This document shows positions 1-64,000 of a DNA stretch of 64,000 nt, piece by piece. The stretch spans positions 2,232,001 through 2,296,000 of the forward strand of contig CP046866.1 of the NCBI GenBank assembly GCA_009789175.1. The letters run 5' to 3'. The notes below the pieces were generated by a model. That model was not told where the DNA came from, searched no databases, and saw nothing but the letters and a program-made list of their open reading frames with translations. Source of the stretch: Salinibaculum litoreum. GTDB lineage: Archaea > Halobacteriota > Halobacteria > Halobacteriales > Haloarculaceae. The number at the start of each line of letters is the position of its first letter. Position 1 is the first letter of the stretch. The translations under genes were made by a program, and so were the position numbers.

Positions 1-226
1 CAGCGAACGCGAGCAGCCCGAGCAGGGGAATCGGTGCCCGAATCGACATCGGCAGGTCGATCAAAACGGCGACGACGACGGTCACCAGGAAAAACGCCAG
101 TGACGGAATCAGAATGAAGCTGACGTACTGGCCAATCGGCATCCCCATCCGGCGGTAAGACTGGAGCAGTGACTCAAGCGTCTGAGAAATCGTCAGTTCG
201 AGTCCTTCCTTTGCTTGTGTGGCCAT
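1..226 (-). CDS. arlJ: Archaellum assembly membrane protein ArlJ (FlaJ), N-terminal part
   Basis: Only the first 75 or so codons are inside the window; the gene runs off the left edge. The start ATG (226-224) overlaps the arlI stop as TAATG, which implies translational coupling. The visible protein begins MATQAKEGLELTISQTLESL, then a hydrophobic segment (about residues 37-58), as expected for the polytopic platform protein of the archaellum motor. ArlJ anchors the ArlI ATPase in the membrane and is needed for filament assembly. The call rests mainly on its fixed position directly after arlI; the fragment alone is too short for a firm domain call. Confidence 0.85.
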   Translation of the reverse strand, partial: MATQAKEGLELTISQTLESLLQSYRRMGMPIGQYVSFILIPSLAFFLVTVVVAVLIDLPMSIRAPIPLLGLLAFA

Positions 227-1902
227 TACTCTTGCCGGTGGATATCGAACGGGAGACCTTCGACGCCGTCACGCTGGAAGTCCTCGACGAGTTCGTTGAC
301 TTCGTGGTAGCCGACGATACCCTCCTGGATAGCACGCTCGATGATGCGTGCCCGGAACTGGAGGTCGTTGTAGATATCTCGGGTGTCCTCGTATCCCAGA
401 AGCGTCGCAATCTGCTCTTCGAGGACGTAGGAGTTGTTCATCCCCTGGAAGTTGATTTCGTCCTCGACGGGGTCCCAGAAGAACGCCTGCCGGGTGACGA
501 CACCGTCCATCTCCTTGGAGTAGCCCTCGATTTCCTGGACGGACGTGACACGACGGAGCACGTCGTCGCCCTGCTTGACCCGGTTCTGGAACAGGGCCAC
601 GTCGGCGACACCCATGAACGTCTCCGGGACGTTGATGGGGTCACTCGTAAAGCGCTGAATCATCGAGACGATGTCGCTCGCGTGGAAAGTCAGCATCACG
701 GGGTGGCCCGTCTGGGCGGCCTGGAAGGCCATCCGACCCTCGGCACCACGAACCTCACCCATGATGATGTAGTCGGGACGGGAACGCAGTGCCGCTGCGA
801 CGAGGTCGAACATGTCGACGCTTGTATCCTCGCTTTCACCTTCACGGGTGAGCAGTTGCTGCCAGGTGTCGTGGGGCGGCAGGACCTCTGCGGTGTCCTC
901 CGCGGTGTAAATCTTCGCGTCCCGCGGGATGAACGTAAAGGAGGCGTTCAGCGTCGTCGTCTTCCCAGATGCAGTCTCCCCGACGACGAAGACGGTCTGC
1001 TCGTTTTCCAGACACAGCCAGATATAGGCTGCAAGCTCGGGGCTGAGCGTCCCCCACTTGGTAATCTGGAACATCGAGAGGGGTTCGCCGTCGTTTTGAC
1101 GGATGGTCAGCGACGGCCCCTGCAGGGAAACGTCGTCGGAGTAGATGACGTTCAGACGCGAGCCGTCAGGCAGCGTGGAGTCGATAATGGGGTCGGAGTC
1201 GGAGACGGGGTCGCCGATGCGCTCACCCATGTTCTTGAGCCACTGGTCGTACTCCGACTTGGACTCCCACTCGACGGTCGTCTCAAGCATCGAGTAGACC
1301 GCGTGGTCGACGAAACACTGGTCCCGGCCGATGACGTGGATGTCCTCGTTTGCCGGGTCGCGCATGATGGGTTCCAGCGGGCCGAGACCGACGATGTCCC
1401 GGTTCAGGCGGTACCGAATGTTCTCGTAGGTCTCCTCGTTGAGTTCGACTTTCCCCACGTCGGTGAGCTTCGAGAGGCGGGTGAGGACGCCGCTGTCCGA
1501 GGACTCGCGGTCTTTGATACGCGTCGTCTCCTGAAGCAACTCCTCGATGCGGTCGTCGTATTCAGCCTCGTTCTGGGGGGCCTCCTTGGTGACCGACCGC
1601 TCCAGCAGGCGGTTGCGCACCTTGTCGAAGACCGGCCGCTCCTCCTCGCCGAGTTCGGGCTCGATGGCGTAATATTTCATGTCCTGCCCGAGGTCGCCGT
1701 AGATGTGACAGTAGATGGGACCACCGACGGGATAGAGGACGTTCGGCCGGTCGGACTCGTACTCGTCGTCGGCCTCCTCGATGAACTGCGGGAACTCCCC
1801 GGTAATCTGTTTGAACTTCTGGAGGTGCTCCCGGAGGTGCGGTCGTCGTGCTGCGTGTTGCCTGAGTTCGTCCGATGGTTTGGGTCGTCCGTGGTCTGTC
1901 AT
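226..1902 (-). CDS. arlI: Archaellum motor ATPase ArlI (FlaI)
   Basis: 558 aa, normal for haloarchaeal ArlI. It is a type II/IV secretion-superfamily ATPase that drives archaellin assembly and filament rotation as a hexamer on ArlJ. The Walker A motif GETASGKTT is at about residues 308-316. The Walker B region (PDYIIMGEVRG) is at about 376-386, followed by the His-box stretch GHPVMLTFHASD at about 399-410. The first ~130 residues are charged and acidic, as is usual in the N-terminal domain. It sits 8 bp downstream of arlH and overlaps arlJ by one base. The large open frame on the opposite strand is a high-GC antisense artefact. Confidence 0.97.
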   Translation of the reverse strand: MTDHGRPKPSDELRQHAARRPHLREHLQKFKQITGEFPQFIEEADDEYESDRPNVLYPVGGPIYCHIYGDLGQDMKYYAIEPELGEEERPVFDKVRNRLLERSVTKEAPQNEAEYDDRIEELLQETTRIKDRESSDSGVLTRLSKLTDVGKVELNEETYENIRYRLNRDIVGLGPLEPIMRDPANEDIHVIGRDQCFVDHAVYSMLETTVEWESKSEYDQWLKNMGERIGDPVSDSDPIIDSTLPDGSRLNVIYSDDVSLQGPSLTIRQNDGEPLSMFQITKWGTLSPELAAYIWLCLENEQTVFVVGETASGKTTTLNASFTFIPRDAKIYTAEDTAEVLPPHDTWQQLLTREGESEDTSVDMFDLVAAALRSRPDYIIMGEVRGAEGRMAFQAAQTGHPVMLTFHASDIVSMIQRFTSDPINVPETFMGVADVALFQNRVKQGDDVLRRVTSVQEIEGYSKEMDGVVTRQAFFWDPVEDEINFQGMNNSYVLEEQIATLLGYEDTRDIYNDLQFRARIIERAIQEGIVGYHEVNELVEDFQRDGVEGLPFDIHRQE

Positions 1903-1910
1903 GGTTAGTG

Positions 1911-2678
1911 TTATGCGACGCTGCGGCTTTCGATGACGATGCCAGTGCCAGAGCGCACCGAGTACCCGATGGTGTCACCCACCTGTTCGCCCATCCCGGC
2001 AAAGCGAAGCACCGAAATCTGTCGGCGCACGTCGTTGCCGACCTCGACCATCTCCAACTCCAGGAAGACGTCGGCAATCGACCGGAACGGGCCGATGGCC
2101 TCCTCATCCAGGGTCGTCGGGTCCACCGTCAGGATGATAACCTTTCCCCGCGAGATGATGTCACGGAAAAAGGAGATGATCTCCAGTGCGGCCTGGCGCT
2201 CCTCGTTTTCCCTGACCAGAGCCTCGAATTTGGGGTCGTTACGGAGGATGGCGTCGAAGGTGTCGATAATGATGACATCGGACTCCCACATCACCTCTGC
2301 CTGCATCAACCGCTTGAGCAGGTCCATCCGGTCCTCGTCACCACCGCCGTCGTCCGCGAACGTGTTCTTGGAGTCGCCGATGTCGGCGTGCAAAAAGAGC
2401 ACGTTCTCGTCGAGCATGTGGTCGACCATGTCATAGTCGAGCGAGTTCATCTGCTCGAGGAAGGAGCCGACGGTTAACTCGGTCGACAGAAGCGTGACCG
2501 TGTGGCCTTCCTCACAGAGGCCGTGGGTAAACCGCTGGCTAATCGCGGACTTCCCTGCACCGTAGTCGCCCTCCATGAGGACGATACTACCGGGCGGGAG
2601 TCCGCCGCCGAGTTCTTTGTTCAGCCGGTCCCGTTCGTCCAGTCCGATGGAAAACAGGTCTTGACTTGCGATGCTCAT
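1911..2678 (-). CDS. arlH: Archaellum motor regulatory ATPase ArlH (FlaH)
   Basis: 255 aa KaiC/RecA-fold protein that binds ATP and docks on ArlI to form the motor core. The Walker A motif GDYGAGKS is at residues 37-44 and the hydrophobic Walker B strand DVIIIDT at about 134-140. The start ATG (2678-2676) overlaps the end of arlG by 4 bp, so translation is likely coupled. ArlH characteristically has Walker motifs but little hydrolysis, acting as a nucleotide-dependent switch; that is family knowledge and not visible here. Confidence 0.96.
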
Positions 2679-3139
2679 GTGCGGAACTCAAACACCTCCT
2701 CGTCACCGTTGATGATGACTTTCGCGCGGTGGTCCTGATCGCTGGGCAGGTCCTCGGTGACTTTGATGCGGATAACCGTGCCCCGATCCCAGGTGTCGGA
2801 CTCGCCGAGCACCTCGATATAGATGTCGCCCGGGGTCTGGAACTGCCCGTTGATGAGCACCTCTATCTGCTCGGCCTGTGCCGGTAGTCGCTGGGTTCCC
2901 GTGTTTTTCACCAGCAGCGTCAGGTTCCCCTGACCGTCGCAGTTGTAAACACAGGCACCGGTGCCGTTGTCACTGATAATCTCGATATCCGTCCTGACGT
3001 TGTCGCTCACCTGTAATCCCTGGTCGTCGATGGCGCCGCTGAGGCGGTCGACACTCGTCGTGAAGACGCCGGCGACGCTGGCCGCAATCAGCATGCTGGC
3101 GATGAACAGTATCATATGCGAGATGGAGACACTCGCCAT
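2675..3139 (-). CDS. arlG: Archaellum stator-like protein ArlG (FlaG)
   Basis: 154 aa with a single N-terminal hydrophobic helix (about residues 8-26) and a beta-rich remainder, the usual architecture of ArlG. ArlG forms filaments capped by ArlF that contact the S-layer and act as the static part of the motor. It follows arlF with overlapping stop and start (position 3139) and overlaps arlH by 4 bp. The C-terminal half carries alternating beta segments ending in EEVFEFRT. Confidence 0.92.
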
Positions 3140-3603
3140 CAGGCGCTCACCTCCGTGACGGACACCGTATCAGCGATGCCGGGGCCAGTGACGACCTTGA
3201 CCCGGTCGGGGGCCTGCGTGATGCCCGCGAGGGAATCCTCGTCTTCCAGCACCAGTTGCTCGCCAGGCCGCCAGGTATCCGTCGACCGACCATCGACCTC
3301 GCTACGCTCGAAGTCGCTGCTCGCGAGGTAGTCGTCCTCGGCGACGACGTCGACTCGCCCGACGGACAGCGTCGTCTCCCCCGTGTTGTTGACCGCGATA
3401 GTCAGGTTCGACGAGGTCGTGTTCCAGGTGGCCTCGACAACCTCGATGTTGGTGTTCTGGACAGTCCGCTGGTATTCATCGGTGTCCTGGCGGGCTTCGT
3501 CGACTTCTTCGACGGTGTTGGCCGTCGCGGTGTACAGCGTGCTCATCGCTATGAAAAGCGCCGCGAAGATGACCAGCGCGCTGCCGCTTGTTCCAAATCC
3601 CAT
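3139..3603 (-). CDS. arlF: Archaellum stator protein ArlF (FlaF)
   Basis: 154 aa. The N-terminal membrane helix starting MGFGTSGSALVIFAALFIAM is followed by a short helical neck and a beta-sandwich region, matching ArlF, which binds the S-layer outside the cell. The gene joins arlG with overlapping stop and start. The neighbour at 3619-4074 has the same plan (MGFSVSGAAAIIFATMF), so the locus encodes two ArlF-like proteins in tandem. Which copy is the true S-layer binder cannot be told from the sequence. Confidence 0.88.
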   Translation of the reverse strand: MGFGTSGSALVIFAALFIAMSTLYTATANTVEEVDEARQDTDEYQRTVQNTNIEVVEATWNTTSSNLTIAVNNTGETTLSVGRVDVVAEDDYLASSDFERSEVDGRSTDTWRPGEQLVLEDEDSLAGITQAPDRVKVVTGPGIADTVSVTEVSA

Positions 3604-3618
3604 CTTAGCTACCTCCCG

Positions 3619-4074
3619 TCATACCGTCGAAACCTCCGTCGTCGTGTCGGAGACGCCATGCTCGGCGGTCACCTTCACGCGTCCGGGCTGCTCGGTGACG
3701 CCCGTAATCGTGATGGTGAGCGTCTCCTCGGCGAGCCACAGGCGGGTGTCCGTGTTCTCGACGGTCGCGTTCTCCCGCCAGCCCTCCTGATAGCGCCCGT
3801 CGAGCAACACGTCCGTGTCCGCGACCGAGAGCTGTGCAGCACCCGTGTTGGCCACGTCGATTGTCACCTCGTCGTTGGGACTGTCGTAGGTCACCGACTG
3901 GATGGCAACCTCGGTGTTCTGTGTGTCCCTGACCGCATCGGTACGGTCCTGCTCGGCGTCAGTGACCGCCTCGAAACTGTTCGCGGTGGCCGTGTACCAC
4001 ATCCCGAAGACCACGAACATGGTCGCGAAGATGATGGCTGCCGCGCCACTAACGCTGAATCCCATCGACGCCAC
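3619..4074 (-). CDS. Second ArlF/FlaF-like archaellum protein
   Basis: 151 aa. The N-terminal helix MGFSVSGAAAIIFATMFVVF and the following YTATANSFE are nearly superimposable on MGFGTSGSALVIFAALFIAM and YTATANTVE of the next gene, so the two are paralogues from a tandem duplication. The C-terminal beta domains have diverged (here DEVTIDVANTGAAQLSVADT). Two in-frame ATGs exist; the annotated start gives MASMGFSV, but an internal start at MGFSV would match the paralogue better. The gene overlaps the arlCE 3' end by 26 bp and lies 15 bp before arlF. Confidence 0.85.
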   Translation of the reverse strand: MASMGFSVSGAAAIIFATMFVVFGMWYTATANSFEAVTDAEQDRTDAVRDTQNTEVAIQSVTYDSPNDEVTIDVANTGAAQLSVADTDVLLDGRYQEGWRENATVENTDTRLWLAEETLTITITGVTEQPGRVKVTAEHGVSDTTTEVSTV

Positions 4075-5680
4075 CTCCCATCATACCGAGGGCAGCGGTG
4101 TCGCCGTTGAGCTGCCCGATGTACTGCAGACTCTGTGAGTGGTGGTCGATGGTTAGCGTCCCGGTACCGCCGCCGTCGAAGCCAGTCAGATACTCCTGTA
4201 GGTCGTCGCTGACCTCCTCGTCTATCCAGTCGATGGACTCGTAGTAGTCCAGAGCGCGTGCGGTCTCTCGGACGCCCGCTTCCTCGACGAGGAACTCCAG
4301 CCACTCGACGACGATGAGGTCTGCAGCGTATCCCTCCGGCAGCGTCACCAGATACGGCTTGCCCTCACCGGAGTTCTCGGCTTGCTGGCTCGTCTGGGTC
4401 TGCTGCGTGGTCTGTGCCTGCTGGGTCGGCTCCGGCTCGGGTTCCGGTTCGGGTTCGGCCGGCGGCTCAGGCTCGGGCTCCGGTTCGGGTTGGCTGGTGG
4501 GTTCCGGTTCGGGTTCGGGCTCGGGTTCGCTGGCGGGTTCTGCCTCTGCCGCAGCCTCGTCTGCTTGCTCGTCCTCGTCGATGACCTCGTCGAAGAGTTC
4601 GTCGTCCGCGAGGTCATCGTCCTCCATCTCGAACTCCTCGTCGCTTGCGTCCTCAAGGCCGTCGTCGAACCCGTCCTCCATCATGTCGTCGCCGGCGTCG
4701 TCGAAGGCCTCATCCGCACCGTCCGCTTCCTCGTCTTCCTCGGCCCAGTCCGCGTCACCGGACTCGTACTCGTCTTTGAGGTCCTCGAACGAGGTCCCGC
4801 CACTGTCGCCGCCGTCGTCGTCCATTTCCATATCGTCCATGCCTCCCATGTCGTCACCGCCGGTGTCGAAGCCCTCGTCGAAGCTGTCGTCGAAGTCCCC
4901 GCCGTCATCTCCGCCGCCCATCTCGTCGCCACCGCCGAGTACGTCGCCCACGTCCGCGTCGGCTTCCATGCCGCCGCTTTCCTCTTCGACGAGGTCGTCA
5001 TCGAAGAAGCCCTCGGCGTCGGCCTCGGCGATGTCGTCGTCGAGTTCCTCGTCCTCGCCGCCACCGTCGTCGTCGCCGAACAGCCCGAAGGAGCCATCGC
5101 CACCTGCGCCCCCGCCCATCCCGGCGTCGATGTCGTCAGCGAAGGGGTTGACCCCGCGGGTGACCATCTCGTAGATATCCAGCAGTTTTCGGACGTTTTC
5201 CTCGACCTCCTCGACGGATTCGGATATCTGCTCGTTCTCGTTTCGCACCGTGTTGACCGTCGAGGAGAGGCTCCCGACCTCGTTTTCGAGTTCGTCGAGC
5301 CGATGTTCGAGTTCGTCGACGTCACCGCCGCCACCGCCGCCACCGTCCATGTCGCCGAACTCGTCGTCACCGAAGCCTCCCAGGTCGTCACCGTCGTCAT
5401 CGAGACCGCCGAGTCCACCCAGGTCGTCGCCGCCACCGCCGTCGTCACCGCCGTCACCCTCGTCGGCCATCAGTCCTCCGCCGCCACCACCGAGGTCGTC
5501 ACCACCACCGCCACCGCCGTCGTCATCGCCGTCACCCTCGTCATCACCCACGATGTCCCCCAGCATATTCCGGATGCTCATGCCCACGAGTCCGCCCGAG
5601 AACAGAATGAACAGCCACACTGCATCCGTCGCTTCCGGTGCGACAGTCTGGAGTGGCTGGGCGAACGAGGCACTACTCAT
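4049..5680 (-). CDS. arlCE: Archaellum protein ArlCE/ArlD-type, very acidic
   Basis: 543 aa. A membrane helix lies near residues 20-37. A long Gly/Asp-rich region follows, with a coiled-coil stretch (DELEHRLDELENEVGSLSST onward). Next come further Asp/Glu-rich sequence and a Pro-Glu repeat (PEPEPEPE, about residues 370-425). The C-terminal FlaD/E domain starts around KPYLVTLPEGYAADLIVVEW. ArlC/D/E proteins link the motor to CheF and hence to CheY signalling. The disordered acidic middle fits a flexible tether at high salt. The N-terminal membrane segment is worth noting because ArlC/D/E are usually described as cytosolic ring components. First gene of the arl operon. Confidence 0.9.
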   Translation of the reverse strand: MSSASFAQPLQTVAPEATDAVWLFILFSGGLVGMSIRNMLGDIVGDDEGDGDDDGGGGGGDDLGGGGGGLMADEGDGGDDGGGGDDLGGLGGLDDDGDDLGGFGDDEFGDMDGGGGGGGDVDELEHRLDELENEVGSLSSTVNTVRNENEQISESVEEVEENVRKLLDIYEMVTRGVNPFADDIDAGMGGGAGGDGSFGLFGDDDGGGEDEELDDDIAEADAEGFFDDDLVEEESGGMEADADVGDVLGGGDEMGGGDDGGDFDDSFDEGFDTGGDDMGGMDDMEMDDDGGDSGGTSFEDLKDEYESGDADWAEEDEEADGADEAFDDAGDDMMEDGFDDGLEDASDEEFEMEDDDLADDELFDEVIDEDEQADEAAAEAEPASEPEPEPEPEPTSQPEPEPEPEPPAEPEPEPEPEPTQQAQTTQQTQTSQQAENSGEGKPYLVTLPEGYAADLIVVEWLEFLVEEAGVRETARALDYYESIDWIDEEVSDDLQEYLTGFDGGGTGTLTIDHHSQSLQYIGQLNGDTAALGMMGGGVDGIQR

Positions 5681-5943
5681 TACGCGAAATAGAGGGTACT
5701 AACACTCTTGAATGTACCGTCTGTTCTATCACGACTGATAATATACCACCTACATCTGCAAAATAAAGGTTATATGAACAGTTATAAACGATAAAATAGA
5801 GTCTGACGTTAATTTCTCGACCTGCAACGAGAGAGCAGCGTCGGACGTATCAAATCTGGTAATGATGTCTGTCAGCCGTCAGACGGGCCCGCGGAAGATT
5901 CTGTCATCCGTCTGACTTTTCGCGAGAACCGAATGGAGGAGAC
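5681..5943 (-). promoter_or_regulatory. Promoter region of the arlCE-to-arlJ operon
   Basis: 263 bp of AT-rich sequence between cheD (ends 5944) and the arlCE start (5680). Read on the minus strand, GTATATTATC at 5747-5738 is a good archaeal TATA box, predicting initiation near 5715 and a leader of about 35 nt. A second very AT-rich patch lies at 5760-5800. No open frame of note is present. The gap suggests that the motor genes have their own promoter apart from cheY-cheC-cheD. Confidence 0.6.
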
Positions 5944-6468
5944 CTACAGGCGGGTGTTGTCGGTGTTTGCGCTTTTGACGACGAGGTCGCCGGTGTTGGA
6001 CTCCAAGCGTAGCGACCGGCCGTGGTCGCCGCCGACGTCCTCCCCGACGATTGGGATGCCGTACTCCTCTAAGGTCTCACGGACCTGCGAGACGTTTCTG
6101 TCGCCGATACCGGAGCCGGACTCGGAGAAGTCGAGCATGTCGCTACCGCCCGCGATTTTGGCCTCGATGCTGTTCGGGTCGGCACCGGCCTCGCTCATCT
6201 CCTCGACAAGGAGTTCCGTCCCCGTGTCGGCGAACTTCGCTGCGTTGCCATCCTCTACCTCATCTGCGGACGGCAACATGACGTGAACGAGGCCGGCGGT
6301 GCCGGTCTCCGTATCATACAGTGCGATGCCGATACAGGAGCCGAGCCCGCTGGTCGTCAGAACCGCGCCGTCGGTGGTCACCTCGTACTCGGCGATGCCC
6401 ACCTTGATTCGCTCGGGGTCGGCGTCCTGCGTTTGTTCCGTCTGACTACTCCCGTCGTAGACCTTCAT
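5944..6468 (-). CDS. cheD: Chemoreceptor glutamine deamidase CheD
   Basis: 174 aa. The catalytic Cys lies in GLGSCIGIAL (Cys45) and the partner His in GLVHVMLP (His62), the Cys/His arrangement of CheD deamidases. CheD deamidates receptor glutamines and binds CheC, and so takes part in adaptation. The gene lies 2 bp after cheC and belongs to the cheY-cheC-cheD run. The first ~20 residues are a polar extension. Confidence 0.95.
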   Translation of the reverse strand: MKVYDGSSQTEQTQDADPERIKVGIAEYEVTTDGAVLTTSGLGSCIGIALYDTETGTAGLVHVMLPSADEVEDGNAAKFADTGTELLVEEMSEAGADPNSIEAKIAGGSDMLDFSESGSGIGDRNVSQVRETLEEYGIPIVGEDVGGDHGRSLRLESNTGDLVVKSANTDNTRL

Positions 6469-6470
6469 TG

Positions 6471-7685
6471 TTAGAATATCTGTTCGGCATCAGCTTCCGT
6501 CTCCTCGGCACGCTCGACCAGCAATTCATCCAGCGCCTCCCGCAGTTCCTCTTCGTTGGGGAGGGCGTGGATGGTGCTTTCAAAGGCCACCTCGTCGGTT
6601 TTCATCTTCGAGTCGATGATGAAAGCATGTTGCTGATGCTGGCCCAGCTGTGCGGCCAGCGGGTCGATAATGGCCCGTCCCATGTCATGGACCAGTCGTG
6701 GCGGAGTGTGCTCGACAGTCTGTTGCAAGACGTTTGCCCAGCCGTCGACGAACCCGCTGGTCATGATGTTACCCAGTTCCTCGATGGCTGCCTTGTGCTG
6801 GTCGGTCAGACCATCGCCGTCGGTCTCCATCGGCATCAACGCTTCCGCGACGTTGATGGCCGAAGTCTCGTCGAACAACACCAGCAGGTACCCGCTTGGC
6901 GCACCAGTGAACTCCACCACCGTCCCCACGTACGTGTCGTTGCCGACCTGTTTGGGAACGTCCTCGATGGGCGCAAAAGAGATCTGACTGACCTCGGCTT
7001 CGGTCTCGATACCAGCCATCATCTCGACGTTCTCGGCGGCTTTCTCGGTTCCCTTCCGGGTCATCCGGTTGAACGCTTCCAGTTTCTCGATGGGAATGGC
7101 ATCGTCCCCGGCGGCGGCATGCTCGGACATCATCTCCGTCATCGGCTCGTACTCCGGGAGCATGTAGATGAAGAAGTTCACCGACTGGTCGAGCCACTCG
7201 ATCTCGCTCCGGAAGACGAATACCTGATCAGTCTCGCCGGTGTCGGGGGCCTCGGGCAACACGTCAGCCCCGGAGCGCTCGATGTACTCCGGTGGGGTGT
7301 GTTCGATGCCCGCCCCCAGATAGTCCGCCCAGCCGTCGATGAAGCCGCTCATCATGATGTTGCCGATCTCCTCGACGCTGGACTGGGCCATGCTCGGGTC
7401 CTCGGCCGCTCCGGGCATGAGAGCGTTGACGATTTCGTCAGTGCTGTCGCGGTCGAAGACCAGCACGGTGTCGCCGCTGAGCGCCCCCTCGAACTCGAAC
7501 TGAACGCCGACGAATTCGGAGTCACCGAGTTCCTCGCCGATATCGGCCCTGTCGACGAGTGAGATTTTGGTCACGTCGACTTCCGCGTCGATGCCCGTCA
7601 TCTGGGCCATCGAGCGTGTTGCCTGCTCAGCGCCCTCGTGGGCAAGCTGGTTGAACGTGCCAAGCGACTGAACGTCTATTTTCAT
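6471..7685 (-). CDS. cheC: CheC-type CheY-P phosphatase, two fused CheC domains
   Basis: 404 aa, twice the length of a single CheC. The N-terminal half has the signature S102-x3-E106-x2-N109, with Pro 22 residues after the Asn. The C-terminal half repeats it (EELGNIMTSGFVDGWANVL), but with Ala299 where Asp or Ser is usual. CheC dephosphorylates CheY-P and is modulated by CheD. It stands 2 bp from both cheY and cheD. An internal duplication and fusion is the simplest origin. Whether the C-terminal site still works is uncertain given the Ala. Confidence 0.93.
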   Translation of the reverse strand: MKIDVQSLGTFNQLAHEGAEQATRSMAQMTGIDAEVDVTKISLVDRADIGEELGDSEFVGVQFEFEGALSGDTVLVFDRDSTDEIVNALMPGAAEDPSMAQSSVEEIGNIMMSGFIDGWADYLGAGIEHTPPEYIERSGADVLPEAPDTGETDQVFVFRSEIEWLDQSVNFFIYMLPEYEPMTEMMSEHAAAGDDAIPIEKLEAFNRMTRKGTEKAAENVEMMAGIETEAEVSQISFAPIEDVPKQVGNDTYVGTVVEFTGAPSGYLLVLFDETSAINVAEALMPMETDGDGLTDQHKAAIEELGNIMTSGFVDGWANVLQQTVEHTPPRLVHDMGRAIIDPLAAQLGQHQQHAFIIDSKMKTDEVAFESTIHALPNEEELREALDELLVERAEETEADAEQIF

Positions 7686-7687
7686 CG

Positions 7688-8047
7688 TTACGAGGGCACG
7701 ACATCCTGGATGGCTTCCATCACACTCGGTTTCTGGAAGGGTTTCGTGATGTACCCGTCAGCCCCCGCTTTCACCGCCTCTTTCATCTTTTCTTCCTGCC
7801 CGACGCTGGTACACATGATGACGTTTGCCTCGGGTGCCGTGTTCTTGATTTCGTCGGTGGCCTCGATACCGTCCCTGATGGGCATGACGATGTCCATCAT
7901 GACCAGGTCCGGCTGTTCCTCTTTGAACACCTCAACGGCTTCGACGCCGTTTTCGACCTCCCCGACGATATTGTGGTCCTCCTCCAGAATCTCCCGGAGG
8001 AGATTGCGCATGAACTCCGAGTCATCGGCTATCAGTACGTCTGCCAT
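7688..8047 (-). CDS. cheY: Chemotaxis response regulator CheY
   Basis: 119 aa, a single receiver domain. The acidic pair is Asp8-Asp9, the phospho-acceptor Asp52 (DLVMMDIVMP), the switch residue Thr80 and the conserved Lys102 (ITKPF), so all key receiver residues are present. In archaea, CheY-P reaches the motor through CheF and ArlC/D/E rather than a FliM-like switch. It leads the cheY-cheC-cheD run with 2-bp gaps. Confidence 0.97.
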   Translation of the reverse strand: MADVLIADDSEFMRNLLREILEEDHNIVGEVENGVEAVEVFKEEQPDLVMMDIVMPIRDGIEATDEIKNTAPEANVIMCTSVGQEEKMKEAVKAGADGYITKPFQKPSVMEAIQDVVPS

Positions 8048-8162
8048 ATCTGCTCACCACGCCCTACTGCCAAAAGCCAAATAAATGTGTCCCGTTGATT
8101 ATCGGCGCTGATACTCGATGTACACCCGCGTGACAGGTCGCTGGCCCCGTATAAAATACCGG

Positions 8163-10313
8163 TCAGGTGTGGACTATCGGGAGTAACTCGGCGAAGACCC
8201 GAACCACGTCCAAGACGAACGCCTGCGGGCTGTCGTCGCCGGGGAGTCGGTACGCGAAGTACTCGATTTTGGCAAGGAGCAGGAACACCGTTGTCGCACC
8301 GGCAGGTAGTGCCAGTCCGACCGCAGCGACGCGAGTGTCCTCGTACAGCGGCCAGCCTCCGACGACCAGTGCCGCCGCACCCGCGGTGGCGAGTCCGACC
8401 AGCGCGTGAAACTGCATCGCCTCACCGATTGCCGGATCCAGCACCGACAGCGCGGCCGTCACTGCGAGACCGCCGGCGACGACGGTCACTAGATATCCGC
8501 CGATCACCCACTGGGGGCTGTCCCGGAGTGCGCGCCGGACCACGCTACACCGGGCAACCCCGTAGACCAGAAGCGGCATCACGGGAAGGATATACCGGAC
8601 CGTGATCTGACTGTGCAGGGGAAGCCGCGGGAGGTAGATGAACGCGAACACGACCGCAAAGCCCGCGGCCAGGAGGTCGGTCTGTCGACGCGGCGTCGTG
8701 ATGCCCGCCCCGGCGACCCGCTCTCGAACCCTACGTAGCGCCGCGACCGGCAGCCAGACCAGCGCCGCCGCCAGCGGAAGCGATTCGAGAAGCGTCAACT
8801 CGATTGCCTCGTAGTCGTTGACGTTCATCGAGATGGTGGACACCTCGGACGGGATCTGACCGCTTCTGACGAACGTGTGGTACAGCCGCCGGGGCTGAGT
8901 GAGCGCGGCGACGCTCCGGTCGACCAAGTCGCCGACGAACGCGAGGAGGCTCCCGAGGAAGCCGACGACGGTAGCCAGAAGTGCCATCAGTGGATTCGCT
9001 CCCGACTCACCGCCATCCGAAGGTGTCGCGGTGGCGGTACCGCCGTTGCCCGCCCTGTCAGTCGCAGTTCCGGTGGCGTTCCCGGGCGTCGTAGTTGCGT
9101 TTCCGGGCGTTTCGGTCGCGTTCCCGGGACTGTTGATAGAGGAGGGGTCAGTTCCAGCGTCGGGCGTGGGTTCAGTCGTTCCGCCACCGTCGCTGGCAGG
9201 GTCGAACCCAAACTCGATACCGCCGGACCCGGAGAGAATTCGGGGCGACTGCAGCGGATTCCCCGAGATGAGCGTATTCAAGACAAAAAACGGGACCAGC
9301 GATAGCGCGAAGAGAACACCGATGACCACGAGCGAGCGGACCGAATACGTCGGTGCCGTCGCAAAATCGAGGACTGCGAAGACGACGAACAGGAAGAAAG
9401 CCTCGAACGGGTGGACGGTCGTGAACAGGCCAAGCGCCACGTAGGCACCGCCACGTGCGAGCGTGCCCCTGCGGTCGGGCTGGTTCCGGCTCACGGCGAA
9501 CAGATACAGCGCGAGGACGGCGACCCCGGCGGTGAGGACGTGGCGTTTCGGAATCGTCGCCCAGAACCCGACCGGCGTCGCCAGTACGACCGCGAGGCCG
9601 GCGGCGAGCCCGACCGACCGGCCGTGGAAACGGCGAAGTAAGCGATACAGAAACACGGCGATAAAGGCCGCGACGAACAGCGTGCTCAACTGGAGTGCGA
9701 TCAACGCGAGAACGCCATCAGGCAGGGCCGAGGCAGTCGCCAGGTTGCCCCCGAAGACCAGCAGCGCGACCCCGCTCAGGACGGTCCGCACCTCGTGCCG
9801 GCCGGTAAGTGTCCCGGCCTGCGTGGCGAAGGCAACCAGGGCCAGACTCCAGGCCCCAGCGAGCAAGAGTTTCGTCCCGACCAGGGCCGTACCCGCCTGC
9901 AACAACCATAGAAGGGGAAGGGCGAGCAGGACGTGACCGTAGTTGCGACCGTACAGCGTCCCGTCGACCTCGACGATGCCGGGCTGTGGGCCCAGAAACA
10001 GCGAGTACGGCGAGTCGACGAGCGCGAGTCGACCCTCCGCGACGTTTGCGAGTGCGTTCGCGACCGCCACCGTATCCTGAATGAAGATGCCAACGCGCCA
10101 CAGCGCGCCGAGCCAGAGGACTGCCCCTAAAAAAAGCGACAGTCCGAGTCGGTCGCCAAAGAGGAGGCGGCCGAGGCCTCGAACCCACTTCGCCGTCTGA
10201 CCAGTCGATATCGTCCCGCGGTCCACGCCGCGAACCGTCGACTGCCACCATCCGGAGTCCGGTGACTCCGCACCCTGTTTTCCGGTCGACGGCTCGTCTC
10301 TCTTCTCGTTCAT
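8163..10313 (-). CDS. Large polytopic membrane protein, GT-C glycosyltransferase-like
   Basis: 716 aa with many hydrophobic segments: roughly eight in residues 55-350 and five in 505-690. They flank an outward-type linker (about 373-440) rich in Gly, Thr, Ser and Pro. The linker carries PGNAT three times (N-glycosylation sequons at Asn398, 405, 412). The plan of a short loop after the first helix followed by many helices resembles GT-C/mannosyltransferase-type enzymes, but no catalytic motif could be confirmed. It lies inside the archaellum cluster, 4 bp after a small secreted protein, so a role in archaellin or envelope glycosylation is possible. Inference only. Confidence 0.6.
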   Translation of the reverse strand: MNEKRDEPSTGKQGAESPDSGWWQSTVRGVDRGTISTGQTAKWVRGLGRLLFGDRLGLSLFLGAVLWLGALWRVGIFIQDTVAVANALANVAEGRLALVDSPYSLFLGPQPGIVEVDGTLYGRNYGHVLLALPLLWLLQAGTALVGTKLLLAGAWSLALVAFATQAGTLTGRHEVRTVLSGVALLVFGGNLATASALPDGVLALIALQLSTLFVAAFIAVFLYRLLRRFHGRSVGLAAGLAVVLATPVGFWATIPKRHVLTAGVAVLALYLFAVSRNQPDRRGTLARGGAYVALGLFTTVHPFEAFFLFVVFAVLDFATAPTYSVRSLVVIGVLFALSLVPFFVLNTLISGNPLQSPRILSGSGGIEFGFDPASDGGGTTEPTPDAGTDPSSINSPGNATETPGNATTTPGNATGTATDRAGNGGTATATPSDGGESGANPLMALLATVVGFLGSLLAFVGDLVDRSVAALTQPRRLYHTFVRSGQIPSEVSTISMNVNDYEAIELTLLESLPLAAALVWLPVAALRRVRERVAGAGITTPRRQTDLLAAGFAVVFAFIYLPRLPLHSQITVRYILPVMPLLVYGVARCSVVRRALRDSPQWVIGGYLVTVVAGGLAVTAALSVLDPAIGEAMQFHALVGLATAGAAALVVGGWPLYEDTRVAAVGLALPAGATTVFLLLAKIEYFAYRLPGDDSPQAFVLDVVRVFAELLPIVHT

Positions 10314-10317
10314 ACCA

Positions 10318-10791
10318 TCACTCGCGTCGGAGTTCGACAGTCCGGTTCATCACGACAGTCCCACCGGTGTAACTCTGGACGCGAACCACGAGACGTGCTT
10401 CTGCCCCAGTCACATCCGTCCCCGGTTGGAGAGCACGGTCGCTGATAGCCACCCGCAACCGGCCGGTCGAGCGTACAATCTCGTCGTTTTGTTTGCGGAT
10501 ATCTAACTCGGGCACCGTCACCTGATAAAAAACCCGCGGTCGCCCGTCGACCTGCTCCACGTCGACAATCAGATCGGGAATCCGGACGTAGGAGACGTTC
10601 GTCCCGAAGCGGCCGTCGGTGACACGAACGTGGTCCTCGGTCGGTTCGACGACGGTCACCGACGCGGTGCCGTCACCGAGTGAGGCACGGTCTTTGGCGA
10701 ACTCGATGCTGCTTCCGGGTCCCGAAAGGAGCATCACGAGAACGATAGCAGCAACAACGACGCGAACGACCGGTGGCCCATCGCTACTCAT
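10318..10791 (-). CDS. Small secreted or membrane-anchored protein of the archaellum cluster
   Basis: 157 aa. The hydrophobic segment VVRVVVAAIVLVMLLSGP near the N-terminus is followed by a beta-rich extracellular-type domain with sequons NVS and NRT. No known family was recognised. It is wedged between the GT-C-like gene (4 bp gap) and the archaellum-cluster cytoplasmic protein (6 bp gap), so it is almost certainly co-transcribed with both. A cell-surface partner of the membrane enzyme or of the archaellum is plausible but not shown. Confidence 0.65.
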   Translation of the reverse strand: MSSDGPPVVRVVVAAIVLVMLLSGPGSSIEFAKDRASLGDGTASVTVVEPTEDHVRVTDGRFGTNVSYVRIPDLIVDVEQVDGRPRVFYQVTVPELDIRKQNDEIVRSTGRLRVAISDRALQPGTDVTGAEARLVVRVQSYTGGTVVMNRTVELRRE

Positions 10792-10797
10792 CGATAG

Positions 10798-11448
10798 TCA
10801 GAGTTTGACGCCGTCCTCTTCGCTCACGGCGGCGAGCAAGTCTTCGATAGTGTCGTCGGGTTCGAGCCCGGACGACTTGACGAGATTCTGCAGACTCGCA
10901 GGCGGATATCGAATCGGAACGTTGGCCTCCATGAGCAAAATCCCCAGCACCTCTTCGACCGGCGTCTGACTGTCGACCTGCTGGGCGTACCACAGGATGA
11001 GACTCTCGAAGATGGTGACGACGTCGTTAGAGGCCATCCGCCGCTGACTGACGTCGCCCTCGAAGACGGCAGTCACGTCGAATCCATATCGGGAGTTCCC
11101 CTCGGCGAAACTCTGCCGAAGCCACTGGTGGGCCTGTTCGCCCGTGACGGAACTGGGCTCTGTCTGTCGGGCATGCTGGGGTTGCGGTGGCTGTTGAGGG
11201 GGTTGTTCGGGTTGGGGTTGGTCCCGTCGGTCGGCGTCGGCCCGATTCGACGAGGCCGACTGCTGGGGGTCGGGTTGTGGCTGACTGTCGGACCGCGAAT
11301 CCGGTGAGACGACAAAGCGGCCCTCGTCGAGTTGCGTGACGTGTTCGTCGTCGCTAATGTCGAGTTCCTCAGGGGAGAGAATCGGACCCTCGTCCGGCTG
11401 CCCGGCGTCGTCAAGGTCAAGGTCGATGTCGTCGGGTCCGTCGGCCAT
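10798..11448 (-). CDS. Haloarchaeal archaellum-cluster protein (DUF7500-like)
   Basis: 216 aa, no membrane segment. The N-terminus contains DEGPILSPEELDISDDEHV and RFVVSP, a motif I recognise from a haloarchaeal family found next to archaellum genes. A Gln/Pro-rich linker (about residues 50-100) follows, then an alpha-helical C-terminal part (about 100-216). Function is unknown. The gene sits between the archaellin genes and two membrane-protein genes on the same strand. The family name is from memory and should be treated as tentative. Confidence 0.7.
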   Translation of the reverse strand: MADGPDDIDLDLDDAGQPDEGPILSPEELDISDDEHVTQLDEGRFVVSPDSRSDSQPQPDPQQSASSNRADADRRDQPQPEQPPQQPPQPQHARQTEPSSVTGEQAHQWLRQSFAEGNSRYGFDVTAVFEGDVSQRRMASNDVVTIFESLILWYAQQVDSQTPVEEVLGILLMEANVPIRYPPASLQNLVKSSGLEPDDTIEDLLAAVSEEDGVKL

Positions 11449-11542
11449 ACCACCTACTCAGTCACACAGGAGTATAATTCCGTCGGCGGCGTCAGACGCG
11501 CCGCTGACGGTCGGTCGAAAAGACGGAGAAAGAAGAGAGGCG

Positions 11543-12178
11543 TTAGGGCGAGAGGGTGACGCTGGTCTGCTGGAAGGTGTTCGGAGCCGAAATCCGAACC
11601 TCCGTCTCACCGCCCGCGTCCGTCGTAATCGTCATCGTCGCCGATTCACCGGATTTTAGCTTGTAGCCATTGCTGCCAAGTTGGCTCAGATCGATCTGAA
11701 GCGCTGCGACATCGGTGTCGTCGTTCAACACCTTGCCATCGGAGAGACTCGAGTCGTCGTCTTTCACCGCAGAGATGTTGACTTTCTTACTGCCTGAACC
11801 ACCAACGTTGCCCTCGTCTTCGTCGAGGTCAAGAATCTCAGTCCCGCTCGGACCGACCCACTGAATCGTCGCGTCGGCGAGGTCGATATCACTCGATCCA
11901 GACACCCGCTTAACGTTCATCGTCACGTTCCTAACTTTAGGTGTATCATTTGCCAGACTGTCTGCCTCACCAGTCACTGACCCGGTCGTCTGGACGCGGT
12001 TGGTCGTCTGGTCACTCGCACCGGTACCTGACTCTTCGGCCGAACTCTGCAGGAAGCCAGCAGTGTTGATCAGCACGCCCGCGGCAATCGCCGCGACCAG
12101 CACCATCGCGATGAACACGATGAGTGTGCCGATACCGACCTGGCCTCTGTCTTTCTTGGATGGTAGATTTCGTTCCAT
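11543..12178 (-). CDS. arlA: Archaellin (flagellin)
   Basis: 211 aa from the ATG at 12178. A longer frame begins upstream, but this start gives the standard short class III signal [12 protein letters not shown] followed by [15 protein letters not shown]. Prepilin peptidase would cut after Gly12. The hydrophobic helix forms the filament core and the rest is a beta-rich outer domain. Sequons NDT, NVT and NIS are available for N-glycosylation, known for archaellins. A TATA-like element lies at 12250-12238. Major filament subunit by similarity to the family. Confidence 0.95.
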
Positions 12179-12237
12179 GATTTCACTCGCCTGGGCAGTA
12201 TCTGCCGCAGACTTACTTCGTAGGTCACTTCCGGAGT

Positions 12238-12250
12238 GTAATAAGAATAC
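12238..12250 (-). promoter_or_regulatory. TATA-like element upstream of the archaellin gene
   Basis: On the minus strand GTATTCTTATTA precedes the archaellin ATG (12178) by about 60 bp, predicting a transcript with a leader of about 35 nt, unlike the leaderless genes elsewhere in the window. The 12240-12360 stretch around it is AT-rich compared with its neighbours. It separates the two archaellin genes and suggests that the first can be expressed on its own. Confidence 0.5.
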
Positions 12251-12391
12251 CCCCCAGATTATCTCATCTGAAAACAGGATTTTTCGGCCAGTACCTGGTT
12301 TCAATCGGTGAAAAACGCGATTTTACAGATGATATTAGTACTATCAGGCCCTGAAATCCGCGAAACTATCCTGTCGCGTGCAGCGGCGATA

Positions 12392-12952
12392 TTATAGCGA
12401 CACCGACGACTCACGGGAGAGGTCAGCGGGGACTTGGATGCGGTAGACTGTCTCGGACCGGGTAGTGAGCGTTAGTGTCACCACGTCACCCGCTTCGAGC
12501 GTGGGGCCGAACGCGGCTGGTGTAATGGTAAGCGTCGCCCGGTCGGTCTCGCTGTCGAGAACGGGGCTCGAATCGCCGTGGGCCGTGATGGTAAACGTCG
12601 ACACCGCACCCGAGCCAGCGGTGAGGGTCTCGACACTCGAGGGGCCGACCCACTGGAGAGTCGCGTCCCGGAGGTCGACAGTCCCCCGGTCAGACGACAG
12701 CTTCACTGTGACGTTGACTGTCTCGATGGTCGAACCGGACACTGACCCGGAAACGGACACGACATCAAGCCGGCCGTCGAGTTGCTGTGAAACGTCTTCG
12801 CTGGTAGCAGAGGTCTCGCTACTGAAGAGACCAGCGACGTCGAAGAACACGCCGGCTGCGATAGTTGCGACCAGTATCGCGGCGATGAGTATGATGAGCG
12901 TCCCGATACCGGATTGCGCCTTCTCGGCTGTCCGAGGCTGGTCAAAAATCAT
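12392..12952 (-). CDS. Archaellin-like protein with atypical processing site
   Basis: 186 aa. MIFDQPRTAEKA precedes QSGIGTLIILIAAILVATIA, so the N-terminal helix is archaellin-like and the GIGTLI core is intact. The residue just before the cut site is Ala (Ala12) in place of the usual Gly. The outer domain shares ATLQWVGPS with ATIQWVGPS of the neighbouring archaellin, so the two are paralogues. It has one sequon (NVT). A minor filament subunit or an adhesive pilin-like subunit is possible. It lies directly upstream of the main archaellin on the same strand. Confidence 0.85.
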   Translation of the reverse strand: MIFDQPRTAEKAQSGIGTLIILIAAILVATIAAGVFFDVAGLFSSETSATSEDVSQQLDGRLDVVSVSGSVSGSTIETVNVTVKLSSDRGTVDLRDATLQWVGPSSVETLTAGSGAVSTFTITAHGDSSPVLDSETDRATLTITPAAFGPTLEAGDVVTLTLTTRSETVYRIQVPADLSRESSVSL

Positions 12953-12963
12953 GCCACCGCCTC

Positions 12964-13254
12964 TTACTCGTAGGTGACGAGACTATACATCACGAACAGG
13001 AATCCAAACGTCGTGAATCCGCTGTTGACGAGCAACAGCGACTCGATGTACGACCCGTCAAATCCCAGCAAGAACGCACTAATCATGGTAGCGGCAGCAC
13101 CCGCAACGGCGAGCGAAAAGCCCAGCGAGAGGTGCAACATCGCCGTCCGGGCTGTCTGGACGTAGGCCCGGATGGCCATGCCGACCATCGTCAGTCCCGC
13201 GACGACGAAGATCAGCGTCGTAATCGCATACAGGAGTTCGAGTATCGTGGGCAC
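12964..13254 (-). CDS. Small four-helix membrane protein (DUF7521-like)
   Basis: 96 aa from a GTG at 13254 (VPTILELLYAITT). A longer frame starting at 13296 would add a non-hydrophobic, cysteine-containing stretch that looks unlike an N-terminus. The protein has about three or four membrane helices and few charged residues. In haloarchaea such proteins often pair with a winged-helix regulator, as here (the regulator is 118 bp upstream). Function unknown. It sits 11 bp before the archaellin-like gene, so a role in controlling archaellins is possible. Confidence 0.65.
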   Translation of the reverse strand: MPTILELLYAITTLIFVVAGLTMVGMAIRAYVQTARTAMLHLSLGFSLAVAGAAATMISAFLLGFDGSYIESLLLVNSGFTTFGFLFVMYSLVTYE

Positions 13255-13372
13255 TGCTTTGTGCTTGCAGGCGGCCTGTCTTAAATCCACCCACAAAAAT
13301 ATCTCTCGTGATAATCCAGTTCAGGACTGATAAATTGGGGAACGAACGGCAATCTCGCGCGTACGCGCGGTC

Positions 13373-13708
13373 TCAGCTCTCAGAGAGTGTTCGCCAGGCC
13401 TCGTCGAGTTTGTTGGTCACTTCGGACCGTTCTTCGACATCGAGGGTCAGTTCCTCGTCGAACTCGACCTGGATGGCATCGACGTTTCGCCGATAAACCT
13501 TGATACGGCGGCGATCATCGGAAAGAATGTTGTCGTGTAGTTCCAGCAGATTGTGTTCGGTCAGTTCGTCGATGCGCCGGTAGCAGGTGGCTATCGGGAT
13601 CTCCAACTCGTCGCTCAGTTCCTGGGCCGACCGGGGCTCGTCGGTCGCCTCCAGAATCTCGGCGCTGTATTTGTTCCCCAGCGTCTGGAGTAAGTCCACG
13701 GAAGCCAT
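13373..13708 (-). CDS. ArsR-type winged-helix transcriptional regulator
   Basis: 111 aa. The helix-turn-helix spans about residues 26-55 (SAQELSDELEIPIATCYRRI), followed by a basic wing (DDRRRIKVYRR) and an acidic C-terminal helix. It belongs to the broad ArsR/MarR-like winged-helix group common in haloarchaea. Its upstream region (13709-13869) holds three dyad sequences. Position next to the archaellin genes makes it a candidate regulator of motility genes; that is inference from location only. Confidence 0.85.
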   Translation of the reverse strand: MASVDLLQTLGNKYSAEILEATDEPRSAQELSDELEIPIATCYRRIDELTEHNLLELHDNILSDDRRRIKVYRRNVDAIQVEFDEELTLDVEERSEVTNKLDEAWRTLSES

Positions 13709-13773
13709 CGGTTATCAAATTATGAATCACTGGAACCATAAAACTATCGCGTCTTGAAATGGGGGAGATGGTC

Positions 13774-13841
13774 CAATATCCCCATATTGAGGTTCCCTGC
13801 CACAATGGCTGTTTCAGCCATTTTCAACGCCTGAAACAGGC
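13774..13841. promoter_or_regulatory. Cluster of three dyad sequences upstream of the winged-helix gene
   Basis: Between the KaiC-like gene end (13870) and the regulator start (13708) lie three dyads. They are CAATATCCCCATATTG (13774-13789), ATGGCTGTTTCAGCCAT (13805-13821) and GCCTGAAACAGGC (13829-13841). The cores of the last two, CTGTTTCAG and CTGAAACAG, are reverse complements of each other. They could be operators for the adjacent regulator or hairpins ending the upstream transcript. No gene is present here. Confidence 0.55.
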
Positions 13842-13869
13842 ATTTTCGATATCTATAACCAGGTAATGG

Positions 13870-14595
13870 TTAGATAGGCGACTCTTCTTCAGTCATCATC
13901 GAGAACGCACTGGCGTTTTGATGGACCTTGATACCGCCCTGGGAGATCTCCATCGGGAAGATGTCCGTGTCGATATTTTGCTTGCGCATCTTGGCGACCC
14001 AGACGTACCGGTTGACTCCCGAATCCGTCGGCGTCTGTAGCAGGAAGATGTTCCCGTCGGTTAGGAAGTTCTCCAGACCGATATCCGTCTCCGGGAAGAC
14101 CGTTCCTTGTTCGTTGGTCATCAGGGTGGTCAGGTCGTTCTCGCGCAGGATGTCGGTGAACTTCAGAAGGTAGGTGCGTTTCTCGCGCTCGTTCTCGAAA
14201 AAGAGCTGGAACATCGTCAGCGAGTCGAGCACCAGTCGTTCGTACTGGTCGTCGTCGAGGTCGTCAAGCAGAATCTCCAGTGCGGAACTAAAGTCGTTCT
14301 CCCGGAGCAACACCTGCTTGTCATAAACTTTGATGTCACCGTTATCGACATATTCGTCCCAGTTCTCGAATCCGATCGAGGCAGCGGCATCCGCGAGGTC
14401 GGACTCGTTTTCCTCGAAGGTGAGATAGATACCTTTCTCGTCGAACAACTCGACACCGTTGTAGATGTACTGCAACCCGAGAAGGCTTTTCCCGGCCCCG
14501 GGGTTTCCGCTGATGAGCGTCGTCGAGTTCTTCACGATACCACCGTTGAGAATGTCATCGAGTCCGTCGATACCGGTTTTCATCAATTCAATCAT
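13870..14595 (-). CDS. KaiC-like RecA-superfamily ATPase
   Basis: 241 aa, a single KaiC domain. Walker A is GNPGAGKS (about residues 30-37) and Walker B LVLDS (about 121-125). The start MIELMKTGIDGLDDILNGGI is typical of stand-alone archaeal KaiC-domain proteins, which bind ATP and often serve as signalling switches. It is related in fold to ArlH but lies far from the motor genes, between cheW and the regulator. Its role in chemotaxis or motility control is unknown. Gene borders are clear. Confidence 0.85.
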   Translation of the reverse strand: MIELMKTGIDGLDDILNGGIVKNSTTLISGNPGAGKSLLGLQYIYNGVELFDEKGIYLTFEENESDLADAAASIGFENWDEYVDNGDIKVYDKQVLLRENDFSSALEILLDDLDDDQYERLVLDSLTMFQLFFENEREKRTYLLKFTDILRENDLTTLMTNEQGTVFPETDIGLENFLTDGNIFLLQTPTDSGVNRYVWVAKMRKQNIDTDIFPMEISQGGIKVHQNASAFSMMTEEESPI

Positions 14596-14686
14596 AATAG
14601 TTGGGTGATTGAGGAAAGTTGGGACGGCTCGATAGAAAAGTCTTGTTCATGGCAAACACCCGCAGGAGCCGTTGTGAGGGGGACAG

Positions 14687-15121
14687 CTACGCCGAATGGA
14701 CCGACTGTGGGTCAACCCAGATGACGAAATCCCCGTCGCCGCGTTTGACGACGCCGTGAATCGCGTCGTCGTCTTCTGCGGGCGATTTGTCCACGTCGGC
14801 CTCGTCGACCTGGACCACCTGGTCGACTTCGTCGACGAGCCAGCCGGCCGCGCCCTGGTCTTCGACGATTTCCGGGTCGTAGACGATGATACGCTGTTCT
14901 TTTCCGTCCCCGTCGATACCGAAAACGACCTTCGGGTCGATGATGGAAGTTGTCCGTCCGCGCAAGTCCATCACACCCCTGACGTGTGGTGGTGAGTTTG
15001 GCACCTTGGTGAGGTCACCCACGTCGACGATTTCGGTCACGTAGTCGATACTGACACAGTACGTCTCATCGCCCAGTTCGAATTCGAGCACCTGCCCGCT
15101 CGTTGTTGATGTCGTTGACAT
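14687..15121 (-). CDS. cheW: Chemotaxis adaptor CheW
   Basis: 144 aa from the ATG at 15121 (MSTTSTTSGQVLEFELGDET). A longer in-frame extension of 16 residues upstream is less likely, being cysteine- and histidine-bearing and outside the domain. A CheW/SH3-like fold is indicated by VLEFELGDETYCVSIDYV, the KVPNSPPHVRGVMDLRG core and IVVYD-like strands. It couples transducers to CheA. It is divergent from cheB, sharing the 15122-15312 promoter region. Confidence 0.95.
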   Translation of the reverse strand: MSTTSTTSGQVLEFELGDETYCVSIDYVTEIVDVGDLTKVPNSPPHVRGVMDLRGRTTSIIDPKVVFGIDGDGKEQRIIVYDPEIVEDQGAAGWLVDEVDQVVQVDEADVDKSPAEDDDAIHGVVKRGDGDFVIWVDPQSVHSA

Positions 15122-15312
15122 GTGTGAGGTGAAATACAGCGCGTGCCGTTGGTTGCAGGGAGCTAGCACGGCAACTTAAATCTGCCCTCCGGGCTATCAC
15201 ATTTGATTACGGAGGCGGTGTATTTATGCGGGTCGTAACCGCAGTTCGGACTGAGAATGGTGTGGACAGTCTCCTGTGGGTTACTACCGTGTTCGTGGCA
15301 GGTGAGCGTGTG
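15122..15312. promoter_or_regulatory. Divergent cheW / cheB-cheA-cheR promoter region
   Basis: 191 bp between the cheW start (minus) and the cheB start (plus). On the plus strand GTATTTATG at about 15219-15227 resembles a TATA box, placing initiation near 15250 and giving cheB a leader of about 60 nt. An in-frame upstream ATG at 15226 would extend CheB by 29 residues unlike the family N-terminus, so the later ATG is preferred. Confidence 0.45.
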
Positions 15313-16368
15313 ATGACGACAGCCGACCCGCGTGCGGTGGTCGCGGACGATTCACACTTCATGCGGAGTGTCATCTCCGACATCCTCGAAGACGGTGGCA
15401 TCGAAGTTGTCGCGCAGGCGCGCAACGGCTACGAGGCGGTCGATGCGGTTGCGGAACACGACCCCGATGTGGTAACGATGGACGTGGAGATGCCGGAGAT
15501 GGACGGTATCGAGGCCGTCGACCGCATCATGTCCGAACATCCCACGCCCGTGTTGATGCTGTCTGCCCACACCGACGAGAACGCCGACGTGACGTTCGAG
15601 GCACTCGATAAGGGTGCCGTTGACTTCTTCTCGAAACCCGGCGGGGAGGTGTCGATGGAGATGTCCCGTCTGGAGGACCAACTGGTCGAGATGGTCACCT
15701 CTGTCGCGGAGGTCGACCCGACGGATTCGACGGCCGACGAGTCAGTCGAGACGGCAGCCCCTTCGACGCGGACCTACGTCGAGAACCCGACGCTTCTGAT
15801 CGGGTCCTCGACGGGCGGCCCAAAGATGGTCGAGCGGGTCATGTCAGAACTCCCGCTCGAGGCGGACTTCCGCGTCCTCATCGTCCAGCACATGCCCGAC
15901 GGCTTCACCGGCCGCTTCGCCAAGCGTATCGACTCCCGGAGCGACTACGAGGTCAGCGAGGCGAGCGACGGTGACCGTATCGGTGGCGGCGAGGCCTTAG
16001 TCGCCCAGGGCGGCAAGCACATGCTCGTCTCGAACTACCGCAGCGGCCGACTGCGTGTGAAACTGACCGAGGACCCGCCGGTCAACAGCGTCAGACCGGC
16101 GGTGGACATGACGATGAACTCCGCTGCAGAGGTCATCACGGACCCGCTGGTCGGCGTCATCCTCACCGGGATGGGCGAGGACGGCGCTGCCGGCATCAAG
16201 GCAGTCAAGGCCGTTGGTGGCCGGACAATCGCACAAGACGAGGAGACATCGGCGGTCTTTGGCATGCCAAAGCGAGCCATCGAGACCGGCTACGTCGACG
16301 ATGTGCTCCCCATCGACGACATCCCCGAAGGGATTCTTGACACTGCACGAGCAGAGGTGAACCCATAA
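15313..16368 (+). CDS. cheB: Chemotaxis methylesterase/glutamine deamidase CheB
   Basis: 351 aa from the ATG at 15313 (a GTG at 15310 is also possible). The receiver domain (residues 6-125) has phospho-acceptor Asp57 in VVTMDVEMPEMDG. The C-terminal esterase domain (about 158-350) has the catalytic triad Ser166 (GSSTGG), His193 (VQHMPDGF) and Asp290 (GMGEDGAAG). CheB removes receptor methyl groups, opposing CheR. Its stop overlaps the cheA ATG as TAATG. Confidence 0.97.
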   Translation: MTTADPRAVVADDSHFMRSVISDILEDGGIEVVAQARNGYEAVDAVAEHDPDVVTMDVEMPEMDGIEAVDRIMSEHPTPVLMLSAHTDENADVTFEALDKGAVDFFSKPGGEVSMEMSRLEDQLVEMVTSVAEVDPTDSTADESVETAAPSTRTYVENPTLLIGSSTGGPKMVERVMSELPLEADFRVLIVQHMPDGFTGRFAKRIDSRSDYEVSEASDGDRIGGGEALVAQGGKHMLVSNYRSGRLRVKLTEDPPVNSVRPAVDMTMNSAAEVITDPLVGVILTGMGEDGAAGIKAVKAVGGRTIAQDEETSAVFGMPKRAIETGYVDDVLPIDDIPEGILDTARAEVNP

Positions 16369-18389
16369 TGGACGACCAATATCTCGACGCGTTTATTCGC
16401 GAAAGTGAAGAAGAGATTACGAAACTGAACAACTCACTGCTGGATTTAGAGTCCGACCCGAGCGACCGGGAGGCGATGGACCAGATCTTCCGGACGGCCC
16501 ACACGCTGAAAGGAAACTTCGGTGCGATGGGCTTCGAGGACGCCTCGAATCTGGCCCACGCTATGGAGGACCTGCTGGACGAGATGCGGGAAGGCGAGAT
16601 GGAGATCACACCGGACGTGATGGACCTCATCTTCGCCGGCGTCGACCAGATAGAGGTCATCGTCAGCGAAATCGAAGAGGAAGGCGAGTCCCAGACGGAC
16701 ACCAGCCAGACGGTTTCACAGCTCCGTGCGGTTCTCGAAGAGGGCGTCGAGGTCGCTGGCGAGAGTGCTGGTGCAGCTGGCGGTGACGATACCGGCAGTG
16801 AGAATAGCACCGGGAGCACCGGCGGGTCCGGTGATGTCGATATCGACCTCGGTGACGTTGACATCGACACCGACGATGTGGACGAGCAAATCGTCCACGT
16901 GGAGGTTGACGTGGGCGAGACGGACATGCCCGGCGTCGACGCGATGTTCGCCATGGAAGGCGTCGAGGAACTGTTCGACATCCTCGACACCCAGCCAGCG
17001 CGAGCGGACATCGAGGATGGCGACTACGACGAGACCTTCTCGCTTTTCATCGCGGCCGAGGACCTCGGTCGGGTCGACGCCGAGATGGGTTCGGTCGGGA
17101 AAGTCGAGTCGGCGACGGTCACGGATGTCACCGACGACCTGGGAGAGGATAGTGGACCCTCACCCGCGGCCGGTGGGAGTACCAGCGGTGAAGACGAGCA
17201 CGCAGTCGACGAAATCAAATCCGTCCGCGTCGATGTCGACCAGCTAGACGACCTGCACGGACTGGTCGAGCAACTGGTGACGAGCCGTATCAAACTCCGC
17301 CGCGCCGTCGAGCAGGACGACCTCGACTCGGCCGGGGAGACACTGAACGAACTCGACAAGATCACCGCGAACTTGCAGAACACGGTGATGGACATGCGGC
17401 TCATCCCGCTGAAGAAAGTCGTCGGGAAGTTCCCCCGGATGGTCCGGGACCTCTCGCGGGAACTCGGCAAGGAGGTCGACTTCGAAATCGAGGGCGAGGA
17501 TATCGAACTCGACCGGACCATCCTCACCGAAATCAGCGACCCGCTGATGCATATCATCCGGAACTCGCTGGACCACGGCATCGAGGCACCCGAGGTGCGC
17601 GAAGAGAACGGCAAGCCCCGCGAGGGACAGGTCACGTTGCGGGCCTCCCGAGAGCGGGACCACGTCATCATTCAGGTCGTCGACGACGGTGCAGGGCTGG
17701 ATGTCGAGGGTATCAAGAAACAGGCTATCGAGCAAGACGTGCGCTCGCCGGAGGAACTGGAGACGATGGACAACTCGGCCATCTACGATCTCGTCTTCCA
17801 CCCCGGTTTCTCGACGGCCGACGAGGTGACAGACACCTCCGGCCGTGGCGTCGGGATGGACGTCGTCCACGACACCGTCACCCAACTCGACGGGTCGGTC
17901 GACGTCGAGTCCACGCCCGGCGAGGGCACGACCGTTTCGCTTCGCCTGCCGGTGACGATGGCCATCGTCAAGGTACTCTTCGTCGAGGTCGGCGACGAGG
18001 AGTACGGCATCCCCATCAAGAACGTCGACGAGATTACCCGCACCGAGGAGATGAAAAAGATAAACGACCGCGAGGTCATCAAGCACAACGACGAAATCTA
18101 TCCCGTCATCGACCTCGGCGAAGCGTTCAACGTGCCCGGGCGCGCGACGGCTACCGACGGTGCCGGCGAGATGGAGCTACAGGATGTCGAGGACGTCGAC
18201 GATGGCATGCTCGTACGCATCCGCGAGTCCGAGCGCCAGGTCGCCCTGAAGTGTGACTCGGTCAACGCACAGGAAGAGGTGGTGGTCAAACCACTTGAGG
18301 GCATCCTGAGCGGGACACCCGGGCTGTCGGGGACGGCGGTGCTCGGTGACGGCAACATCGTGCACATCCTTGACGTGGTGACGCTATGA
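16368..18389 (+). CDS. cheA: Chemotaxis histidine kinase CheA
   Basis: 673 aa. The P1 phosphotransfer domain has His45 in FRTAHTLKGNF. An acidic, Gly-rich linker follows, then a P2-like CheY/CheB-binding region (about 175-270), the P3 dimerisation helices (about 285-350) and the HATPase domain with N-box IIRNSLDHGIEAP and a GRGVGMDVV G-box. The C-terminal CheW-like P5 domain begins at about 525. CheA autophosphorylates and passes phosphate to CheY and CheB. The start overlaps the cheB stop and the stop overlaps the cheR start (ATGA). Confidence 0.97.
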   Translation: MDDQYLDAFIRESEEEITKLNNSLLDLESDPSDREAMDQIFRTAHTLKGNFGAMGFEDASNLAHAMEDLLDEMREGEMEITPDVMDLIFAGVDQIEVIVSEIEEEGESQTDTSQTVSQLRAVLEEGVEVAGESAGAAGGDDTGSENSTGSTGGSGDVDIDLGDVDIDTDDVDEQIVHVEVDVGETDMPGVDAMFAMEGVEELFDILDTQPARADIEDGDYDETFSLFIAAEDLGRVDAEMGSVGKVESATVTDVTDDLGEDSGPSPAAGGSTSGEDEHAVDEIKSVRVDVDQLDDLHGLVEQLVTSRIKLRRAVEQDDLDSAGETLNELDKITANLQNTVMDMRLIPLKKVVGKFPRMVRDLSRELGKEVDFEIEGEDIELDRTILTEISDPLMHIIRNSLDHGIEAPEVREENGKPREGQVTLRASRERDHVIIQVVDDGAGLDVEGIKKQAIEQDVRSPEELETMDNSAIYDLVFHPGFSTADEVTDTSGRGVGMDVVHDTVTQLDGSVDVESTPGEGTTVSLRLPVTMAIVKVLFVEVGDEEYGIPIKNVDEITRTEEMKKINDREVIKHNDEIYPVIDLGEAFNVPGRATATDGAGEMELQDVEDVDDGMLVRIRESERQVALKCDSVNAQEEVVVKPLEGILSGTPGLSGTAVLGDGNIVHILDVVTL

Positions 18390-19198
18390 GCCGACAGGAA
18401 AACGAGCGGGCGTTTTACAACCTGCTCGAGTACGTCGAGGACAACATGGACTTCGAGACCGGCTTTTACAACGACGCCTACCTCGACCGACGCATTACCG
18501 CCCGGATGCGCCGGACCGACATCGACGACTATCGGTCGTATAAGCGCCTGCTCGAACGCGACGAAGAGGAACAGGAGGCGCTGCTTGACTCGCTGTCTAT
18601 CAACGTCACCGGCTTCTTCCGCAATCCCGAGGCCTGGGAGAAGCTGCGGCAGGTCCTGCGGGAGTTGACCGACACCAACCGCCGGGTGCGAATCTGGTCG
18701 GCACCTGCTGCCGACGGCCGGGAGCCATACTCCGTGGCGATGCTCGCCAAAGACGACGACGAGATTGTCGACCGGAAAATCGAGATTACGGGGACGGATA
18801 TCAACCCGGACATCCTCGAGGAGGCCCGTGCGGGCGTCTACGAGACCTCCCAGACGACGGATATCGAGGAGGAACTCGAACCGCTCGATGACTATGCCAG
18901 ATACGTCGACCAGGACGGGGACACCTTCTCGGTCAAAGAGACCGTGAAGGACATGGTCAGCTTCGAGCAACACGACCTCATCCGTGGCGACCCCAAGCGC
19001 GACTTCGACCTCGTCCTCTGTCGGAACCTGCTCATCTACATCGACGCCGAGTACAAAACGCCCATCTTCCGGACGATTCAGGGGTCGTTGCGCGAGGATG
19101 GCTATCTGATGATTGGCATGACCGAGACACTGCCCGCGGAGTGTCGGGACGACTTCGAACCCGTCCACAAGCAACAGCGCATCTACCGTCGGACATAG
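18386..19198 (+). CDS. cheR: Chemotaxis receptor methyltransferase CheR
   Basis: 270 aa. An N-terminal helical domain is followed by a SAM-dependent methyltransferase domain. The family motif usually read as WSAACxTGEEPY appears here as WSAPAADGREPYSVAM, with Ala-Pro in place of Ala-Cys. Later motifs are intact (GTDINPDILEEARAGVY and DLVLCRNLLIY). CheR methylates transducer glutamates with SAM. It is translationally coupled to cheA (ATGA overlap) and closes the cheB-cheA-cheR operon. Confidence 0.96.
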   Translation: MSRQENERAFYNLLEYVEDNMDFETGFYNDAYLDRRITARMRRTDIDDYRSYKRLLERDEEEQEALLDSLSINVTGFFRNPEAWEKLRQVLRELTDTNRRVRIWSAPAADGREPYSVAMLAKDDDEIVDRKIEITGTDINPDILEEARAGVYETSQTTDIEEELEPLDDYARYVDQDGDTFSVKETVKDMVSFEQHDLIRGDPKRDFDLVLCRNLLIYIDAEYKTPIFRTIQGSLREDGYLMIGMTETLPAECRDDFEPVHKQQRIYRRT

Positions 19199-19281
19199 CC
19201 TTCGGGAGAAGCGTCTGCGTTTGCCGTGTTTCTGATGTCAGCACCGATGAGCATAATTGACCACCGCTCCAAGCACTGTCA

Positions 19282-20520
19282 ATGAGTCTCTTCGACGCCG
19301 AGCGCAAGGGCGACGCCCAGGAACTCATCGGGGCGATGGAGCGCTCGGACACGGAGGAAATCCGAAAACGCGCCGCAAAGGCGCTTGGCCGACTCGAAGA
19401 GCACGACGACCGCGACGACATCATCAACGCACTCGTCCGGGTCGCCAGCGAGGAAGAGTCCAAAGCAGTCGTCGCCGCGGCCATCGACGCCCTCGACCAG
19501 CAGGGGCAGGACGCACTGGAGAAGTTGCTGACGACGATGGCCGACGTCGATATCGACGACGATGCCGCCGACTGGGTGAAAGCGAAGGCCTTCGTCCAGG
19601 CGCTTGATGCAGGCGTTCCCGAGTTGCGGATGGCCGCCGCCAACGCACTGGGCGAACTGGAGGAATCCGATGCCGTCCCGAAACTCACCGACCGGTTCAA
19701 CGACTCCGACCCGCGAGTGCGGGCGCGTGCGGCCCGGGCCTGCGGGAACATCGGTGACCCACGGGCAACGGACCCGCTGGAGGGACTGCTCTCCGACCAG
19801 TATGCGGGGGTACGCCGGGAGGCTGCCGAAGCGCTCGGTCGCATCGGGAACCGCCAAGCGTTGCAGGCCCTGTTAGACCTGTACGACGACGAGGACGAGC
19901 GGGTCCGCCGCGTTGCAGTCTCGGCGTTTGGTAACTTCGAAAACGACCGACCGGTCGACGCACTGGTGACCGCGCTCGGTGACTCCTCCTCGGCGGTGCG
20001 CCGGACAGCCGTGTTCTCGCTCATCCAACTGCTCTCGAACGTGCCCACACAGAAGAGCCACCAGATTCGGGAGACCGTCGTCGAGCAGATGTCCGCGACC
20101 GACGACGACACCGTCGTCGAGCCGCTGGTGGAGATTCTCGGGGAGAGCACACAGACCGCACAGCGACGCAATACCGCGTGGCTGCTGGGGCGTGTGATGG
20201 ACGACCAGAAAAACCACGCGGCAATCGACACGCTCGTCGAGGCACTGCAGGAGGGCGAGCAGATGACCCAGCAGTTCGCGGCGACGAGCCTGGCGGAAAT
20301 CGGCGGGAATCACGTCGAGCGCCGTCTGCTGGAAGTCGCCGAGGACCCCGGTGCCGAGAGCAACGCGCGTGGCCACGCAGTGTTCACGCTCGGGAAAGTC
20401 GGCGACGAGAAGACCGGCGAGCGCCTCCAGAAGTTGCTTGATGAGACCGAAGACGAACAGGTGAGACAGAAGGCGTTTTCGGCGCTGTCGAAACTCGGCG
20501 GCCACGACATGGGAGCGTAA
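19282..20520 (+). CDS. HEAT/PBS-repeat protein of the chemotaxis locus
   Basis: 412 aa made almost wholly of about 30-residue helical repeats of the PBS-lyase HEAT type. Examples are RKRAAKALGRLEEHDDRDDI, RVRARAARACGNIGDPRATD, VRREAAEALGRIGNRQALQA and VRRVAVSAFGNFENDRPVDA. Such proteins are protein-protein scaffolds. A HEAT_PBS protein next to cheF in Halobacterium salinarum (OE2401F) was reported to interact with chemotaxis proteins, so this is likely its orthologue; the exact function is not known. It lies between cheR and cheF on the same strand. Confidence 0.88.
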   Translation: MSLFDAERKGDAQELIGAMERSDTEEIRKRAAKALGRLEEHDDRDDIINALVRVASEEESKAVVAAAIDALDQQGQDALEKLLTTMADVDIDDDAADWVKAKAFVQALDAGVPELRMAAANALGELEESDAVPKLTDRFNDSDPRVRARAARACGNIGDPRATDPLEGLLSDQYAGVRREAAEALGRIGNRQALQALLDLYDDEDERVRRVAVSAFGNFENDRPVDALVTALGDSSSAVRRTAVFSLIQLLSNVPTQKSHQIRETVVEQMSATDDDTVVEPLVEILGESTQTAQRRNTAWLLGRVMDDQKNHAAIDTLVEALQEGEQMTQQFAATSLAEIGGNHVERRLLEVAEDPGAESNARGHAVFTLGKVGDEKTGERLQKLLDETEDEQVRQKAFSALSKLGGHDMGA

Positions 20521-20607
20521 GCCGGCTGGAACTGCCCAGTGTGGCAGACATAGCCGAATTGTTAATACCAGCGCGACACCAACCCCTAGACAGTTCCGGA
20601 GAGACAG

Positions 20608-21471
20608 ATGAGCGAGGGTGAACAGAAACTCGCGGACCAGAAAGGCAAGTTCGCGCAAGTCGTCAAGGGTGGCCGGAAAGTCCCTGACGTGGAGTGGATT
20701 CCCGGACGCATCATCCTCTCGACGAAGCGCATCGTCCTCGTCAGTAGCGACGGCAAGCGGACGATTCCACTCTCGGAGATACAGGCCATCACGGGCCGGA
20801 CCGATGCCAATCAACCCCTCGCACAGGTCTCCTCGTACATCTCCTTGCAGATGGGTGGGGATGTCACGCTCATCTCGCCCAAAAGCCACGAGGAGTTCGA
20901 GCAAAAGCTCTACAAGGCCATTCTCGACCAGCAGGTCATCCTCGCCAAACACCCCGCCGTCGAGGGTGGCGTCGTCCAGAGTATCGGCTGGGAGAAAGGA
21001 CGGCTGAAAGTCGATGACGGCGAGGTCGACCTCGCTATCGCCAGCGGACAGTTCGTCGAGATAGAAATCGACGACGTGGGCACCGTCGAGCAGGTCACGG
21101 CCGAAGTCAAAGGTGACGAACGCCCGCTTGTGGAGGTCGAACACACCGAAGAGGGGACCGCTGTCGAGACACATATCTCGGGTAACCCCCAGCACGTGAC
21201 GGTACTGGCCTCGCTGCTCCGGAAAGGCGAGGAGAAAAACACCACGGACGTGGAACTCTCTGACCGGGAGAGCGAGGTGTTGATGGCGCTTTACTCCGGT
21301 GTCTCGCCGTTCCAGATTCCGGAGTTCGTCGGGATGGACGTCGAGACTGTCGAGGAAATTTTCGACCAGCTCATCGAGCAGGAGATTCTGGAAGAACAGC
21401 GCATCCGCCGGGAAGTGCAGTTGAAAGCCCGCGGACGACACATCGCGAGCGAAGCGATGGACGAGGAGTGA
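20608..21471 (+). CDS. cheF: Archaeal chemotaxis-archaellum adaptor CheF (DUF439)
   Basis: 287 aa. It has the CheF plan: an N-terminal beta-rich half (KGKFAQVVKGGRKVPDVEW, GRIILSTKRIVLVSSDGKR) and a C-terminal half with a winged-helix-like end (LSDRESEVLMALYSGVSPFQ). CheF binds CheY-P, CheC and CheD and links them to the archaellum base. A paralogue lies at 22179-23057 on the opposite strand, as with CheF1/CheF2 of Halobacterium. A short AT-containing region before the start (20555-20607) probably holds its promoter. Confidence 0.92.
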   Translation: MSEGEQKLADQKGKFAQVVKGGRKVPDVEWIPGRIILSTKRIVLVSSDGKRTIPLSEIQAITGRTDANQPLAQVSSYISLQMGGDVTLISPKSHEEFEQKLYKAILDQQVILAKHPAVEGGVVQSIGWEKGRLKVDDGEVDLAIASGQFVEIEIDDVGTVEQVTAEVKGDERPLVEVEHTEEGTAVETHISGNPQHVTVLASLLRKGEEKNTTDVELSDRESEVLMALYSGVSPFQIPEFVGMDVETVEEIFDQLIEQEILEEQRIRREVQLKARGRHIASEAMDEE

Positions 21472-21647
21472 GTCAACCACATCCGCGAGTGAACGACTGC
21501 CTGCGGGCGTGAAGCGGCGACTGCTCAAGCAAAGCGTCCGCATAAAGCACCGAGGGTCGCCCCCAGAACCGCTAATCAGAGCGACGATTCCAGTACTGCG
21601 ACCGCTTGGACACGGCCAGTACAGACGACGAGTCCCGAGTGCCGGTC

Positions 21648-22028
21648 TCAGGCGAGTTGGGTGGTAATGTCCGTCGAGGAGACCATCCCGACGTAGTCAC
21701 CGTGTTCGTCGATGACGGGGAGGTGTTTGATACCGAAGTTCGTCATCATCGACGCGACTTCGGTCAGTTCCATCGTTTTCGTGACCCGCTCGACGGGGGC
21801 CGTCATCACGTCGCCCACACGAACGTCGGCAGGTGCTTCCTCCTTTGCGACGACATCGACCACGTCCGTCGTTGTGATGATGCCCGCAGAGCTTCCCGGG
21901 ACGAACAATCCGTTGATGTCGCGTTCACGCATCTGCTGTGCAGCCGCAGTGACACTCGCGTCCGACGAAATCGTTTCCAGTGGCGTTGACATGACATCCG
22001 ATACACGAACTGCTTTGTCAGTTCCCAT
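21648..22028 (-). CDS. CBS-pair domain protein
   Basis: 126 aa comprising two CBS motifs (about residues 8-60 and 68-126): VSDVMSTPLETISSDASVTA and VGDVMTAPVERVTKTMELTE, each followed by the ING/IKHLPV strand. A stand-alone CBS pair usually binds adenine nucleotides or SAM and acts as a regulatory module. It sits between the two cheF genes. Whether it takes part in chemotaxis is not known. Confidence 0.9.
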   Translation of the reverse strand: MGTDKAVRVSDVMSTPLETISSDASVTAAAQQMRERDINGLFVPGSSAGIITTTDVVDVVAKEEAPADVRVGDVMTAPVERVTKTMELTEVASMMTNFGIKHLPVIDEHGDYVGMVSSTDITTQLA

Positions 22029-22178
22029 ACTACGTCAATGACATCCACCCGCTTTGTATTTTCTCTCCGGAATCGACTGTCACCTGACGGGCGTCTCACG
22101 GGACGAGCGCGATAAGAGGACAGGACAACCACACAGCCGCCAGTTCAGGCTGTTCGGTGAGAGGACAGAGAAGGCGAG

Positions 22179-23057
22179 TCAGTCGTTGACGTCTTCGAGG
22201 TGATTGTTGACGACGACTTTGCCTTTGGGGGTGAGTTTGGTGCCATCGGCGGAGTCGACGACGAGGTCGTCCTCTTTGAGTTCGTTGAGAACCATCGTGA
22301 CCTGCGAGGCATCTTTGCCGATGACAGTTGCCAGTGACATCCCCTGGCCGCCAGCACCGGAGTAGATGGCGACGAGCACCTCCTTTTTGTCCTCGGTGAG
22401 TTCGATGTCTTTGAGTTCGGCCATCAAGTCGGAGTACTCAAGCCGGAGGTAGCGCCCGAGAATCGACATTTTCCGGCCGGAATCGGTGGCAGCCATCGTC
22501 ATCATGGACTGGCCGTTGCTCATGTGTTGAAACTCCAGCACCGGCCGGTTCGCACCGGCGATTTGCCGGGTAGAACGGTCGAAGCCAGTGATTGCAGTAA
22601 GGGTTATCTCGACCGTCTGCTCGTTGTTCCTGAACTCGACGGTACCCGGCTTCAAAAACAGCTGTGCGGGGACGAAGGCTTGGTCGGTAACGCGACCGCC
22701 CCGCCGTGCTGGGTGTTTGACCGTCATATCCGTGCCGTTGAGGATTGCCTTGAACAGCACCGTCGAGAACTTGTCTATCTTGTCCTCCCCGGCCTCGATG
22801 GCGGCGACGTGGCGAGTATCGTTCCGCTCGAAGGCCACGGTCACGGTGGCGTCGAAGAAGTCACCCATATCCTCGGGCACCTGTCCGACCGCGATGTCGA
22901 AAACCGAGGAGAGCGGAATCGTCGCCTTCTTTTGCTCGTTGGGCGCGAGGACGAGCCGTTTCTGACTCAGCAGAACCCGTCCCTTGGTCGCCCCGCTCCG
23001 AGCAGTACTCTCGGAGTTGAATTTGGCGACGAAATCCGCGATGACTGATTCCGACAT
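22179..23057 (-). CDS. cheF2: CheF paralogue (second DUF439 protein)
   Basis: 292 aa. The same two-part plan as the CheF at 20608: GRVLLSQKRLVLAPNEQKKA matches GRIILSTKRIVLVSSDGKRT, and LTEDKKEVLVAIYSGAGGQG matches LSDRESEVLMALYSGVSPFQ. The paralogues differ by many substitutions, so the duplication is old. In Halobacterium, CheF1 is essential for taxis while CheF2 has a weaker role; which is which here cannot be settled from sequence. Last gene of the motility island. Confidence 0.88.
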   Translation of the reverse strand: MSESVIADFVAKFNSESTARSGATKGRVLLSQKRLVLAPNEQKKATIPLSSVFDIAVGQVPEDMGDFFDATVTVAFERNDTRHVAAIEAGEDKIDKFSTVLFKAILNGTDMTVKHPARRGGRVTDQAFVPAQLFLKPGTVEFRNNEQTVEITLTAITGFDRSTRQIAGANRPVLEFQHMSNGQSMMTMAATDSGRKMSILGRYLRLEYSDLMAELKDIELTEDKKEVLVAIYSGAGGQGMSLATVIGKDASQVTMVLNELKEDDLVVDSADGTKLTPKGKVVVNNHLEDVND

Positions 23058-23182
23058 GGGGTGGCGTTGTGTTCACTTACAGGCGGGCGGATATTGAGGG
23101 TTTCGTGCGAGTATCAGAAGGGAAAACGTCCGTCTGACACGACAGGAGCGACCGCGTCGGGTATCCGAGTCGGGCGACCGCC

Positions 23183-23611
23183 TCAGCCGTCGATGTCGCG
23201 AGCGATGTCCGACAGCGTCGAGGAAGGTTCCTCGGTCGCCTCGTAGACGACGCGCTCACCGGGCCGGCGAAGGCCGAACTTGAACCCCGGCGTCACCACG
23301 TCGAGGACGACGGCGTCGCCGGCATCGAGGCCGACCGAGTCCACCCACGACTGGAGGTGATTTTCACCTTCACCGCTGCGGGCGAGGCGGGCGTTGTCGA
23401 AGGCACCACGAACGTCGAGGTCGCCATCCAGTGAGGACTGGACCTGCGCCTGATACGTGGTTCCCTCCAACGAGAGACGAATTACGTCCCCCTCGTCGAC
23501 ATCGATGCCGGCGGGAAGCGGAATGCGGACACGGGTGGTCCGGCCGACACGCTTCCGGCGGGTCCGGTAGCTGGTGACCGCGTCGTGGTCGGAGGGGAGC
23601 CGGTCAGTCAC
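23183..23611 (-). CDS. Conserved haloarchaeal protein (DUF7112-like)
   Basis: 142 aa, no membrane segment. A basic N-terminal stretch ([19 protein letters not shown]) is followed by beta-rich sequence. Its ATG overlaps the S6e stop by 4 bp (23608-23611), so the two are translated together. Conserved linkage with a ribosomal protein and the basic start hint at an RNA-related role, but no function is established. The family number is recalled and tentative. Confidence 0.75.
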
Positions 23612-23994
23612 TCCTCGTCGCCGAGCAACTCGGCAACGTCGCCATCACCCTGGCCGGAAATGCGGACGTTGATTTGTCGGGTGTCGTCGCTGACCTCTCG
23701 GCCGCGGACGGTCACGCGCTTGCGCTCGCCCTCGCGGGAGGGGTTGTAGCCGGTGCCGCCCTCCAGCAGGACGTTGTTCAGGGCTGAGCCCCGGACATCA
23801 TCACGCATCGGTCGGCCGGCGTTGTCCGAGCCGCCGGTGATTTCCAGCGTGTAGCCCGTGAGGCCGACGGCATCGCCATCGACATCCTCGCCGATTTCCT
23901 TGCCAATGAAGCGGTTCGCGTCCTGGTCCGAAACGTCTACCTGGTAGGTCGTGCCGTCCTCGGGGTCGGCGACGGCGACGGTGAATTCTGCCAT
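23608..23994 (-). CDS. rps6e: 30S ribosomal protein S6e
   Basis: 128 aa from the ATG at 23994 ([20 protein letters not shown]), in place of an upstream in-frame ATG that would add 12 unusual residues. Core S6e motifs are present: [30 protein letters not shown] and [20 protein letters not shown]. Part of the small ribosomal subunit. It is acid-rich, as in halophiles. Overlaps the downstream DUF7112 gene by 4 bp. Confidence 0.96.
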
Positions 23995-24084
23995 TGTCCA
24001 TCTGAAACCGGTCCCGACTAAAAAGCCCACCTAATTCCGATTCCGACCCCAACGCCTATTCCGGCGGCCCGTGACCCCCCGACT

Positions 24085-24312
24085 ATGCGTGATGCCATCC
24101 GTGCGCCGCCGTGGGGGAACCTCTGGCGGCATCTGGTGACGACGTACCTGTTTTTCTTCATTATCGGGTTCTTCGTCGCCTTCCTGTCGGGTTTCGACGT
24201 GCTGTCACGGTGGCAGTGGAACGGGGTCGTACTCGCTACCGTCGCTGTCTCGTACGTGCTTGCTGCCATCGTCGTCTGGTCTGACATTCCCTGGCCCGGC
24301 GACCCGGAGTGA
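24085..24312 (+). CDS. Small two-helix membrane protein
   Basis: 75 aa with two hydrophobic segments (about residues 18-36 and 46-63): LVTTYLFFFIIGFFVAFL and GVVLATVAVSYVLAAIVVW. The N-terminus is basic, the tail short. No family recognised. Divergent from the S6e operon with a 90-bp gap. The start ATG fits a short 5' region with no clear Shine-Dalgarno. Likely real because the hydrophobic pattern is coherent, but function is unknown. Confidence 0.65.
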   Translation: MRDAIRAPPWGNLWRHLVTTYLFFFIIGFFVAFLSGFDVLSRWQWNGVVLATVAVSYVLAAIVVWSDIPWPGDPE

Positions 24313-24336
24313 GAGGGCGACGGACCAGAGTCCGCC

Positions 24337-24382
24337 TCACACGGTGTCCACGTCAACGAGCGTCGATACCCGCGCATTCTCC
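24337..24382 (-). repeat. Duplicated 3' end of the downstream dCTP deaminase-family gene
   Basis: 46 bp matching 24498-24543 with only two mismatches. On the minus strand it encodes the same C-terminus as that gene (ARVSTLVDVDTV and stop). The copies lie 115 bp apart and flank a segment with a hairpin and the AAAAACAT motif described below. It is therefore a vestigial duplicate, not a gene. Confidence 0.85.
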
Positions 24383-24434
24383 GTTTCCATCTTTTTCCCG
24401 CTCGGGTTCGCGCTCTCCGCGAACCGCTCCCGGC

Positions 24435-24480
24435 AAAAACATGGGTGAAAAAGCCGGAGCCTCACTGCGTTCGGCTCCGG
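24435..24480 (+). repeat. AAAAACAT-type repeat motif with adjacent hairpin, copy 1
   Basis: AAAAACATGGGTGAAAAAGC at 24435-24454 runs into an 8-bp-arm hairpin (CCGGAGCC/GGCTCCGG, 24454-24480, 11-nt loop). The same core is found at 33963-33982 and, inverted, at 34139-34158. The element lies between the two 46-bp direct copies of a gene end. Its function is unknown; it may be a terminator-like or mobile intergenic element. Confidence 0.6.
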
Positions 24481-24497
24481 TTGTTGTGCCCGTGTCC

Positions 24498-24920
24498 TCA
24501 CACCGTGTCCACGTCAACGAGCGTCGATACCCGCGCGTTCTCCTTGAGGCGGATGCCCTCCCCGCCAACCGAGAGGGGCACTCGCGGGAGTTCGGTGACC
24601 TGCAGGGTCGGGTGGGAGGCTCCGCGTGCGAGCAGTTCGTCGCGGGCCTGGATGGTCACCGCTACGTCGGCGGCCAGTGACTCGTTGTACTCGATGAGAT
24701 ACCGGCCGGCGTCGAGGTGCCACCACTCGTAGTCATCCTCGGCGTTGCGCTTCTGGCTGTCGTGGGGTTCGATGTCGGCCGCGTCCAGTTCGCCACCACC
24801 AAAATCGATGCGACCAGGGCCGGTCAACTCGTACACCTCCGCGACAGTCAAATCAAACCCGTGTCCCTCGTTCTGTGTCGGTTCGTACACGACGCCATCG
24901 AGAAACTTCGTGTAGTCCAT
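24498..24920 (-). CDS. dCTP deaminase/dUTPase-family protein
   Basis: 140 aa from the ATG at 24920 (MDYTKFLDGVVYEPTQNEGH); an upstream in-frame ATG adds 29 cysteine-bearing residues and is rejected. The beta-rich fold signature of the family is visible: GFDLTVAEVYEL, YLIEYNESL and IQARDELLARGASHPTLQV. The last corresponds to the family's R-S-S-L-A-R-x-G motif but in altered form. It is shorter than classical dCTP deaminases (about 190 aa), so enzymatic activity is uncertain. The 3' end is duplicated just downstream. Divergent from the MEDS kinase gene. Confidence 0.75.
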   Translation of the reverse strand: MDYTKFLDGVVYEPTQNEGHGFDLTVAEVYELTGPGRIDFGGGELDAADIEPHDSQKRNAEDDYEWWHLDAGRYLIEYNESLAADVAVTIQARDELLARGASHPTLQVTELPRVPLSVGGEGIRLKENARVSTLVDVDTV

Positions 24921-24984
24921 ACAGAGATATCCACGGCAGATTTTGTAAAAGGCTACGTCGGACTGCGAGGTGCATGAGAACTCA

Positions 24985-25006
24985 TGCCAAACCGTTTTGT
25001 TTGGCA
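24985..25006. promoter_or_regulatory. Dyad TGCCAAA-n8-TTTGGCA in a divergent promoter
   Basis: A perfect 7-bp inverted repeat with an 8-bp spacer lies between the dCTP deaminase-family gene (start 24920, minus) and the histidine kinase gene (start 25023, plus), only 17 bp before the latter. It looks like a binding site for a dimeric regulator; the cognate protein is not known. Confidence 0.5.
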
Positions 25007-25022
25007 ATCAGTTACGTGCGGT

Positions 25023-26411
25023 ATGAGCGAAAGCGGTGCCGAACGCAGTCACTCGTTGATTGACAGGACCCGGTACGCCGCGCTCCGCCATCAGTTATCC
25101 ACAGAGGACGTGAGTAGTCACCTCGCACTGTTTTATCGGTCCCGCGACGAGAAGCGCACCGCTGCGACGGCGTTTATCGACATCGGGCTCAGAAACAACG
25201 AGCAGTGTCTGTACATCTACGACGAGAGTAACCTGGCAAGCCTCAACGCACAGTTTCGGGAGGCCGGAGTCGACGTGGAGTACAGAGAGGAGGTCGGGGA
25301 CCTCCAGTTCGTCGACGGGAGAGAGTACTACCTCTCCGACGGCTTCGACCCGGAACGGATGACGGAAGACCTAGAGGCGGCCGCAGCAGAGGCCACGGCG
25401 GAGGGTTACGACGGACTCCGGGTCGCCGGCGAGAACACCTGGAGTTTCGAACTCGAGGAGACGTTTGAGAGTATCATCGAGTTCGAAGCGTCCTTCGACA
25501 GGGACTGTTCGTCGATTCCGTCCCGGACGCTGTGTCAGTACAACCTCGAACGGTTCGACGAGACGGCGATTGTCAAAGCGTTGCGGACGCACAAACACCT
25601 CGTATACCGGGATACAGTCTGTGAGAACCCCCACTACGTGCCGCCACAGGACTACGCCGACGCGACCGACGCCAGTTCCAACGCCACGGCCATCCTCGAA
25701 CAGACGTATGAACTCTCGGAGTCACGGCAGGCAGTCGACGCGCAGCGACAACGCCTAGAGGTCATCAACCGCATCTTCAGGCACAATATCCGCAACGACA
25801 TGAACGTCCTGCTCGCGTATCTCGACGTATTCGAGGAGAACGACCTCATCGCCCCGGAGGGTCGTGAGGACCTGCAGACGATGCGGGAGACCCTCCTCCG
25901 GTTTATCGATACCACCGAGCAGGCACGGTACATCGAGCAGACAGTACAGGACTCACAAGTCGTCCCAGTCGGCCTCACAGGCGTTGTCGAAGAGAACGCA
26001 GCCGCTCTCGACTCGGAGTTTCCCGAAGCCAACATCAGCCTCGCCGGGCTTGATGCAGTGATGGTCGTCGCGGACGAACACATCGGCGTAGCTGTCGAGG
26101 AACTGCTCCGTAACGCTATCGTCCACGCCGAGAGCGACCCCGCGGCTGTCGAAGTACGCATCACGACGTGTGAGACCCCCGGGAGCGCGAGGCTGACAGT
26201 GAGAAACGAAGGGTCAGTCCCAGCCTCGACACGCCGGGTCATCGAGCAAGGCACCGAGACACAACTCCAACACACAAGCGGCCTCGGACTGTGGCTGGTG
26301 AAATGGCTCGTCGAGAAGTCCTACGGGAAACTGACACTGTCCGATAACGGGGACTCCTGTCAGGTACAAGTCGATTTGCCGACAGTTATTCCCGACAGAC
26401 AGCACCGCTGA
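25023..26411 (+). CDS. MEDS-domain sensor histidine kinase
   Basis: 462 aa. The MEDS (DcmR-type sensory) domain fills about residues 25-190 (HLALFYRSRDEKRTAATAFI, CLYIYDESN, GLRVAGENTWSFE). The kinase core follows: an H-box variant FRHNIRNDMNVLLAY, then a HATPase domain with VAVEELLRNAIVHAE and a GLGLWLVKWLVE G-box. No transmembrane segment, so a cytosolic sensor. No dedicated response regulator adjoins it, which is usual in haloarchaea. The start ATG at 25023 is preferred to 24984, which would place the promoter dyad inside the gene. Confidence 0.9.
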   Translation: MSESGAERSHSLIDRTRYAALRHQLSTEDVSSHLALFYRSRDEKRTAATAFIDIGLRNNEQCLYIYDESNLASLNAQFREAGVDVEYREEVGDLQFVDGREYYLSDGFDPERMTEDLEAAAAEATAEGYDGLRVAGENTWSFELEETFESIIEFEASFDRDCSSIPSRTLCQYNLERFDETAIVKALRTHKHLVYRDTVCENPHYVPPQDYADATDASSNATAILEQTYELSESRQAVDAQRQRLEVINRIFRHNIRNDMNVLLAYLDVFEENDLIAPEGREDLQTMRETLLRFIDTTEQARYIEQTVQDSQVVPVGLTGVVEENAAALDSEFPEANISLAGLDAVMVVADEHIGVAVEELLRNAIVHAESDPAAVEVRITTCETPGSARLTVRNEGSVPASTRRVIEQGTETQLQHTSGLGLWLVKWLVEKSYGKLTLSDNGDSCQVQVDLPTVIPDRQHR

Positions 26412-26455
26412 GGCCGGGAGCGAGTACACGAAAAGCCGGAAAGGGATGGGACAGG

Positions 26456-27697
26456 TCAGTCGCCGAAGTCCCGCCACCCGGTAACGGCGACGGCCAGCCC
26501 GACCGAAAGCACAGCGGACGCCCCGAGGAAAGCGAACGGAATCATCGTCCCTTCGGTGGTCTCCAGAATCATCAGTTGTCGAAGCCCGCGATGGAAGTGA
26601 TAGAGCGGAAGGAGTTCTGCGACCGTCTGGAGGTAGTCAGGCATCAACTCGATTTCCCAGAAGACGCCGGCGAGAAACATCATCGGGAAGGCGATAGCGT
26701 TCCCCAGGCTCGTCGCTACGTCTGCGTCCTCGACGAAGCTGCCAAGCACCATCCCAAGACCGGCAAAGGTCAGCGCCCCGAGGACGATAAGCGACAGCGA
26801 CAGCGGGCCGGGGACGGCGGTCACGCCAAAGAGGAGGTGGGCGACCAGGACCATCACACCCGTGACGACGAGGGCGAGCAGGGTCTGCTGGATGACGTTT
26901 GCGAGAATCCAGTCGCGTTTGCGCAACGGCGTCGCCACCAGCCGTTTGAGCGTCCCATCGCTGTTGAAGCCGGCGACGACCGTCGTCATCGTGATAAGCC
27001 CGTTTATCATGACGACTGCAGCGATGAACGCCGGGAGATAGTAGTCGACCGAGCCCAGCGATGTCTGGCTGAGGTTGCCGGTGGTGACCCGCGAAGGTGG
27101 TTCCTCGATGCCGACAGCCTCGTCGTTGAACCCGCTGACGACGCTATCGACGACGCCACGGACCGCGGGCGCGGCCTCGTCGTCACTTGCAGTAAGCAGT
27201 GTCACTTCCGCGCCAGCGACAGTCGAGTTGTTCCCGCCTGCCCGGTCGAGTCCGCGCTCGATACGCGCCCGGTCGGAGTCGTTGAGTCGATCCTGGAACT
27301 GCGAGACCGTCGACTGTGTCACGTCGATACGGGCCTGGCCCGCGCTTGCCTGCACATTGTGTGCGAAGCCATCGGGTATCACGAGCACCCGTTTCGAGCC
27401 CCGGGAGTCGTCCTCGCGGGCCCACGTGCTGACGTTCCGGTCAGCGTCGAGTTCGCGGACGGTCAGGGCGTCGGTCTCGTTGAGTGACTCGACAAGCGCC
27501 TCCGAGAGGGCCGTCGGCTCGCCGTTCTCGATGTCGTTGTTCTGGACATAGACGGTAAACTCGGCGGAGCCACCCGCAAAGACCGTCGAGAAGATGACCA
27601 GCAGGATAATCGGAAAGAGCAGGGCGAAAAAGACGGCCTCCTTGTTTCGCAGCCAGTCTTTCGAGAGCGCGAGCAGGAGTGCACCGGTGCGTCTCAC
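26456..27697 (-). CDS. ABC-2 family transporter permease
   Basis: 413 aa. One N-terminal helix, a large extracellular domain (about residues 45-215) and five or six C-terminal helices, the classical ABC-2 exporter layout. The stretch TPLRKRDWILANVIQQTLLA is the conserved ABC-2 coupling region. The start overlaps the end of the ATPase gene by 4 bp, so the pair forms one exporter. Substrate unknown; drug or lipid-type efflux is typical. The operon promoter has a predicted TetR-type operator. Confidence 0.93.
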   Translation of the reverse strand: MRRTGALLLALSKDWLRNKEAVFFALLFPIILLVIFSTVFAGGSAEFTVYVQNNDIENGEPTALSEALVESLNETDALTVRELDADRNVSTWAREDDSRGSKRVLVIPDGFAHNVQASAGQARIDVTQSTVSQFQDRLNDSDRARIERGLDRAGGNNSTVAGAEVTLLTASDDEAAPAVRGVVDSVVSGFNDEAVGIEEPPSRVTTGNLSQTSLGSVDYYLPAFIAAVVMINGLITMTTVVAGFNSDGTLKRLVATPLRKRDWILANVIQQTLLALVVTGVMVLVAHLLFGVTAVPGPLSLSLIVLGALTFAGLGMVLGSFVEDADVATSLGNAIAFPMMFLAGVFWEIELMPDYLQTVAELLPLYHFHRGLRQLMILETTEGTMIPFAFLGASAVLSVGLAVAVTGWRDFGD

Positions 27698-28629
27698 GCC
27701 ATCTCACCCCGCTCGTCGACGCTGCCGCCGGCGAGTCGCAGGAAGACCTCTTCCATGCCGGCAGTGGTCAACTCGATAGAGTGGTCACCCGCGAGCCCGT
27801 CGACGCGGCCGAAGGTGTCCTGTGCCAGCCCACGGTCATCGAACAGCGCCACGAGGTCCCCCTCACTGTGGTACACTTCAGTTGCCGACTCCCGCAGAAC
27901 TGATTCGACAGGCGCGTCCTCGCCGTCGGCCTCGACACGGAGTTTCACCTCGCCCCCGTACTCCTCGACGAGCGCGGAGACGGTGTCGACGGCCTCGATA
28001 GCACCCTCGACCATCAGCGCCGCGCGGTCGGCGAGTGCATCGACCTCTTCCATGTAGTGAGTCGTCAACACGACGGTCGTCCCGAGGTCCGTCAGTCGCT
28101 CGATTTGTCCCCAGGTCGTCCGCCGGGCTGCCGGGTCCAGCCCCGTCGTCGGTTCGTCGAGAAACAGGACTTCGGGGTCGCTGACCAGCGCCATCGCGAT
28201 GCCGGTCCGGCGCTGGTATCCGCCGGAAAGCGATTCGAACGCAGTGTCAGCATACTCCAGCAAGTCGAGTTGCTCCAGTACCGCTTCGACGCCGAGTCCG
28301 TCGCTGTACATCCGCCGGGAGAGTGCGACGTTTTCCCGCACGGTCAGCCGGTCGAAGGTGTGAAACGACTGCGGGACGACGCCGATACGCTTCTTGATAG
28401 CGCGGGCTTCAGTCGTCACGTCGTGGCCCAGCACCCGGGCCGTACCACTCGTCGGCGTCCGGAGACACTCCAGTATCTCGACGGCCGTTGTCTTGCCCGC
28501 CCCGTTTGGCCCGAGCAACGCGAATATCTCCTCGCCTTTGATTTCGAAACTCGCGTCGTCGACTGCGACGACCGGCCCGTACTCCTTGCGCAGGTTCTCG
28601 GCCTCGACGACCGTCTCTCGTGTACTCAC
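27694..28629 (-). CDS. ABC transporter ATP-binding protein (exporter type)
   Basis: 311 aa from a GTG at 28629. Walker A GPNGAGKT (about residues 40-47), signature LSGGYQRR, Walker B VLFLDEPTTGLDP and an H-loop His (VLTTHYMEEVD) are all present, followed by the C-terminal extension common to drug-export ATPases. Pairs with the downstream permease (4-bp overlap). A TATA box at 28711-28704 and the dyad at 28718-28731 suggest TetR-type control. An 18-codon frame ends on its start codon. Confidence 0.94.
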   Translation of the reverse strand: MSTRETVVEAENLRKEYGPVVAVDDASFEIKGEEIFALLGPNGAGKTTAVEILECLRTPTSGTARVLGHDVTTEARAIKKRIGVVPQSFHTFDRLTVRENVALSRRMYSDGLGVEAVLEQLDLLEYADTAFESLSGGYQRRTGIAMALVSDPEVLFLDEPTTGLDPAARRTTWGQIERLTDLGTTVVLTTHYMEEVDALADRAALMVEGAIEAVDTVSALVEEYGGEVKLRVEADGEDAPVESVLRESATEVYHSEGDLVALFDDRGLAQDTFGRVDGLAGDHSIELTTAGMEEVFLRLAGGSVDERGEMA

Positions 28630-28679
28630 TCGTCCGTGCCCCCGTTGCGACCCACCACAGGAAAGCCGTTACAGCCCAT
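28626..28679 (-). CDS. Possible 17-residue leader peptide before the ABC operon
   Basis: Encodes MGCNGFPVVGRNGGTDE. Its ATG falls about 25 bp downstream of the TATA box TTTATTAT (28711-28704), where a leaderless message would begin, and its TGA overlaps the GTG of the ATPase gene (GTGA). This would couple the translation of the ATPase to a leaderless peptide. It may equally be a chance frame in a 50-nt leader. Confidence 0.3.
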   Translation of the reverse strand: MGCNGFPVVGRNGGTDE

Positions 28680-28717
28680 TGTCAGAAATCGAAAGGGCCA
28701 GCATAATAAACTTACTG

Positions 28718-28731
28718 AGTGAGTGCTTACT
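28718..28731. promoter_or_regulatory. Predicted TetR-type operator, site 1 (ABC exporter)
   Basis: AGTGAGTGCTTACT, one base different from site 3 (AGTGAGTGCTCACT, 33254-33267) and closely similar to site 2 (TGTGAGTACTCACT, 32318-32331). It lies 7 bp upstream of the TATA box of the ABC exporter operon, almost the same spacing as at site 3. Probably bound by the TetR protein encoded at 31726-32310. Confidence 0.6.
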
Positions 28732-28800
28732 AACTATCTGGAAGTGGGAACGACCCTCAAGGCGAAAAGAAACAATCTATGTCCAGATGACAGTTAATGT

Positions 28801-28986
28801 GTGAAGTCCCCTATCCACTGGTTTCCGGTCGTCGGCATCGCAGCAATGCTCGCATCCAGCACACTCGCGCTCAACGGACAGATAGAAAGCGCCCCCCTCG
28901 TCGGCAGCGTCGCACTGGCGGTGTATGCAACTCTGCGTGTGGTCGACCATGTCGACTCACCGACACTGGCCCGTCCGGTGGCCTGA
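28801..28986 (+). CDS. Small hydrophobic protein
   Basis: 61 aa from a GTG at 28801. It has two hydrophobic stretches (WFPVVGIAAMLASSTLALN and APLVGSVALAVYATLRV). An AT-rich patch about 25 bp before the GTG (around 28771-28779) could be its TATA box, giving a leaderless message. No family recognised. Divergent from the ABC exporter and convergent with 28992-29300. Confidence 0.45.
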   Translation: MKSPIHWFPVVGIAAMLASSTLALNGQIESAPLVGSVALAVYATLRVVDHVDSPTLARPVA

Positions 28987-28991
28987 GCGGC

Positions 28992-29300
28992 CTACGTGTC
29001 CATCGGGGTCCGTCTGTAGAGCAGGTACAAAAGGTAGAGACTAGAGCAGACGATGAGCAGTCCCGCTGCAAGCAGCACGAGACCGAGGCCACCAGACGAG
29101 TCCAGCAGCCAGAACTGGAGCAGTTGAACCCCGACCAGGAGCGCGAACCCGGAGAGGAGTGTCCAGAGAATCTTCCCCACGAGCGAGGACAGTTCGTCGC
29201 GGACGGCGCGGCGCACCAGCCGCTCGATATCGTCTTCGCGCCGAGCCGACCGCTCGGCATCGTGCTCACGGCGTTCGGGCTGAGAGTCTTCGGAGGGCAT
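28992..29300 (-). CDS. Small two-helix membrane protein
   Basis: 102 aa. A charged N-terminal region (about residues 1-40, mostly Arg, Glu, Asp) is followed by two hydrophobic helices: ILWTLLSGFALLVGVQLLQF and LGLVLLAAGLLIVCSSLYLL. No family recognised. Convergent with the small hydrophobic gene upstream of it, 5 bp apart. Likely real; role unknown. Confidence 0.65.
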   Translation of the reverse strand: MPSEDSQPERREHDAERSARREDDIERLVRRAVRDELSSLVGKILWTLLSGFALLVGVQLLQFWLLDSSGGLGLVLLAAGLLIVCSSLYLLYLLYRRTPMDT

Positions 29301-29401
29301 GGCGGTTGTGTCCTACCACCGGAAAGATGGACATAAAGGTGTGTATGGCGGGCCGGAAGTGACGCGACGAAAGACGCCAGGCAGTCGGTACACCGTCGCT
29401 G

Positions 29402-29638
29402 TCAGTCCGGACCGCCCGCGAGCCACGCCATCTCCTCGCGGAGTTCCGACTCAGTCACACCGAAGAACTCGGCAGCGTCGGCAAAGGAGAACTCGTTGGG
29501 GTCCTTGCCAAACCGGAGTGCTGTCAGGCGGGCGTACTCGCGTTCGGAAATGGTGTCCGCATCGAGTTTTGCCTGTAGGCGGCGTTCCTCCGCCGTCGGG
29601 GTTCGCGAGAGCGAATCGCTGTCCTCACCGTCTGTCAT
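29402..29638 (-). CDS. Small haloarchaeal cytosolic protein
   Basis: 78 aa from the ATG at 29638 (MTDGEDSDSLSRTPTAEERR). It is mostly helical and acidic, with a possible helix-turn-helix in SFADAAEFFGVTESELREEM. Its first 14 bp overlap the 3' end of the aminopeptidase gene, so the two are probably co-transcribed. No named family recognised. A longer frame reaching into the aminopeptidase gene is a shadow. Confidence 0.65.
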   Translation of the reverse strand: MTDGEDSDSLSRTPTAEERRLQAKLDADTISEREYARLTALRFGKDPNEFSFADAAEFFGVTESELREEMAWLAGGPD

Positions 29639-30728
29639 GTTCCCACTGGAAGGTGCCATCGCGCTGGATGACCTCGCCGTCGACTTCGATTGTCGTACCG
29701 TCCTGGCGCATATCCGTGATGAGGTCGACGTGGACGGCGCTGTCGTTGCCGGAGTCGCCATCAGGCAGACAGGCGTCGTAGGCCCGACCCAGCGCGAGAT
29801 GGACGGTACCGTACATCTTCTCGTCGAAGAGAATCTGTCCCGTGGAGCGGTCGATGCCGCGGTTCATCCCGACGCCGAGTTCACCCAGTCGCTTCGCGCC
29901 GCCATCGGTATCGAGGATAGCCGCGATGACCTCGCCGCCGGCCTCGGCCTCCCAGTCGACGACGACGCCGTCTTTGAACACCAGTCGAACCCCCTCGACG
30001 CGGGTCCCGCGGATGGTCATGGGCACGTCGAAGACCACCTGCCCGGCCGTGTCGTAGGGGGCGGTGAACACCTCACCGCTCGGGAGATTGTGGGAGTCAT
30101 CAGCGACGCTGGCAGTGGAGTTGACAGCCGTCCGGCCGTCGATGAACATCGTGAGGTCCGTCGCGTCGCCTTCCTTTCGGATGCGAACCTCACTGCCCTC
30201 GTCGAGAATCTCTTTTAATTGTGCCATCTCCTCGGCGAGGCTCTCCCAGTCCCGGAGGACGGCGTCGTAGACGAACTCGCGGTAGGCCTCGACACTCATC
30301 CCCGCCTGCTGGGCCATCGCCCGCGTGGGGTGGACCGTCGAGACCCAGTCGGTGTCCAGTCGGGCCTCCCGAATCCCCTGGCGGGCCTGTGCGTACGCCT
30401 GCCGGCGCTCGTCCGGCACGTCGGCTGTGGCGCTCGTGTTGCGCGTACCCCGCAGAGAGAGGACGCTGTCGGCGCGCTCGTATAGCTCGCGCTGGTAGTC
30501 GGGGTCGGTATCGAACTCGCCGTCGTGGGCGCGAAGGTAGGCGCGAGTCAGCTCGTCGCTGTCGTAGGTCGCAAGCAGATTGGCCTCGCGCTCACCGAGC
30601 GCTCTGGCAACGGCGACCCCGAGTTCGTGGGCACCCTCGCCGACGCGGAGGACGACATCGTCGCCGGCATCGATGCGAGCGCTCCAGTCCACGAGTACCT
30701 CGGCGTGGTCGCGAATGCGCTGGTCCAT
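29625..30728 (-). CDS. M29-family aminopeptidase (aminopeptidase T-like)
   Basis: 367 aa, the usual length. Family blocks are visible: LRVGEGAHELGVAVARALGE, DWVSTVHPTRAMAQQAGMS and LPSGEVFTAPYD, then ELGVGMNRGIDRSTGQILFD and GTVHLALGRAYD, which hold the metal ligands Glu/His/Asp of the M29 centre. A metal-dependent exopeptidase that works on free peptides in the cytosol. Overlaps the next gene by 14 bp. Confidence 0.9.
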   Translation of the reverse strand: MDQRIRDHAEVLVDWSARIDAGDDVVLRVGEGAHELGVAVARALGEREANLLATYDSDELTRAYLRAHDGEFDTDPDYQRELYERADSVLSLRGTRNTSATADVPDERRQAYAQARQGIREARLDTDWVSTVHPTRAMAQQAGMSVEAYREFVYDAVLRDWESLAEEMAQLKEILDEGSEVRIRKEGDATDLTMFIDGRTAVNSTASVADDSHNLPSGEVFTAPYDTAGQVVFDVPMTIRGTRVEGVRLVFKDGVVVDWEAEAGGEVIAAILDTDGGAKRLGELGVGMNRGIDRSTGQILFDEKMYGTVHLALGRAYDACLPDGDSGNDSAVHVDLITDMRQDGTTIEVDGEVIQRDGTFQWEHDRR

Positions 30729-30767
30729 ACCGCTGTCTCGGCCCGCCGGAATAAATGCACTCGGGGG

Positions 30768-31637
30768 TTACAGCCGGGTCCCGACTTCGCCAAGCGGTTT
30801 CTCGACCGTTCCATCGGGCGTCTTGACCTCGACTGCCGTCCCGGCGTCGATGCCAGTGAACATGAGATGGAGGCGGTAGCTCCCATCGGACTGTATGGGC
30901 GCGGCCTCGTACTGGCGGGCGGCGCTGGCCCAGACGTACTCCCCGGCGTAGTCAGCGTCGGTGCGACCGGTAATCTCCCACTCCGACAGGGAGGCCTGCG
31001 TATCCGGGGCGAAATCGGTGCCTGCCATCGGGTAGTCGCGGTCGTACCAGGTGTTCGGCCGCCCGAGGAACCCCTCGTCGAGAGCGTATACGTCCTCGAA
31101 GCCGGCCTTCTGGAGTCCAGCCGCCCGGATGGAGGAGAGATGGTGCGGACAGCCACAGTAGGTCACCACGCGGTCGGCGAAGGGCCACCCCTCGATACCA
31201 CCGCCCTCGGCACCGCGTTGTGCGGGCGAGAGGACCGAGCCGTAGACGTGTGCCCGCTTGTACTGTTGGGCCCCGCGGGCGTCGACGACGCGTGCCTCCC
31301 CGCGATGGTACCAGCGCTGGACGACATCGATGGGGGCGAGCCGAACCGTCTCGCCCTCGACATCGACCGTGTCGAACGTCGACGGGTCGGCGTCGGGTGC
31401 CGACGGGTCCTCTGCCATCTCCGGCGGATAGCCGTCCGCTGGGCTCCCGTCGGTCGGGTAGTCACCGTTAGTGACGAACGTCGTCTCCATCGTCCCCGGG
31501 TGCTCGAACGGGGCGCTCCCTGGCGGGGACGTGTCGCCAGCAGGCGTCTCCGTCCCGTCGGACTCCGAGCTACCCGTACAGCCAGCCACCGCGCCAACCA
31601 CCCCAACAGCTGTTGCGAGATACGTACGTCGCTTCAC
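30768..31637 (-). CDS. Rhodanese-domain Tat lipoprotein
   Basis: 289 aa from a GTG at 31637, giving VKRRTYLATAVGVVGAVAGC, a twin-arginine signal with lipobox AGC; an upstream ATG at 31685 would bury this signal. The mature part has a Ser/Thr/Pro-rich spacer and then a rhodanese fold (about residues 105-200, VVDARGAQQYKRAHVYGSVL). The active-site loop is YCGCPHHLSSIRA, with Cys where sulfurtransferases have the persulfide site. A C-terminal beta domain follows. Probably works outside the membrane; substrate unknown. It is followed by the M29 gene after a 39-bp gap. Confidence 0.85.
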   Translation of the reverse strand: MKRRTYLATAVGVVGAVAGCTGSSESDGTETPAGDTSPPGSAPFEHPGTMETTFVTNGDYPTDGSPADGYPPEMAEDPSAPDADPSTFDTVDVEGETVRLAPIDVVQRWYHRGEARVVDARGAQQYKRAHVYGSVLSPAQRGAEGGGIEGWPFADRVVTYCGCPHHLSSIRAAGLQKAGFEDVYALDEGFLGRPNTWYDRDYPMAGTDFAPDTQASLSEWEITGRTDADYAGEYVWASAARQYEAAPIQSDGSYRLHLMFTGIDAGTAVEVKTPDGTVEKPLGEVGTRL

Positions 31638-31725
31638 TGTAGCCGTCGATTGCGCGCTGAGAGAGAAAAGCTTGCCGCCCCGCATACTGCGAGTGTACTC
31701 CTCTGTAAAGGAACGACGAACAGTC

Positions 31726-32310
31726 TCAGGCGTCGTCGGCCAGCAGCGAGTCGATATAGCCCGACCAGCCCCGTTCGATGTCCGCGCCGACATCCATCTC
31801 AAGTGCGACGTGGAATCCCGTCGACCCGTCGGCAGCCGCCAGCAGGAAGGCGGCGCTCGCCCGCGGGTCCACGTCCCGGAACACCCCTGAGTCGACCCCC
31901 TGGCGGACGATGCCGGCAAAGAGTTCGAGCGTCGCCGACTCCAGTCCGAGCAGTGGCTCCCGCAGTGTCTCGTTGTGTGGGGCATGCGAGAGCAACTCCA
32001 TGATAGCGACGTGGACGCCGGCGTCCTCGTCGTCGGGAGAGAGAAAGAGGTGGTCACAGGCCGCCCGGAGTTGCTGTTCGGGGCCGCCGTCGATGGCCGC
32101 CAGTTCCTCGCCCAACTGGCCGGCCGTGTGTTCCAGAAAGGCCGCAATCATCTCGTCTTTCGTGTCGTAGTAGTAGTAGAGGCCAGCCTCGCTTTTCGCG
32201 TAGTGCTCCGCAATTTTCGCGGTCGTGAGCCGCTCGTAGCCGTGTTCTGCGAGGGCATCCCTGACGGCATCCGCAATCTCGGCGCGGGCGTCCGGCGAAA
32301 TGTCGGCCAT
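31726..32310 (-). CDS. TetR/AcrR-family transcriptional regulator
   Basis: 194 aa from the ATG at 32310 (MADISPDARAEIADAVRDAL); longer in-frame extension reads through the upstream genes and is spurious. The N-terminal DNA-binding domain has the TetR helix-turn-helix YERLTTAKIAEHYAKSEAGL followed by YYYYDTKDEMIAAFLEH. The C-terminal ligand domain is helical. A dyad (32318-32331) lies 8 bp upstream of the start, so autoregulation is likely. Two similar dyads precede the ABC exporter and SHOCT operons, its probable targets. Ligand unknown. Confidence 0.93.
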   Translation of the reverse strand: MADISPDARAEIADAVRDALAEHGYERLTTAKIAEHYAKSEAGLYYYYDTKDEMIAAFLEHTAGQLGEELAAIDGGPEQQLRAACDHLFLSPDDEDAGVHVAIMELLSHAPHNETLREPLLGLESATLELFAGIVRQGVDSGVFRDVDPRASAAFLLAAADGSTGFHVALEMDVGADIERGWSGYIDSLLADDA

Positions 32311-32317
32311 ACCGGTG

Positions 32318-32331
32318 TGTGAGTACTCACT
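32318..32331. promoter_or_regulatory. Predicted TetR-type operator, site 2 (tetR autoregulation)
   Basis: TGTGAGTACTCACT, containing the perfect 12-bp palindrome GTGAGTACTCAC (32319-32330). It lies just before the tetR ATG (32310), where it would block initiation of a leaderless message. It shares the GTGAG-n2-CTCAC core with site 3 and, with one mismatch, site 1. Confidence 0.65.
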
Positions 32332-32341
32332 CGCTTGTAGG

Positions 32342-32899
32342 TTACGCTGTCGTGTCGGGCGGCTCGACCGGAGGGTCGTCTTCCTCGCCATCGATGCGGC
32401 CGGCTGCCGACCGGTCCTGTCCGGTCGCCTCCACCAGGGTCGTTCCATCGGCCCTACCCAACCCGCGTGGCGGGAGGTGATTGTACACCGACTCGTGACT
32501 GTCGACGCGGTAGGTCTCGTGCCAGATGCCGACCGAGCCGTCGGTCTGTTCGTTGTACTCGGCCCACGCATCCAGATGGAGGCAGTCGCTGTCGCGGGCG
32601 TACGCCTGAAGGTCTTCGAAGGAGTCCCAGTACTGGACGAAGCCGATGCCACGGGGCGGCGAGAGAAATCCCCAACTCCCAAGCAGGCCCGACTCAGGGT
32701 CCCCCCGGAGCTCCCGGACCATTCGCGGGGCGGCGAGGAAAATGGGGAGCCAGCGGTGGACCTTCCAGAAAGCGTTGATGCGCATCCCGATGAGAAAGAC
32801 GACCACGTCCTCGTCGCGGTCGGCGTGGACTCGCCCTCGGGAGTCCGGCCCGGACAGCAGCCCCTGGATGCGCTCACCGACAGCAGCGAGACGGCTCAT
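32342..32899 (-). CDS. DUF4188 (monooxygenase-like) protein
   Basis: 185 aa. The DUF4188 signature [20 protein letters not shown] starts at about residue 32 and the partner segment [20 protein letters not shown] follows, a dimeric alpha/beta-barrel like that of small heme- or quinol-type monooxygenases. Function is not established for the family. The C-terminal ~40 residues are acidic and probably disordered. Start overlaps the SHOCT gene stop by 4 bp, so they form one operon, controlled by operator site 3. Confidence 0.88.
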
Positions 32900-33219
32900 C
32901 GCTGCCCCTCCGAGAGAATCCGCTCCAGTTCGGCTTCGAACTCGGCCTCGCCGATGTCGCCGTCGACGTATCGCTCCCGCAAGTCATCGAGCCGGTCGGT
33001 ATCGTCGTCGGCCTCCGCCCGCCGGGCCGCGTAGCCGATGCTCAGCGGAAGGACGACACCGTAGCCCAGCGGCCAGACCAGCCACGCCATCGGGAGGCCA
33101 GCCGCCGTAGCCGTCAATCCGACCGCGAGTACGCCCATCGACACGAGGCCGGCAACCGCCCCAGTTCGGGCAGCAGCGTCAGTGGTCTCCGTAATCTGGT
33201 AATGCGAGTATGGTTTCAT
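32896..33219 (-). CDS. SHOCT-domain small membrane protein
   Basis: 107 aa. Two hydrophobic helices (about residues 20-65: [19 protein letters not shown] and [20 protein letters not shown]) are followed by a short C-terminal SHOCT domain ([20 protein letters not shown]). A TATA box (TTTTATTG at about 33250-33243) and operator site 3 lie immediately upstream, so the start is close to the 5' end of the message. SHOCT domains occur in many contexts; function unknown. Co-transcribed with the DUF4188 gene. Confidence 0.88.
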
Positions 33220-33253
33220 AGGAACGACTACAGCCGCCAGCGCAATAAAACTT

Positions 33254-33267
33254 AGTGAGTGCTCACT
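33254..33267. promoter_or_regulatory. Predicted TetR-type operator, site 3 (SHOCT-DUF4188 operon)
   Basis: AGTGAGTGCTCACT, dyad arms AGTGAG and CTCACT with a 2-bp centre. It lies just upstream of the TATA box for the SHOCT gene (start 33219). 13 of 14 positions match site 1. The spacing to the TATA box is nearly the same as at site 1. Confidence 0.65.
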
Positions 33268-33327
33268 CAGCAGAGAGCCTGTACAGTGGGCAACTGTGTT
33301 TTTGTGGCAGGCTGTCGAGAGGTCAGT

Positions 33328-33846
33328 ATGGGACCGACAGGCATGGCAGTAGTGAGGACGGTACTGCAGTTCAACCCGGAAGCACCGCCGGGACCGACGG
33401 TGGGCCCCGGTGTCGGCCTCGGGGGCAGTGCCATCGGTGCCTTCCTGACGACGCTATTGGTCGGCGCAATCATGATTGCGGTGGCCCCGGGGTACGTCGA
33501 GCGGATGGTCGAGACGGTCGCGGACGACGTGGTGAATTCAGTCATCTACGGCGTGGTCGCGCTCTTCGCGCTGGTTCTCGTGACGCTCTTGTTGTTTATC
33601 ACCATCGTCGGTGTCCTCGTGGCGATTCCGCTGGCTATCGTCGCAGGGGTCGTGTGGGCTGTCGGGGCCGCCATCGCCTTCATCGCCATCGGGGACCGGC
33701 TGGTCGGACACGACGATGGGTGGGCGAAGCCGCTCGTGGTCGGCGCAGCCATCAACGGCGGACTGGCGCTGACCGGTATCGGCGGCCTCGTCTCCTTCGT
33801 CGTCGGCGCTGCCGGGTTCGGGGCGGTGCTGGTGGACTACCAATAG
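33328..33846 (+). CDS. Polytopic membrane protein
   Basis: 172 aa from the ATG at 33328 (another ATG at 33343 is possible). Four hydrophobic helices are visible (about residues 30-50, 67-88, 90-115, 135-165), e.g. GAFLTTLLVGAIMIAVAP and VVALFALVLVTLLLFITIVG. The N-terminal part is Gly/Pro-rich. No family recognised beyond a general resemblance to bactofilin-neighbour or DUF8173-type haloarchaeal membrane proteins, which I cannot confirm. Divergent from the SHOCT operon. Confidence 0.7.
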   Translation: MGPTGMAVVRTVLQFNPEAPPGPTVGPGVGLGGSAIGAFLTTLLVGAIMIAVAPGYVERMVETVADDVVNSVIYGVVALFALVLVTLLLFITIVGVLVAIPLAIVAGVVWAVGAAIAFIAIGDRLVGHDDGWAKPLVVGAAINGGLALTGIGGLVSFVVGAAGFGAVLVDYQ

Positions 33847-34225
33847 CCCACTTTTTGCTGCGTCGGGTGTCGGGCGCGCCTTCGGCGCGCACCGCACCAG
33901 CGTGGCGGCTTTGCCGCCACGTTATACGGTTGCGGGCCGGCGGCCCGCAACCCACTCCTTGCAAAAACATGGGGAAAAAGGCTGCTCGGGCTCGGTAGAG
34001 CCCTCGCAGGTGCTATCGGAGTGTTGACCAGCCTTTCCCCGGCTTGCGCGATGAAACGCGCTCGCGGCCACGCGGGTCTATCGTAGCATCCGCGAACGAA
34101 GTGAGCGGTTCACCGCTCGCGCGCTACGCACGCGAGCGGCCTTTTTCACTATGTTTTTTCGGCGAGCGGTGCGCCACGCGGCGAAGCCGCGTGTGCGACA
34201 CCCGCAGCCGAAAAAAAGTAGTCGA
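33847..34225. other. 379-bp non-coding stretch rich in GC hairpins and repeat motifs
   Basis: No gene. Perfect hairpins: 33874-33890 (arms GCGCGCC), 33902-33920 (GTGGCGG), 33930-33950 (TTGCGGGCC), 34103-34118 (GAGCGG) and 34175-34193 (CACGCGGC). The AAAAACAT motif occurs as AAAAACATGGGGAAAAAGGC (33963-33982) and, on the opposite strand, at 34158-34139, so the two face each other about 156 bp apart. It lies between a membrane-protein gene and the aconitase 3' end. Confidence 0.6.
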
Positions 34226-36187
34226 CTAGTCGTCTGCGGGAGCGCCGCCTTCCTCTTCGTACTGCTGTTTGACGTGGGTGAGCTTCCCGCCGTCTGCGAG
34301 AATCTCACGCTCACGTGCGGATGCATCAAGGATGCCCGTCGCTTCCCAGTCGTCGTTCACGCGGATGGTGAACTCTTCCTGGCCGGAGCGGACGGCTTCT
34401 TCGACGTCGTCGACGATTTCGATGTCGTCGCCCTGGTCGATTTGCTCGTAGGTGTCCTCGTCGATCTCCAGGGGCAGGAGACCGAAGTTGAAGAGGTTCG
34501 CGCGGTGGATGCGCGCGAAGCTCTGTGCGAGAACGCCCTCGATGCCCAGATACATCGGACAGAGCGCGGCGTGCTCACGCGAGGAGCCCTGACCGTAGTT
34601 CTCGCCAGCGACGAGGAAGCCACCGTCAGAGTCCAGCGAGCGCTGGGCGAAGGTGTCGTCGACACGCGAGAGGGTGAACTCGCTGAGTTTGGGGATGTTC
34701 GACCGGTACATCAGGATGTCCTGCGTGGCAGGGATGATGTGGTCGGTCGTGATGTTGTCCTCCATCTTCAGCAGTGCCTCACCTTCGAGGTGGGAGTCAA
34801 GCGGGTCCTTCAGCGGCACGTCGCCGATGTTGGGACCTTTGATGAGTTCGTCGTCGACGGCCTCGTCGGGCTCGATGATGTCTTCCTCGGCACCCGCGTA
34901 GGTGTCGGGGAGTTCGAGACCGGGTGCCTCGATGTCGTCGTCGAGGTCGCGCGGGTCGACGATTTCGCCTTCGAGTGCGGCCGCGGCCGCAACCTCGGGC
35001 GAACAGAGATAGACGTTGTCGTCTTCGATACCGGAGCGACCCTCGAAGTTGCGGTTGAACGTCCGCAGGGAGACGGAGTCGGAACCGGGCACGTGGCCGA
35101 TGCCGATACAGGCACCACACGTGGCCTCGGAGAAGTTGACACCGGCGGCCATCAGTTCGGCCGTCCAGCCCTCACGGGCGAGCATCTCGCTTGCCTTCTT
35201 GGAGCCGGGTGCGACAATCATCTCCGTCGAGAGGTCGATGGTCTGGTCTTCGAGCATCTTCGCGGCCGGGAGGATGTCCTCGTAGCCGCCGTTGGTACAG
35301 GAGCCGATCATGACCTGCTCGACGTCCTCGCCGGCAGCCTCGCGAACCGGGACGACTTTGTCCGGCATCGAGGGCTGGGCGATGAGCGGTTCGAGGTCCG
35401 AGAGGTCGATAGTAATCTCGTCGGCGTACTCGGCGTCGTCGTCGGGCTGGAGGGGTTCGTAGGCGTCCTCGCGGCCGACGCGTTCGAGGTAATCCTCGGT
35501 CTGTTCGTCCGAGGGGAAGATGCTGGAGGTCGCACCGAGCTCGGTACCCATGTTGGTGATGGTCATGCGCTCGGGTGCGGTCAGCGACTCTACACCGGGG
35601 CCGGTGTACTCGAAGATTTTGCCGACGCCACCTTTCACGGAGAGGCGACGGAGCATCTCGAGGATGACGTCTTTCGCGGTGGCCCAGTCGGGGAGTTCGC
35701 CTTCGAGGCGAACGTTGACGACTTCGGGCATCTCGACATAGTAGGCACCGCCACCCATGGCGACGGCGACGTCCAGACCGCCCGAACCGATGGCGAGCTG
35801 GCCGAGTCCGCCGGGAGTCGGCGTGTGAGAGTCAGAGCCCAGCAGCGTCTTGCCGGGGGCCGCGAAGTTCTCGCGGTGGACGTTGTGACAGATACCGTTG
35901 CCCGGACGCGAGAAGTACGCACCGAAGGTACCGGCCGCAGAACGGAGGAAACGGTGGTCGTCAGTGTTCTTAAAGTCGAACTGGTAGGTCTGGTGGTCAC
36001 AGTACTGTGCGGCGAGTTCGGTCTGGACTTCGTCCAGTCCGAGCGCCTCGAACTGCAGCCAGACGAGCGTCCCAGTCGTGTCCTGTGTCAGGACCTGATC
36101 GATTTCGATGCCGATTTCCTCGCCGGGCTCGAGTTCGCCCTCGACGAGGTGGTCATCGAGAATCTTTTCGGTAAGTGTCTGTCCCAT
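34226..36187 (-). CDS. acn: Aconitate hydratase
   Basis: 653 aa, usual for haloarchaeal aconitase, the TCA-cycle enzyme that interconverts citrate and isocitrate. The 4Fe-4S ligands are Cys297 (MIGSCTNGGYEDI), Cys357 and Cys360 (ATCGACIGIGH). Other family blocks: LLGSDSHTPTPGGLGQLAIG near residue 116-135 and GQGSSREHAALCP in the C-terminal swivel domain. It stands alone. The very long open frame on the opposite strand is a high-GC shadow. Confidence 0.97.
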   Translation of the reverse strand: MGQTLTEKILDDHLVEGELEPGEEIGIEIDQVLTQDTTGTLVWLQFEALGLDEVQTELAAQYCDHQTYQFDFKNTDDHRFLRSAAGTFGAYFSRPGNGICHNVHRENFAAPGKTLLGSDSHTPTPGGLGQLAIGSGGLDVAVAMGGGAYYVEMPEVVNVRLEGELPDWATAKDVILEMLRRLSVKGGVGKIFEYTGPGVESLTAPERMTITNMGTELGATSSIFPSDEQTEDYLERVGREDAYEPLQPDDDAEYADEITIDLSDLEPLIAQPSMPDKVVPVREAAGEDVEQVMIGSCTNGGYEDILPAAKMLEDQTIDLSTEMIVAPGSKKASEMLAREGWTAELMAAGVNFSEATCGACIGIGHVPGSDSVSLRTFNRNFEGRSGIEDDNVYLCSPEVAAAAALEGEIVDPRDLDDDIEAPGLELPDTYAGAEEDIIEPDEAVDDELIKGPNIGDVPLKDPLDSHLEGEALLKMEDNITTDHIIPATQDILMYRSNIPKLSEFTLSRVDDTFAQRSLDSDGGFLVAGENYGQGSSREHAALCPMYLGIEGVLAQSFARIHRANLFNFGLLPLEIDEDTYEQIDQGDDIEIVDDVEEAVRSGQEEFTIRVNDDWEATGILDASAREREILADGGKLTHVKQQYEEEGGAPADD

Positions 36188-36447
36188 AGCGTTCTAGCGT
36201 GGACTATCCGTAGACATAAATCATGTTGTTCGAATGCCTCACTCCGGCAATATTCGCGGCGTGGGAGACTCCCACGACCTAATCAAGTATCGTCCACGTG
36301 ATAACGGCAATAGCGACGGTCTCCAGCAGATGAAAGAGCCACATCGCCTGCCAGGCCACGTCGGGGACCTGGGTGGTACGACGGAGTTGAAGGGGAATGT
36401 ATCCCGAGATCCGGCACCGTTTTGCCGGCGGCGGCGGAGAGACGGGT

Positions 36448-36915
36448 ATGTTCAAAAGTGGCCGTTTCGTCGCCAGCCACCTCGGAGAACTGCGCGAGAG
36501 CCAGGTCCAACCCAACGGCGTCGACCTGACGCTTGGGACCGTCTTCGAGCAGGTCGAACCCGGGCGTATCGAGCGCGGCGACAAGACCGTCGGCGAGCGC
36601 CGTGAACTCGACGCCGACGAAGAGGGCACCTATCATCTGGAGCCGGGTGGCTACGTCGTCCGCTACGCCGAACGGGTCGTGATTCCCGAGAACCACGTCG
36701 GCTTTCTCTATCCCCGCTCGTCGCTGTTGCGCAACTCCTGTATGCTGGATACGGCAGTCTGGGACGCCGGCTACGAGGGACGGGGCGAGGGACTGCTGGA
36801 AGTGTATCATCCAATCGAGCTCCAGCAGGGCGCCCGCATCGCCCAGTTGGTTCTGGCCGATGCCGCCCACGAGGGTACCTACGAGGGGTCCTACCAGGGC
36901 GAACACCTGGAATAG
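36448..36915 (+). CDS. dut: dUTP diphosphatase / dCTP deaminase-family protein
   Basis: 155 aa from the ATG at 36448. Motifs include QVQPNGVDLTLGTVF, FLYPRSSLLRNSCML (the R-S-S-L signature intact) and AVWDAGYEGRGEGLLEVYHP. This fits the deoxyuridine triphosphatase/dCTP deaminase superfamily: it removes dUTP or makes dUMP from dCTP. It carries the intact RSSL signature that the protein at 24498-24920 lacks, so it is the better candidate for the active enzyme. A longer frame upstream starting at 36397 is rejected. Confidence 0.85.
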   Translation: MFKSGRFVASHLGELRESQVQPNGVDLTLGTVFEQVEPGRIERGDKTVGERRELDADEEGTYHLEPGGYVVRYAERVVIPENHVGFLYPRSSLLRNSCMLDTAVWDAGYEGRGEGLLEVYHPIELQQGARIAQLVLADAAHEGTYEGSYQGEHLE

Positions 36916-37132
36916 CCAGTCGTGCCTGAATATCCAAGCAGTATCCATATATAGAGACGAACCGATATCCAGAGTGCCGCGTTGGGGGGAGAGTGACCCG
37001 GACCGTGCCTCTGACAGATTCTGCCCGGCGATGCCAACCTCCAACCGGCAACAGATGGCGGGACACTCTGTCTCGCCTTCGTTTCAAATTTTACTGACAA
37101 GTATTATGGAGGTGTAGACGGTACCGTTGGGC
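36916..37132. other. AT-rich intergenic region upstream of the bat-type regulator
   Basis: Contains GAATATCCAAGCAGTATCC and CGATATCCAGAG, i.e. several ATATCC-like hexamers around 36932-36980, next to TATATATAG at about 36950. A TATA-like TTCAAATTTTAC lies at 37083-37094, fitting a start near 37115. No convincing open frame; a four-codon frame begins at 37106. Confidence 0.4.
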
Positions 37133-37777
37133 ATGATAGCTGAGGTGCAGTTCGAGAGCCCACTCCTCCGGGAAACGGTCAGGGAGGTACCCACGGAGGA
37201 GGTGGCTATCGAACAACTCGACTCGGCTGAGCGGGTCCCATTGCGGGCGGTTTGCTGGTTGGCGGACGACCACGCCAGGGCGTTCGAGGAGGGTCTGGCG
37301 GCCGACCGAACGGTCGCCGAGGCGACCCACGTTGTCGAGACGCCACAGGGCCACCAGTACGACGTGACGTATCGCGGGGAGTTCGCGGGGACGGAGCTGT
37401 ACGACATCGTCATCGGGACGGGCGGTATCTTCGTTGCGGGCCGCCGGCACGCCGACGCCTGGGAGGTCGAACTCCGCTTTCCCGACCGGGAGGCGTTCAA
37501 GATGTTTTGCGAGGAGTGTGAGCGGACCGATGTCGACCCAGGGGTGCAGGCGATTCACGACCAGAACGAGACGGCGCGAGCAGCGCAGTACGACATCAGC
37601 GAGCCACAGCGGGAAATCCTCCTGCTGGCCGCACGCGAGGGATACTTCGAGGTGCCACGGGCTGTCTCGCTTGCTGACCTGGCGGCTGACATTGGCGTCT
37701 CCAGTCAGGCGGCCTCGGAACGGCTCCGCCGGGGTTTGGACTCGCTAGTCGAACGGACACTCCTCACACCCGAGTGA
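37133..37777 (+). CDS. HTH bat-type (bacterio-opsin activator-like) regulator
   Basis: 214 aa. An N-terminal sensor-type domain (about residues 1-150) is followed by the bat-type helix-turn-helix: SEPQREILLLAAREGYFEVP and VSLADLAADIGVSSQAASER, ending LLTPE. The family is a haloarchaeal transcription factor group; targets cannot be told here. The ATG at 37133 gives MIAEVQFESPLLRE; a TTG six bases earlier is not preferred. Confidence 0.88.
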   Translation: MIAEVQFESPLLRETVREVPTEEVAIEQLDSAERVPLRAVCWLADDHARAFEEGLAADRTVAEATHVVETPQGHQYDVTYRGEFAGTELYDIVIGTGGIFVAGRRHADAWEVELRFPDREAFKMFCEECERTDVDPGVQAIHDQNETARAAQYDISEPQREILLLAAREGYFEVPRAVSLADLAADIGVSSQAASERLRRGLDSLVERTLLTPE

Positions 37778-37883
37778 TAGACCGCGTATTTTGTAGCGGG
37801 AACGGGCCGAGTCGACCAGAAGAAGTTGCGACAATGACGTTTTCGCCGGGAGTTCTTTCAGGTTCTGAAACTGCTCGGTGATA

Positions 37884-37891
37884 TTATATAT
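37884..37891 (+). promoter_or_regulatory. TATA box of the HalOD1-domain gene
   Basis: TTATATAT about 25 bp before the ATG at 37915, a textbook haloarchaeal arrangement for a leaderless message. Confidence 0.6.
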
Positions 37892-37914
37892 GCGAAACGG
37901 CCTTACTAGTCGAT

Positions 37915-38178
37915 ATGAGTTCCGAGAACGGTGACGTGTATATCATGAGCCCGTCGGGTGACGAGGAGTGGGTTAGCCCGACACCGGTCCGGACTGCAAT
38001 CGCGGACGCGGTCGCTGACGCGACGGACCTTGCGGGGGACGAGGTCGGTGACATCGAGGAGTATGTCGACCTGCCTGCGCTACGGGCGGTGATAGATGGA
38101 GACGAGGAGCAGCTGACCTTTAGCGTCGAGGACCACGAGGTCACCATCACCGACGAGGGCGACATCCAGGTCGACTAA
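37915..38178 (+). CDS. HalOD1-domain protein
   Basis: 87 aa. Matches the short HalOD1 output-domain proteins of haloarchaea: an N-terminal tail, then VRTAIADAVADATDLAGDEV, VDLPALRAVIDGDE and a beta hairpin LTFSVEDHEVTITDEGDIQV. The role of HalOD1 is unknown; it is thought to be an output or dimerisation module in signalling. Its stop overlaps the queC stop by 4 bp (convergent). Confidence 0.85.
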   Translation: MSSENGDVYIMSPSGDEEWVSPTPVRTAIADAVADATDLAGDEVGDIEEYVDLPALRAVIDGDEEQLTFSVEDHEVTITDEGDIQVD

Positions 38179-38864
38179 TAGGACGGACGGGTCTCGTAGT
38201 CAAGCGGGTCACGAGCGCCCGCCGTCTGGAACGCTTGCAGGCGGTACGCGCACGCGTCACAGGTGCCACAGGCGGGCTGTTCCGACCGGTAGCAACTCCA
38301 GGTCTGCTCGAAGGGGACGCCCAGTTCCAGCCCGCGCTCGACGATATCCGTCTTCGAATCCGCCGCGAAGGGAGCCTCGATTGCTATCTCGGTGTCCGGT
38401 TTCGTGCCGGTGTCGACCACCTGCTGGAAGGCCTCGAAGAAGGCCGGCCGGCAGTCCGGATACCCCGAAAAGTCCTCGCTGTGCGCGCCGATGAACACAG
38501 CCGAACAGTCGTTTGCTTCGGCATACGAAACCGCCATCGAGAGCAGGTTCGCGTTCCGGAAGGGGACATACGAGGCTGGTACCTCGTCGCTGTCCAGGTC
38601 CGCGTCGGCTATCTCCTGGTCGCTGGTCAGCGAGGACCCACCGATGTGCGCGAGATGGTCGGTCTCGATAGGAAGAAAGTCCGCGGCACCGGTCTCCTCG
38701 GCCAGCGCCTCCGCACACGCCCACTCGCGTTCGGCTGTCTCCTGTCCGTAGGAGGTGTGCAACAGATAGAGGTCGTACCCGCGTGCCTGTGCCTCGTAAG
38801 CCGCCGTGGCGCTGTCCATCCCGCCGGATGCGAGGACGACAGCGCGGTCGGTTGTCTCAGTCAT
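38175..38864 (-). CDS. queC: 7-cyano-7-deazaguanine synthase QueC
   Basis: 229 aa from the ATG at 38864; upstream in-frame extension is unlike the family. PP-loop SGGMDS (residues 13-18), later GAHSEDFSGYPDCRPAFFEA, and zinc-site cysteines CYRSEQPACGTCDAC near the C-terminus. Converts 7-carboxy-7-deazaguanine to preQ0 with ATP and ammonia, supplying archaeosine for tRNA. Third gene of queD-queE-queC, 10 bp after queE. Confidence 0.96.
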   Translation of the reverse strand: MTETTDRAVVLASGGMDSATAAYEAQARGYDLYLLHTSYGQETAEREWACAEALAEETGAADFLPIETDHLAHIGGSSLTSDQEIADADLDSDEVPASYVPFRNANLLSMAVSYAEANDCSAVFIGAHSEDFSGYPDCRPAFFEAFQQVVDTGTKPDTEIAIEAPFAADSKTDIVERGLELGVPFEQTWSCYRSEQPACGTCDACAYRLQAFQTAGARDPLDYETRPSY

Positions 38865-38874
38865 GGATGATGTC

Positions 38875-39672
38875 TCAGGTTTCAGGTGCGTCGTTCCAGA
38901 GGTCGACGTGTAGTCGTGGTGTGTACCGGTATCCGTACTCGACGGCCAGTTCGGCGACCGTCTCACGAGTCCCGGCGAGACCCTCGCGGGTCTGTCCTTC
39001 TGGCATCAGGAGGACGCGCTCGTCGGGGACTGTCGCTGCCGTCACCCCCCGCAGGTCCGAGAGCAGGTCCTCGATTTCGGGCATGTCGTCGGGCCCAGTG
39101 ACGACGAACTTCAACTGGAAGTCGTAGCGTTCGGTCAGCCGAGCCAGCGCGTCCATATCGAGGCGGCGCTGTTCGTGACGGTCTGCCCACTCGCCGTCGC
39201 CGCTGGGGTCGCGGTCGGGAGTCGGCGTCGAACTGGCCAGTTTCGGGCTGATACTCACGAGGTCGATGGGTGCCTCGGTATCGATGGTGCCGTTTGTCTC
39301 GACGGTGGTGTGATAGCCAGCGTCAGCAAGCCGTTCCAGCAGCGTCGTCGTCTCCTCGTGCATGAGGGGTTCGCCGCCGGTGACGACGACGTGGTCGTGG
39401 CCGTAGTCCGCAACCGCGGCATGGACGTCCTCGATAGAGAGCCACGCGTGGGTGGGCTCCCAGGAGGTGTGATAGGAGTCACAGAACCAACACCGGAGGT
39501 TACAGCCGCTGGTCCGGACGAACGTCGAGGGGACACCCGCGAGTCGCCCCTCCCCTTGCAGGGAGTCGAACAGTTCGTTGACCGGCAGGGCGTTTGCCGG
39601 TGTGTCCTCGGGCGTGCTGGCCGACGGCTCCGCGTACTCGTCCCCAGGTTCGGGGTCGCTACTGACTGGCAT
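38875..39672 (-). CDS. queE: 7-carboxy-7-deazaguanine synthase QueE (radical SAM)
   Basis: 265 aa. The radical-SAM cluster is Cys57-x3-Cys61-x2-Cys64 (SGCNLRCWFCDSYHTSW) and GGEPLM follows, as expected. It rearranges carboxy-tetrahydropterin to 7-carboxy-7-deazaguanine. The first ~28 residues are a polar extension. The ATG overlaps the queD 3' end by 14 bp, implying coupled translation. Confidence 0.96.
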   Translation of the reverse strand: MPVSSDPEPGDEYAEPSASTPEDTPANALPVNELFDSLQGEGRLAGVPSTFVRTSGCNLRCWFCDSYHTSWEPTHAWLSIEDVHAAVADYGHDHVVVTGGEPLMHEETTTLLERLADAGYHTTVETNGTIDTEAPIDLVSISPKLASSTPTPDRDPSGDGEWADRHEQRRLDMDALARLTERYDFQLKFVVTGPDDMPEIEDLLSDLRGVTAATVPDERVLLMPEGQTREGLAGTRETVAELAVEYGYRYTPRLHVDLWNDAPET

Positions 39673-40120
39673 GGCTGGCAGCGAGTTCGCCCGTCTCCCG
39701 GACCGTCGCAGCCACCTCGGAGACAGTGTCGGGCAGGCGCTCGCGCAACTTCGCTTCCAGCAGGGCGCTCATCACCTCGGCAGTCGGCGGCGCGTCGAGG
39801 ACGACAACGCCGTCGCCGTCGCCGCTGTCCTCGAAGGCGTCGACGAGTGGGTCACCGGCCTCCAGCAAAAAGCGGTGGTCCCACTCCCCGATAACGTCGG
39901 TCACGACGCCCTTGTCGACGACCCACCCCTCCGCGGTCACCGCGCCGGTAATCTCGACGGTCACGGCGTAGTTGTGCCCGTGGGGGCGCGAACACTTCCC
40001 GTCGTGGTGCTGGATACGGTGGCCCGTCGAGATACGTATGGGCCGGTCGCCGCCGACGACGAGTGTCCGCTCGCCGGCATCGGACAGCGAAATCTGCTCT
40101 TCGAGTGTTCGTTCAGTCAT
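39659..40120 (-). CDS. queD: 6-carboxytetrahydropterin synthase QueD
   Basis: 153 aa. Zinc ligands His34, His47 and His49 (RPHGHNY) and the catalytic Cys43 (GKCSRPHGHNY) are present. It converts dihydroneopterin triphosphate to carboxy-tetrahydropterin, the first dedicated step to preQ0. Leads the operon queD-queE-queC; divergent from the Lrp-type gene. Confidence 0.93.
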   Translation of the reverse strand: MTERTLEEQISLSDAGERTLVVGGDRPIRISTGHRIQHHDGKCSRPHGHNYAVTVEITGAVTAEGWVVDKGVVTDVIGEWDHRFLLEAGDPLVDAFEDSGDGDGVVVLDAPPTAEVMSALLEAKLRERLPDTVSEVAATVRETGELAASHASQ

Positions 40121-40253
40121 ACTGCAGCCTTATCGAGTGTGTTCTTAAACAGTCCGACTGACGGTCGTCGTGGTCGGTCACTGTCGACAGTCGCTCGGAG
40201 ATACGGCTATTTGGGACACGCGATTCAATCCGCCGACTTCCGAAGTGGGCGAC

Positions 40254-40769
40254 ATGACAGAGGACCCGCTGGACAACCTCGACAGACGCATCCTCCACCT
40301 ACTACAAATCGACGCCCGGAATGCGACCGATACCGACATCGCCCGGGAGACCGGCGTATCGGCCACGACTATCCACAACCGCATCGAGACACTCGAAGAG
40401 GCAGGTATCGTCGTCAGCTACAACCCGGAAATCGACTACGAAGAGGCTGGCTACCCGATGCGCGTACTGTTCATCTGTTCGGTCGACCTCGCGAAACGGT
40501 CGGCGTTCGCCCAGGAGGCACTGGAAGTTCGAGGCGTCGTCAACGTGAGAGAGATGTTAGCCGGCGAGGAAAATCTGCACGTCGAAGTCGTCGCCGAGTC
40601 GACGAGCGAAATCAAACAGAGCACGGAACAGCTCAACGAACTGGGACTGCGTATCGTGAGCAGTAACATCCTCGCAGAGGAGCGGATTCAGCCCTGGAAC
40701 CACTTCCACCAGAACCTACCCGGCAGCGACGACGATACGCTGTCGGAGGACGGCACTCCCGGGTCGTGA
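40254..40769 (+). CDS. Lrp/AsnC-family transcriptional regulator
   Basis: 171 aa from the ATG at 40254 (MTEDPLDNLDRRILHLLQID). An N-terminal winged helix (ATDTDIARETGVSATTIHNR) is followed by a RAM-like ligand domain. Such regulators answer amino-acid or other metabolite levels; the target is unknown. Divergent from queD. An upstream in-frame ATG at 40170 gives an unlike N-terminus and is not chosen. Confidence 0.9.
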   Translation: MTEDPLDNLDRRILHLLQIDARNATDTDIARETGVSATTIHNRIETLEEAGIVVSYNPEIDYEEAGYPMRVLFICSVDLAKRSAFAQEALEVRGVVNVREMLAGEENLHVEVVAESTSEIKQSTEQLNELGLRIVSSNILAEERIQPWNHFHQNLPGSDDDTLSEDGTPGS

Positions 40770-40900
40770 CGCACGGAACCAGTCGGCGTCCAATCGTGTA
40801 GTTTGAAAAGTCAAGCAATTACGCCGTGTCGTTGCATTTGTAAAATTGCTAAAATTTTCACGAAAAAGAGCTTAAACAGATACAGACCATCGAAGGAAGC

Positions 40901-41248
40901 ATGACTGCAAGGGAAGGGACACAGCTAGACCAGCAGTTCGACCTCCTGGCACACCCGTACAGGCGACACGTACTGCACTATCTGTCGAAACACACGACAG
41001 CAACGGACATGACCACGCTCGCGTCCGAAATCGCGGACCGAGACACCGAACAGGGGAAGGATATGACACGCAAGGATATCGAGATAGCCCTGTATCACCG
41101 GCACCTGCCCAAACTGGCCGAGGCCAACATCATCGACATCGACTACGAGGAACGCACCGTGGAATACACCCACACGGGGCAACTCGACCGGTTTCTCGAC
41201 GAGGCTGTCCACGTCGACGACCCTGGCTGGCAGGCGAGCGGTCCCTGA
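40901..41248 (+). CDS. DUF7344-type winged-helix protein
   Basis: 115 aa. FDLLAHPYRRHVLHYLSKHT and HRHLPKLAEANIIDIDYEER are the helix-turn-helix and wing of a haloarchaeal DNA-binding family (DUF7344, recalled). Its promoter region (40800-40900) is AT-rich with AAAATTTTC and GCTTAAAC near 40850-40875, the latter a candidate TATA box. Function unknown. Confidence 0.85.
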   Translation: MTAREGTQLDQQFDLLAHPYRRHVLHYLSKHTTATDMTTLASEIADRDTEQGKDMTRKDIEIALYHRHLPKLAEANIIDIDYEERTVEYTHTGQLDRFLDEAVHVDDPGWQASGP

Positions 41249-41300
41249 CCACCGGAAAGTAGATGAAACGCCCGGTTAGTCCCGCCGACGGAACCGACAG

Positions 41301-41942
41301 TCAGGCCCCCTCGACGAGACGGCGAAGCTGTTCCGGCGGGACGGCACCGCGAGCAGCATACCCCTCGTAGGCGAACGTCGGGACGCCGGTGACGCCCTCA
41401 CGACGCGCCCGGTCGAACTGGTCGTGTAACTCCGCCCGGAGCGCGTCATCGGCGTACGCCTCTTCGACGACCGAAGGGTCCAACCCCGCCGACTCCGCGA
41501 CATCCCGGAGCACGTCCTCGTCACCGATATCCCGGCCATCCGTCCACAGCGCCTCCAGCAGTGCCTCGTCCAGTGCGAGCCATTGGTCGTAGTCGTAGCT
41601 GTCGTCGGTCTTGACGTAGTAAGAGACCAGTTGTGCATCGAAGGAATCCACGTCCGTAGCGATGTCCAGGTCCATCTCCACCTCGTATCTCTCCTGGAGG
41701 CGACGGACGTTTTCTTTCGCCTGCTCGAAGTACTCCTCGTCTTTCCCGTTGTCGACCGACGGGTCGATCTCTCCGTCGCTGGTTCGCTGGCCGGCCCGGA
41801 GGTCGAATGGATGCCAGTCGATGCGCAACTGTTGCTCACGGTCGTCCTGATACCGGCGCAACGACTCGCGGCCCAGATAACAGAACGGACAGACGTAATC
41901 GGAGTAAACGGTTATCGACCCCCTGCTCTCCGTGTCACTCAT
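41301..41942 (-). CDS. DsbA/FrnE-family oxidoreductase-like protein
   Basis: 213 aa from the ATG at 41942 (MSDTESRGSITVYSDYVCPF). The thioredoxin-fold CPFC motif is at Cys18-Pro-Phe-Cys21 and the helical insert and GVPTFAYEGYAARGAVPPEQ close the fold. FrnE-like proteins are cytosolic, DsbA-related thiol oxidoreductases or isomerases. No membrane or secretion signal. It is divergent from the carotenoid oxygenase gene. Confidence 0.9.
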   Translation of the reverse strand: MSDTESRGSITVYSDYVCPFCYLGRESLRRYQDDREQQLRIDWHPFDLRAGQRTSDGEIDPSVDNGKDEEYFEQAKENVRRLQERYEVEMDLDIATDVDSFDAQLVSYYVKTDDSYDYDQWLALDEALLEALWTDGRDIGDEDVLRDVAESAGLDPSVVEEAYADDALRAELHDQFDRARREGVTGVPTFAYEGYAARGAVPPEQLRRLVEGA

Positions 41943-42021
41943 ACGCTTGCTTTGTCCCGAGTGCTGATAAGCCCACGGCGGTTTCAGTGTTGCCGCCAGT
42001 CCATGCGCCCACGCTAGATTC

Positions 42022-43494
42022 ATGCCCCTAGCAACCCCAGACACAGTCGTGTCCGACGCCTATGGCCCCGGCTTCCGGTCGCTGTCCAGTGAGGTGCACA
42101 ATCGTCGCCCGCCGGTCGAAGGGACGATTCCGGACTGGCTGTCGGGAACGCTCATCCGGAACGGCCCCGGCCGCTTCGAGGTCGGCGACACCCGCGTCAA
42201 CCACTGGTTCGATGGGCTGGCGATGGTGCGGCGGTACGACTTCGCAGACGGCGAGTTCCGCTACTCGAATCGCTTCCTGCGCACCGGGGCCTACGCCGAC
42301 GCGATGGACGGACGGCTCACCGGGCAGTTCGGCACCGACACCCGGGGCTGGCGGCGACTGCTCGATACCGTTCGCTCGCTTGGCCTGCCGGAGCCGACGG
42401 ACAACACCAACGTCCACGTCGTCCGCATCGACGGCGAGTACGTCGCACTGACCGAAGCCCCGCGACGGGTCGCCTTCGACCCCGAGACGCTCGAAACCCG
42501 CGGCGAGTTCGCGTTCGAGGACGACCTGCCCGAACACAGCACCGCCGCTCATCTCGTCGACGACCCCGCACGCGAGGAGGTGGTCGGCTTCAGCACCCAG
42601 TTCGGGCGCACACCGCAGTACCACCTCTACCGGGTCCCCCGAGGGAGCCGCCACCGCGAGCGCATCGCTTCCGTCGAGGCCAACGGGCCAGCCTACATCC
42701 ACGACTGCAGCGTCACCACCGACCACGTCATCGTCGTCGAGACGCCGCTGGTGCTATCGGTCCTGCAGGCGCTGAACCCCTTCTCGGAGGGAGCAATGGA
42801 CATGCTCCAGTGGGACACCGACCGCGAGACGCGGATACTCGTAGTCGACCGCGACACGGGCGAGCTGGTCGCCGACCCCACGCTCGACCCGGCCTTTTGT
42901 TTCCACCACGTCAACGCCTTCGTCGATGACAGCGAAGGAGGCGGCCCCAGGGACAGGCCAACAGCGTCCGGCGACGTGGTGCTTGACCTCGTGGAGTTTC
43001 CCGACGGGAGTATCGTCGATGCGATGTCGATGGCCGAGCTCGACGGCGACGGCTTCCCTGCAGTCCCCGATGCACGGCTCGTCCGCTACCGGGTCGACCC
43101 GGCAACGAACGCGGTCGACCGCTCGGTGCTGTACCCCGGCGGGATGGAACTCCCCCGCGTCACCCGGGAAGCCATCGGCGGCCGTCACCGCTACGCCTAC
43201 GGGCAGGCAACCGACCGCGACGGCGCGAACGGCCTCGTGAAAGTCGACTGTGAGACCGGGACCGCCCGCGAGTGGTGGGAACAATCCGTCTACGTCGAGG
43301 AACCGGTCCCGGTTCGTCACCCTGACGCCGATAGCGCCGACGACGGCGTCGTGCTGGCGACGGCACTGGATGTCGACCGGGGCCAGACTCTGTTACTCGT
43401 ATTCGACGCCGCGACGCTCGCAGTCCAGGCGCGAGCGTTCCTGCCCCACGCGGAGCCGTTTGGCTTTCACGGCCGCTATTTCGCCGACCTGTGA
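42022..43494 (+). CDS. Carotenoid cleavage oxygenase family protein
   Basis: 490 aa. The four iron-ligand His blocks of the RPE65/CCO family are visible: STAAHLVDD, YIHDCSVTTDH, CFHHVNAFVDD and FGFHGRYF. The start segment (GTIPDWLSGTLIRNGPGRFE) and WFDGLAMV are typical of the propeller's first blade. Such enzymes cleave carotenoids oxidatively, for example to retinal. No rhodopsin gene is in the window, so substrate is open. Isolated gene with its own promoter. Confidence 0.93.
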   Translation: MPLATPDTVVSDAYGPGFRSLSSEVHNRRPPVEGTIPDWLSGTLIRNGPGRFEVGDTRVNHWFDGLAMVRRYDFADGEFRYSNRFLRTGAYADAMDGRLTGQFGTDTRGWRRLLDTVRSLGLPEPTDNTNVHVVRIDGEYVALTEAPRRVAFDPETLETRGEFAFEDDLPEHSTAAHLVDDPAREEVVGFSTQFGRTPQYHLYRVPRGSRHRERIASVEANGPAYIHDCSVTTDHVIVVETPLVLSVLQALNPFSEGAMDMLQWDTDRETRILVVDRDTGELVADPTLDPAFCFHHVNAFVDDSEGGGPRDRPTASGDVVLDLVEFPDGSIVDAMSMAELDGDGFPAVPDARLVRYRVDPATNAVDRSVLYPGGMELPRVTREAIGGRHRYAYGQATDRDGANGLVKVDCETGTAREWWEQSVYVEEPVPVRHPDADSADDGVVLATALDVDRGQTLLLVFDAATLAVQARAFLPHAEPFGFHGRYFADL

Positions 43495-43495
43495 G

Positions 43496-44173
43496 TCAGT
43501 CCCCTATCGCCGCCAGCCGCTGTGCGGTGACCGGACCCGTCGGTGGGTCCGGCATCGTGGCCAGTTCGTAAACGGCTGCTCCGGCCTGTTCGACCGCAAA
43601 GGGGCGACTCTCCCCGAGTCGACGGGCGACCCATTCGACGGTCCCGAGTGCCTTGAAAAGCCGGTTCGCTACTGTCGGGAAGTGTGGCTGGTCGGGGCCG
43701 TACACCGGGCCGAACCGGGGCACGACTGTCTTCATGTCGAGGTCTGCAATCGCATCCTCGGCCCGCCGGCGTGCGGTGAGATACCGGTCGCTGACCAGCG
43801 GGGGTGTCGCTGCCGAGGAGATGTAGACGAAACGGTCGACGCCCGCCCGTTCGGCCTCCAGGGCGACGACAAGCGCCGAATCACCGTTAATGCGCTCGAA
43901 GGTAACACCTGCGTCCGGCCGCTCGGAGATGGTCCCGATGGAGTGGACGACAGTATCGACATCCGCCAACCGGTCGCGCCACGACTGCGGTGTGAAGACA
44001 TCGGCAGCGACCCACTCGACTGCGCTTGCCCAGGAGCCACGCTGCTCTGTGGGTGGTGGTCCGGTACGGGCGACACTCGTTACCTCGTGACCCGCCTCGA
44101 CTGCCAGTGCGCAGACGCGCCGGCCGATGAAGCCGTTGCCGCCAGTGACGAGGAGATGCACGTCAGTGGTCAC
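43496..44173 (-). CDS. NAD-dependent epimerase/dehydratase (NDUFA9-like)
   Basis: 225 aa from a GTG at 44173 (VTTDVHLLVTGGNGFIGRRV); GTG at 44161 is also possible. The Rossmann motif GGNGFIG is near the N-terminus and SDRYLTARRRAEDAI carries the region of the YxxxK-type site in altered form. The substrate is unknown. A longer upstream extension is rejected because it would bury the Rossmann fold. Confidence 0.85.
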   Translation of the reverse strand: MTTDVHLLVTGGNGFIGRRVCALAVEAGHEVTSVARTGPPPTEQRGSWASAVEWVAADVFTPQSWRDRLADVDTVVHSIGTISERPDAGVTFERINGDSALVVALEAERAGVDRFVYISSAATPPLVSDRYLTARRRAEDAIADLDMKTVVPRFGPVYGPDQPHFPTVANRLFKALGTVEWVARRLGESRPFAVEQAGAAVYELATMPDPPTGPVTAQRLAAIGD

Positions 44174-44365
44174 GGACTGCGCTCGAAAAACAACAGCGGT
44201 TCGCACTACTCGCAAGCGAGCGAAGCGAGGACGTGACAGGGACGGCAACTGCAGGGAAAGCGGACGCCCATGGAAAGGCGAGACCTGAACTGTGGACCAG
44301 GGTGGGACGATCCCGACAGGATACGGTCGGACGCGATGGTGACTCTGACTGAGGGCTCCCCGAGT
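44174..44365. other. Intergenic stretch without a supported gene
   Basis: A 43-codon plus-strand frame starting at 44270 and ending at 44401 reads MERRDLNCGPGWDDPDRIRS; it has no promoter or family support. Nothing else convincing is seen. Confidence 0.5.
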
Positions 44366-44464
44366 TCAGCTATCACCCCGGAGGACTGGCTCGTACAGTG
44401 ATACGCGGTCGCGTCCGTACTCTGTACTCGGTTCGACTGGAGCAGTGGTTGTCTCCTCCTCCAT
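44366..44464 (-). CDS. Candidate 32-residue microprotein with its own promoter
   Basis: Encodes MEEETTTAPVEPSTEYGRDR followed by VSLYEPVLRGDS. The composition is acidic and balanced like halophile proteins. A TATA box (GTTTTATTAT, 44496-44487) lies about 25 bp before the ATG at 44464, exactly where a leaderless message would start. It is too short for a family call. It overlaps the 44270-44401 frame on the other strand; this one is better supported by promoter position. Confidence 0.4.
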   Translation of the reverse strand: MEEETTTAPVEPSTEYGRDRVSLYEPVLRGDS

Positions 44465-44486
44465 ACACACATCATCTGTCCACAGT

Positions 44487-44496
44487 ATAATAAAAC
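44487..44496 (-). promoter_or_regulatory. TATA box before the 32-residue microprotein
   Basis: GTTTTATTAT read on the minus strand, about 25 bp before the ATG at 44464. Confidence 0.5.
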
Positions 44497-44824
44497 TATT
44501 GGTCAAACACCCATGTTTAGACTGTTTTAGTCCACCAGTGTTTTCGTAAAACCCATCCCATAGACAATTCGTAGTGTAATTCCATTGGAGATCTCAAATC
44601 CGACACTAAGACGAACCTCGTCCGGGTAAACTATCAACAGCGATGGGTGGCGATGCAAATGCGACGACCTCCAAGTACCAGCTGCAGTGCTGACCCGGGA
44701 AATCGATGAAGAAGGGGCGCTATGGCTGCCTGTCACCCCCACTGGAGCCGACACGAACGTTTATTCGAGTGCCTGCCGAAGCACCCGGCATGACTGTCAC
44801 ACCCGCTTGCGGGGGTGTCTGAGC
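44497..44824. other. AT-richer stretch between the microprotein promoter and the PiT gene
   Basis: No supported long gene. A minus-strand frame ending at 44527 contains VRLSVGFEISNGITLRIVYG, weakly like a HalOD1-type beta end, but is interrupted and has no clear start. The 10-codon frame at 44790-44822 (MTVTPACGGV) ends 2 bp before the PiT start and may be a leader peptide. GC content is lower than that of neighbouring genes. Confidence 0.4.
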
Positions 44825-46030
44825 GTGCCGGGGGTCGTCTTCTGGGCCCTCGTCGTGGTAGCGACACTCACCAGCCTCGCCACGGCGTGGGCTCTGGGGG
44901 CAAACAGCAACTCGCCGCCCTTTGCTCCGGCAATCGGTGCCAACGCCATCTCGACGATGCAGGCGGCGTTTCTCATCGGCATCCTCGCCGCGCTCGGTGC
45001 GCTCGTCCAGGGCGGGGCTATCTCCGAGACCGTCGGTGCGGGTCTCATCAACGGCGTTCAGATTACGTCGCTGGCAGCGACCGCGGGACTGCTGACCGCC
45101 ACCGGCTTCATGGCTTTTGGCGTCTACACCGGCTATCCGGTCCCCGCAGCGTTCGCGACGACCGGCGCGATTGTCGGTGTCGGGCTCTCGCTTGGCGGTA
45201 CGCCTGCCGTCGATACCTACCGCCGAATCGTCATCTTCTGGGCGCTCGTCCCGCCCGTCTCCGGTGGGCTCGCGTATCTGACCGCCACCCTGCTGCGCCG
45301 GGACGATATTCCCGAAACCGTTGGCGTCCCGCTGCTCGCGGCGGTCGTCGGCGGCATCATCGCGAACGTCCAGTTGAGTATCATCCCCTCGCCGCCGGAC
45401 GCCACCCAGAGTTCGATTGCGGGGTTCGTCGGGCGGTCCATCGAGACGCCAGCGGTCGGCGGAATCGACGCCCTGGCGGTGCTCGTGACGGTGGCGGCCG
45501 CCGCCGTGAGTTTCCAGTTCATCCGTCGCCGGACCCAGAAATCGGTCGACAAGGGCATCCGGACGTTTCTCATCGTCCTCGGGAGCGTCGTCGCCTTCTC
45601 CAGTGGCGGCAGTCAGGTCGGCCTGGCGACCGGCCCGCTCGAGAACCTCTACGGGGCCGAACTCGGCCTGCCCAGTATCGTCCTGCTGGGGTTGGGTGCG
45701 GCCGGTATCCTCGCTGGCGCGTGGATGGGTGCGCCAAAACTGCTCCAGGCTACCTCCCGCGAGTACGCCCAGTTGGGCGTCAGACGCTCTATCGCCGCGC
45801 TTGTCCCCGGATTCATCATCGCTCAGGCGGCCATCGCGCTGGGTATCCCAATCTCGTTCAACAACATCATCATCTCCGGCGTCATCGGCGGAGGTCTCGC
45901 CGGCGGCTCAGCCGGGGTCTCGCGCCGGAAAATCGGTGTGACGCTCGCGTTCTGGCTCATCACACTCACCACCTCCGTTGCCGTCGGCTTCGGACTCTAC
46001 AGGGCCTTCGCCGCGGTCCTCGGTGGATGA
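44825..46030 (+). CDS. PiT-family inorganic anion permease
   Basis: 401 aa from a GTG at 44825 (VPGVVFWALVVVATLTSLAT); an upstream frame is rejected since it lacks hydrophobicity. About 10 helices. The PiT-family N-terminal motif, usually GAND-x-ANA, reads GANSNSPPFAPAIGANAIST, so Ser replaces the Asp. PiT carriers take up phosphate, and some sulfate, by cation symport; the ion here is not settled. The C-terminal half has the matching SFNNIIISGVIGGGLAG. Another PiT gene is at 47068-48312. Confidence 0.85.
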   Translation: MPGVVFWALVVVATLTSLATAWALGANSNSPPFAPAIGANAISTMQAAFLIGILAALGALVQGGAISETVGAGLINGVQITSLAATAGLLTATGFMAFGVYTGYPVPAAFATTGAIVGVGLSLGGTPAVDTYRRIVIFWALVPPVSGGLAYLTATLLRRDDIPETVGVPLLAAVVGGIIANVQLSIIPSPPDATQSSIAGFVGRSIETPAVGGIDALAVLVTVAAAAVSFQFIRRRTQKSVDKGIRTFLIVLGSVVAFSSGGSQVGLATGPLENLYGAELGLPSIVLLGLGAAGILAGAWMGAPKLLQATSREYAQLGVRRSIAALVPGFIIAQAAIALGIPISFNNIIISGVIGGGLAGGSAGVSRRKIGVTLAFWLITLTTSVAVGFGLYRAFAAVLGG

Positions 46031-46036
46031 ATGAGA

Positions 46037-46468
46037 TTAGCGGACGACAGTCACGGTCACCGGCGCTTCGCCGACGACACGCGTCGCGACAGTCCCGAGC
46101 AACCGCCGAGCGATGGCGTTGCGCTCGCCGCCGTGGCCCCCCATCACGACGTGGTCGATATCGTGTGCGTCGACGTAGCTAAGGATGGTCTCGGCCGGGT
46201 CGCCAGTCTCGACGGCCGTCTCGACTGTTCGGTCGGCCTCGCTGGCCCGTGTCCTCGCCCGGTCGACGAGGCGGTCGGCGCGAGTCCGTGCGCTCTCACG
46301 GCGGTCCTTGCCGGGTTCGAGCACGCCCCCCTCACTCATCGACCCGTCGATGGGCGTCACCACGTTCAGCACTGTCACCCGACAGTCGAACAGTTCGAGC
46401 GCCTCCTCGAAGGCCTCGTCTGCCAGCGGCGACCCGTCCAGCGGGACGAGGACGTGCGATGGTGCCAT
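46037..46468 (-). CDS. UspA-domain protein
   Basis: 143 aa from the ATG at 46468 (MAPSHVLVPLDGSPLADEAF). It has the single universal-stress alpha/beta fold with the ATP-binding signature GGHGGERNAIARRLLGTVAT (residues about 110-129). These small proteins bind ATP or form homodimers in stress or transport contexts. It is convergent with the PiT gene (6-bp gap), a common pairing of UspA with transporters. Confidence 0.92.
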   Translation of the reverse strand: MAPSHVLVPLDGSPLADEAFEEALELFDCRVTVLNVVTPIDGSMSEGGVLEPGKDRRESARTRADRLVDRARTRASEADRTVETAVETGDPAETILSYVDAHDIDHVVMGGHGGERNAIARRLLGTVATRVVGEAPVTVTVVR

Positions 46469-46573
46469 GGGACGCCTTGGACCCACCGGCACATAGGGCC
46501 AGCGGTCACACACAGACCAGACGACACGAGAGGCGACTGGTTGAGTGACAGTGGCCCCGAACGTTCGGTGCAC

Positions 46574-47095
46574 GTGGACAGACGGGAGTTCATCGGGGCC
46601 ATCGGAACAGCAAGTCTCGCGACCACCGCCGGGTGTGGGGACGCCACTGCCACGGAAACCTGAGGGGAAGGGACAGCAAAGACGGAGACAGGTAGCACCG
46701 AAAGCGCCGAACCCGGCCCCGTGCAATTTCGGGCCGGGGCCAACGGCTTCGAACGCTTGCACGGCGGGTGGAATCGTCTTCGCCTGGCAAGAGGAGTGGG
46801 TCAAGCCGACTTGGAACCTGGCGAGTCGTCTCGTTCCCGAACGGCACACTGGTCGACCGTCGAGACGCCGGAACAGCGGTTCGGACTCCTCGCGTTCGAC
46901 CCAGTCGATGGTCACGGGTCTGCAAGTGGCTGGGAAGACGCAGAAACGATTGTGTCGGGAGAGAATACGGGCACACAGCCGAATCGAGCCCCTCTGAAAC
47001 TACACGTGACACACGACGTTGAGAGGGTCAGCTATCGACTGGCTGGGAGCCGGGAGGACACTGTGGATTACAGGAGCAACGCAAACACCGGATAG
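46574..47095 (+). pseudogene. Tat lipoprotein gene interrupted by an in-frame TGA
   Basis: The GTG at 46574 opens VDRREFIGAIGTASLATTAG followed by CGDATATET, a good twin-arginine-like lipoprotein signal with lipobox TAGC. The frame is closed by TGA at 46661-46663. Directly after the stop, in the same frame, coding-like sequence continues: GEGTAKTETGSTESAEPGPV (an acidic Thr/Ser linker of the kind that follows lipoboxes), then a domain to the TAG at 47093-47095. One base change (for example CGA to TGA) would explain the break. A second frame shift cannot be excluded. Function of the mature part is unknown. Convergent with the second PiT gene, which it overlaps. Confidence 0.6.
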
Positions 47096-48312
47096 GAAGC
47101 GAGAACCGCAAGTGATGGGGTCAACACCCACATCGTCGCGATACGTTTTGCTGCCGCTGGATTGAACAGGCTCTTTTCGTCGAGGTCGGCAGGCCCTTCC
47201 GCGCCGACATCCGGTACGTCCGGTATCTCTTCGGGCTTTTCCGGAGGTTGTTCGTGTCTGGCAATGTCGCCGATGGTCGGGCTAACGGGAGCCTCCTCGG
47301 CGCGTGAGGTGACGAGCGCTCCTGTCGACACCTCCAGGTCGGAGCGTTCGGTCGTCGGCGTGACGATCTCTGACAGCGCTGCTGCCCGACTCGCCCGGCC
47401 CCATCCGAGACCGATGATAGTGGATGTCGTGCTGACAGCGAGGCTCGCAGGAATCCCCAGATAAGAGAGGAGCGTGATGACGGTCCCGCCGACGATGGAG
47501 ACAATCAGGGACGCGAGAATCGGTAGCTCCGTGATGTCGTCGCCGACCGTCTCCAGGGTCCGACGAGCGATGGTGAAACTCCCCAATCCGAAGGCAAACA
47601 CCGCGAGCAAAACCCCCTGGTTGACCGTAAGTGACCCACCTTCACCGACGAGGGGGGCCACGGCGTTCGCGGCGTTCGACGCCCCTGCGGAAAACGCCAT
47701 GTAGCAGGCGATGACGACGACCAGGAGTGAGCCGACGATGTCCTGTGGAGACGCATTTGGGTTGATATACGGGCGTGGAATCGTCCCCGAGCGGTCGAGT
47801 TGAACGAAATGGAGTGTGAATGTGGTAAACGCGACGTAGCGGTCGAGATGTGGGTAGATGTACCGCCCGACACCGATGCCGATAGCAAAGCACACCAGCG
47901 GGGCGACAATCCACGCCGAGACGATAACGAACATAAGCGCCTGATTGAGCGTCCCTGAAGCGAGACCCAATCCGACGATGGCTCCGACGGCGGTCATCGA
48001 GGTTGAGGCCGGGACGCCGTAGAGGTTCGAGATGAGGAGTGACATCCCGGTAAAGAACAGGACAACGACGCTCGCGACAGGCGTGAACTGGGTTGCTGGC
48101 ACGATGCTACTGCTCATCGTGTCGATGACGTTTCGACCCACGGTCCACGCACCGAGGAAGCCAAAGCCGATGAACAGGGTTGCCGCGGTCGTCTTCCGGA
48201 CGAGGCGTGACCCGACCGCCGGCCCGAACGCCACGCCAGTCGATGACCCTCCGATGTTGAACCCGACAAAGACGGCGACAGCAACACCGACGATAGTCAG
48301 CAGTGACACCAT
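47068..48312 (-). CDS. PiT-family inorganic anion permease (second copy)
   Basis: 414 aa, about 10 helices. Both signature repeats are present: FNIGGSSTGVAFGPAVGSRL at the N-terminus and SAGASNAANAVAPLVG (about residue 210). Each has Ser where PiT phosphate carriers usually have Asp (GAND). An acidic loop (about 300-375) precedes the final helix. The ion is uncertain. Overlaps the 3' end of the broken lipoprotein gene on the opposite strand. Confidence 0.87.
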   Translation of the reverse strand: MVSLLTIVGVAVAVFVGFNIGGSSTGVAFGPAVGSRLVRKTTAATLFIGFGFLGAWTVGRNVIDTMSSSIVPATQFTPVASVVVLFFTGMSLLISNLYGVPASTSMTAVGAIVGLGLASGTLNQALMFVIVSAWIVAPLVCFAIGIGVGRYIYPHLDRYVAFTTFTLHFVQLDRSGTIPRPYINPNASPQDIVGSLLVVVIACYMAFSAGASNAANAVAPLVGEGGSLTVNQGVLLAVFAFGLGSFTIARRTLETVGDDITELPILASLIVSIVGGTVITLLSYLGIPASLAVSTTSTIIGLGWGRASRAAALSEIVTPTTERSDLEVSTGALVTSRAEEAPVSPTIGDIARHEQPPEKPEEIPDVPDVGAEGPADLDEKSLFNPAAAKRIATMWVLTPSLAVLASYPVFALLL

Positions 48313-48540
48313 TTTCTCGTGTAGGAGGCAACGTCACGCATCACCCGAATATAAGTTCCGGATTGTTCCATCTTGCAGGACCCCACAGGAGTTGCCCGGG
48401 GTGTATTTCCCAGACGTGCCCGGTCTGTCTGCAACCACATTCGCGTCGGATGAGTAGCGTCTTCAGACCGTGTACAGCAAGAGCGGCGCTTGATAAACAG
48501 AACAGTCTACGAAACCAGTCTGTGCCTCTGTGCGGTCACG
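48313..48540. other. Intergenic stretch between the second PiT gene and an ABC operon
   Basis: 228 bp with only short frames lacking support. AT-rich part at 48340-48360 (ATATAAGTTC) could be the PiT promoter region on the minus strand. Nothing else is seen. Confidence 0.4.
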
Positions 48541-49350
48541 TTACGCATCGGGCACCTCGTCGTGGGCGTCGTCGGTCGTCACTTCCAGAAACACGTCTTC
48601 GAGGGTGCTCTCAGTTTTCATGCGGGCGACGAGTGCCTCGGGTGACCCCTCGGCCACGAGTGTGCCATCATAGAGGATACCAACATCGGTCGCAATCTGT
48701 TCGACGACGGGAAGGATGTGTGTCGAGAGAAAGACTGTCGTCCCAGTGGCTGCCAGCTCCGTAAGTGTCTCGCGGACGGTACGGGCGGCCCGCGGGTCGA
48801 GTCCGGACGTTGGCTCGTCGAGAAAGACGACAGCAGGCTCGTGCATAATCGCCTGTATCAACCCGGTTTTCTGGCGCATCCCTTTCGAGTACGTAACGAT
48901 GCGTTCGTCAGCGTCCGCAGTTAACTCGAAGCGCTCCAGAAGCGTCGTGAGTCGGTCGTCGATGGCGGCCGGGTCCATCCCCCGTAACCCACCGTGATAT
49001 TCGAGTTGTTCACGAGCGGTAAGCTCCTCGTGTATCGGCGGAGACTCGGGCAGATAGCCGATATGCGGGATGAGTGCCTCGCGGTCGGTAATCGGCTCCC
49101 CAGCGACGGTTCCGGAGCCGCTGGAGGGTGGCAACAGCCCCGTCAGCATCCGGATAGTCGTCGTCTTACCCGCACCGTTCGGGCCGAGAAAGCCGTACAC
49201 CGCTCCGGGCTCGACGGTGAGAGTCAAGCTCGCAACGGCTGTCGTGTCACCGTACGCCTTTCGTAGTTCACTCGTGGCGATGGCTGGTTGGCTGTCCCTG
49301 TCTGTCTTTGTCGTCCGGTCCCCCGGTCGCGTTGTGTCGTTGTCTGTCAT
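48541..49350 (-). CDS. ABC transporter ATP-binding protein
   Basis: 269 aa from the ATG at 49350 (MTDNDTTRPGDRTTKTDRDS); an upstream in-frame extension runs through the permease gene and is spurious. Walker A GPNGAGKT, signature YSKGMRQK (altered from LSGGQ), Walker B VVFLDEPTSGLDP. The pattern fits ABC exporters with a separate permease. Overlaps the permease gene by 4 bp. Substrate unknown. Confidence 0.92.
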   Translation of the reverse strand: MTDNDTTRPGDRTTKTDRDSQPAIATSELRKAYGDTTAVASLTLTVEPGAVYGFLGPNGAGKTTTIRMLTGLLPPSSGSGTVAGEPITDREALIPHIGYLPESPPIHEELTAREQLEYHGGLRGMDPAAIDDRLTTLLERFELTADADERIVTYSKGMRQKTGLIQAIMHEPAVVFLDEPTSGLDPRAARTVRETLTELAATGTTVFLSTHILPVVEQIATDVGILYDGTLVAEGSPEALVARMKTESTLEDVFLEVTTDDAHDEVPDA

Positions 49351-50987
49351 TGAGCGTCCCCCAGTCGATAGCGACGGAATCGTTCGACAGCGATTCGGAA
49401 GGCAGTCCATGTGACCGCGGCGAGAACGAAGAGTGTGAGAAACAGCGAGCCGACCTGCACGATACCGGCCGGGACACCGCGTGCCGACAGCCGGCTGTAG
49501 ACGGAGGGTGCATTGCCGAGAAAGGCCGGAGCGTTCGCGAGCAAGACGACGGCGAATATCGACCCGAGCCGGTGAAACCCGCTCAGGCCGGGTTCGGCGT
49601 ACACGGGTACCTCGGTAAAGAAAAACGGCGTCGGCGCCAAGTCGTGTCGCTGGACAGCCAGTCCGACCGCGATTGCCACCGCGGCAGCGCACGCACACGA
49701 CGCGATACCGACGAGCGCTATCACGACGGTCTGGACGGGACCGACGACGCTCACGACGCCGACCGGAAGGACAACGAGTGTGACGACTGGGGTCGCGATA
49801 AGAACGGCAGACAGGAAAAGTCCGCTGACGAACTGCCGACCGGAAACGGTCGTCAGCAACATCGGGAGAGTCCAGTACTCCGTCCCGAGAGGGGCAGACG
49901 CAAAGGCGATACCGACTGCCAGTCCGAGTCCGACTGCGAGAATCAGCAGGATGCCGTTTGGGCCACCGAACAGAAACAGTGGCAATCCGAACACACCGAA
50001 CAGGAGCAACACATAGCCGGTGGACAACAGCCCGCGCGGAACGCGCCGTTCCATGAGCCACCGTTCCCTGGCGACAGTACGCACCGGACGGGAGACGGCC
50101 GCTCCGAGAAGACGGTCGACCAGTCCACGAGAGACAAGCGAACGTGACCCACCAGGCCTAGTGGAACTGACCGGCTCGGTCTCCCAGAGTCGGCGAGTGA
50201 CTGTAACCGTTGCAGTTGCGAAGACCGGGACCGCAACGGCGACCGTTCCCATCGCACCCAGTGCGTACGGAAGCGAGACGGACGGTGCGTCGACGCTGCC
50301 GACAAATGCCAGGTCGACGAACCACGCCAGTGGCAACGCCCCTACCACGGTCAACAGCGGTGCAACCGAGACTGAGGTCTCCTGTAACACCAGCCACCCC
50401 AGGAACAGCGGGACCCAGCCGAACACGACCAGGAAGTCCCGGTAGAACCGTGCGCGGGCGAGTCGGCGTGCGACGAGTCGGGCACCGAGGCGACTCGCCG
50501 TCCCGAGGGCGGCAGCGAGTGCCGCGAGACACGCGACCGCACCGATGACCGTAACTGCGACTGTCAGCGAGCGCAGGCCAGCAGCGAGCCCGACAGCAAC
50601 GCCGGCTGTCGGGACAGCAAGCGTGGCAAGCAACCGAGCGTAGACGAAGCCCAGAAGTCCCAGGACGGCCGTTCTGGCAGGGACCGTCGGCAACAGAAAC
50701 GCGGGGTCAAGATACTCGAACCGGACATGGGTGTACTGCGAACTGCGCCACACCATCCAGGCGAAGGCGATGCTGAGGAACAGACTCAACCGGTCATGTG
50801 GGAGCCCCTGTCCCGAAGCGAGGTCACGGCCCAGCGAGTGCGCGAACCATCCCAGTGCGACGGCACCAGCAGCGATGGTGACAAGCAAGACAGTCCGTTC
50901 AGTTATCCGGCCAAACTCACGCTGGTGTCGTGTCCACTCCGTCCGTGCAACCGCAAGTGACGGCAGGGACGTCACAGCGATTCCCAC
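49347..50987 (-). CDS. ABC-type permease, large polytopic membrane protein
   Basis: 546 aa with about 12 hydrophobic segments. No clear ABC-2 motif could be isolated, but the fixed overlap with the ATPase makes a permease role very likely. The haloarchaeal pattern of one large membrane subunit plus one ATPase is common for efflux of unknown substrates. The 329 bp upstream contain its promoter. Confidence 0.8.
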   Translation of the reverse strand: MGIAVTSLPSLAVARTEWTRHQREFGRITERTVLLVTIAAGAVALGWFAHSLGRDLASGQGLPHDRLSLFLSIAFAWMVWRSSQYTHVRFEYLDPAFLLPTVPARTAVLGLLGFVYARLLATLAVPTAGVAVGLAAGLRSLTVAVTVIGAVACLAALAAALGTASRLGARLVARRLARARFYRDFLVVFGWVPLFLGWLVLQETSVSVAPLLTVVGALPLAWFVDLAFVGSVDAPSVSLPYALGAMGTVAVAVPVFATATVTVTRRLWETEPVSSTRPGGSRSLVSRGLVDRLLGAAVSRPVRTVARERWLMERRVPRGLLSTGYVLLLFGVFGLPLFLFGGPNGILLILAVGLGLAVGIAFASAPLGTEYWTLPMLLTTVSGRQFVSGLFLSAVLIATPVVTLVVLPVGVVSVVGPVQTVVIALVGIASCACAAAVAIAVGLAVQRHDLAPTPFFFTEVPVYAEPGLSGFHRLGSIFAVVLLANAPAFLGNAPSVYSRLSARGVPAGIVQVGSLFLTLFVLAAVTWTAFRIAVERFRRYRLGDAQ

Positions 50988-51259
50988 CCTCGCCGGACTG
51001 ATTCATCTGTTGTCATCTACCGATATAATGTCTATCGTCTGTCTCGATAAAGTAACTTCCATTCCCGTCGTGCTGCCGTAACCCGACAAGCAAAGACAAC
51101 AGCCCGTCTCAGCCGCTCTGTTCGGTCAACGCAGTTCGTTATGGACGCCATACTCAGCATCCCAGCAGTCCGGTCTGTTCAACTATGCACCGTCAACTGA
51201 CCCGTTGGCAGGCAGGTGAACAATGGCGGCAGACACCGCGTGTTCTAGTCAAACCCTCA

Positions 51260-51278
51260 GGCTCACAGTGTACACACA
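51260..51278 (+). promoter_or_regulatory. Direct-repeat operator candidate, copy 1 (toxin-antitoxin)
   Basis: GGCTCACAGTGTACACACA. It matches copy 2 at 51298-51316 with a single difference (AGTG/AATG); centre-to-centre spacing 38 bp. Contains the inverted element TGTACA. Confidence 0.55.
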
Positions 51279-51297
51279 GCAAATCGTTAAGTGAGTT

Positions 51298-51316
51298 GGC
51301 TCACAATGTACACACA
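51298..51316 (+). promoter_or_regulatory. Direct-repeat operator candidate, copy 2 (toxin-antitoxin)
   Basis: GGCTCACAATGTACACACA, ending directly before the antitoxin start codon. A protein bound here would cover the 5' end of a leaderless message. Confidence 0.55.
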
Positions 51317-51619
51317 ATGAGTTCTGACAAGAAGCGCGTGCAGTTCCGTGCGCCCAACCGGTTAATTGACCGGACCGACGTGCTCGCAGAGGTCCTCGGC
51401 GAAGACCGGACCGACATTCTCGTCACCGCACTTCGTGAGTATCTCCAAGAGGCCACCCACGACGACACGCTCACACAAGAGATTGCAGCAGCCTACTACG
51501 ACGACGTGATCAGCTACGAGCAACTCAAGAGCCTTGTCGGTGCCGAAGAAGCCGCGAACCTCCGAGCATTGAAAGAACAACTGGACGAAGACTACGTCGA
51601 GGACGTTGCCGGCTTATAA
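51317..51619 (+). CDS. Putative antitoxin (ribbon-helix-helix-like)
   Basis: 100 aa from the ATG at 51317 (MSSDKKRVQFRAPNRLIDRT); an upstream in-frame extension is rejected because it spans the operator repeats. The N-terminal strand (KRVQFRAPNRLIDRTD) and the helices after it suggest a ribbon-helix-helix DNA-binding fold; the acidic C-terminus would bind the toxin. The stop TAA abuts the ATG of the PIN gene. Together they look like a type II toxin-antitoxin pair. Confidence 0.7.
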   Translation: MSSDKKRVQFRAPNRLIDRTDVLAEVLGEDRTDILVTALREYLQEATHDDTLTQEIAAAYYDDVISYEQLKSLVGAEEAANLRALKEQLDEDYVEDVAGL

Positions 51620-52126
51620 ATGACAGAGCTCGTCGCGGATACGTCCGGGCTGGTGAGTCTCGGCATCGCCGGGCAAGATATCGACTTGCTCTCGCTGTGT
51701 CTCGAACACTACAACGTTGCCGTGCCGGAGACTGTTGTCGAAGAACTGCGCGAGGTCGCATCTTACGACGACGTACACGGGGACGGCGCTAGACGAGTTC
51801 TCGGTCGGACAGACGACCTGTCTGTGCGGGCCGTGGATCTAGACCCCGAATTTCCCCTAGACGACGGCGAGAACGCTGCAGTGACACTCGCAAATGAAGA
51901 CGATGCTGCCATCTTGCTCTGTGACGAATTCAACCGACTCGGTCTGATTCATGCCTCGCTTGCCGATACCCGACTCGTGACTACACCGACGCTGCTCTCC
52001 GTGTTTGTTCGACAAGCTGGCCTTGCTTCTCCGGATGCGCTCACCCTGCTCGACACGTTGAGTGAGGCCCGAAGCTGGGACACCAACAGCTACGTCCAGC
52101 GCGCTCGAACGCTGTTGGCTGAGTGA
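51620..52126 (+). CDS. PIN-domain-like toxin (DUF3368-type)
   Basis: 168 aa. The first strand VADTSGLVSLG carries the first acidic residue of PIN folds (Asp7). Later acidic positions appear in VVEELREVA, DDGENAAVTLANED and ILLCDEFNRLG. The fold matches PIN nucleases of toxin-antitoxin systems, likely an RNase. It lies zero bases after the antitoxin gene. Confidence 0.75.
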   Translation: MTELVADTSGLVSLGIAGQDIDLLSLCLEHYNVAVPETVVEELREVASYDDVHGDGARRVLGRTDDLSVRAVDLDPEFPLDDGENAAVTLANEDDAAILLCDEFNRLGLIHASLADTRLVTTPTLLSVFVRQAGLASPDALTLLDTLSEARSWDTNSYVQRARTLLAE

Positions 52127-52402
52127 CTGTCTTCCCAAAATAGACGACACTCTGTTCCTATTGGGGACCTTCGGGACGCGTCGTTAATACAGAACTTGGG
52201 GAGGCCCGTCCCATACGCCAGCGCAGCGATGTAATGACCGATTGTTGAGTGCATACTTGCCCAGTTTTAGATTCAGCGAATCACCATACAGCGACCCCCA
52301 GACAGAGTCGTACGATCAGCGAACGAAATGCAATCGAAACTGAACCGACAAATTTGCCCGTGTGCCGGCTACAACTCTGTATTTTGGGCAGTACAAGATA
52401 GC

Positions 52403-52422
52403 GGGCGGCGGGGATTTGAACC
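52403..52422 (-). repeat. Partial copy of tRNA-Arg 3' end, copy 1
   Basis: GGGCGGCGGGGATTTGAACC, the acceptor plus T-arm of the intact tRNA (52613-52684) with one base missing after GGCG. No anticodon half is present, so this is not a gene. Probably a remnant of site-specific integration into the tRNA. Confidence 0.7.
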
Positions 52423-52512
52423 ACGTCGACTGCACTCCCTGCGGTCGCTTGTCGCCTACTCCAAATCCCTCGGTGACGCTTTCGCTCCTCACGTTTGTTC
52501 GTCGCAGAAAGC

Positions 52513-52533
52513 GGGCGGCGAGGGATTTGAACC
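52513..52533 (-). repeat. Partial copy of tRNA-Arg 3' end, copy 2
   Basis: GGGCGGCGAGGGATTTGAAC and one further C, identical to the last bases of the intact tRNA gene (as read on the plus strand). It lies 110 bp after copy 1 and 100 bp before the intact gene, so the unit length is roughly constant. Confidence 0.75.
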
Positions 52534-52612
52534 ACGGTCGTTCCGCTTCCCTCCACTCCCTGATTCAAATCCTCGGGCCGTCTTCACGGCTCACGTTCGT
52601 TCGCCGAAAAAC

Positions 52613-52684
52613 GGGCGGCGAGGGATTTGAACCCCCGACCATCTGGTCCGGAACCAGGCGTTCTGTCCGCTGAACTAGCCGCCC
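52613..52684 (-). tRNA. tRNA-Arg (anticodon CCG)
   Basis: 72 nt on the minus strand. Acceptor GGGCGGC pairs with GCCGCCC. The D-arm is GTTC/GAAC. The anticodon stem CTGG/CCAG (with a C-A mismatch at its outer pair) holds the loop TTCCGGA, anticodon CCG, which decodes CGG. The T-arm contains GGTTCAAATCC. No CCA is encoded, as usual in haloarchaea. Its 3' end is copied twice downstream on the same strand, at 52513 and 52403. Confidence 0.93.
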
Positions 52685-52723
52685 TCGAAAACCAGTATCC
52701 GCCAGTACGATAAAACGATTGCG

Positions 52724-53383
52724 TTACGGCGACTCGTCGGTCTCCAGCGTGAAGGAGTCCGTCGGGCAAGCCGTACAGGTCAGGATGTACCCTTTCTCCA
52801 TCTCGTCGTCGCTGAGCGTGTCGTTGTTGGCGTGACGGATGAAGTCGTGGGCGTCGCCGTCCTCGATGTGACCGGCACAGGAGAGACACGACCCCTCACG
52901 GCACGCGTAGGGCAGGTCGTAGCCCTCGTCCTCGCCAGCGTCGAGGAGGGTCTCGTTGTTGGCGACTTCGACGGTGGTTCCCTGCTTTGCGAACTCGATT
53001 TCGTAGACTTCCACCTCGTCGTCCGGAATCGCGTCGGGGTCGAAGCCCTCGTCTTCTTCCTCTTCGCCCTCGCCGAGTTCGCCGGCCTCGCCGGCAGGCA
53101 CTTCACCGGCGACGCCGCCGCCACCGATAGAGCGGTTCATCGGTTCGGGGAAGTCCGTCTCCGGCACGGACTTCGCACGCTTTTCTAGCACATCCTGTGA
53201 GATGTCTTCGGCAGGCGTCCACTCGGTCCCCCTCGAGTAATGGAAGACCACGAGGACAGCTACGAGTGACAGTCCAATGAGGAGGTCCGCCGAGGTGAGC
53301 GGGACGATGCCGCCCAGCCAGAACCCGACGAAGGCAATCCACAGGAGCAACGCCCCGCCGACGAGGAAGGCATCCCTGTTCAT
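52724..53383 (-). CDS. Membrane-anchored 2Fe-2S ferredoxin
   Basis: 219 aa. Two N-terminal helices (about residues 5-50) are followed by a Gly/Glu-rich linker (about 85-115) and a plant-type 2Fe-2S domain. The iron ligands are in ACREGSCLSCAGH (Cys-x4-Cys-x2-Cys) and TCTACPTD (fourth Cys). It probably passes electrons at the inner face of the membrane; partners are unknown. Haloarchaeal 2Fe-2S ferredoxins usually lack the membrane anchor, so this is a distinct subtype. Confidence 0.9.
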   Translation of the reverse strand: MNRDAFLVGGALLLWIAFVGFWLGGIVPLTSADLLIGLSLVAVLVVFHYSRGTEWTPAEDISQDVLEKRAKSVPETDFPEPMNRSIGGGGVAGEVPAGEAGELGEGEEEEDEGFDPDAIPDDEVEVYEIEFAKQGTTVEVANNETLLDAGEDEGYDLPYACREGSCLSCAGHIEDGDAHDFIRHANNDTLSDDEMEKGYILTCTACPTDSFTLETDESP

Positions 53384-53541
53384 ATCTGCGGATATGGAGC
53401 AATGGTTTAATTAAGTGTTGTTTCGGCCGGGCCAGCGAGCCCTCACAGGCAGCCCTTACCATCGCAGTACTGGTTGGCACGACGCACCGTACGAGGGAAC
53501 CCTATCATTTTATTACATGTCGAGTCGCTGTTCCCTACAGC

Positions 53542-54855
53542 ATGGTCCTCCAACAGTTGCGTCGGGCCGGTCCAGCGCTTCGCGGGTGGGTCGGGCGGGC
53601 AGGCTTCGCTTCCCTCACAGCGGGCGTGCTCCTCTTTGGCTATCAGGCTGGGTTCATTTTGATGGACATCCAGCTTGCAGTCCTCAACACGGTGTTGAAC
53701 GTCGCCCTTCTCCAGGCGGAGTTCGCCGTGCTCTCCTTCGCGGGATTCATCCTCGCATCCGCCCTGGTCTTTCTGGTCTGGTCAGTCCAGTCCTGTCCGT
53801 ATGAGCCGGTTACCGACGCCGGAACTGTCACCGCAATCGTGCCCGTGTACCGGGATGCCAACGTCCTCGACCGGAGCGTCGAGAGCCTTCTCGACTCGAA
53901 CTACGAGGACGTGGAGATACTCATCGTCTGTGAGCCAAGCGATATCCCCACAAAGCGCCGGGCAGAAGAGCTAGCCGAACGCGACGGCGTCGACTACCTC
54001 GTCAACACGGAGCGGCCGGGGTCGAAGGCCGGGGCTATCAACTACGCTGTCGAAGAAACTGACAGCGAGTATATCTCCATCCACGACGCCGACGAACGTG
54101 TCGACGAAGGATTCCTCCCGAAAGCAGTCGCCAAACTCCGGCACAACGACGTAGTCCAGGGCCGGACGGTCCCCGAGCCATCGGGCTTTATCGAGTCACT
54201 GGCCTACTACGAGTCGATACTGCTGAGCTATGTCTCCCGGCGCGTGCTGTATCTGTTCACCGGATTCAAGATGGCAGCCAGCCGGGCGGTCGTAATGGAC
54301 CGGTCAGCTCATGACACTATCGGCGGCTACGACGAGGAGATGCTCACCGAGGACTTCTATTTTGCCTACCAGTGTTACCGCAACCATCTGGACGTGGCCG
54401 AACTGCTCGACAATCCGGCCCGCATCGACGCCGCCCACACAGTCGTCGACTGGTGGGGCCAGCGCAAACGCTGGATGACTGGCTACGCGCAGGTACTGCA
54501 CCGGCTGCTCGCAACCATCCGTCCGGTGAGACGCTACCGTAACATCTTCGCGACGGCTATCTGTGCGAGTACCGTCGTGGGCAGTCTACTCATGGTGACG
54601 ATGCTCTCGAAGTTCGCAGTTCTGGTCGTCGCGGACTCACAGGCACTGTTTGTCTTCCCGCTGGGTGCCATCGTCGCGGTGACGTTGGCAATTCATCTCC
54701 ACGACTACAGCCGTGGTATCGTCTCCGCGCCCACCTGGCACTGGCTGTTTGTCCCGTTGTTACTCCCGGTCTACAGCCTCTCTGCTATCAAGGCCGTCTT
54801 CGAGTACGTCTTCTCGTGGAACGGCGAGTGGTACCACGTCACCAAAGACGCCTGA
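53542..54855 (+). CDS. Membrane glycosyltransferase, GT2 family
   Basis: 437 aa. Two N-terminal helices (about residues 22-80), a catalytic domain with TAIVPVYRDANVLDRSVESL, the metal-binding DAD (SIHDADERVDE), the acid TEDF and the Q-x-x-RW motif (QRKRW), then three C-terminal helices. The layout is like processive GT2 enzymes that make extracellular polysaccharides. The product is not predictable here. Stands alone; a short promoter lies before the ATG at 53542. Confidence 0.93.
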   Translation: MVLQQLRRAGPALRGWVGRAGFASLTAGVLLFGYQAGFILMDIQLAVLNTVLNVALLQAEFAVLSFAGFILASALVFLVWSVQSCPYEPVTDAGTVTAIVPVYRDANVLDRSVESLLDSNYEDVEILIVCEPSDIPTKRRAEELAERDGVDYLVNTERPGSKAGAINYAVEETDSEYISIHDADERVDEGFLPKAVAKLRHNDVVQGRTVPEPSGFIESLAYYESILLSYVSRRVLYLFTGFKMAASRAVVMDRSAHDTIGGYDEEMLTEDFYFAYQCYRNHLDVAELLDNPARIDAAHTVVDWWGQRKRWMTGYAQVLHRLLATIRPVRRYRNIFATAICASTVVGSLLMVTMLSKFAVLVVADSQALFVFPLGAIVAVTLAIHLHDYSRGIVSAPTWHWLFVPLLLPVYSLSAIKAVFEYVFSWNGEWYHVTKDA

Positions 54856-54867
54856 AATCCCGGAGTG

Positions 54868-56118
54868 CTACAGCAGTTCTTCGACCGCATTCCAGCGTTT
54901 GTCGTTGTAGCTCCGTTGCTGGCTGGTGTCGAACTCCCGCTCGATGCGCCGACGGAGCGTCTGCTTGCCCTGTCGGTCGATGCGTGCGAGTTCGTCGGCT
55001 TTCCCCACCGGCAGCGGCGGCCCGCGCTCGCCAGCCACTTCCGAGAGGATATGGGTCGTCAGCTCGGCTCGCAGGTCCGAATCCTGCGTGACGACGTAGG
55101 GTGCCTCGACGCGGTACACGAGGTCGTCCCGAGGGTCGTAGACGACGAAGAAGGTCACCTCGTAGGCGTCGTCGGCAAGCGTGCGGTCGCAGTCGACAGC
55201 GAGTGAGCCATCACAGAGCATGCCGTCGGTGCCCGCACGCGACCGGAACCAGTTGGTGAAGGTGAGGTGGTCCGTCTTCGGGCGGCCGTCGTCGTCGAGT
55301 CGCTCCAGCACGCGCCGGAAGAAGGCGTCGTCGTCGACCCACGGCGCACCCAGCGAGGAGCGCAGCGTCCGCGTAATCGCCTTCGAGGCGCTGTTTTTCA
55401 CGAAGCCGACCAGCGGTATCTCGCGCTCAGCGAAGGTCTCGACCAGTGTGAGGTAGTTCGCCAGTACGTCCTGTGGCTGTTCTTCCTCAGTGAGTACCCG
55501 CTTGAGTTCCGGATGGCGTTGTGCCCATTTCAACAGCCCCGTCGGGTAGATGGGACCATCGAGCACCAGCAGGTCCTCGACGACATCCGCCTGCGTAATC
55601 GCGTGTTCGCTCTCGGCGAGATACAGAGAGAGGGCGTGAACGACGGTCTGCTCGTAGCGGTCCACCCGAGGCGCATGCAGGATGCGGTGTTTGGCATACC
55701 CTTCATCGCCGCCACGCCACTCGTCGTGGACATCGACGCTCGGGTCGTTGGTGTGGACGGTCATCACGATTGTCCGCGCCCGGTGTAACTCGATGTCCGA
55801 GGGAACCCCCGCCATCGCGGCCTGCGAGACGTCCAGCACCAGCCCGTTTTTGAACGTCGTCGGGTTGATAGTCCCGGCATCGAGTCCGTGCTGGGTCTCG
55901 AAGGCGGACGCTTCCAGTGCCACATCCTCGATAGGGACCTTGTGGCGCTGGATGCCGTCGAGCGGTTCCAACACCACCTCACCGTCGTCGTACAGCGGGT
56001 CGAGAAACTCCGTCCACGCGCGTTCGGCTACGTCGCCACGCTCGCGGTCGTCGACGCGGCGGCCGACGCGACTCGCCAGCTGGGCGATGCCGTCGACGTG
56101 GACGGGGTCGAGTGTCAT
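54868..56118 (-). CDS. nurA: NurA-domain DNA repair nuclease
   Basis: 416 aa, typical of haloarchaeal NurA. Acidic motifs include LLVLDGPIYPTGLLKWAQ and FVKNSASKAITRTL, then YRVEAPYVVTQDSDLR. NurA is a 5'-3' nuclease that works with the HerA helicase in double-strand break end resection. herA is not in this window. Convergent with the glycosyltransferase gene (12 bp apart). Confidence 0.85.
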   Translation of the reverse strand: MTLDPVHVDGIAQLASRVGRRVDDRERGDVAERAWTEFLDPLYDDGEVVLEPLDGIQRHKVPIEDVALEASAFETQHGLDAGTINPTTFKNGLVLDVSQAAMAGVPSDIELHRARTIVMTVHTNDPSVDVHDEWRGGDEGYAKHRILHAPRVDRYEQTVVHALSLYLAESEHAITQADVVEDLLVLDGPIYPTGLLKWAQRHPELKRVLTEEEQPQDVLANYLTLVETFAEREIPLVGFVKNSASKAITRTLRSSLGAPWVDDDAFFRRVLERLDDDGRPKTDHLTFTNWFRSRAGTDGMLCDGSLAVDCDRTLADDAYEVTFFVVYDPRDDLVYRVEAPYVVTQDSDLRAELTTHILSEVAGERGPPLPVGKADELARIDRQGKQTLRRRIEREFDTSQQRSYNDKRWNAVEELL

Positions 56119-56289
56119 AGCGAATGCTGTTCGTGCGACGGCCTAAAACTGTCGGGGGACAAGCCACACAGGCCCAGTCGACCGTGTCGGCGATTACGCC
56201 TCGCTGTGCACGGGTCACGGCGTTCCCCGTTCACGCTGTCGAGGAGGAGTTTCCATCCGAGACTCCACCCACAGGTCGGCTTCTCGCGG

Positions 56290-56682
56290 TCACTCCTCCT
56301 CGCTGTTCTCTCTGAGCATCCGCTGTAGTGCCTCGGCGATTTCCTCGTAACTCTGCATGGAGAGCCCGTCAGTCGTGATGAGCACGCCCTTGCGGTCGAC
56401 GGCGACCCGCAGCAGGTAGCCGTTCTCGAAGGCACGGACGGTGAACTTGTACTGGCCGAGTTCGGAGTTCTGGTAGGCGTTTTGCGTTTCGCGGTAGCCA
56501 CGCCACTCGTGACCCACGAAGGTGTTGAGGTCGGCGTCCTGTTCGAGGTCGTCGCGCAGATACAGCTGGTCGAAATCCGAGCGTGTGAAGTAGGTGACCG
56601 AGCGGAGACTGTCCCCGGTCGCCGTCCTGGCGGTGGTGACGATAGTGTCGGCTTTCTCGTCCGACAGGAGTTCCGATTGCAT
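56290..56682 (-). CDS. Conserved haloarchaeal protein of unknown function
   Basis: 130 aa from the ATG at 56682 (MQSELLSDEKADTIVTTART); an earlier start at 56709 would add 9 unlike residues. The sequence has a mixed alpha/beta pattern: FTVRAFENGYLLRVAVDRKG and SYEEIAEALQRMLRENSEEE. I recall this as a DUF7522-like family, tentative. No domain of known activity. Lies alone upstream of nurA on the same strand. Confidence 0.7.
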   Translation of the reverse strand: MQSELLSDEKADTIVTTARTATGDSLRSVTYFTRSDFDQLYLRDDLEQDADLNTFVGHEWRGYRETQNAYQNSELGQYKFTVRAFENGYLLRVAVDRKGVLITTDGLSMQSYEEIAEALQRMLRENSEEE

Positions 56683-56799
56683 GTTCTGACTGTAACAGCC
56701 GGGATACATAACTCCGATGTTCGCGGTGACACCCTCTTAAAGCCCGCTCACCCCTGAGGGGTCACACGGAGTGTCGGTCCCCGCCAACACTGAACTGCT

Positions 56800-56997
56800 A
56801 TGGGACTACTCACGCTGCTTGGCGTTGCAGCCACCGACGACCGGACAGACACCACTGATAGCGCGAAAACAGTCGACGAAATCGCCCGCTGTCGGGGCTG
56901 TGGCCGCTACTACGACGATGGTCACGAGACCTGCCCACACTGTGGGTCGGGCAACAAGATTCGCGGCGGCGGCCCGACCGGTCAGACCCGGGTGTGA
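56800..56997 (+). CDS. Small zinc-ribbon protein
   Basis: 65 aa. Two CxxC pairs (CRGCGRYYDDGHETCPHCGS) form a zinc ribbon at residues about 31-50, typical of small archaeal regulators or RNA/protein-binding modules. The N-terminus (MGLLTLLGVAATDDRTD) is a short hydrophobic start. Function unknown. Confidence 0.75.
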   Translation: MGLLTLLGVAATDDRTDTTDSAKTVDEIARCRGCGRYYDDGHETCPHCGSGNKIRGGGPTGQTRV

Positions 56998-57020
56998 GAA
57001 CAGCGACGAAACGCACCTCG

Positions 57021-57686
57021 TCAGAACGGCCCGCCGGAAACGACGGCCGACATCACCGTCCGCTCTGCCCGACGGAGTAACTCAGCGGCCGTTCCCGGCG
57101 CACAGTCGAGTCGTTCGGCCACCGCCTCCATGGTCGCCTCCCGCGTCGCGCTGTAATAGCCCGTCTCGACGGCCGCCTCGACGGCCGCCAGTTGGCGCTG
57201 TGTCAACTCCAGTCGCTCGTCGACGCGGCCGGCCAGATACTCGCCGACCGCTCGTACCTCGACACCCATTTCGCCGGGAATCGCCTCGACGGCCGACTGG
57301 ATGGACTCTGCGGGACCGACTGCCGTGACTCGGACAGTGCCGTCCGCGCGGTACTCGACGGGCGTAATCACTAACAGCCCCGGCTGGTCGAACGCCGCTG
57401 CGAAGGCCCGGTCGTCGTCGGCCAGTCGTGCGCGCACGTAGAGATAGAACGATTCGTCGGGACAGGGGTCGATATCGAACTCGATTGGCTGTTCGCGCTC
57501 GTCGAGTGCGCTCCGGTAGGGTTCGACCGGTCCCTCGACGTGAAACAGACCCGCGTGCTCGGCGGCGGCGTACTGGTCCCGATAGAGCAGGCGAGACACC
57601 TCGTAGCCCGCCGTCTCGACGACGAACTGGTGCATCGGACTCCGGCGGTCGGGTGGCTGGTCTATCTCCGCCTCCAGATAGCGCAT
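57021..57686 (-). CDS. HTH bat-type (bacterio-opsin activator-like) regulator
   Basis: 221 aa. An N-terminal sensor half is followed by the bat-type DNA-binding region (LTQRQLAAVEAAVETGYYSA, TMEAVAERLDCAPGTAAELL). It parallels the regulator at 37133. Divergent from the phosphoglycerate mutase gene with a 65-bp gap, so it could regulate it, but this is only a positional suggestion. Confidence 0.85.
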   Translation of the reverse strand: MRYLEAEIDQPPDRRSPMHQFVVETAGYEVSRLLYRDQYAAAEHAGLFHVEGPVEPYRSALDEREQPIEFDIDPCPDESFYLYVRARLADDDRAFAAAFDQPGLLVITPVEYRADGTVRVTAVGPAESIQSAVEAIPGEMGVEVRAVGEYLAGRVDERLELTQRQLAAVEAAVETGYYSATREATMEAVAERLDCAPGTAAELLRRAERTVMSAVVSGGPF

Positions 57687-57751
57687 GGTCTCGCGTCGGT
57701 CGGCAGCGGGAAAAGCGAAAGGGACTCGAAGCGCCGCAATCCACCTTCGGT

Positions 57752-59359
<1,608 letters not shown>

Positions 59360-59397
59360 GCCGGCGCGTCCAAGTACCGCGAGGCTGAACAGAGGGT

Positions 59398-60195
59398 GTG
59401 CGCGCGTATCGCATCGCCTACGACGGTCGCCCGTTCCACGGCTTCCAGCGCCAGCCCGACGTGCGGACCGTCGAGGACACGATTCTCGACGCCCTGCGGA
59501 CGCTCGGTGTCCACGAGGGGGACGTACCCTCAGGCTATGCGGCGGCAGGCCGGACCGACGCCGGCGTCTCCGCGACGGCACAGACCATCGCATTCGAGGC
59601 ACCAGACTGGCTCGACCCTGCGGCACTGAACAGCGAACTCCCGGCCGACGTGCGAGCCTGGGCCAGCGCCGACGCACCCGAGAGCTTTCACGCCACCCAC
59701 GACGCCGCCAGCCGGACCTACACCTACTACCTGCACGCACCGGACGCGAGCCACGAGCGCGCCCGCACGGCGCTCGCTGCCCTCTCGGGGGAACAGGATT
59801 TTCACAACCTCACCCCCGACGAGACGGGGACAGTCCGCACGCTCTCGACAGCGCTTGCCCGGGACGACCCGTTCCTTGTCGTCCAGTTCACTGCCGGCGG
59901 GTTCGCCCGCCAGTTGGTCCGGCGGCTGGTCTCGGTCGTCACGAGCGTCGCTCGCGGCGAGGACGGGACAGAACGCGTCGAGCAGGTGCTTGCCGCCGAC
60001 CCGCTTGACGGGCCGGAGGGGGTCGCACCCGCACCAGCCCACCCGCTCGTGTTGACCGACGTGACCTACCCTGGGCTGTCCTTCGCTGTCGATGCCGACG
60101 CTGCGGAGAGCGCCCGTGAGGTGTTCGAATCCCGACGGGTCGAGCACGCGACGCTGGCCCGGGTGTCGGGACAGTTATCGACGGTCGGCGAGTGA
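59398..60195 (+). CDS. truA: tRNA pseudouridine(38-40) synthase TruA
   Basis: 265 aa from a GTG at 59398 (VRAYRIAYDGRPFHGFQRQP). The catalytic Asp is at position 54 (AAGRTDAGVSA). RTYTYYL and QFTAGGFARQLVRRLV are typical family segments. It makes pseudouridine at positions 38-40 in the anticodon stem. The gene follows gpmI after 38 bp, on the same strand. Confidence 0.95.
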   Translation: MRAYRIAYDGRPFHGFQRQPDVRTVEDTILDALRTLGVHEGDVPSGYAAAGRTDAGVSATAQTIAFEAPDWLDPAALNSELPADVRAWASADAPESFHATHDAASRTYTYYLHAPDASHERARTALAALSGEQDFHNLTPDETGTVRTLSTALARDDPFLVVQFTAGGFARQLVRRLVSVVTSVARGEDGTERVEQVLAADPLDGPEGVAPAPAHPLVLTDVTYPGLSFAVDADAAESAREVFESRRVEHATLARVSGQLSTVGE

Positions 60196-60270
60196 GCGCC
60201 GGCGGTTGCGAGCGCCCGCTGCCCGAGCTACACGCTTTTTTATACTGCGGTCCCGGATGGACAACCGACA

Positions 60271-61773
60271 ATGGAGGGAAGCGGCGAGGATATCGACCGG
60301 ACCATCACGGGGGCGGTACTTTTCGTGCTCGGTGGTATCCTTGCCGTGTTCACCGGGTGGCAGCTGCTGGCTGCGGAGATTGCAGGGGTGGTCAGTCTGG
60401 TTGTCGGCGTTCTTCCCGGCTTCGGGCTGGCAGCCCTGCTGGCGGCAGGCGGCCTGTGGCTTCTGCGGGAGGGGCCGACCGGCGAGTATGCCCGTCGCCT
60501 GCTGGCGTGGGCCCTCGCCAGCGGGAGTTTCGGCGCAATCAGTGCTGGTCTGTTCGTCGTCTACGAGACCAACCGCGGAGTCGTCATCCACGAGGCACCG
60601 CTGGCTGTCGCAAACACCGCCGCTGGCTTCGCCGTCTTCGGGCTCATCATCGGGTGGTACGATGTGCAGGCACGGAAACGCCAGGCGGACCTCGCCCGGT
60701 ACAGGCAACTGGTCGGGAACGTCCCCGTGGGTATCTTCCGGACGACGCCGGGCCCTGACGGCCGGTTCGTCGAGGTCAACCCCGCGATGATACGGCTGTT
60801 TCAGGCCGACGACGAGCAGGACCTGCTCGACCGGCCGGTCAGTGATGTCTACGCCGACGGGTCCGAGCGGCTACAGACCTCGGAGCAACTCGTCGAGGAA
60901 GGGCTCGTCGTCGAGCGAGAGATGCGCTTCCAGCGTCTGGACGGCGAGCAGTTCTGGGCGTCCGTGACCGCCATCCGATACGAGGGGGATGGAGAGACCT
61001 ACTTCGACGGTATCGTCGAGGACATCACCGAGCGAAAGCGCTACCAGCAACAGCTCGAACGGGACAACGAGCAACTAGAGGTCCTCAACGACATGTTGCG
61101 CCACGACGTGCGCAACGACATGGCCGTCGTCCAGTCGCGGGCGGAGCGACTCCGTGCGTCGGTCGACGACCACGACGAGGACTTCGACGCCTTGCTCTCC
61201 CGTGTCGACCACAGCATCGAATTGACCGAGACCGCTCGGGACCTGGCCAAGGTGGTTACCGCCGAACGCGGAGCGGGGAGACACCCCGTCAACCTCGCCG
61301 GGACGCTACGGAACGAACTCGATGCCGTCCGGGAGACCAACGACGCCGCAACCGTCACCGTCGAGGGCGACCTCCCCGCCGTCGCCGTCCGTGCCAACGA
61401 CATGCTCTCCTCGGTGTTCCGGAACCTGCTGAACAACGCTATCCAGCACAACGACAGCGAACAGCCATGGGTCGGAGTCAGTGTCGAAGCGACAGAGGAG
61501 ACAGTTACCGTCCACATAGCCGACAACGGACCGGGGATTCCCGACGCACAGAAGGAGGCTATCTTCGAACACGGACAGAAAGGCGAGACGAGCGGCGGGA
61601 CCGGTCTCGGGCTCTATCTCGTCTCGACGCTCGTCGACCAGTACGGTGGCGAGGTCACCGTCCGCAACCGTACCGACGCCGAGGAGTCCCCCTTTGGGTC
61701 CGATGCCGACCGCGGTGCCACCTTCTCGGTGACGCTGCCACGCGCCGAGGAGCGTGTCTCCTGGTACGACTAA
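60271..61773 (+). CDS. PAS-domain membrane-associated sensor histidine kinase
   Basis: 500 aa. Four to five membrane helices (residues about 12-125), a PAS domain (about 135-255; VPVGIFRTTPGPDGRFVEVN), the histidine box LNDMLRHDVRNDMAVVQ (about 270), and a HATPase domain with N-box NLLNNAIQHN, G1 DNGPGIPDAQ and G2 GGTGLGLYLVSTLV. Likely a haloarchaeal orphan kinase. TTTTTTATACTGC at about 60235-60247, some 30 bp before the ATG, is a likely promoter. No response regulator is near. Confidence 0.92.
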   Translation: MEGSGEDIDRTITGAVLFVLGGILAVFTGWQLLAAEIAGVVSLVVGVLPGFGLAALLAAGGLWLLREGPTGEYARRLLAWALASGSFGAISAGLFVVYETNRGVVIHEAPLAVANTAAGFAVFGLIIGWYDVQARKRQADLARYRQLVGNVPVGIFRTTPGPDGRFVEVNPAMIRLFQADDEQDLLDRPVSDVYADGSERLQTSEQLVEEGLVVEREMRFQRLDGEQFWASVTAIRYEGDGETYFDGIVEDITERKRYQQQLERDNEQLEVLNDMLRHDVRNDMAVVQSRAERLRASVDDHDEDFDALLSRVDHSIELTETARDLAKVVTAERGAGRHPVNLAGTLRNELDAVRETNDAATVTVEGDLPAVAVRANDMLSSVFRNLLNNAIQHNDSEQPWVGVSVEATEETVTVHIADNGPGIPDAQKEAIFEHGQKGETSGGTGLGLYLVSTLVDQYGGEVTVRNRTDAEESPFGSDADRGATFSVTLPRAEERVSWYD

Positions 61774-61844
61774 GAATCAACCGGTGGCCGTCGCGACTCC
61801 CGCGGGATGAAAGGCTTACCTGCCGACCGTCCCTATCCCGACCT

Positions 61845-63689
61845 ATGAGTTCCGTCCCCGAGCGTGGTGACGTCGACGAAGAGTACAAGTGGGACATCGA
61901 TTCGCTGTACGACAGCGACGAGGCGTGGCAGACAGCCTTCGAGGAGGCCACAGAACGACTCGACGATATTCGTGCCTACGAAGGCAGGGCAGTCGAGAGT
62001 GCGGCGACCGTCCGCGAGTTGCTGGAGACATACGAGTCGGTGATGCGGCAGGTGGCAAACGTCGCCGCCTACGCGCGGATGCGCCGCGACGAGGACACCC
62101 GCGACGACGAGGCACAGGCGATGGCCACCCGCGCCCAGTCGCTGACCTCGGAGGCGAGCAGCGCCGCATCCTTCATCGAGCCCGAGCTCCAGGAACTGGA
62201 CCGCGGCGAGTTCGAGGCGATGGTCGAGGAGGAACCCGACCTGGCGGAGTACGACCACTACGTCGACGACACGCTCCGGATGAAACCGCACACCCGCTCG
62301 ACGGAAGTCGAGAACCTGCTGGCCGAACTCGGCGAGGTCACCGGCGCGTCCGGGGAGATATACAACATGCTCGCCAACGCCGACATGGAGTTTCCCACGG
62401 TCGAGGGCCCCGACGGCGAGGCGCGACGCACCTCGGATAAGTCGAGCGGTGACGAACCGCGAGACGGCGAGCCACAGCCGATTACGCTCAACAACTTCAC
62501 GACCCTACAGAAAAAGCCGGACCGCGACTTTCGCCAGCGGGTCTACGAGACGTTTTACGACGAATGGGAGAGCGTCAGCAACACCGTAGGGACCGCCTAT
62601 CGAAACAGCGTCAAGACCGACGAGAAACTCGCCGAGGCGCGCAACTACGACAGCGCCCGCGCGGCCGCACTCGACGGCCCCAACGTCCCGGGTACGGTCT
62701 ACGATACGCTGGTCGACACCGTCCGGGACAACCTCGACAAGCTCCACCGCCACGCGGACCTGAAAAACGAGGTCACGGAGGGCGACCAGTTGCGCATGTG
62801 GGACCTGTACGTCCCGCTTGTCACCGAGGAGAGTCCCGAAATTACCTACGACGAAGCCTGTGAGTACGTCACCGAGGCCGTCGCACCGCTGGGCGAGGAG
62901 TACCAGTCCCGGCTTGCCGAGGGGCTGGAGTCCCGATGGGTCGACGTCTACGAAACCGAGGGCAAGCAATCGGGTGCCTACTCGGGGGGCACCTACGACT
63001 CACAGCCGTTTATCCTGATGAACTACCAGGACGACGTCTCCTCGATGTACACGCTGGCCCACGAACTGGGTCACTCGATGCACTCCGAGTTGGCAAGCGA
63101 GAGTCAGCCCTACGTCTACGCCGACTACGAAATCTTCATCGCCGAGATCGCCTCGACGGTAAACGAGACGCTTCTGACCCACCACCTGCTCGATACGGTC
63201 GAAGACGAACAGCTACGGCGGCACATCCTCAACGAGTACTTAGAGCGGTTCCGGTCGACGCTGTATCGTCAGACCATGTTCGCCGAGTTCGAACAGCGCA
63301 CCCACGAACTGAGCGAGGCCGGCGAGCCGCTGACGCCCGACCGGCTGGATGACCTGTATCGCGAACTGAAAGGCGAGTACTACGAACCCGGCGTACTTGA
63401 CGACCGCATCGCCCGGGAGTGGATGCGCATCCCGCATTTCTACCGGGCGTTTTACGTCTACCAGTACGCCACCGGCATCTCGGCGGCCGTCGCACTGGTC
63501 GAGAACATCAAGGAGGAGGGAGAGCCGGCGGCACAGCGCTATCGCGACTTTCTCCGCAGTGGCTCGCGTGGGTACCCACTGGAGTTGCTGGAGACGGCAG
63601 GCGTGGACATGACCGACTCCGCGACCATCGAGTCCGCGCTGGCAGTCTACAGCGAGTATCTCGACGAGTTCGCTGCGCTCACGGAGTAA
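61845..63689 (+). CDS. pepF: Oligoendopeptidase F (M3B metallopeptidase)
   Basis: 614 aa from the ATG at 61845 (MSSVPERGDVDEEYKWDIDS). A longer frame upstream through the kinase gene is spurious. The zinc motif HELGH is at about residues 406-410 and the third ligand Glu follows in EIFIAEIASTVNETLL. It cleaves small to mid-size peptides in the cytosol. Its 3' end overlaps the last gene by 11 bp (convergent). Confidence 0.95.
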   Translation: MSSVPERGDVDEEYKWDIDSLYDSDEAWQTAFEEATERLDDIRAYEGRAVESAATVRELLETYESVMRQVANVAAYARMRRDEDTRDDEAQAMATRAQSLTSEASSAASFIEPELQELDRGEFEAMVEEEPDLAEYDHYVDDTLRMKPHTRSTEVENLLAELGEVTGASGEIYNMLANADMEFPTVEGPDGEARRTSDKSSGDEPRDGEPQPITLNNFTTLQKKPDRDFRQRVYETFYDEWESVSNTVGTAYRNSVKTDEKLAEARNYDSARAAALDGPNVPGTVYDTLVDTVRDNLDKLHRHADLKNEVTEGDQLRMWDLYVPLVTEESPEITYDEACEYVTEAVAPLGEEYQSRLAEGLESRWVDVYETEGKQSGAYSGGTYDSQPFILMNYQDDVSSMYTLAHELGHSMHSELASESQPYVYADYEIFIAEIASTVNETLLTHHLLDTVEDEQLRRHILNEYLERFRSTLYRQTMFAEFEQRTHELSEAGEPLTPDRLDDLYRELKGEYYEPGVLDDRIAREWMRIPHFYRAFYVYQYATGISAAVALVENIKEEGEPAAQRYRDFLRSGSRGYPLELLETAGVDMTDSATIESALAVYSEYLDEFAALTE

Positions 63690-64000
63690 CCTGTGCCGAC
63701 CGGACGAGGCCGTGGCCGGCGGGTGACAGGCTGGCAGTAGTCCCGGACCCGACTGCCGCTCCCGAGCGAGTGGCCTGCTCTTTGATATCGTCGGGAACCT
63801 CGACAGCGACCGGGTGGCCATAGGAGACGACATCTTTCTCGACGGTTATGTGCATCTCCTCGAAGGACCGGAAGTCCCGGACAGTCATCTCGATGACCTG
63901 TTTCGTCAGCCGGCCGGTCTGTCTGTCGTAGCGGTTCTCGACGTAGAACTCGCCCATCATCTCCGGCGTGATGGCGCTCTCATCGCCGGCCAGCGTCTCC
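63679..64000 (-). CDS. Hypothetical protein, C-terminal part (runs off the right edge)
   Basis: At least 107 codons; no stop upstream inside the window, so the true start lies beyond 64000. The visible part reads FYVENRYDRQTGRLTKQVIE, FEEMHITVEKDVVSYGHPVA and VEVPDDIKEQATR. Not recognised. An internal ATG at 63960 could be mistaken for a start, but the frame is open beyond it. Convergent with pepF, overlapping by 11 bp. Confidence 0.6.
   Translation of the reverse strand, partial: ETLAGDESAITPEMMGEFYVENRYDRQTGRLTKQVIEMTVRDFRSFEEMHITVEKDVVSYGHPVAVEVPDDIKEQATRSGAAVGSGTTASLSPAGHGLVRSAQVTP

Follow-up and report, generated by a model that had tools for sequence, protein, structure and literature searches.

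Three near-identical dyads lie close together in Salinibaculum litoreum, each at a promoter, and a gene for a TetR-family protein lies between the outer two. Do they mark the regulon of that one protein, and which genes would such a regulon hold? The window examined here is the whole stretch of DNA analysed, 64,000 nucleotides (G000:C1:2232001-2296000) of a haloarchaeal genome of 3.73 Mb. An earlier note on this sequence had reported the dyads as three 14-mers, all of which are present (Table 1), and this three-site observation is right and beyond chance. We infer binding, repression and a ligand from sequence, and consider it very probable that the TetR protein acts as a repressor of an operon for a SHOCT-type membrane protein and a monooxygenase-like protein (the SHOCT-monooxygenase(-tetR) operon), of the ABC exporter, and of its own gene.

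Table 1. Genes, candidate operator sites and promoter elements of the locus, in window coordinates.
Feature	Position	Strand	Basis or context
ABC-2 type permease, operon partner of the ATPase	26456..27697	-	Pfam ABC2_membrane_3
ABC exporter ATPase, GTG start	27694..28629	-	Pfam ABC_tran
TATA-like element TTTATTATG, exporter promoter	28702..28710	-	Sequence; inferred from haloarchaeal promoter form
Site 1, strong 22-bp putative operator ACTGAGTGAGTGCTTACTAACT	28714..28735	.	Upstream of ABC exporter; core 28718-28731
TetR-family regulator, 194 aa	31726..32310	-	Pfam TetR_N and TetR_C_6 above cut-off
Site 2, weaker putative operator, core only, TGTGAGTACTCACT	32318..32331	.	Gap between monooxygenase-like gene and tetR
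Monooxygenase af470-like protein (DUF4188), 185 aa	32342..32899	-	Pfam PF13826, 123.9 bits (cut-off 25)
Small membrane protein, 107 aa, SHOCT-like motif at the C terminus, first operon gene	32896..33219	-	Pfam SHOCT, just below cut-off
TATA-like element TTTATTG, SHOCT promoter, directly beside the operator	33243..33249	-	Sequence
Site 3, strong 22-bp putative operator ACTTAGTGAGTGCTCACTCAGC	33250..33271	.	SHOCT-monooxygenase(-tetR) operon; core 33254-33267

Sites of relatives revealed that the 14-mer forms the core of a longer palindrome of 22 bp, ACTGAGTRAGYRCTYACTCAGT. A relaxed pattern, ACTNAGTRAGYRCTYACTNAGT, allowed up to three mismatches, matches the genome at sites 1 and 3 only, with one mismatch each, and its control matches nowhere. 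Since this pattern was composed after all sites had been seen, we built a 22-column matrix from other genomes only (29 sites, with the own genome left out). By this matrix, site 3 (32.5 bits), site 1 (31.4 bits) and site 2 (15.2 bits) take ranks 1, 2 and 3 in the window. The matrix maximum in 30 Mb of simulated sequence is 25.8 bits, and a score of 15 bits should arise by chance roughly 0.02 times in 64 kb. SHOCT-linked sites of other genomes are part of the matrix, which partly builds in their high scores; this does not apply to the sites of the own genome or to the negative loci.

The two strong sites stand almost equally far from a TATA box, as had been noticed before: on the gene strand, the end of the 22-mer is 3 bp from TTTATT at site 1 and 0 bp at site 3. 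The TATA-like element of the SHOCT gene lies about 27 bp before its ATG, which is the form of a leaderless-type promoter. Site 2 falls within the 31-bp gap behind the monooxygenase-like gene, 7 bp upstream of the tetR start codon, and consequently tetR should be readable from site 3 too.

The regulator belongs to the TetR/AcrR family by profile (TetR_N PF00440, 35.2 bits against a cut-off of 24) and by fold, its AlphaFold model (pLDDT 93.8) being all-helical with two domains. A putative palindromic operator at its own promoter, site 2, is a further family trait. The best PDB match of the model, 3crj (TM 0.82-0.84, E 1.6e-8), is a TetR protein of Haloarcula marismortui and the closest solved protein in both fold and sequence (33% identity, TM 0.82), but it is a distant homolog by identity, and its PDB entry gives a structure without a function. 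The closest named relative found is from Haloarcula pellucida (75%), and a protein-based scan of GTDB contigs returned two haloarchaeal relatives only.

Upstream regions in related genomes, a comparison that the earlier note had proposed, keep the dyad at most close tetR genes and the 22-mer at SHOCT genes (start codons and genes in these genomes are our own ORF calls). In most close tetR orthologs (about 56-75% identity), the dyad is exact or carries 1-3 changes and lies a few bases before the start codon; at the position of site 2 it appears as AGTGAGCGCTCACT and variants. Where tetR stands alone, the dyad is flanked by the start codon and, some 27 bp upstream, by a weak TATA-like region, as in a leaderless promoter. 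In six close relatives (G015, G023, G028, G029, G032 and G035), the dyad in front of tetR is altered and no 22-mer target occurs. The recognition helix was considered as the cause of this change and rejected, as the SEAGLYY helix is unchanged in that clade.

Operator and regulator occur together across genomes. Within the family (148 genomes), all 11 genomes with an operator at up to one mismatch hold the TetR ortholog, which is found in 28 of the 148 overall (Fisher p = 1.7e-9), and with two mismatches allowed the ortholog is present in 17 of 20 operator genomes (p = 2e-12); both values treat the genomes as independent, although they are actually related and G040 and G041 are near-duplicates. 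Across the order (394 genomes), 21 genomes have a site with at most one mismatch, and the TetR ortholog is present in 20 of these, in G024 as a split reading frame. In the remaining genome, G295, a different tetR lies immediately beside the site.

The link between tetR and SHOCT genes through this operator is kept across several haloarchaeal families. The 22-mer precedes SHOCT or SHOCT/monooxygenase genes in G012, G019, G021, G022, G024, G047, G049, G050, G079, G081, G146, G195, G363 and G374, and weaker versions are found in G145 (15.3 bits) and G149 (29.3 bits). In G012, G019, G021, G022, G079 and G363, the SHOCT genes, with or without the monooxygenase gene, are distant from tetR and have retained the operator. 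Since the operator is kept at loci unlinked from tetR, the natural explanation is one regulator that serves both loci from afar. Genomes that lack the regulator have SHOCT and monooxygenase homologs without an operator (best about -0.3 bits versus 28-35). G067 is an exception, with tetR and the SHOCT-monooxygenase pair kept and no operator.

Further candidate targets recur. Many genomes carry a second operator between tetR and a neighbouring gene for a DUF2306-like membrane protein, an assignment that is weak (Pfam 22.9 bits versus 31.6). In G012, G021 and G146 the operator separates SHOCT from a beta-carotene 15,15'-dioxygenase gene; it also precedes an RPE65-type carotenoid oxygenase gene in G040/G041, counted as a single event, and a DoxX-like gene in G041. 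The conserved predicted targets are small membrane proteins (SHOCT, DUF2306-like) and a monooxygenase-like protein. The SHOCT assignment scores 24.5 bits against the Pfam cut-off of 27 in this genome and passes it in several orthologs; DUF4188 is the former name of a family that Pfam now calls Monooxy_af470-like. Taken together, the prediction that the TetR protein controls its own gene and the SHOCT-monooxygenase operon is very well supported.

The exporter has a different history. Its ATPase is DrrA-like, with drrA as the best NCBIfam match at 241 bits, below the model cut-off of 312. Site 1 places a candidate operator in the pump promoter, as expected locally of an efflux repressor, and its TATA spacing resembles that at targets in relatives. 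From its quality, its position in the promoter and the 3-bp spacing to TTTATT, it is likely to be a functional operator. The regulator might instead govern only tetR and the SHOCT-monooxygenase operon, site 1 being a match by chance or without function and the exporter lying outside the regulon. Exporter orthologs in 12 other family genomes indeed have no operator upstream (best 0.1 bits), and among the 13 exporter-bearing family genomes the regulator is present in this one only; the regulator-pump pairing of efflux repressors is not kept in relatives, as no other genome pairs the two. We nevertheless regard this narrower regulon as unlikely, since site 1 scores above any position in the 30 Mb of simulated sequence and lies in a promoter region with the TATA spacing of relatives' targets. 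The exporter very likely belongs to the regulon in this genome, the support coming from a single genome, and it is evidently a lineage-specific recruit rather than a conserved member.

The earlier proposal of one TetR protein acting on the exporter, tetR and the monooxygenase operon therefore stands in relatives for the operators of tetR and SHOCT, and for the exporter in this genome only. Its wider suggestion, an efflux-and-modification response as the conserved logic, does not hold, because the 12 exporter orthologs are without the site and their genomes without this TetR. The gain of a single operator may have brought an exporter into an old regulon in one lineage. The one further genome of this genus that was compared lacks the present TetR.

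We suggest that a ligand-free TetR dimer on the palindrome would hold down three promoters, strongly at site 3 (SHOCT-monooxygenase(-tetR)) and site 1 (exporter) and more weakly at site 2 (tetR). Sites 1 and 3 border the TATA box on its upstream flank, so that a dimer there would impede TBP/TFB; a dimer at site 2, placed between the weak TATA region and the leaderless-type start codon, would block the polymerase. The two site strengths, a 22-mer at the targets and the core at tetR, would allow repressor to be made while the targets are shut. A small, probably lipophilic ligand would free TetR, and the membrane and monooxygenase genes, the exporter and more repressor would be switched on. The 22-mer, with its repeated ACT/AGT steps, set against the 14-bp core at tetR, may hint at a QacR-like double dimer, which is suggestive only.

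Repression is our best guess and would fit the position of the operators. A position just upstream of the TATA box is also used by archaeal activators, and this is where sites 1 and 3 lie; further, the two site classes differ in both strength and position. The protein could accordingly be an activator, or activate at sites 1 and 3 and repress at site 2. This seems as improbable as the regulon without the exporter: in other genomes (for example G047, G049 and G050) the operator lies between TATA and the target start codon, which makes repression plausible, and the archaeal TetR protein that has been studied, FadRSa, represses (PMC6449355).

FadRSa, from Sulfolobus acidocaldarius, controls a cluster of fatty-acid genes, responds to acyl-CoA and has few genomic sites, one of which follows shortly after the transcription start of its own gene (PMC6449355). 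The present regulator would resemble it, as read from the DNA, in being an archaeal TetR dimer with few sites, a dyad motif, a site in its own control region and sites at promoters. It differs in its targets, which here are SHOCT and DUF2306-like membrane proteins, an af470-like monooxygenase and an exporter. These are not beta-oxidation genes, FadR-type operators at fatty-acid genes are not what the observed sites represent, and the regulator scores 33.7 bits by the FadR equivalog profile NF053878 (Bacillus), against a cut-off of 200. Efflux repressors of the QacR/TetR type offer the other comparison, as an apparently autoregulated TetR gene near an exporter with a putative operator in its promoter; here, however, the exporter link is confined to one genome, and the conserved targets are not pumps.

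To our knowledge, few archaeal TetR regulons have been defined, and the titles and abstracts retrieved report no comparable TetR operator from haloarchaea. One of these records, a database paper about the cysteines of DUF proteins, mentions DUF4188. Comparative genomics here pairs a regulator with a well-defined 22-bp operator and a short list of targets, all directly testable in culturable haloarchaea, and it gives a regulatory context to the uncharacterised af470-like/DUF4188, SHOCT membrane protein and DUF2306-like families. From the target list one may guess at a lipophilic, isoprenoid or quinone-like signal. We speculate further, and with considerable doubt, that genes for SHOCT, af470-like monooxygenase, DUF2306-like, DoxX-like and sometimes carotenoid-cleavage proteins form an unrecognised haloarchaeal response, in which TetR would sense a lipophilic isoprenoid, apocarotenoid or quinone-like compound and exporters would be recruited in single lineages.

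In G295 and G327, the same 22-mer has a distant TetR protein (about 30-39% identical) beside it, and so the site alone does not name its protein. Another TetR paralog of this genome could thus be the main binder of the sites, which we consider highly improbable: the operator co-occurs with the present TetR ortholog across genomes, and the own-genome paralogs examined have differently centred upstream palindromes, such as TTTGACTGACCAGTCAGTCAGT, that score 11 bits or less. Paralogs of this genome at L319 and L320 are likewise haloarchaeal TetR genes with a palindrome just upstream and lie beside MATE-type transporter genes (the MATE label is our own reading of the sequence), but their operator is centred about TTGACTGACCAGTCAGTCAG and their targets are others.

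A scan of the whole genome with the 14-mer at up to two mismatches, as the earlier note had advised, gives 20 matches at 17 places versus 26 for a reversed control. There is no enrichment at this tolerance and the scan is uninformative, and the 22-mer was used instead. Many further genome hits, which that note had named as grounds for giving up the regulon, do appear in this search, but it is too loose, and the 22-bp operator answers the point. The remaining 14-mer places all score 11.7 bits or less, and most are inside called ORFs. The places are also clustered, with 3 of the 17 within 4.55 kb (p about 0.003). In the window, AGTGAGTGCTCACT with up to three mismatches has 10 matches against 4.5 expected, six of which are the two strands of sites 1, 2 and 3. 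That a short degenerate motif has simply recurred by chance, as the count of 20 against 26 might suggest, is barely credible, being refuted for sites 1 and 3 by the uniqueness of the 22-mer, the matrix scores, conservation and clustering, and for site 2 by its conserved position in orthologs.

Two other candidate targets were rejected. A bacteriorhodopsin gene beside tetR in G086 (L068) lies upstream of the tetR dyad and is transcribed toward it, and a carotenoid oxygenase gene of the own genome (window 42076-43482) has no site nearby. A half-match, TACTCACTCG, had also been reported at 28623 and 32324, and its two copies indeed compare with 0.19 expected. The copy at 28623 is uninformative and was discarded as an extra operator, being without a second arm and covering the GTG start codon of the ATPase.

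The 22-bp palindrome that we predict to be the TetR operator is, judged by sequence, common to distant TetR groups. Two distant TetR proteins (identity only about 30-39%) have the 22-mer at the start of their own genes (3608-3629 of locus L315, genome G295; 3200-3221 of L316, G327), and downstream of these genes lies a gene for either a CPBP/Rce1-like membrane protein or an MFS transporter.

Among relatives with tetR orthologs, L061-L066 (G029, G023, G028, G035, G032 and G015) form one clade in which purL adjoins tetR. The dyad ahead of tetR is altered here to a ACTGAGYGNCCACTCGG-like form, and the 22-mer target was not found in these six genomes; the TetR recognition helix is nevertheless the same as elsewhere. 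In L228 (G024) and L104, the tetR ortholog is broken across two frames, with the SHOCT operator still nearly perfect. The split frame in G024 reflects either a frameshift or a sequencing error.

In a few genomes predicted operators stand beside carotenoid-cleavage genes. In L227 (G012), L225 (G021) and L054 (G146), one occupies the promoter region from which SHOCT and a gene for beta-carotene 15,15'-dioxygenase (BCD) diverge; BCD is absent from the corresponding position in G019, G022 and G024. G041 carries one copy (L074, 9044-9065) upstream of an RPE65-type carotenoid oxygenase gene immediately behind tetR, and a second (L222, 4025-4046), away from the tetR locus, ahead of a DoxX-like membrane protein gene. 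The RPE65-type gene of the S. litoreum window lacks an operator. The two divergent genes in the window could be controlled from the operators at sites 1 and 3.

Further genes in the window
Gene	Position	Strand	Relation to operator sites
Function unknown	28801-28986	+	Divergent from site 1
Function unknown	33331-33846	+	Divergent from site 3
RPE65-type carotenoid oxygenase	42076-43482	+	9 kb from site 3

Two TetR paralogs of the S. litoreum genome (L319, L320) adjoin putative MATE-type transporter genes, and their upstream palindromes are of a different type, approximately TTTGACTGACCAGTCAGTCAGT.
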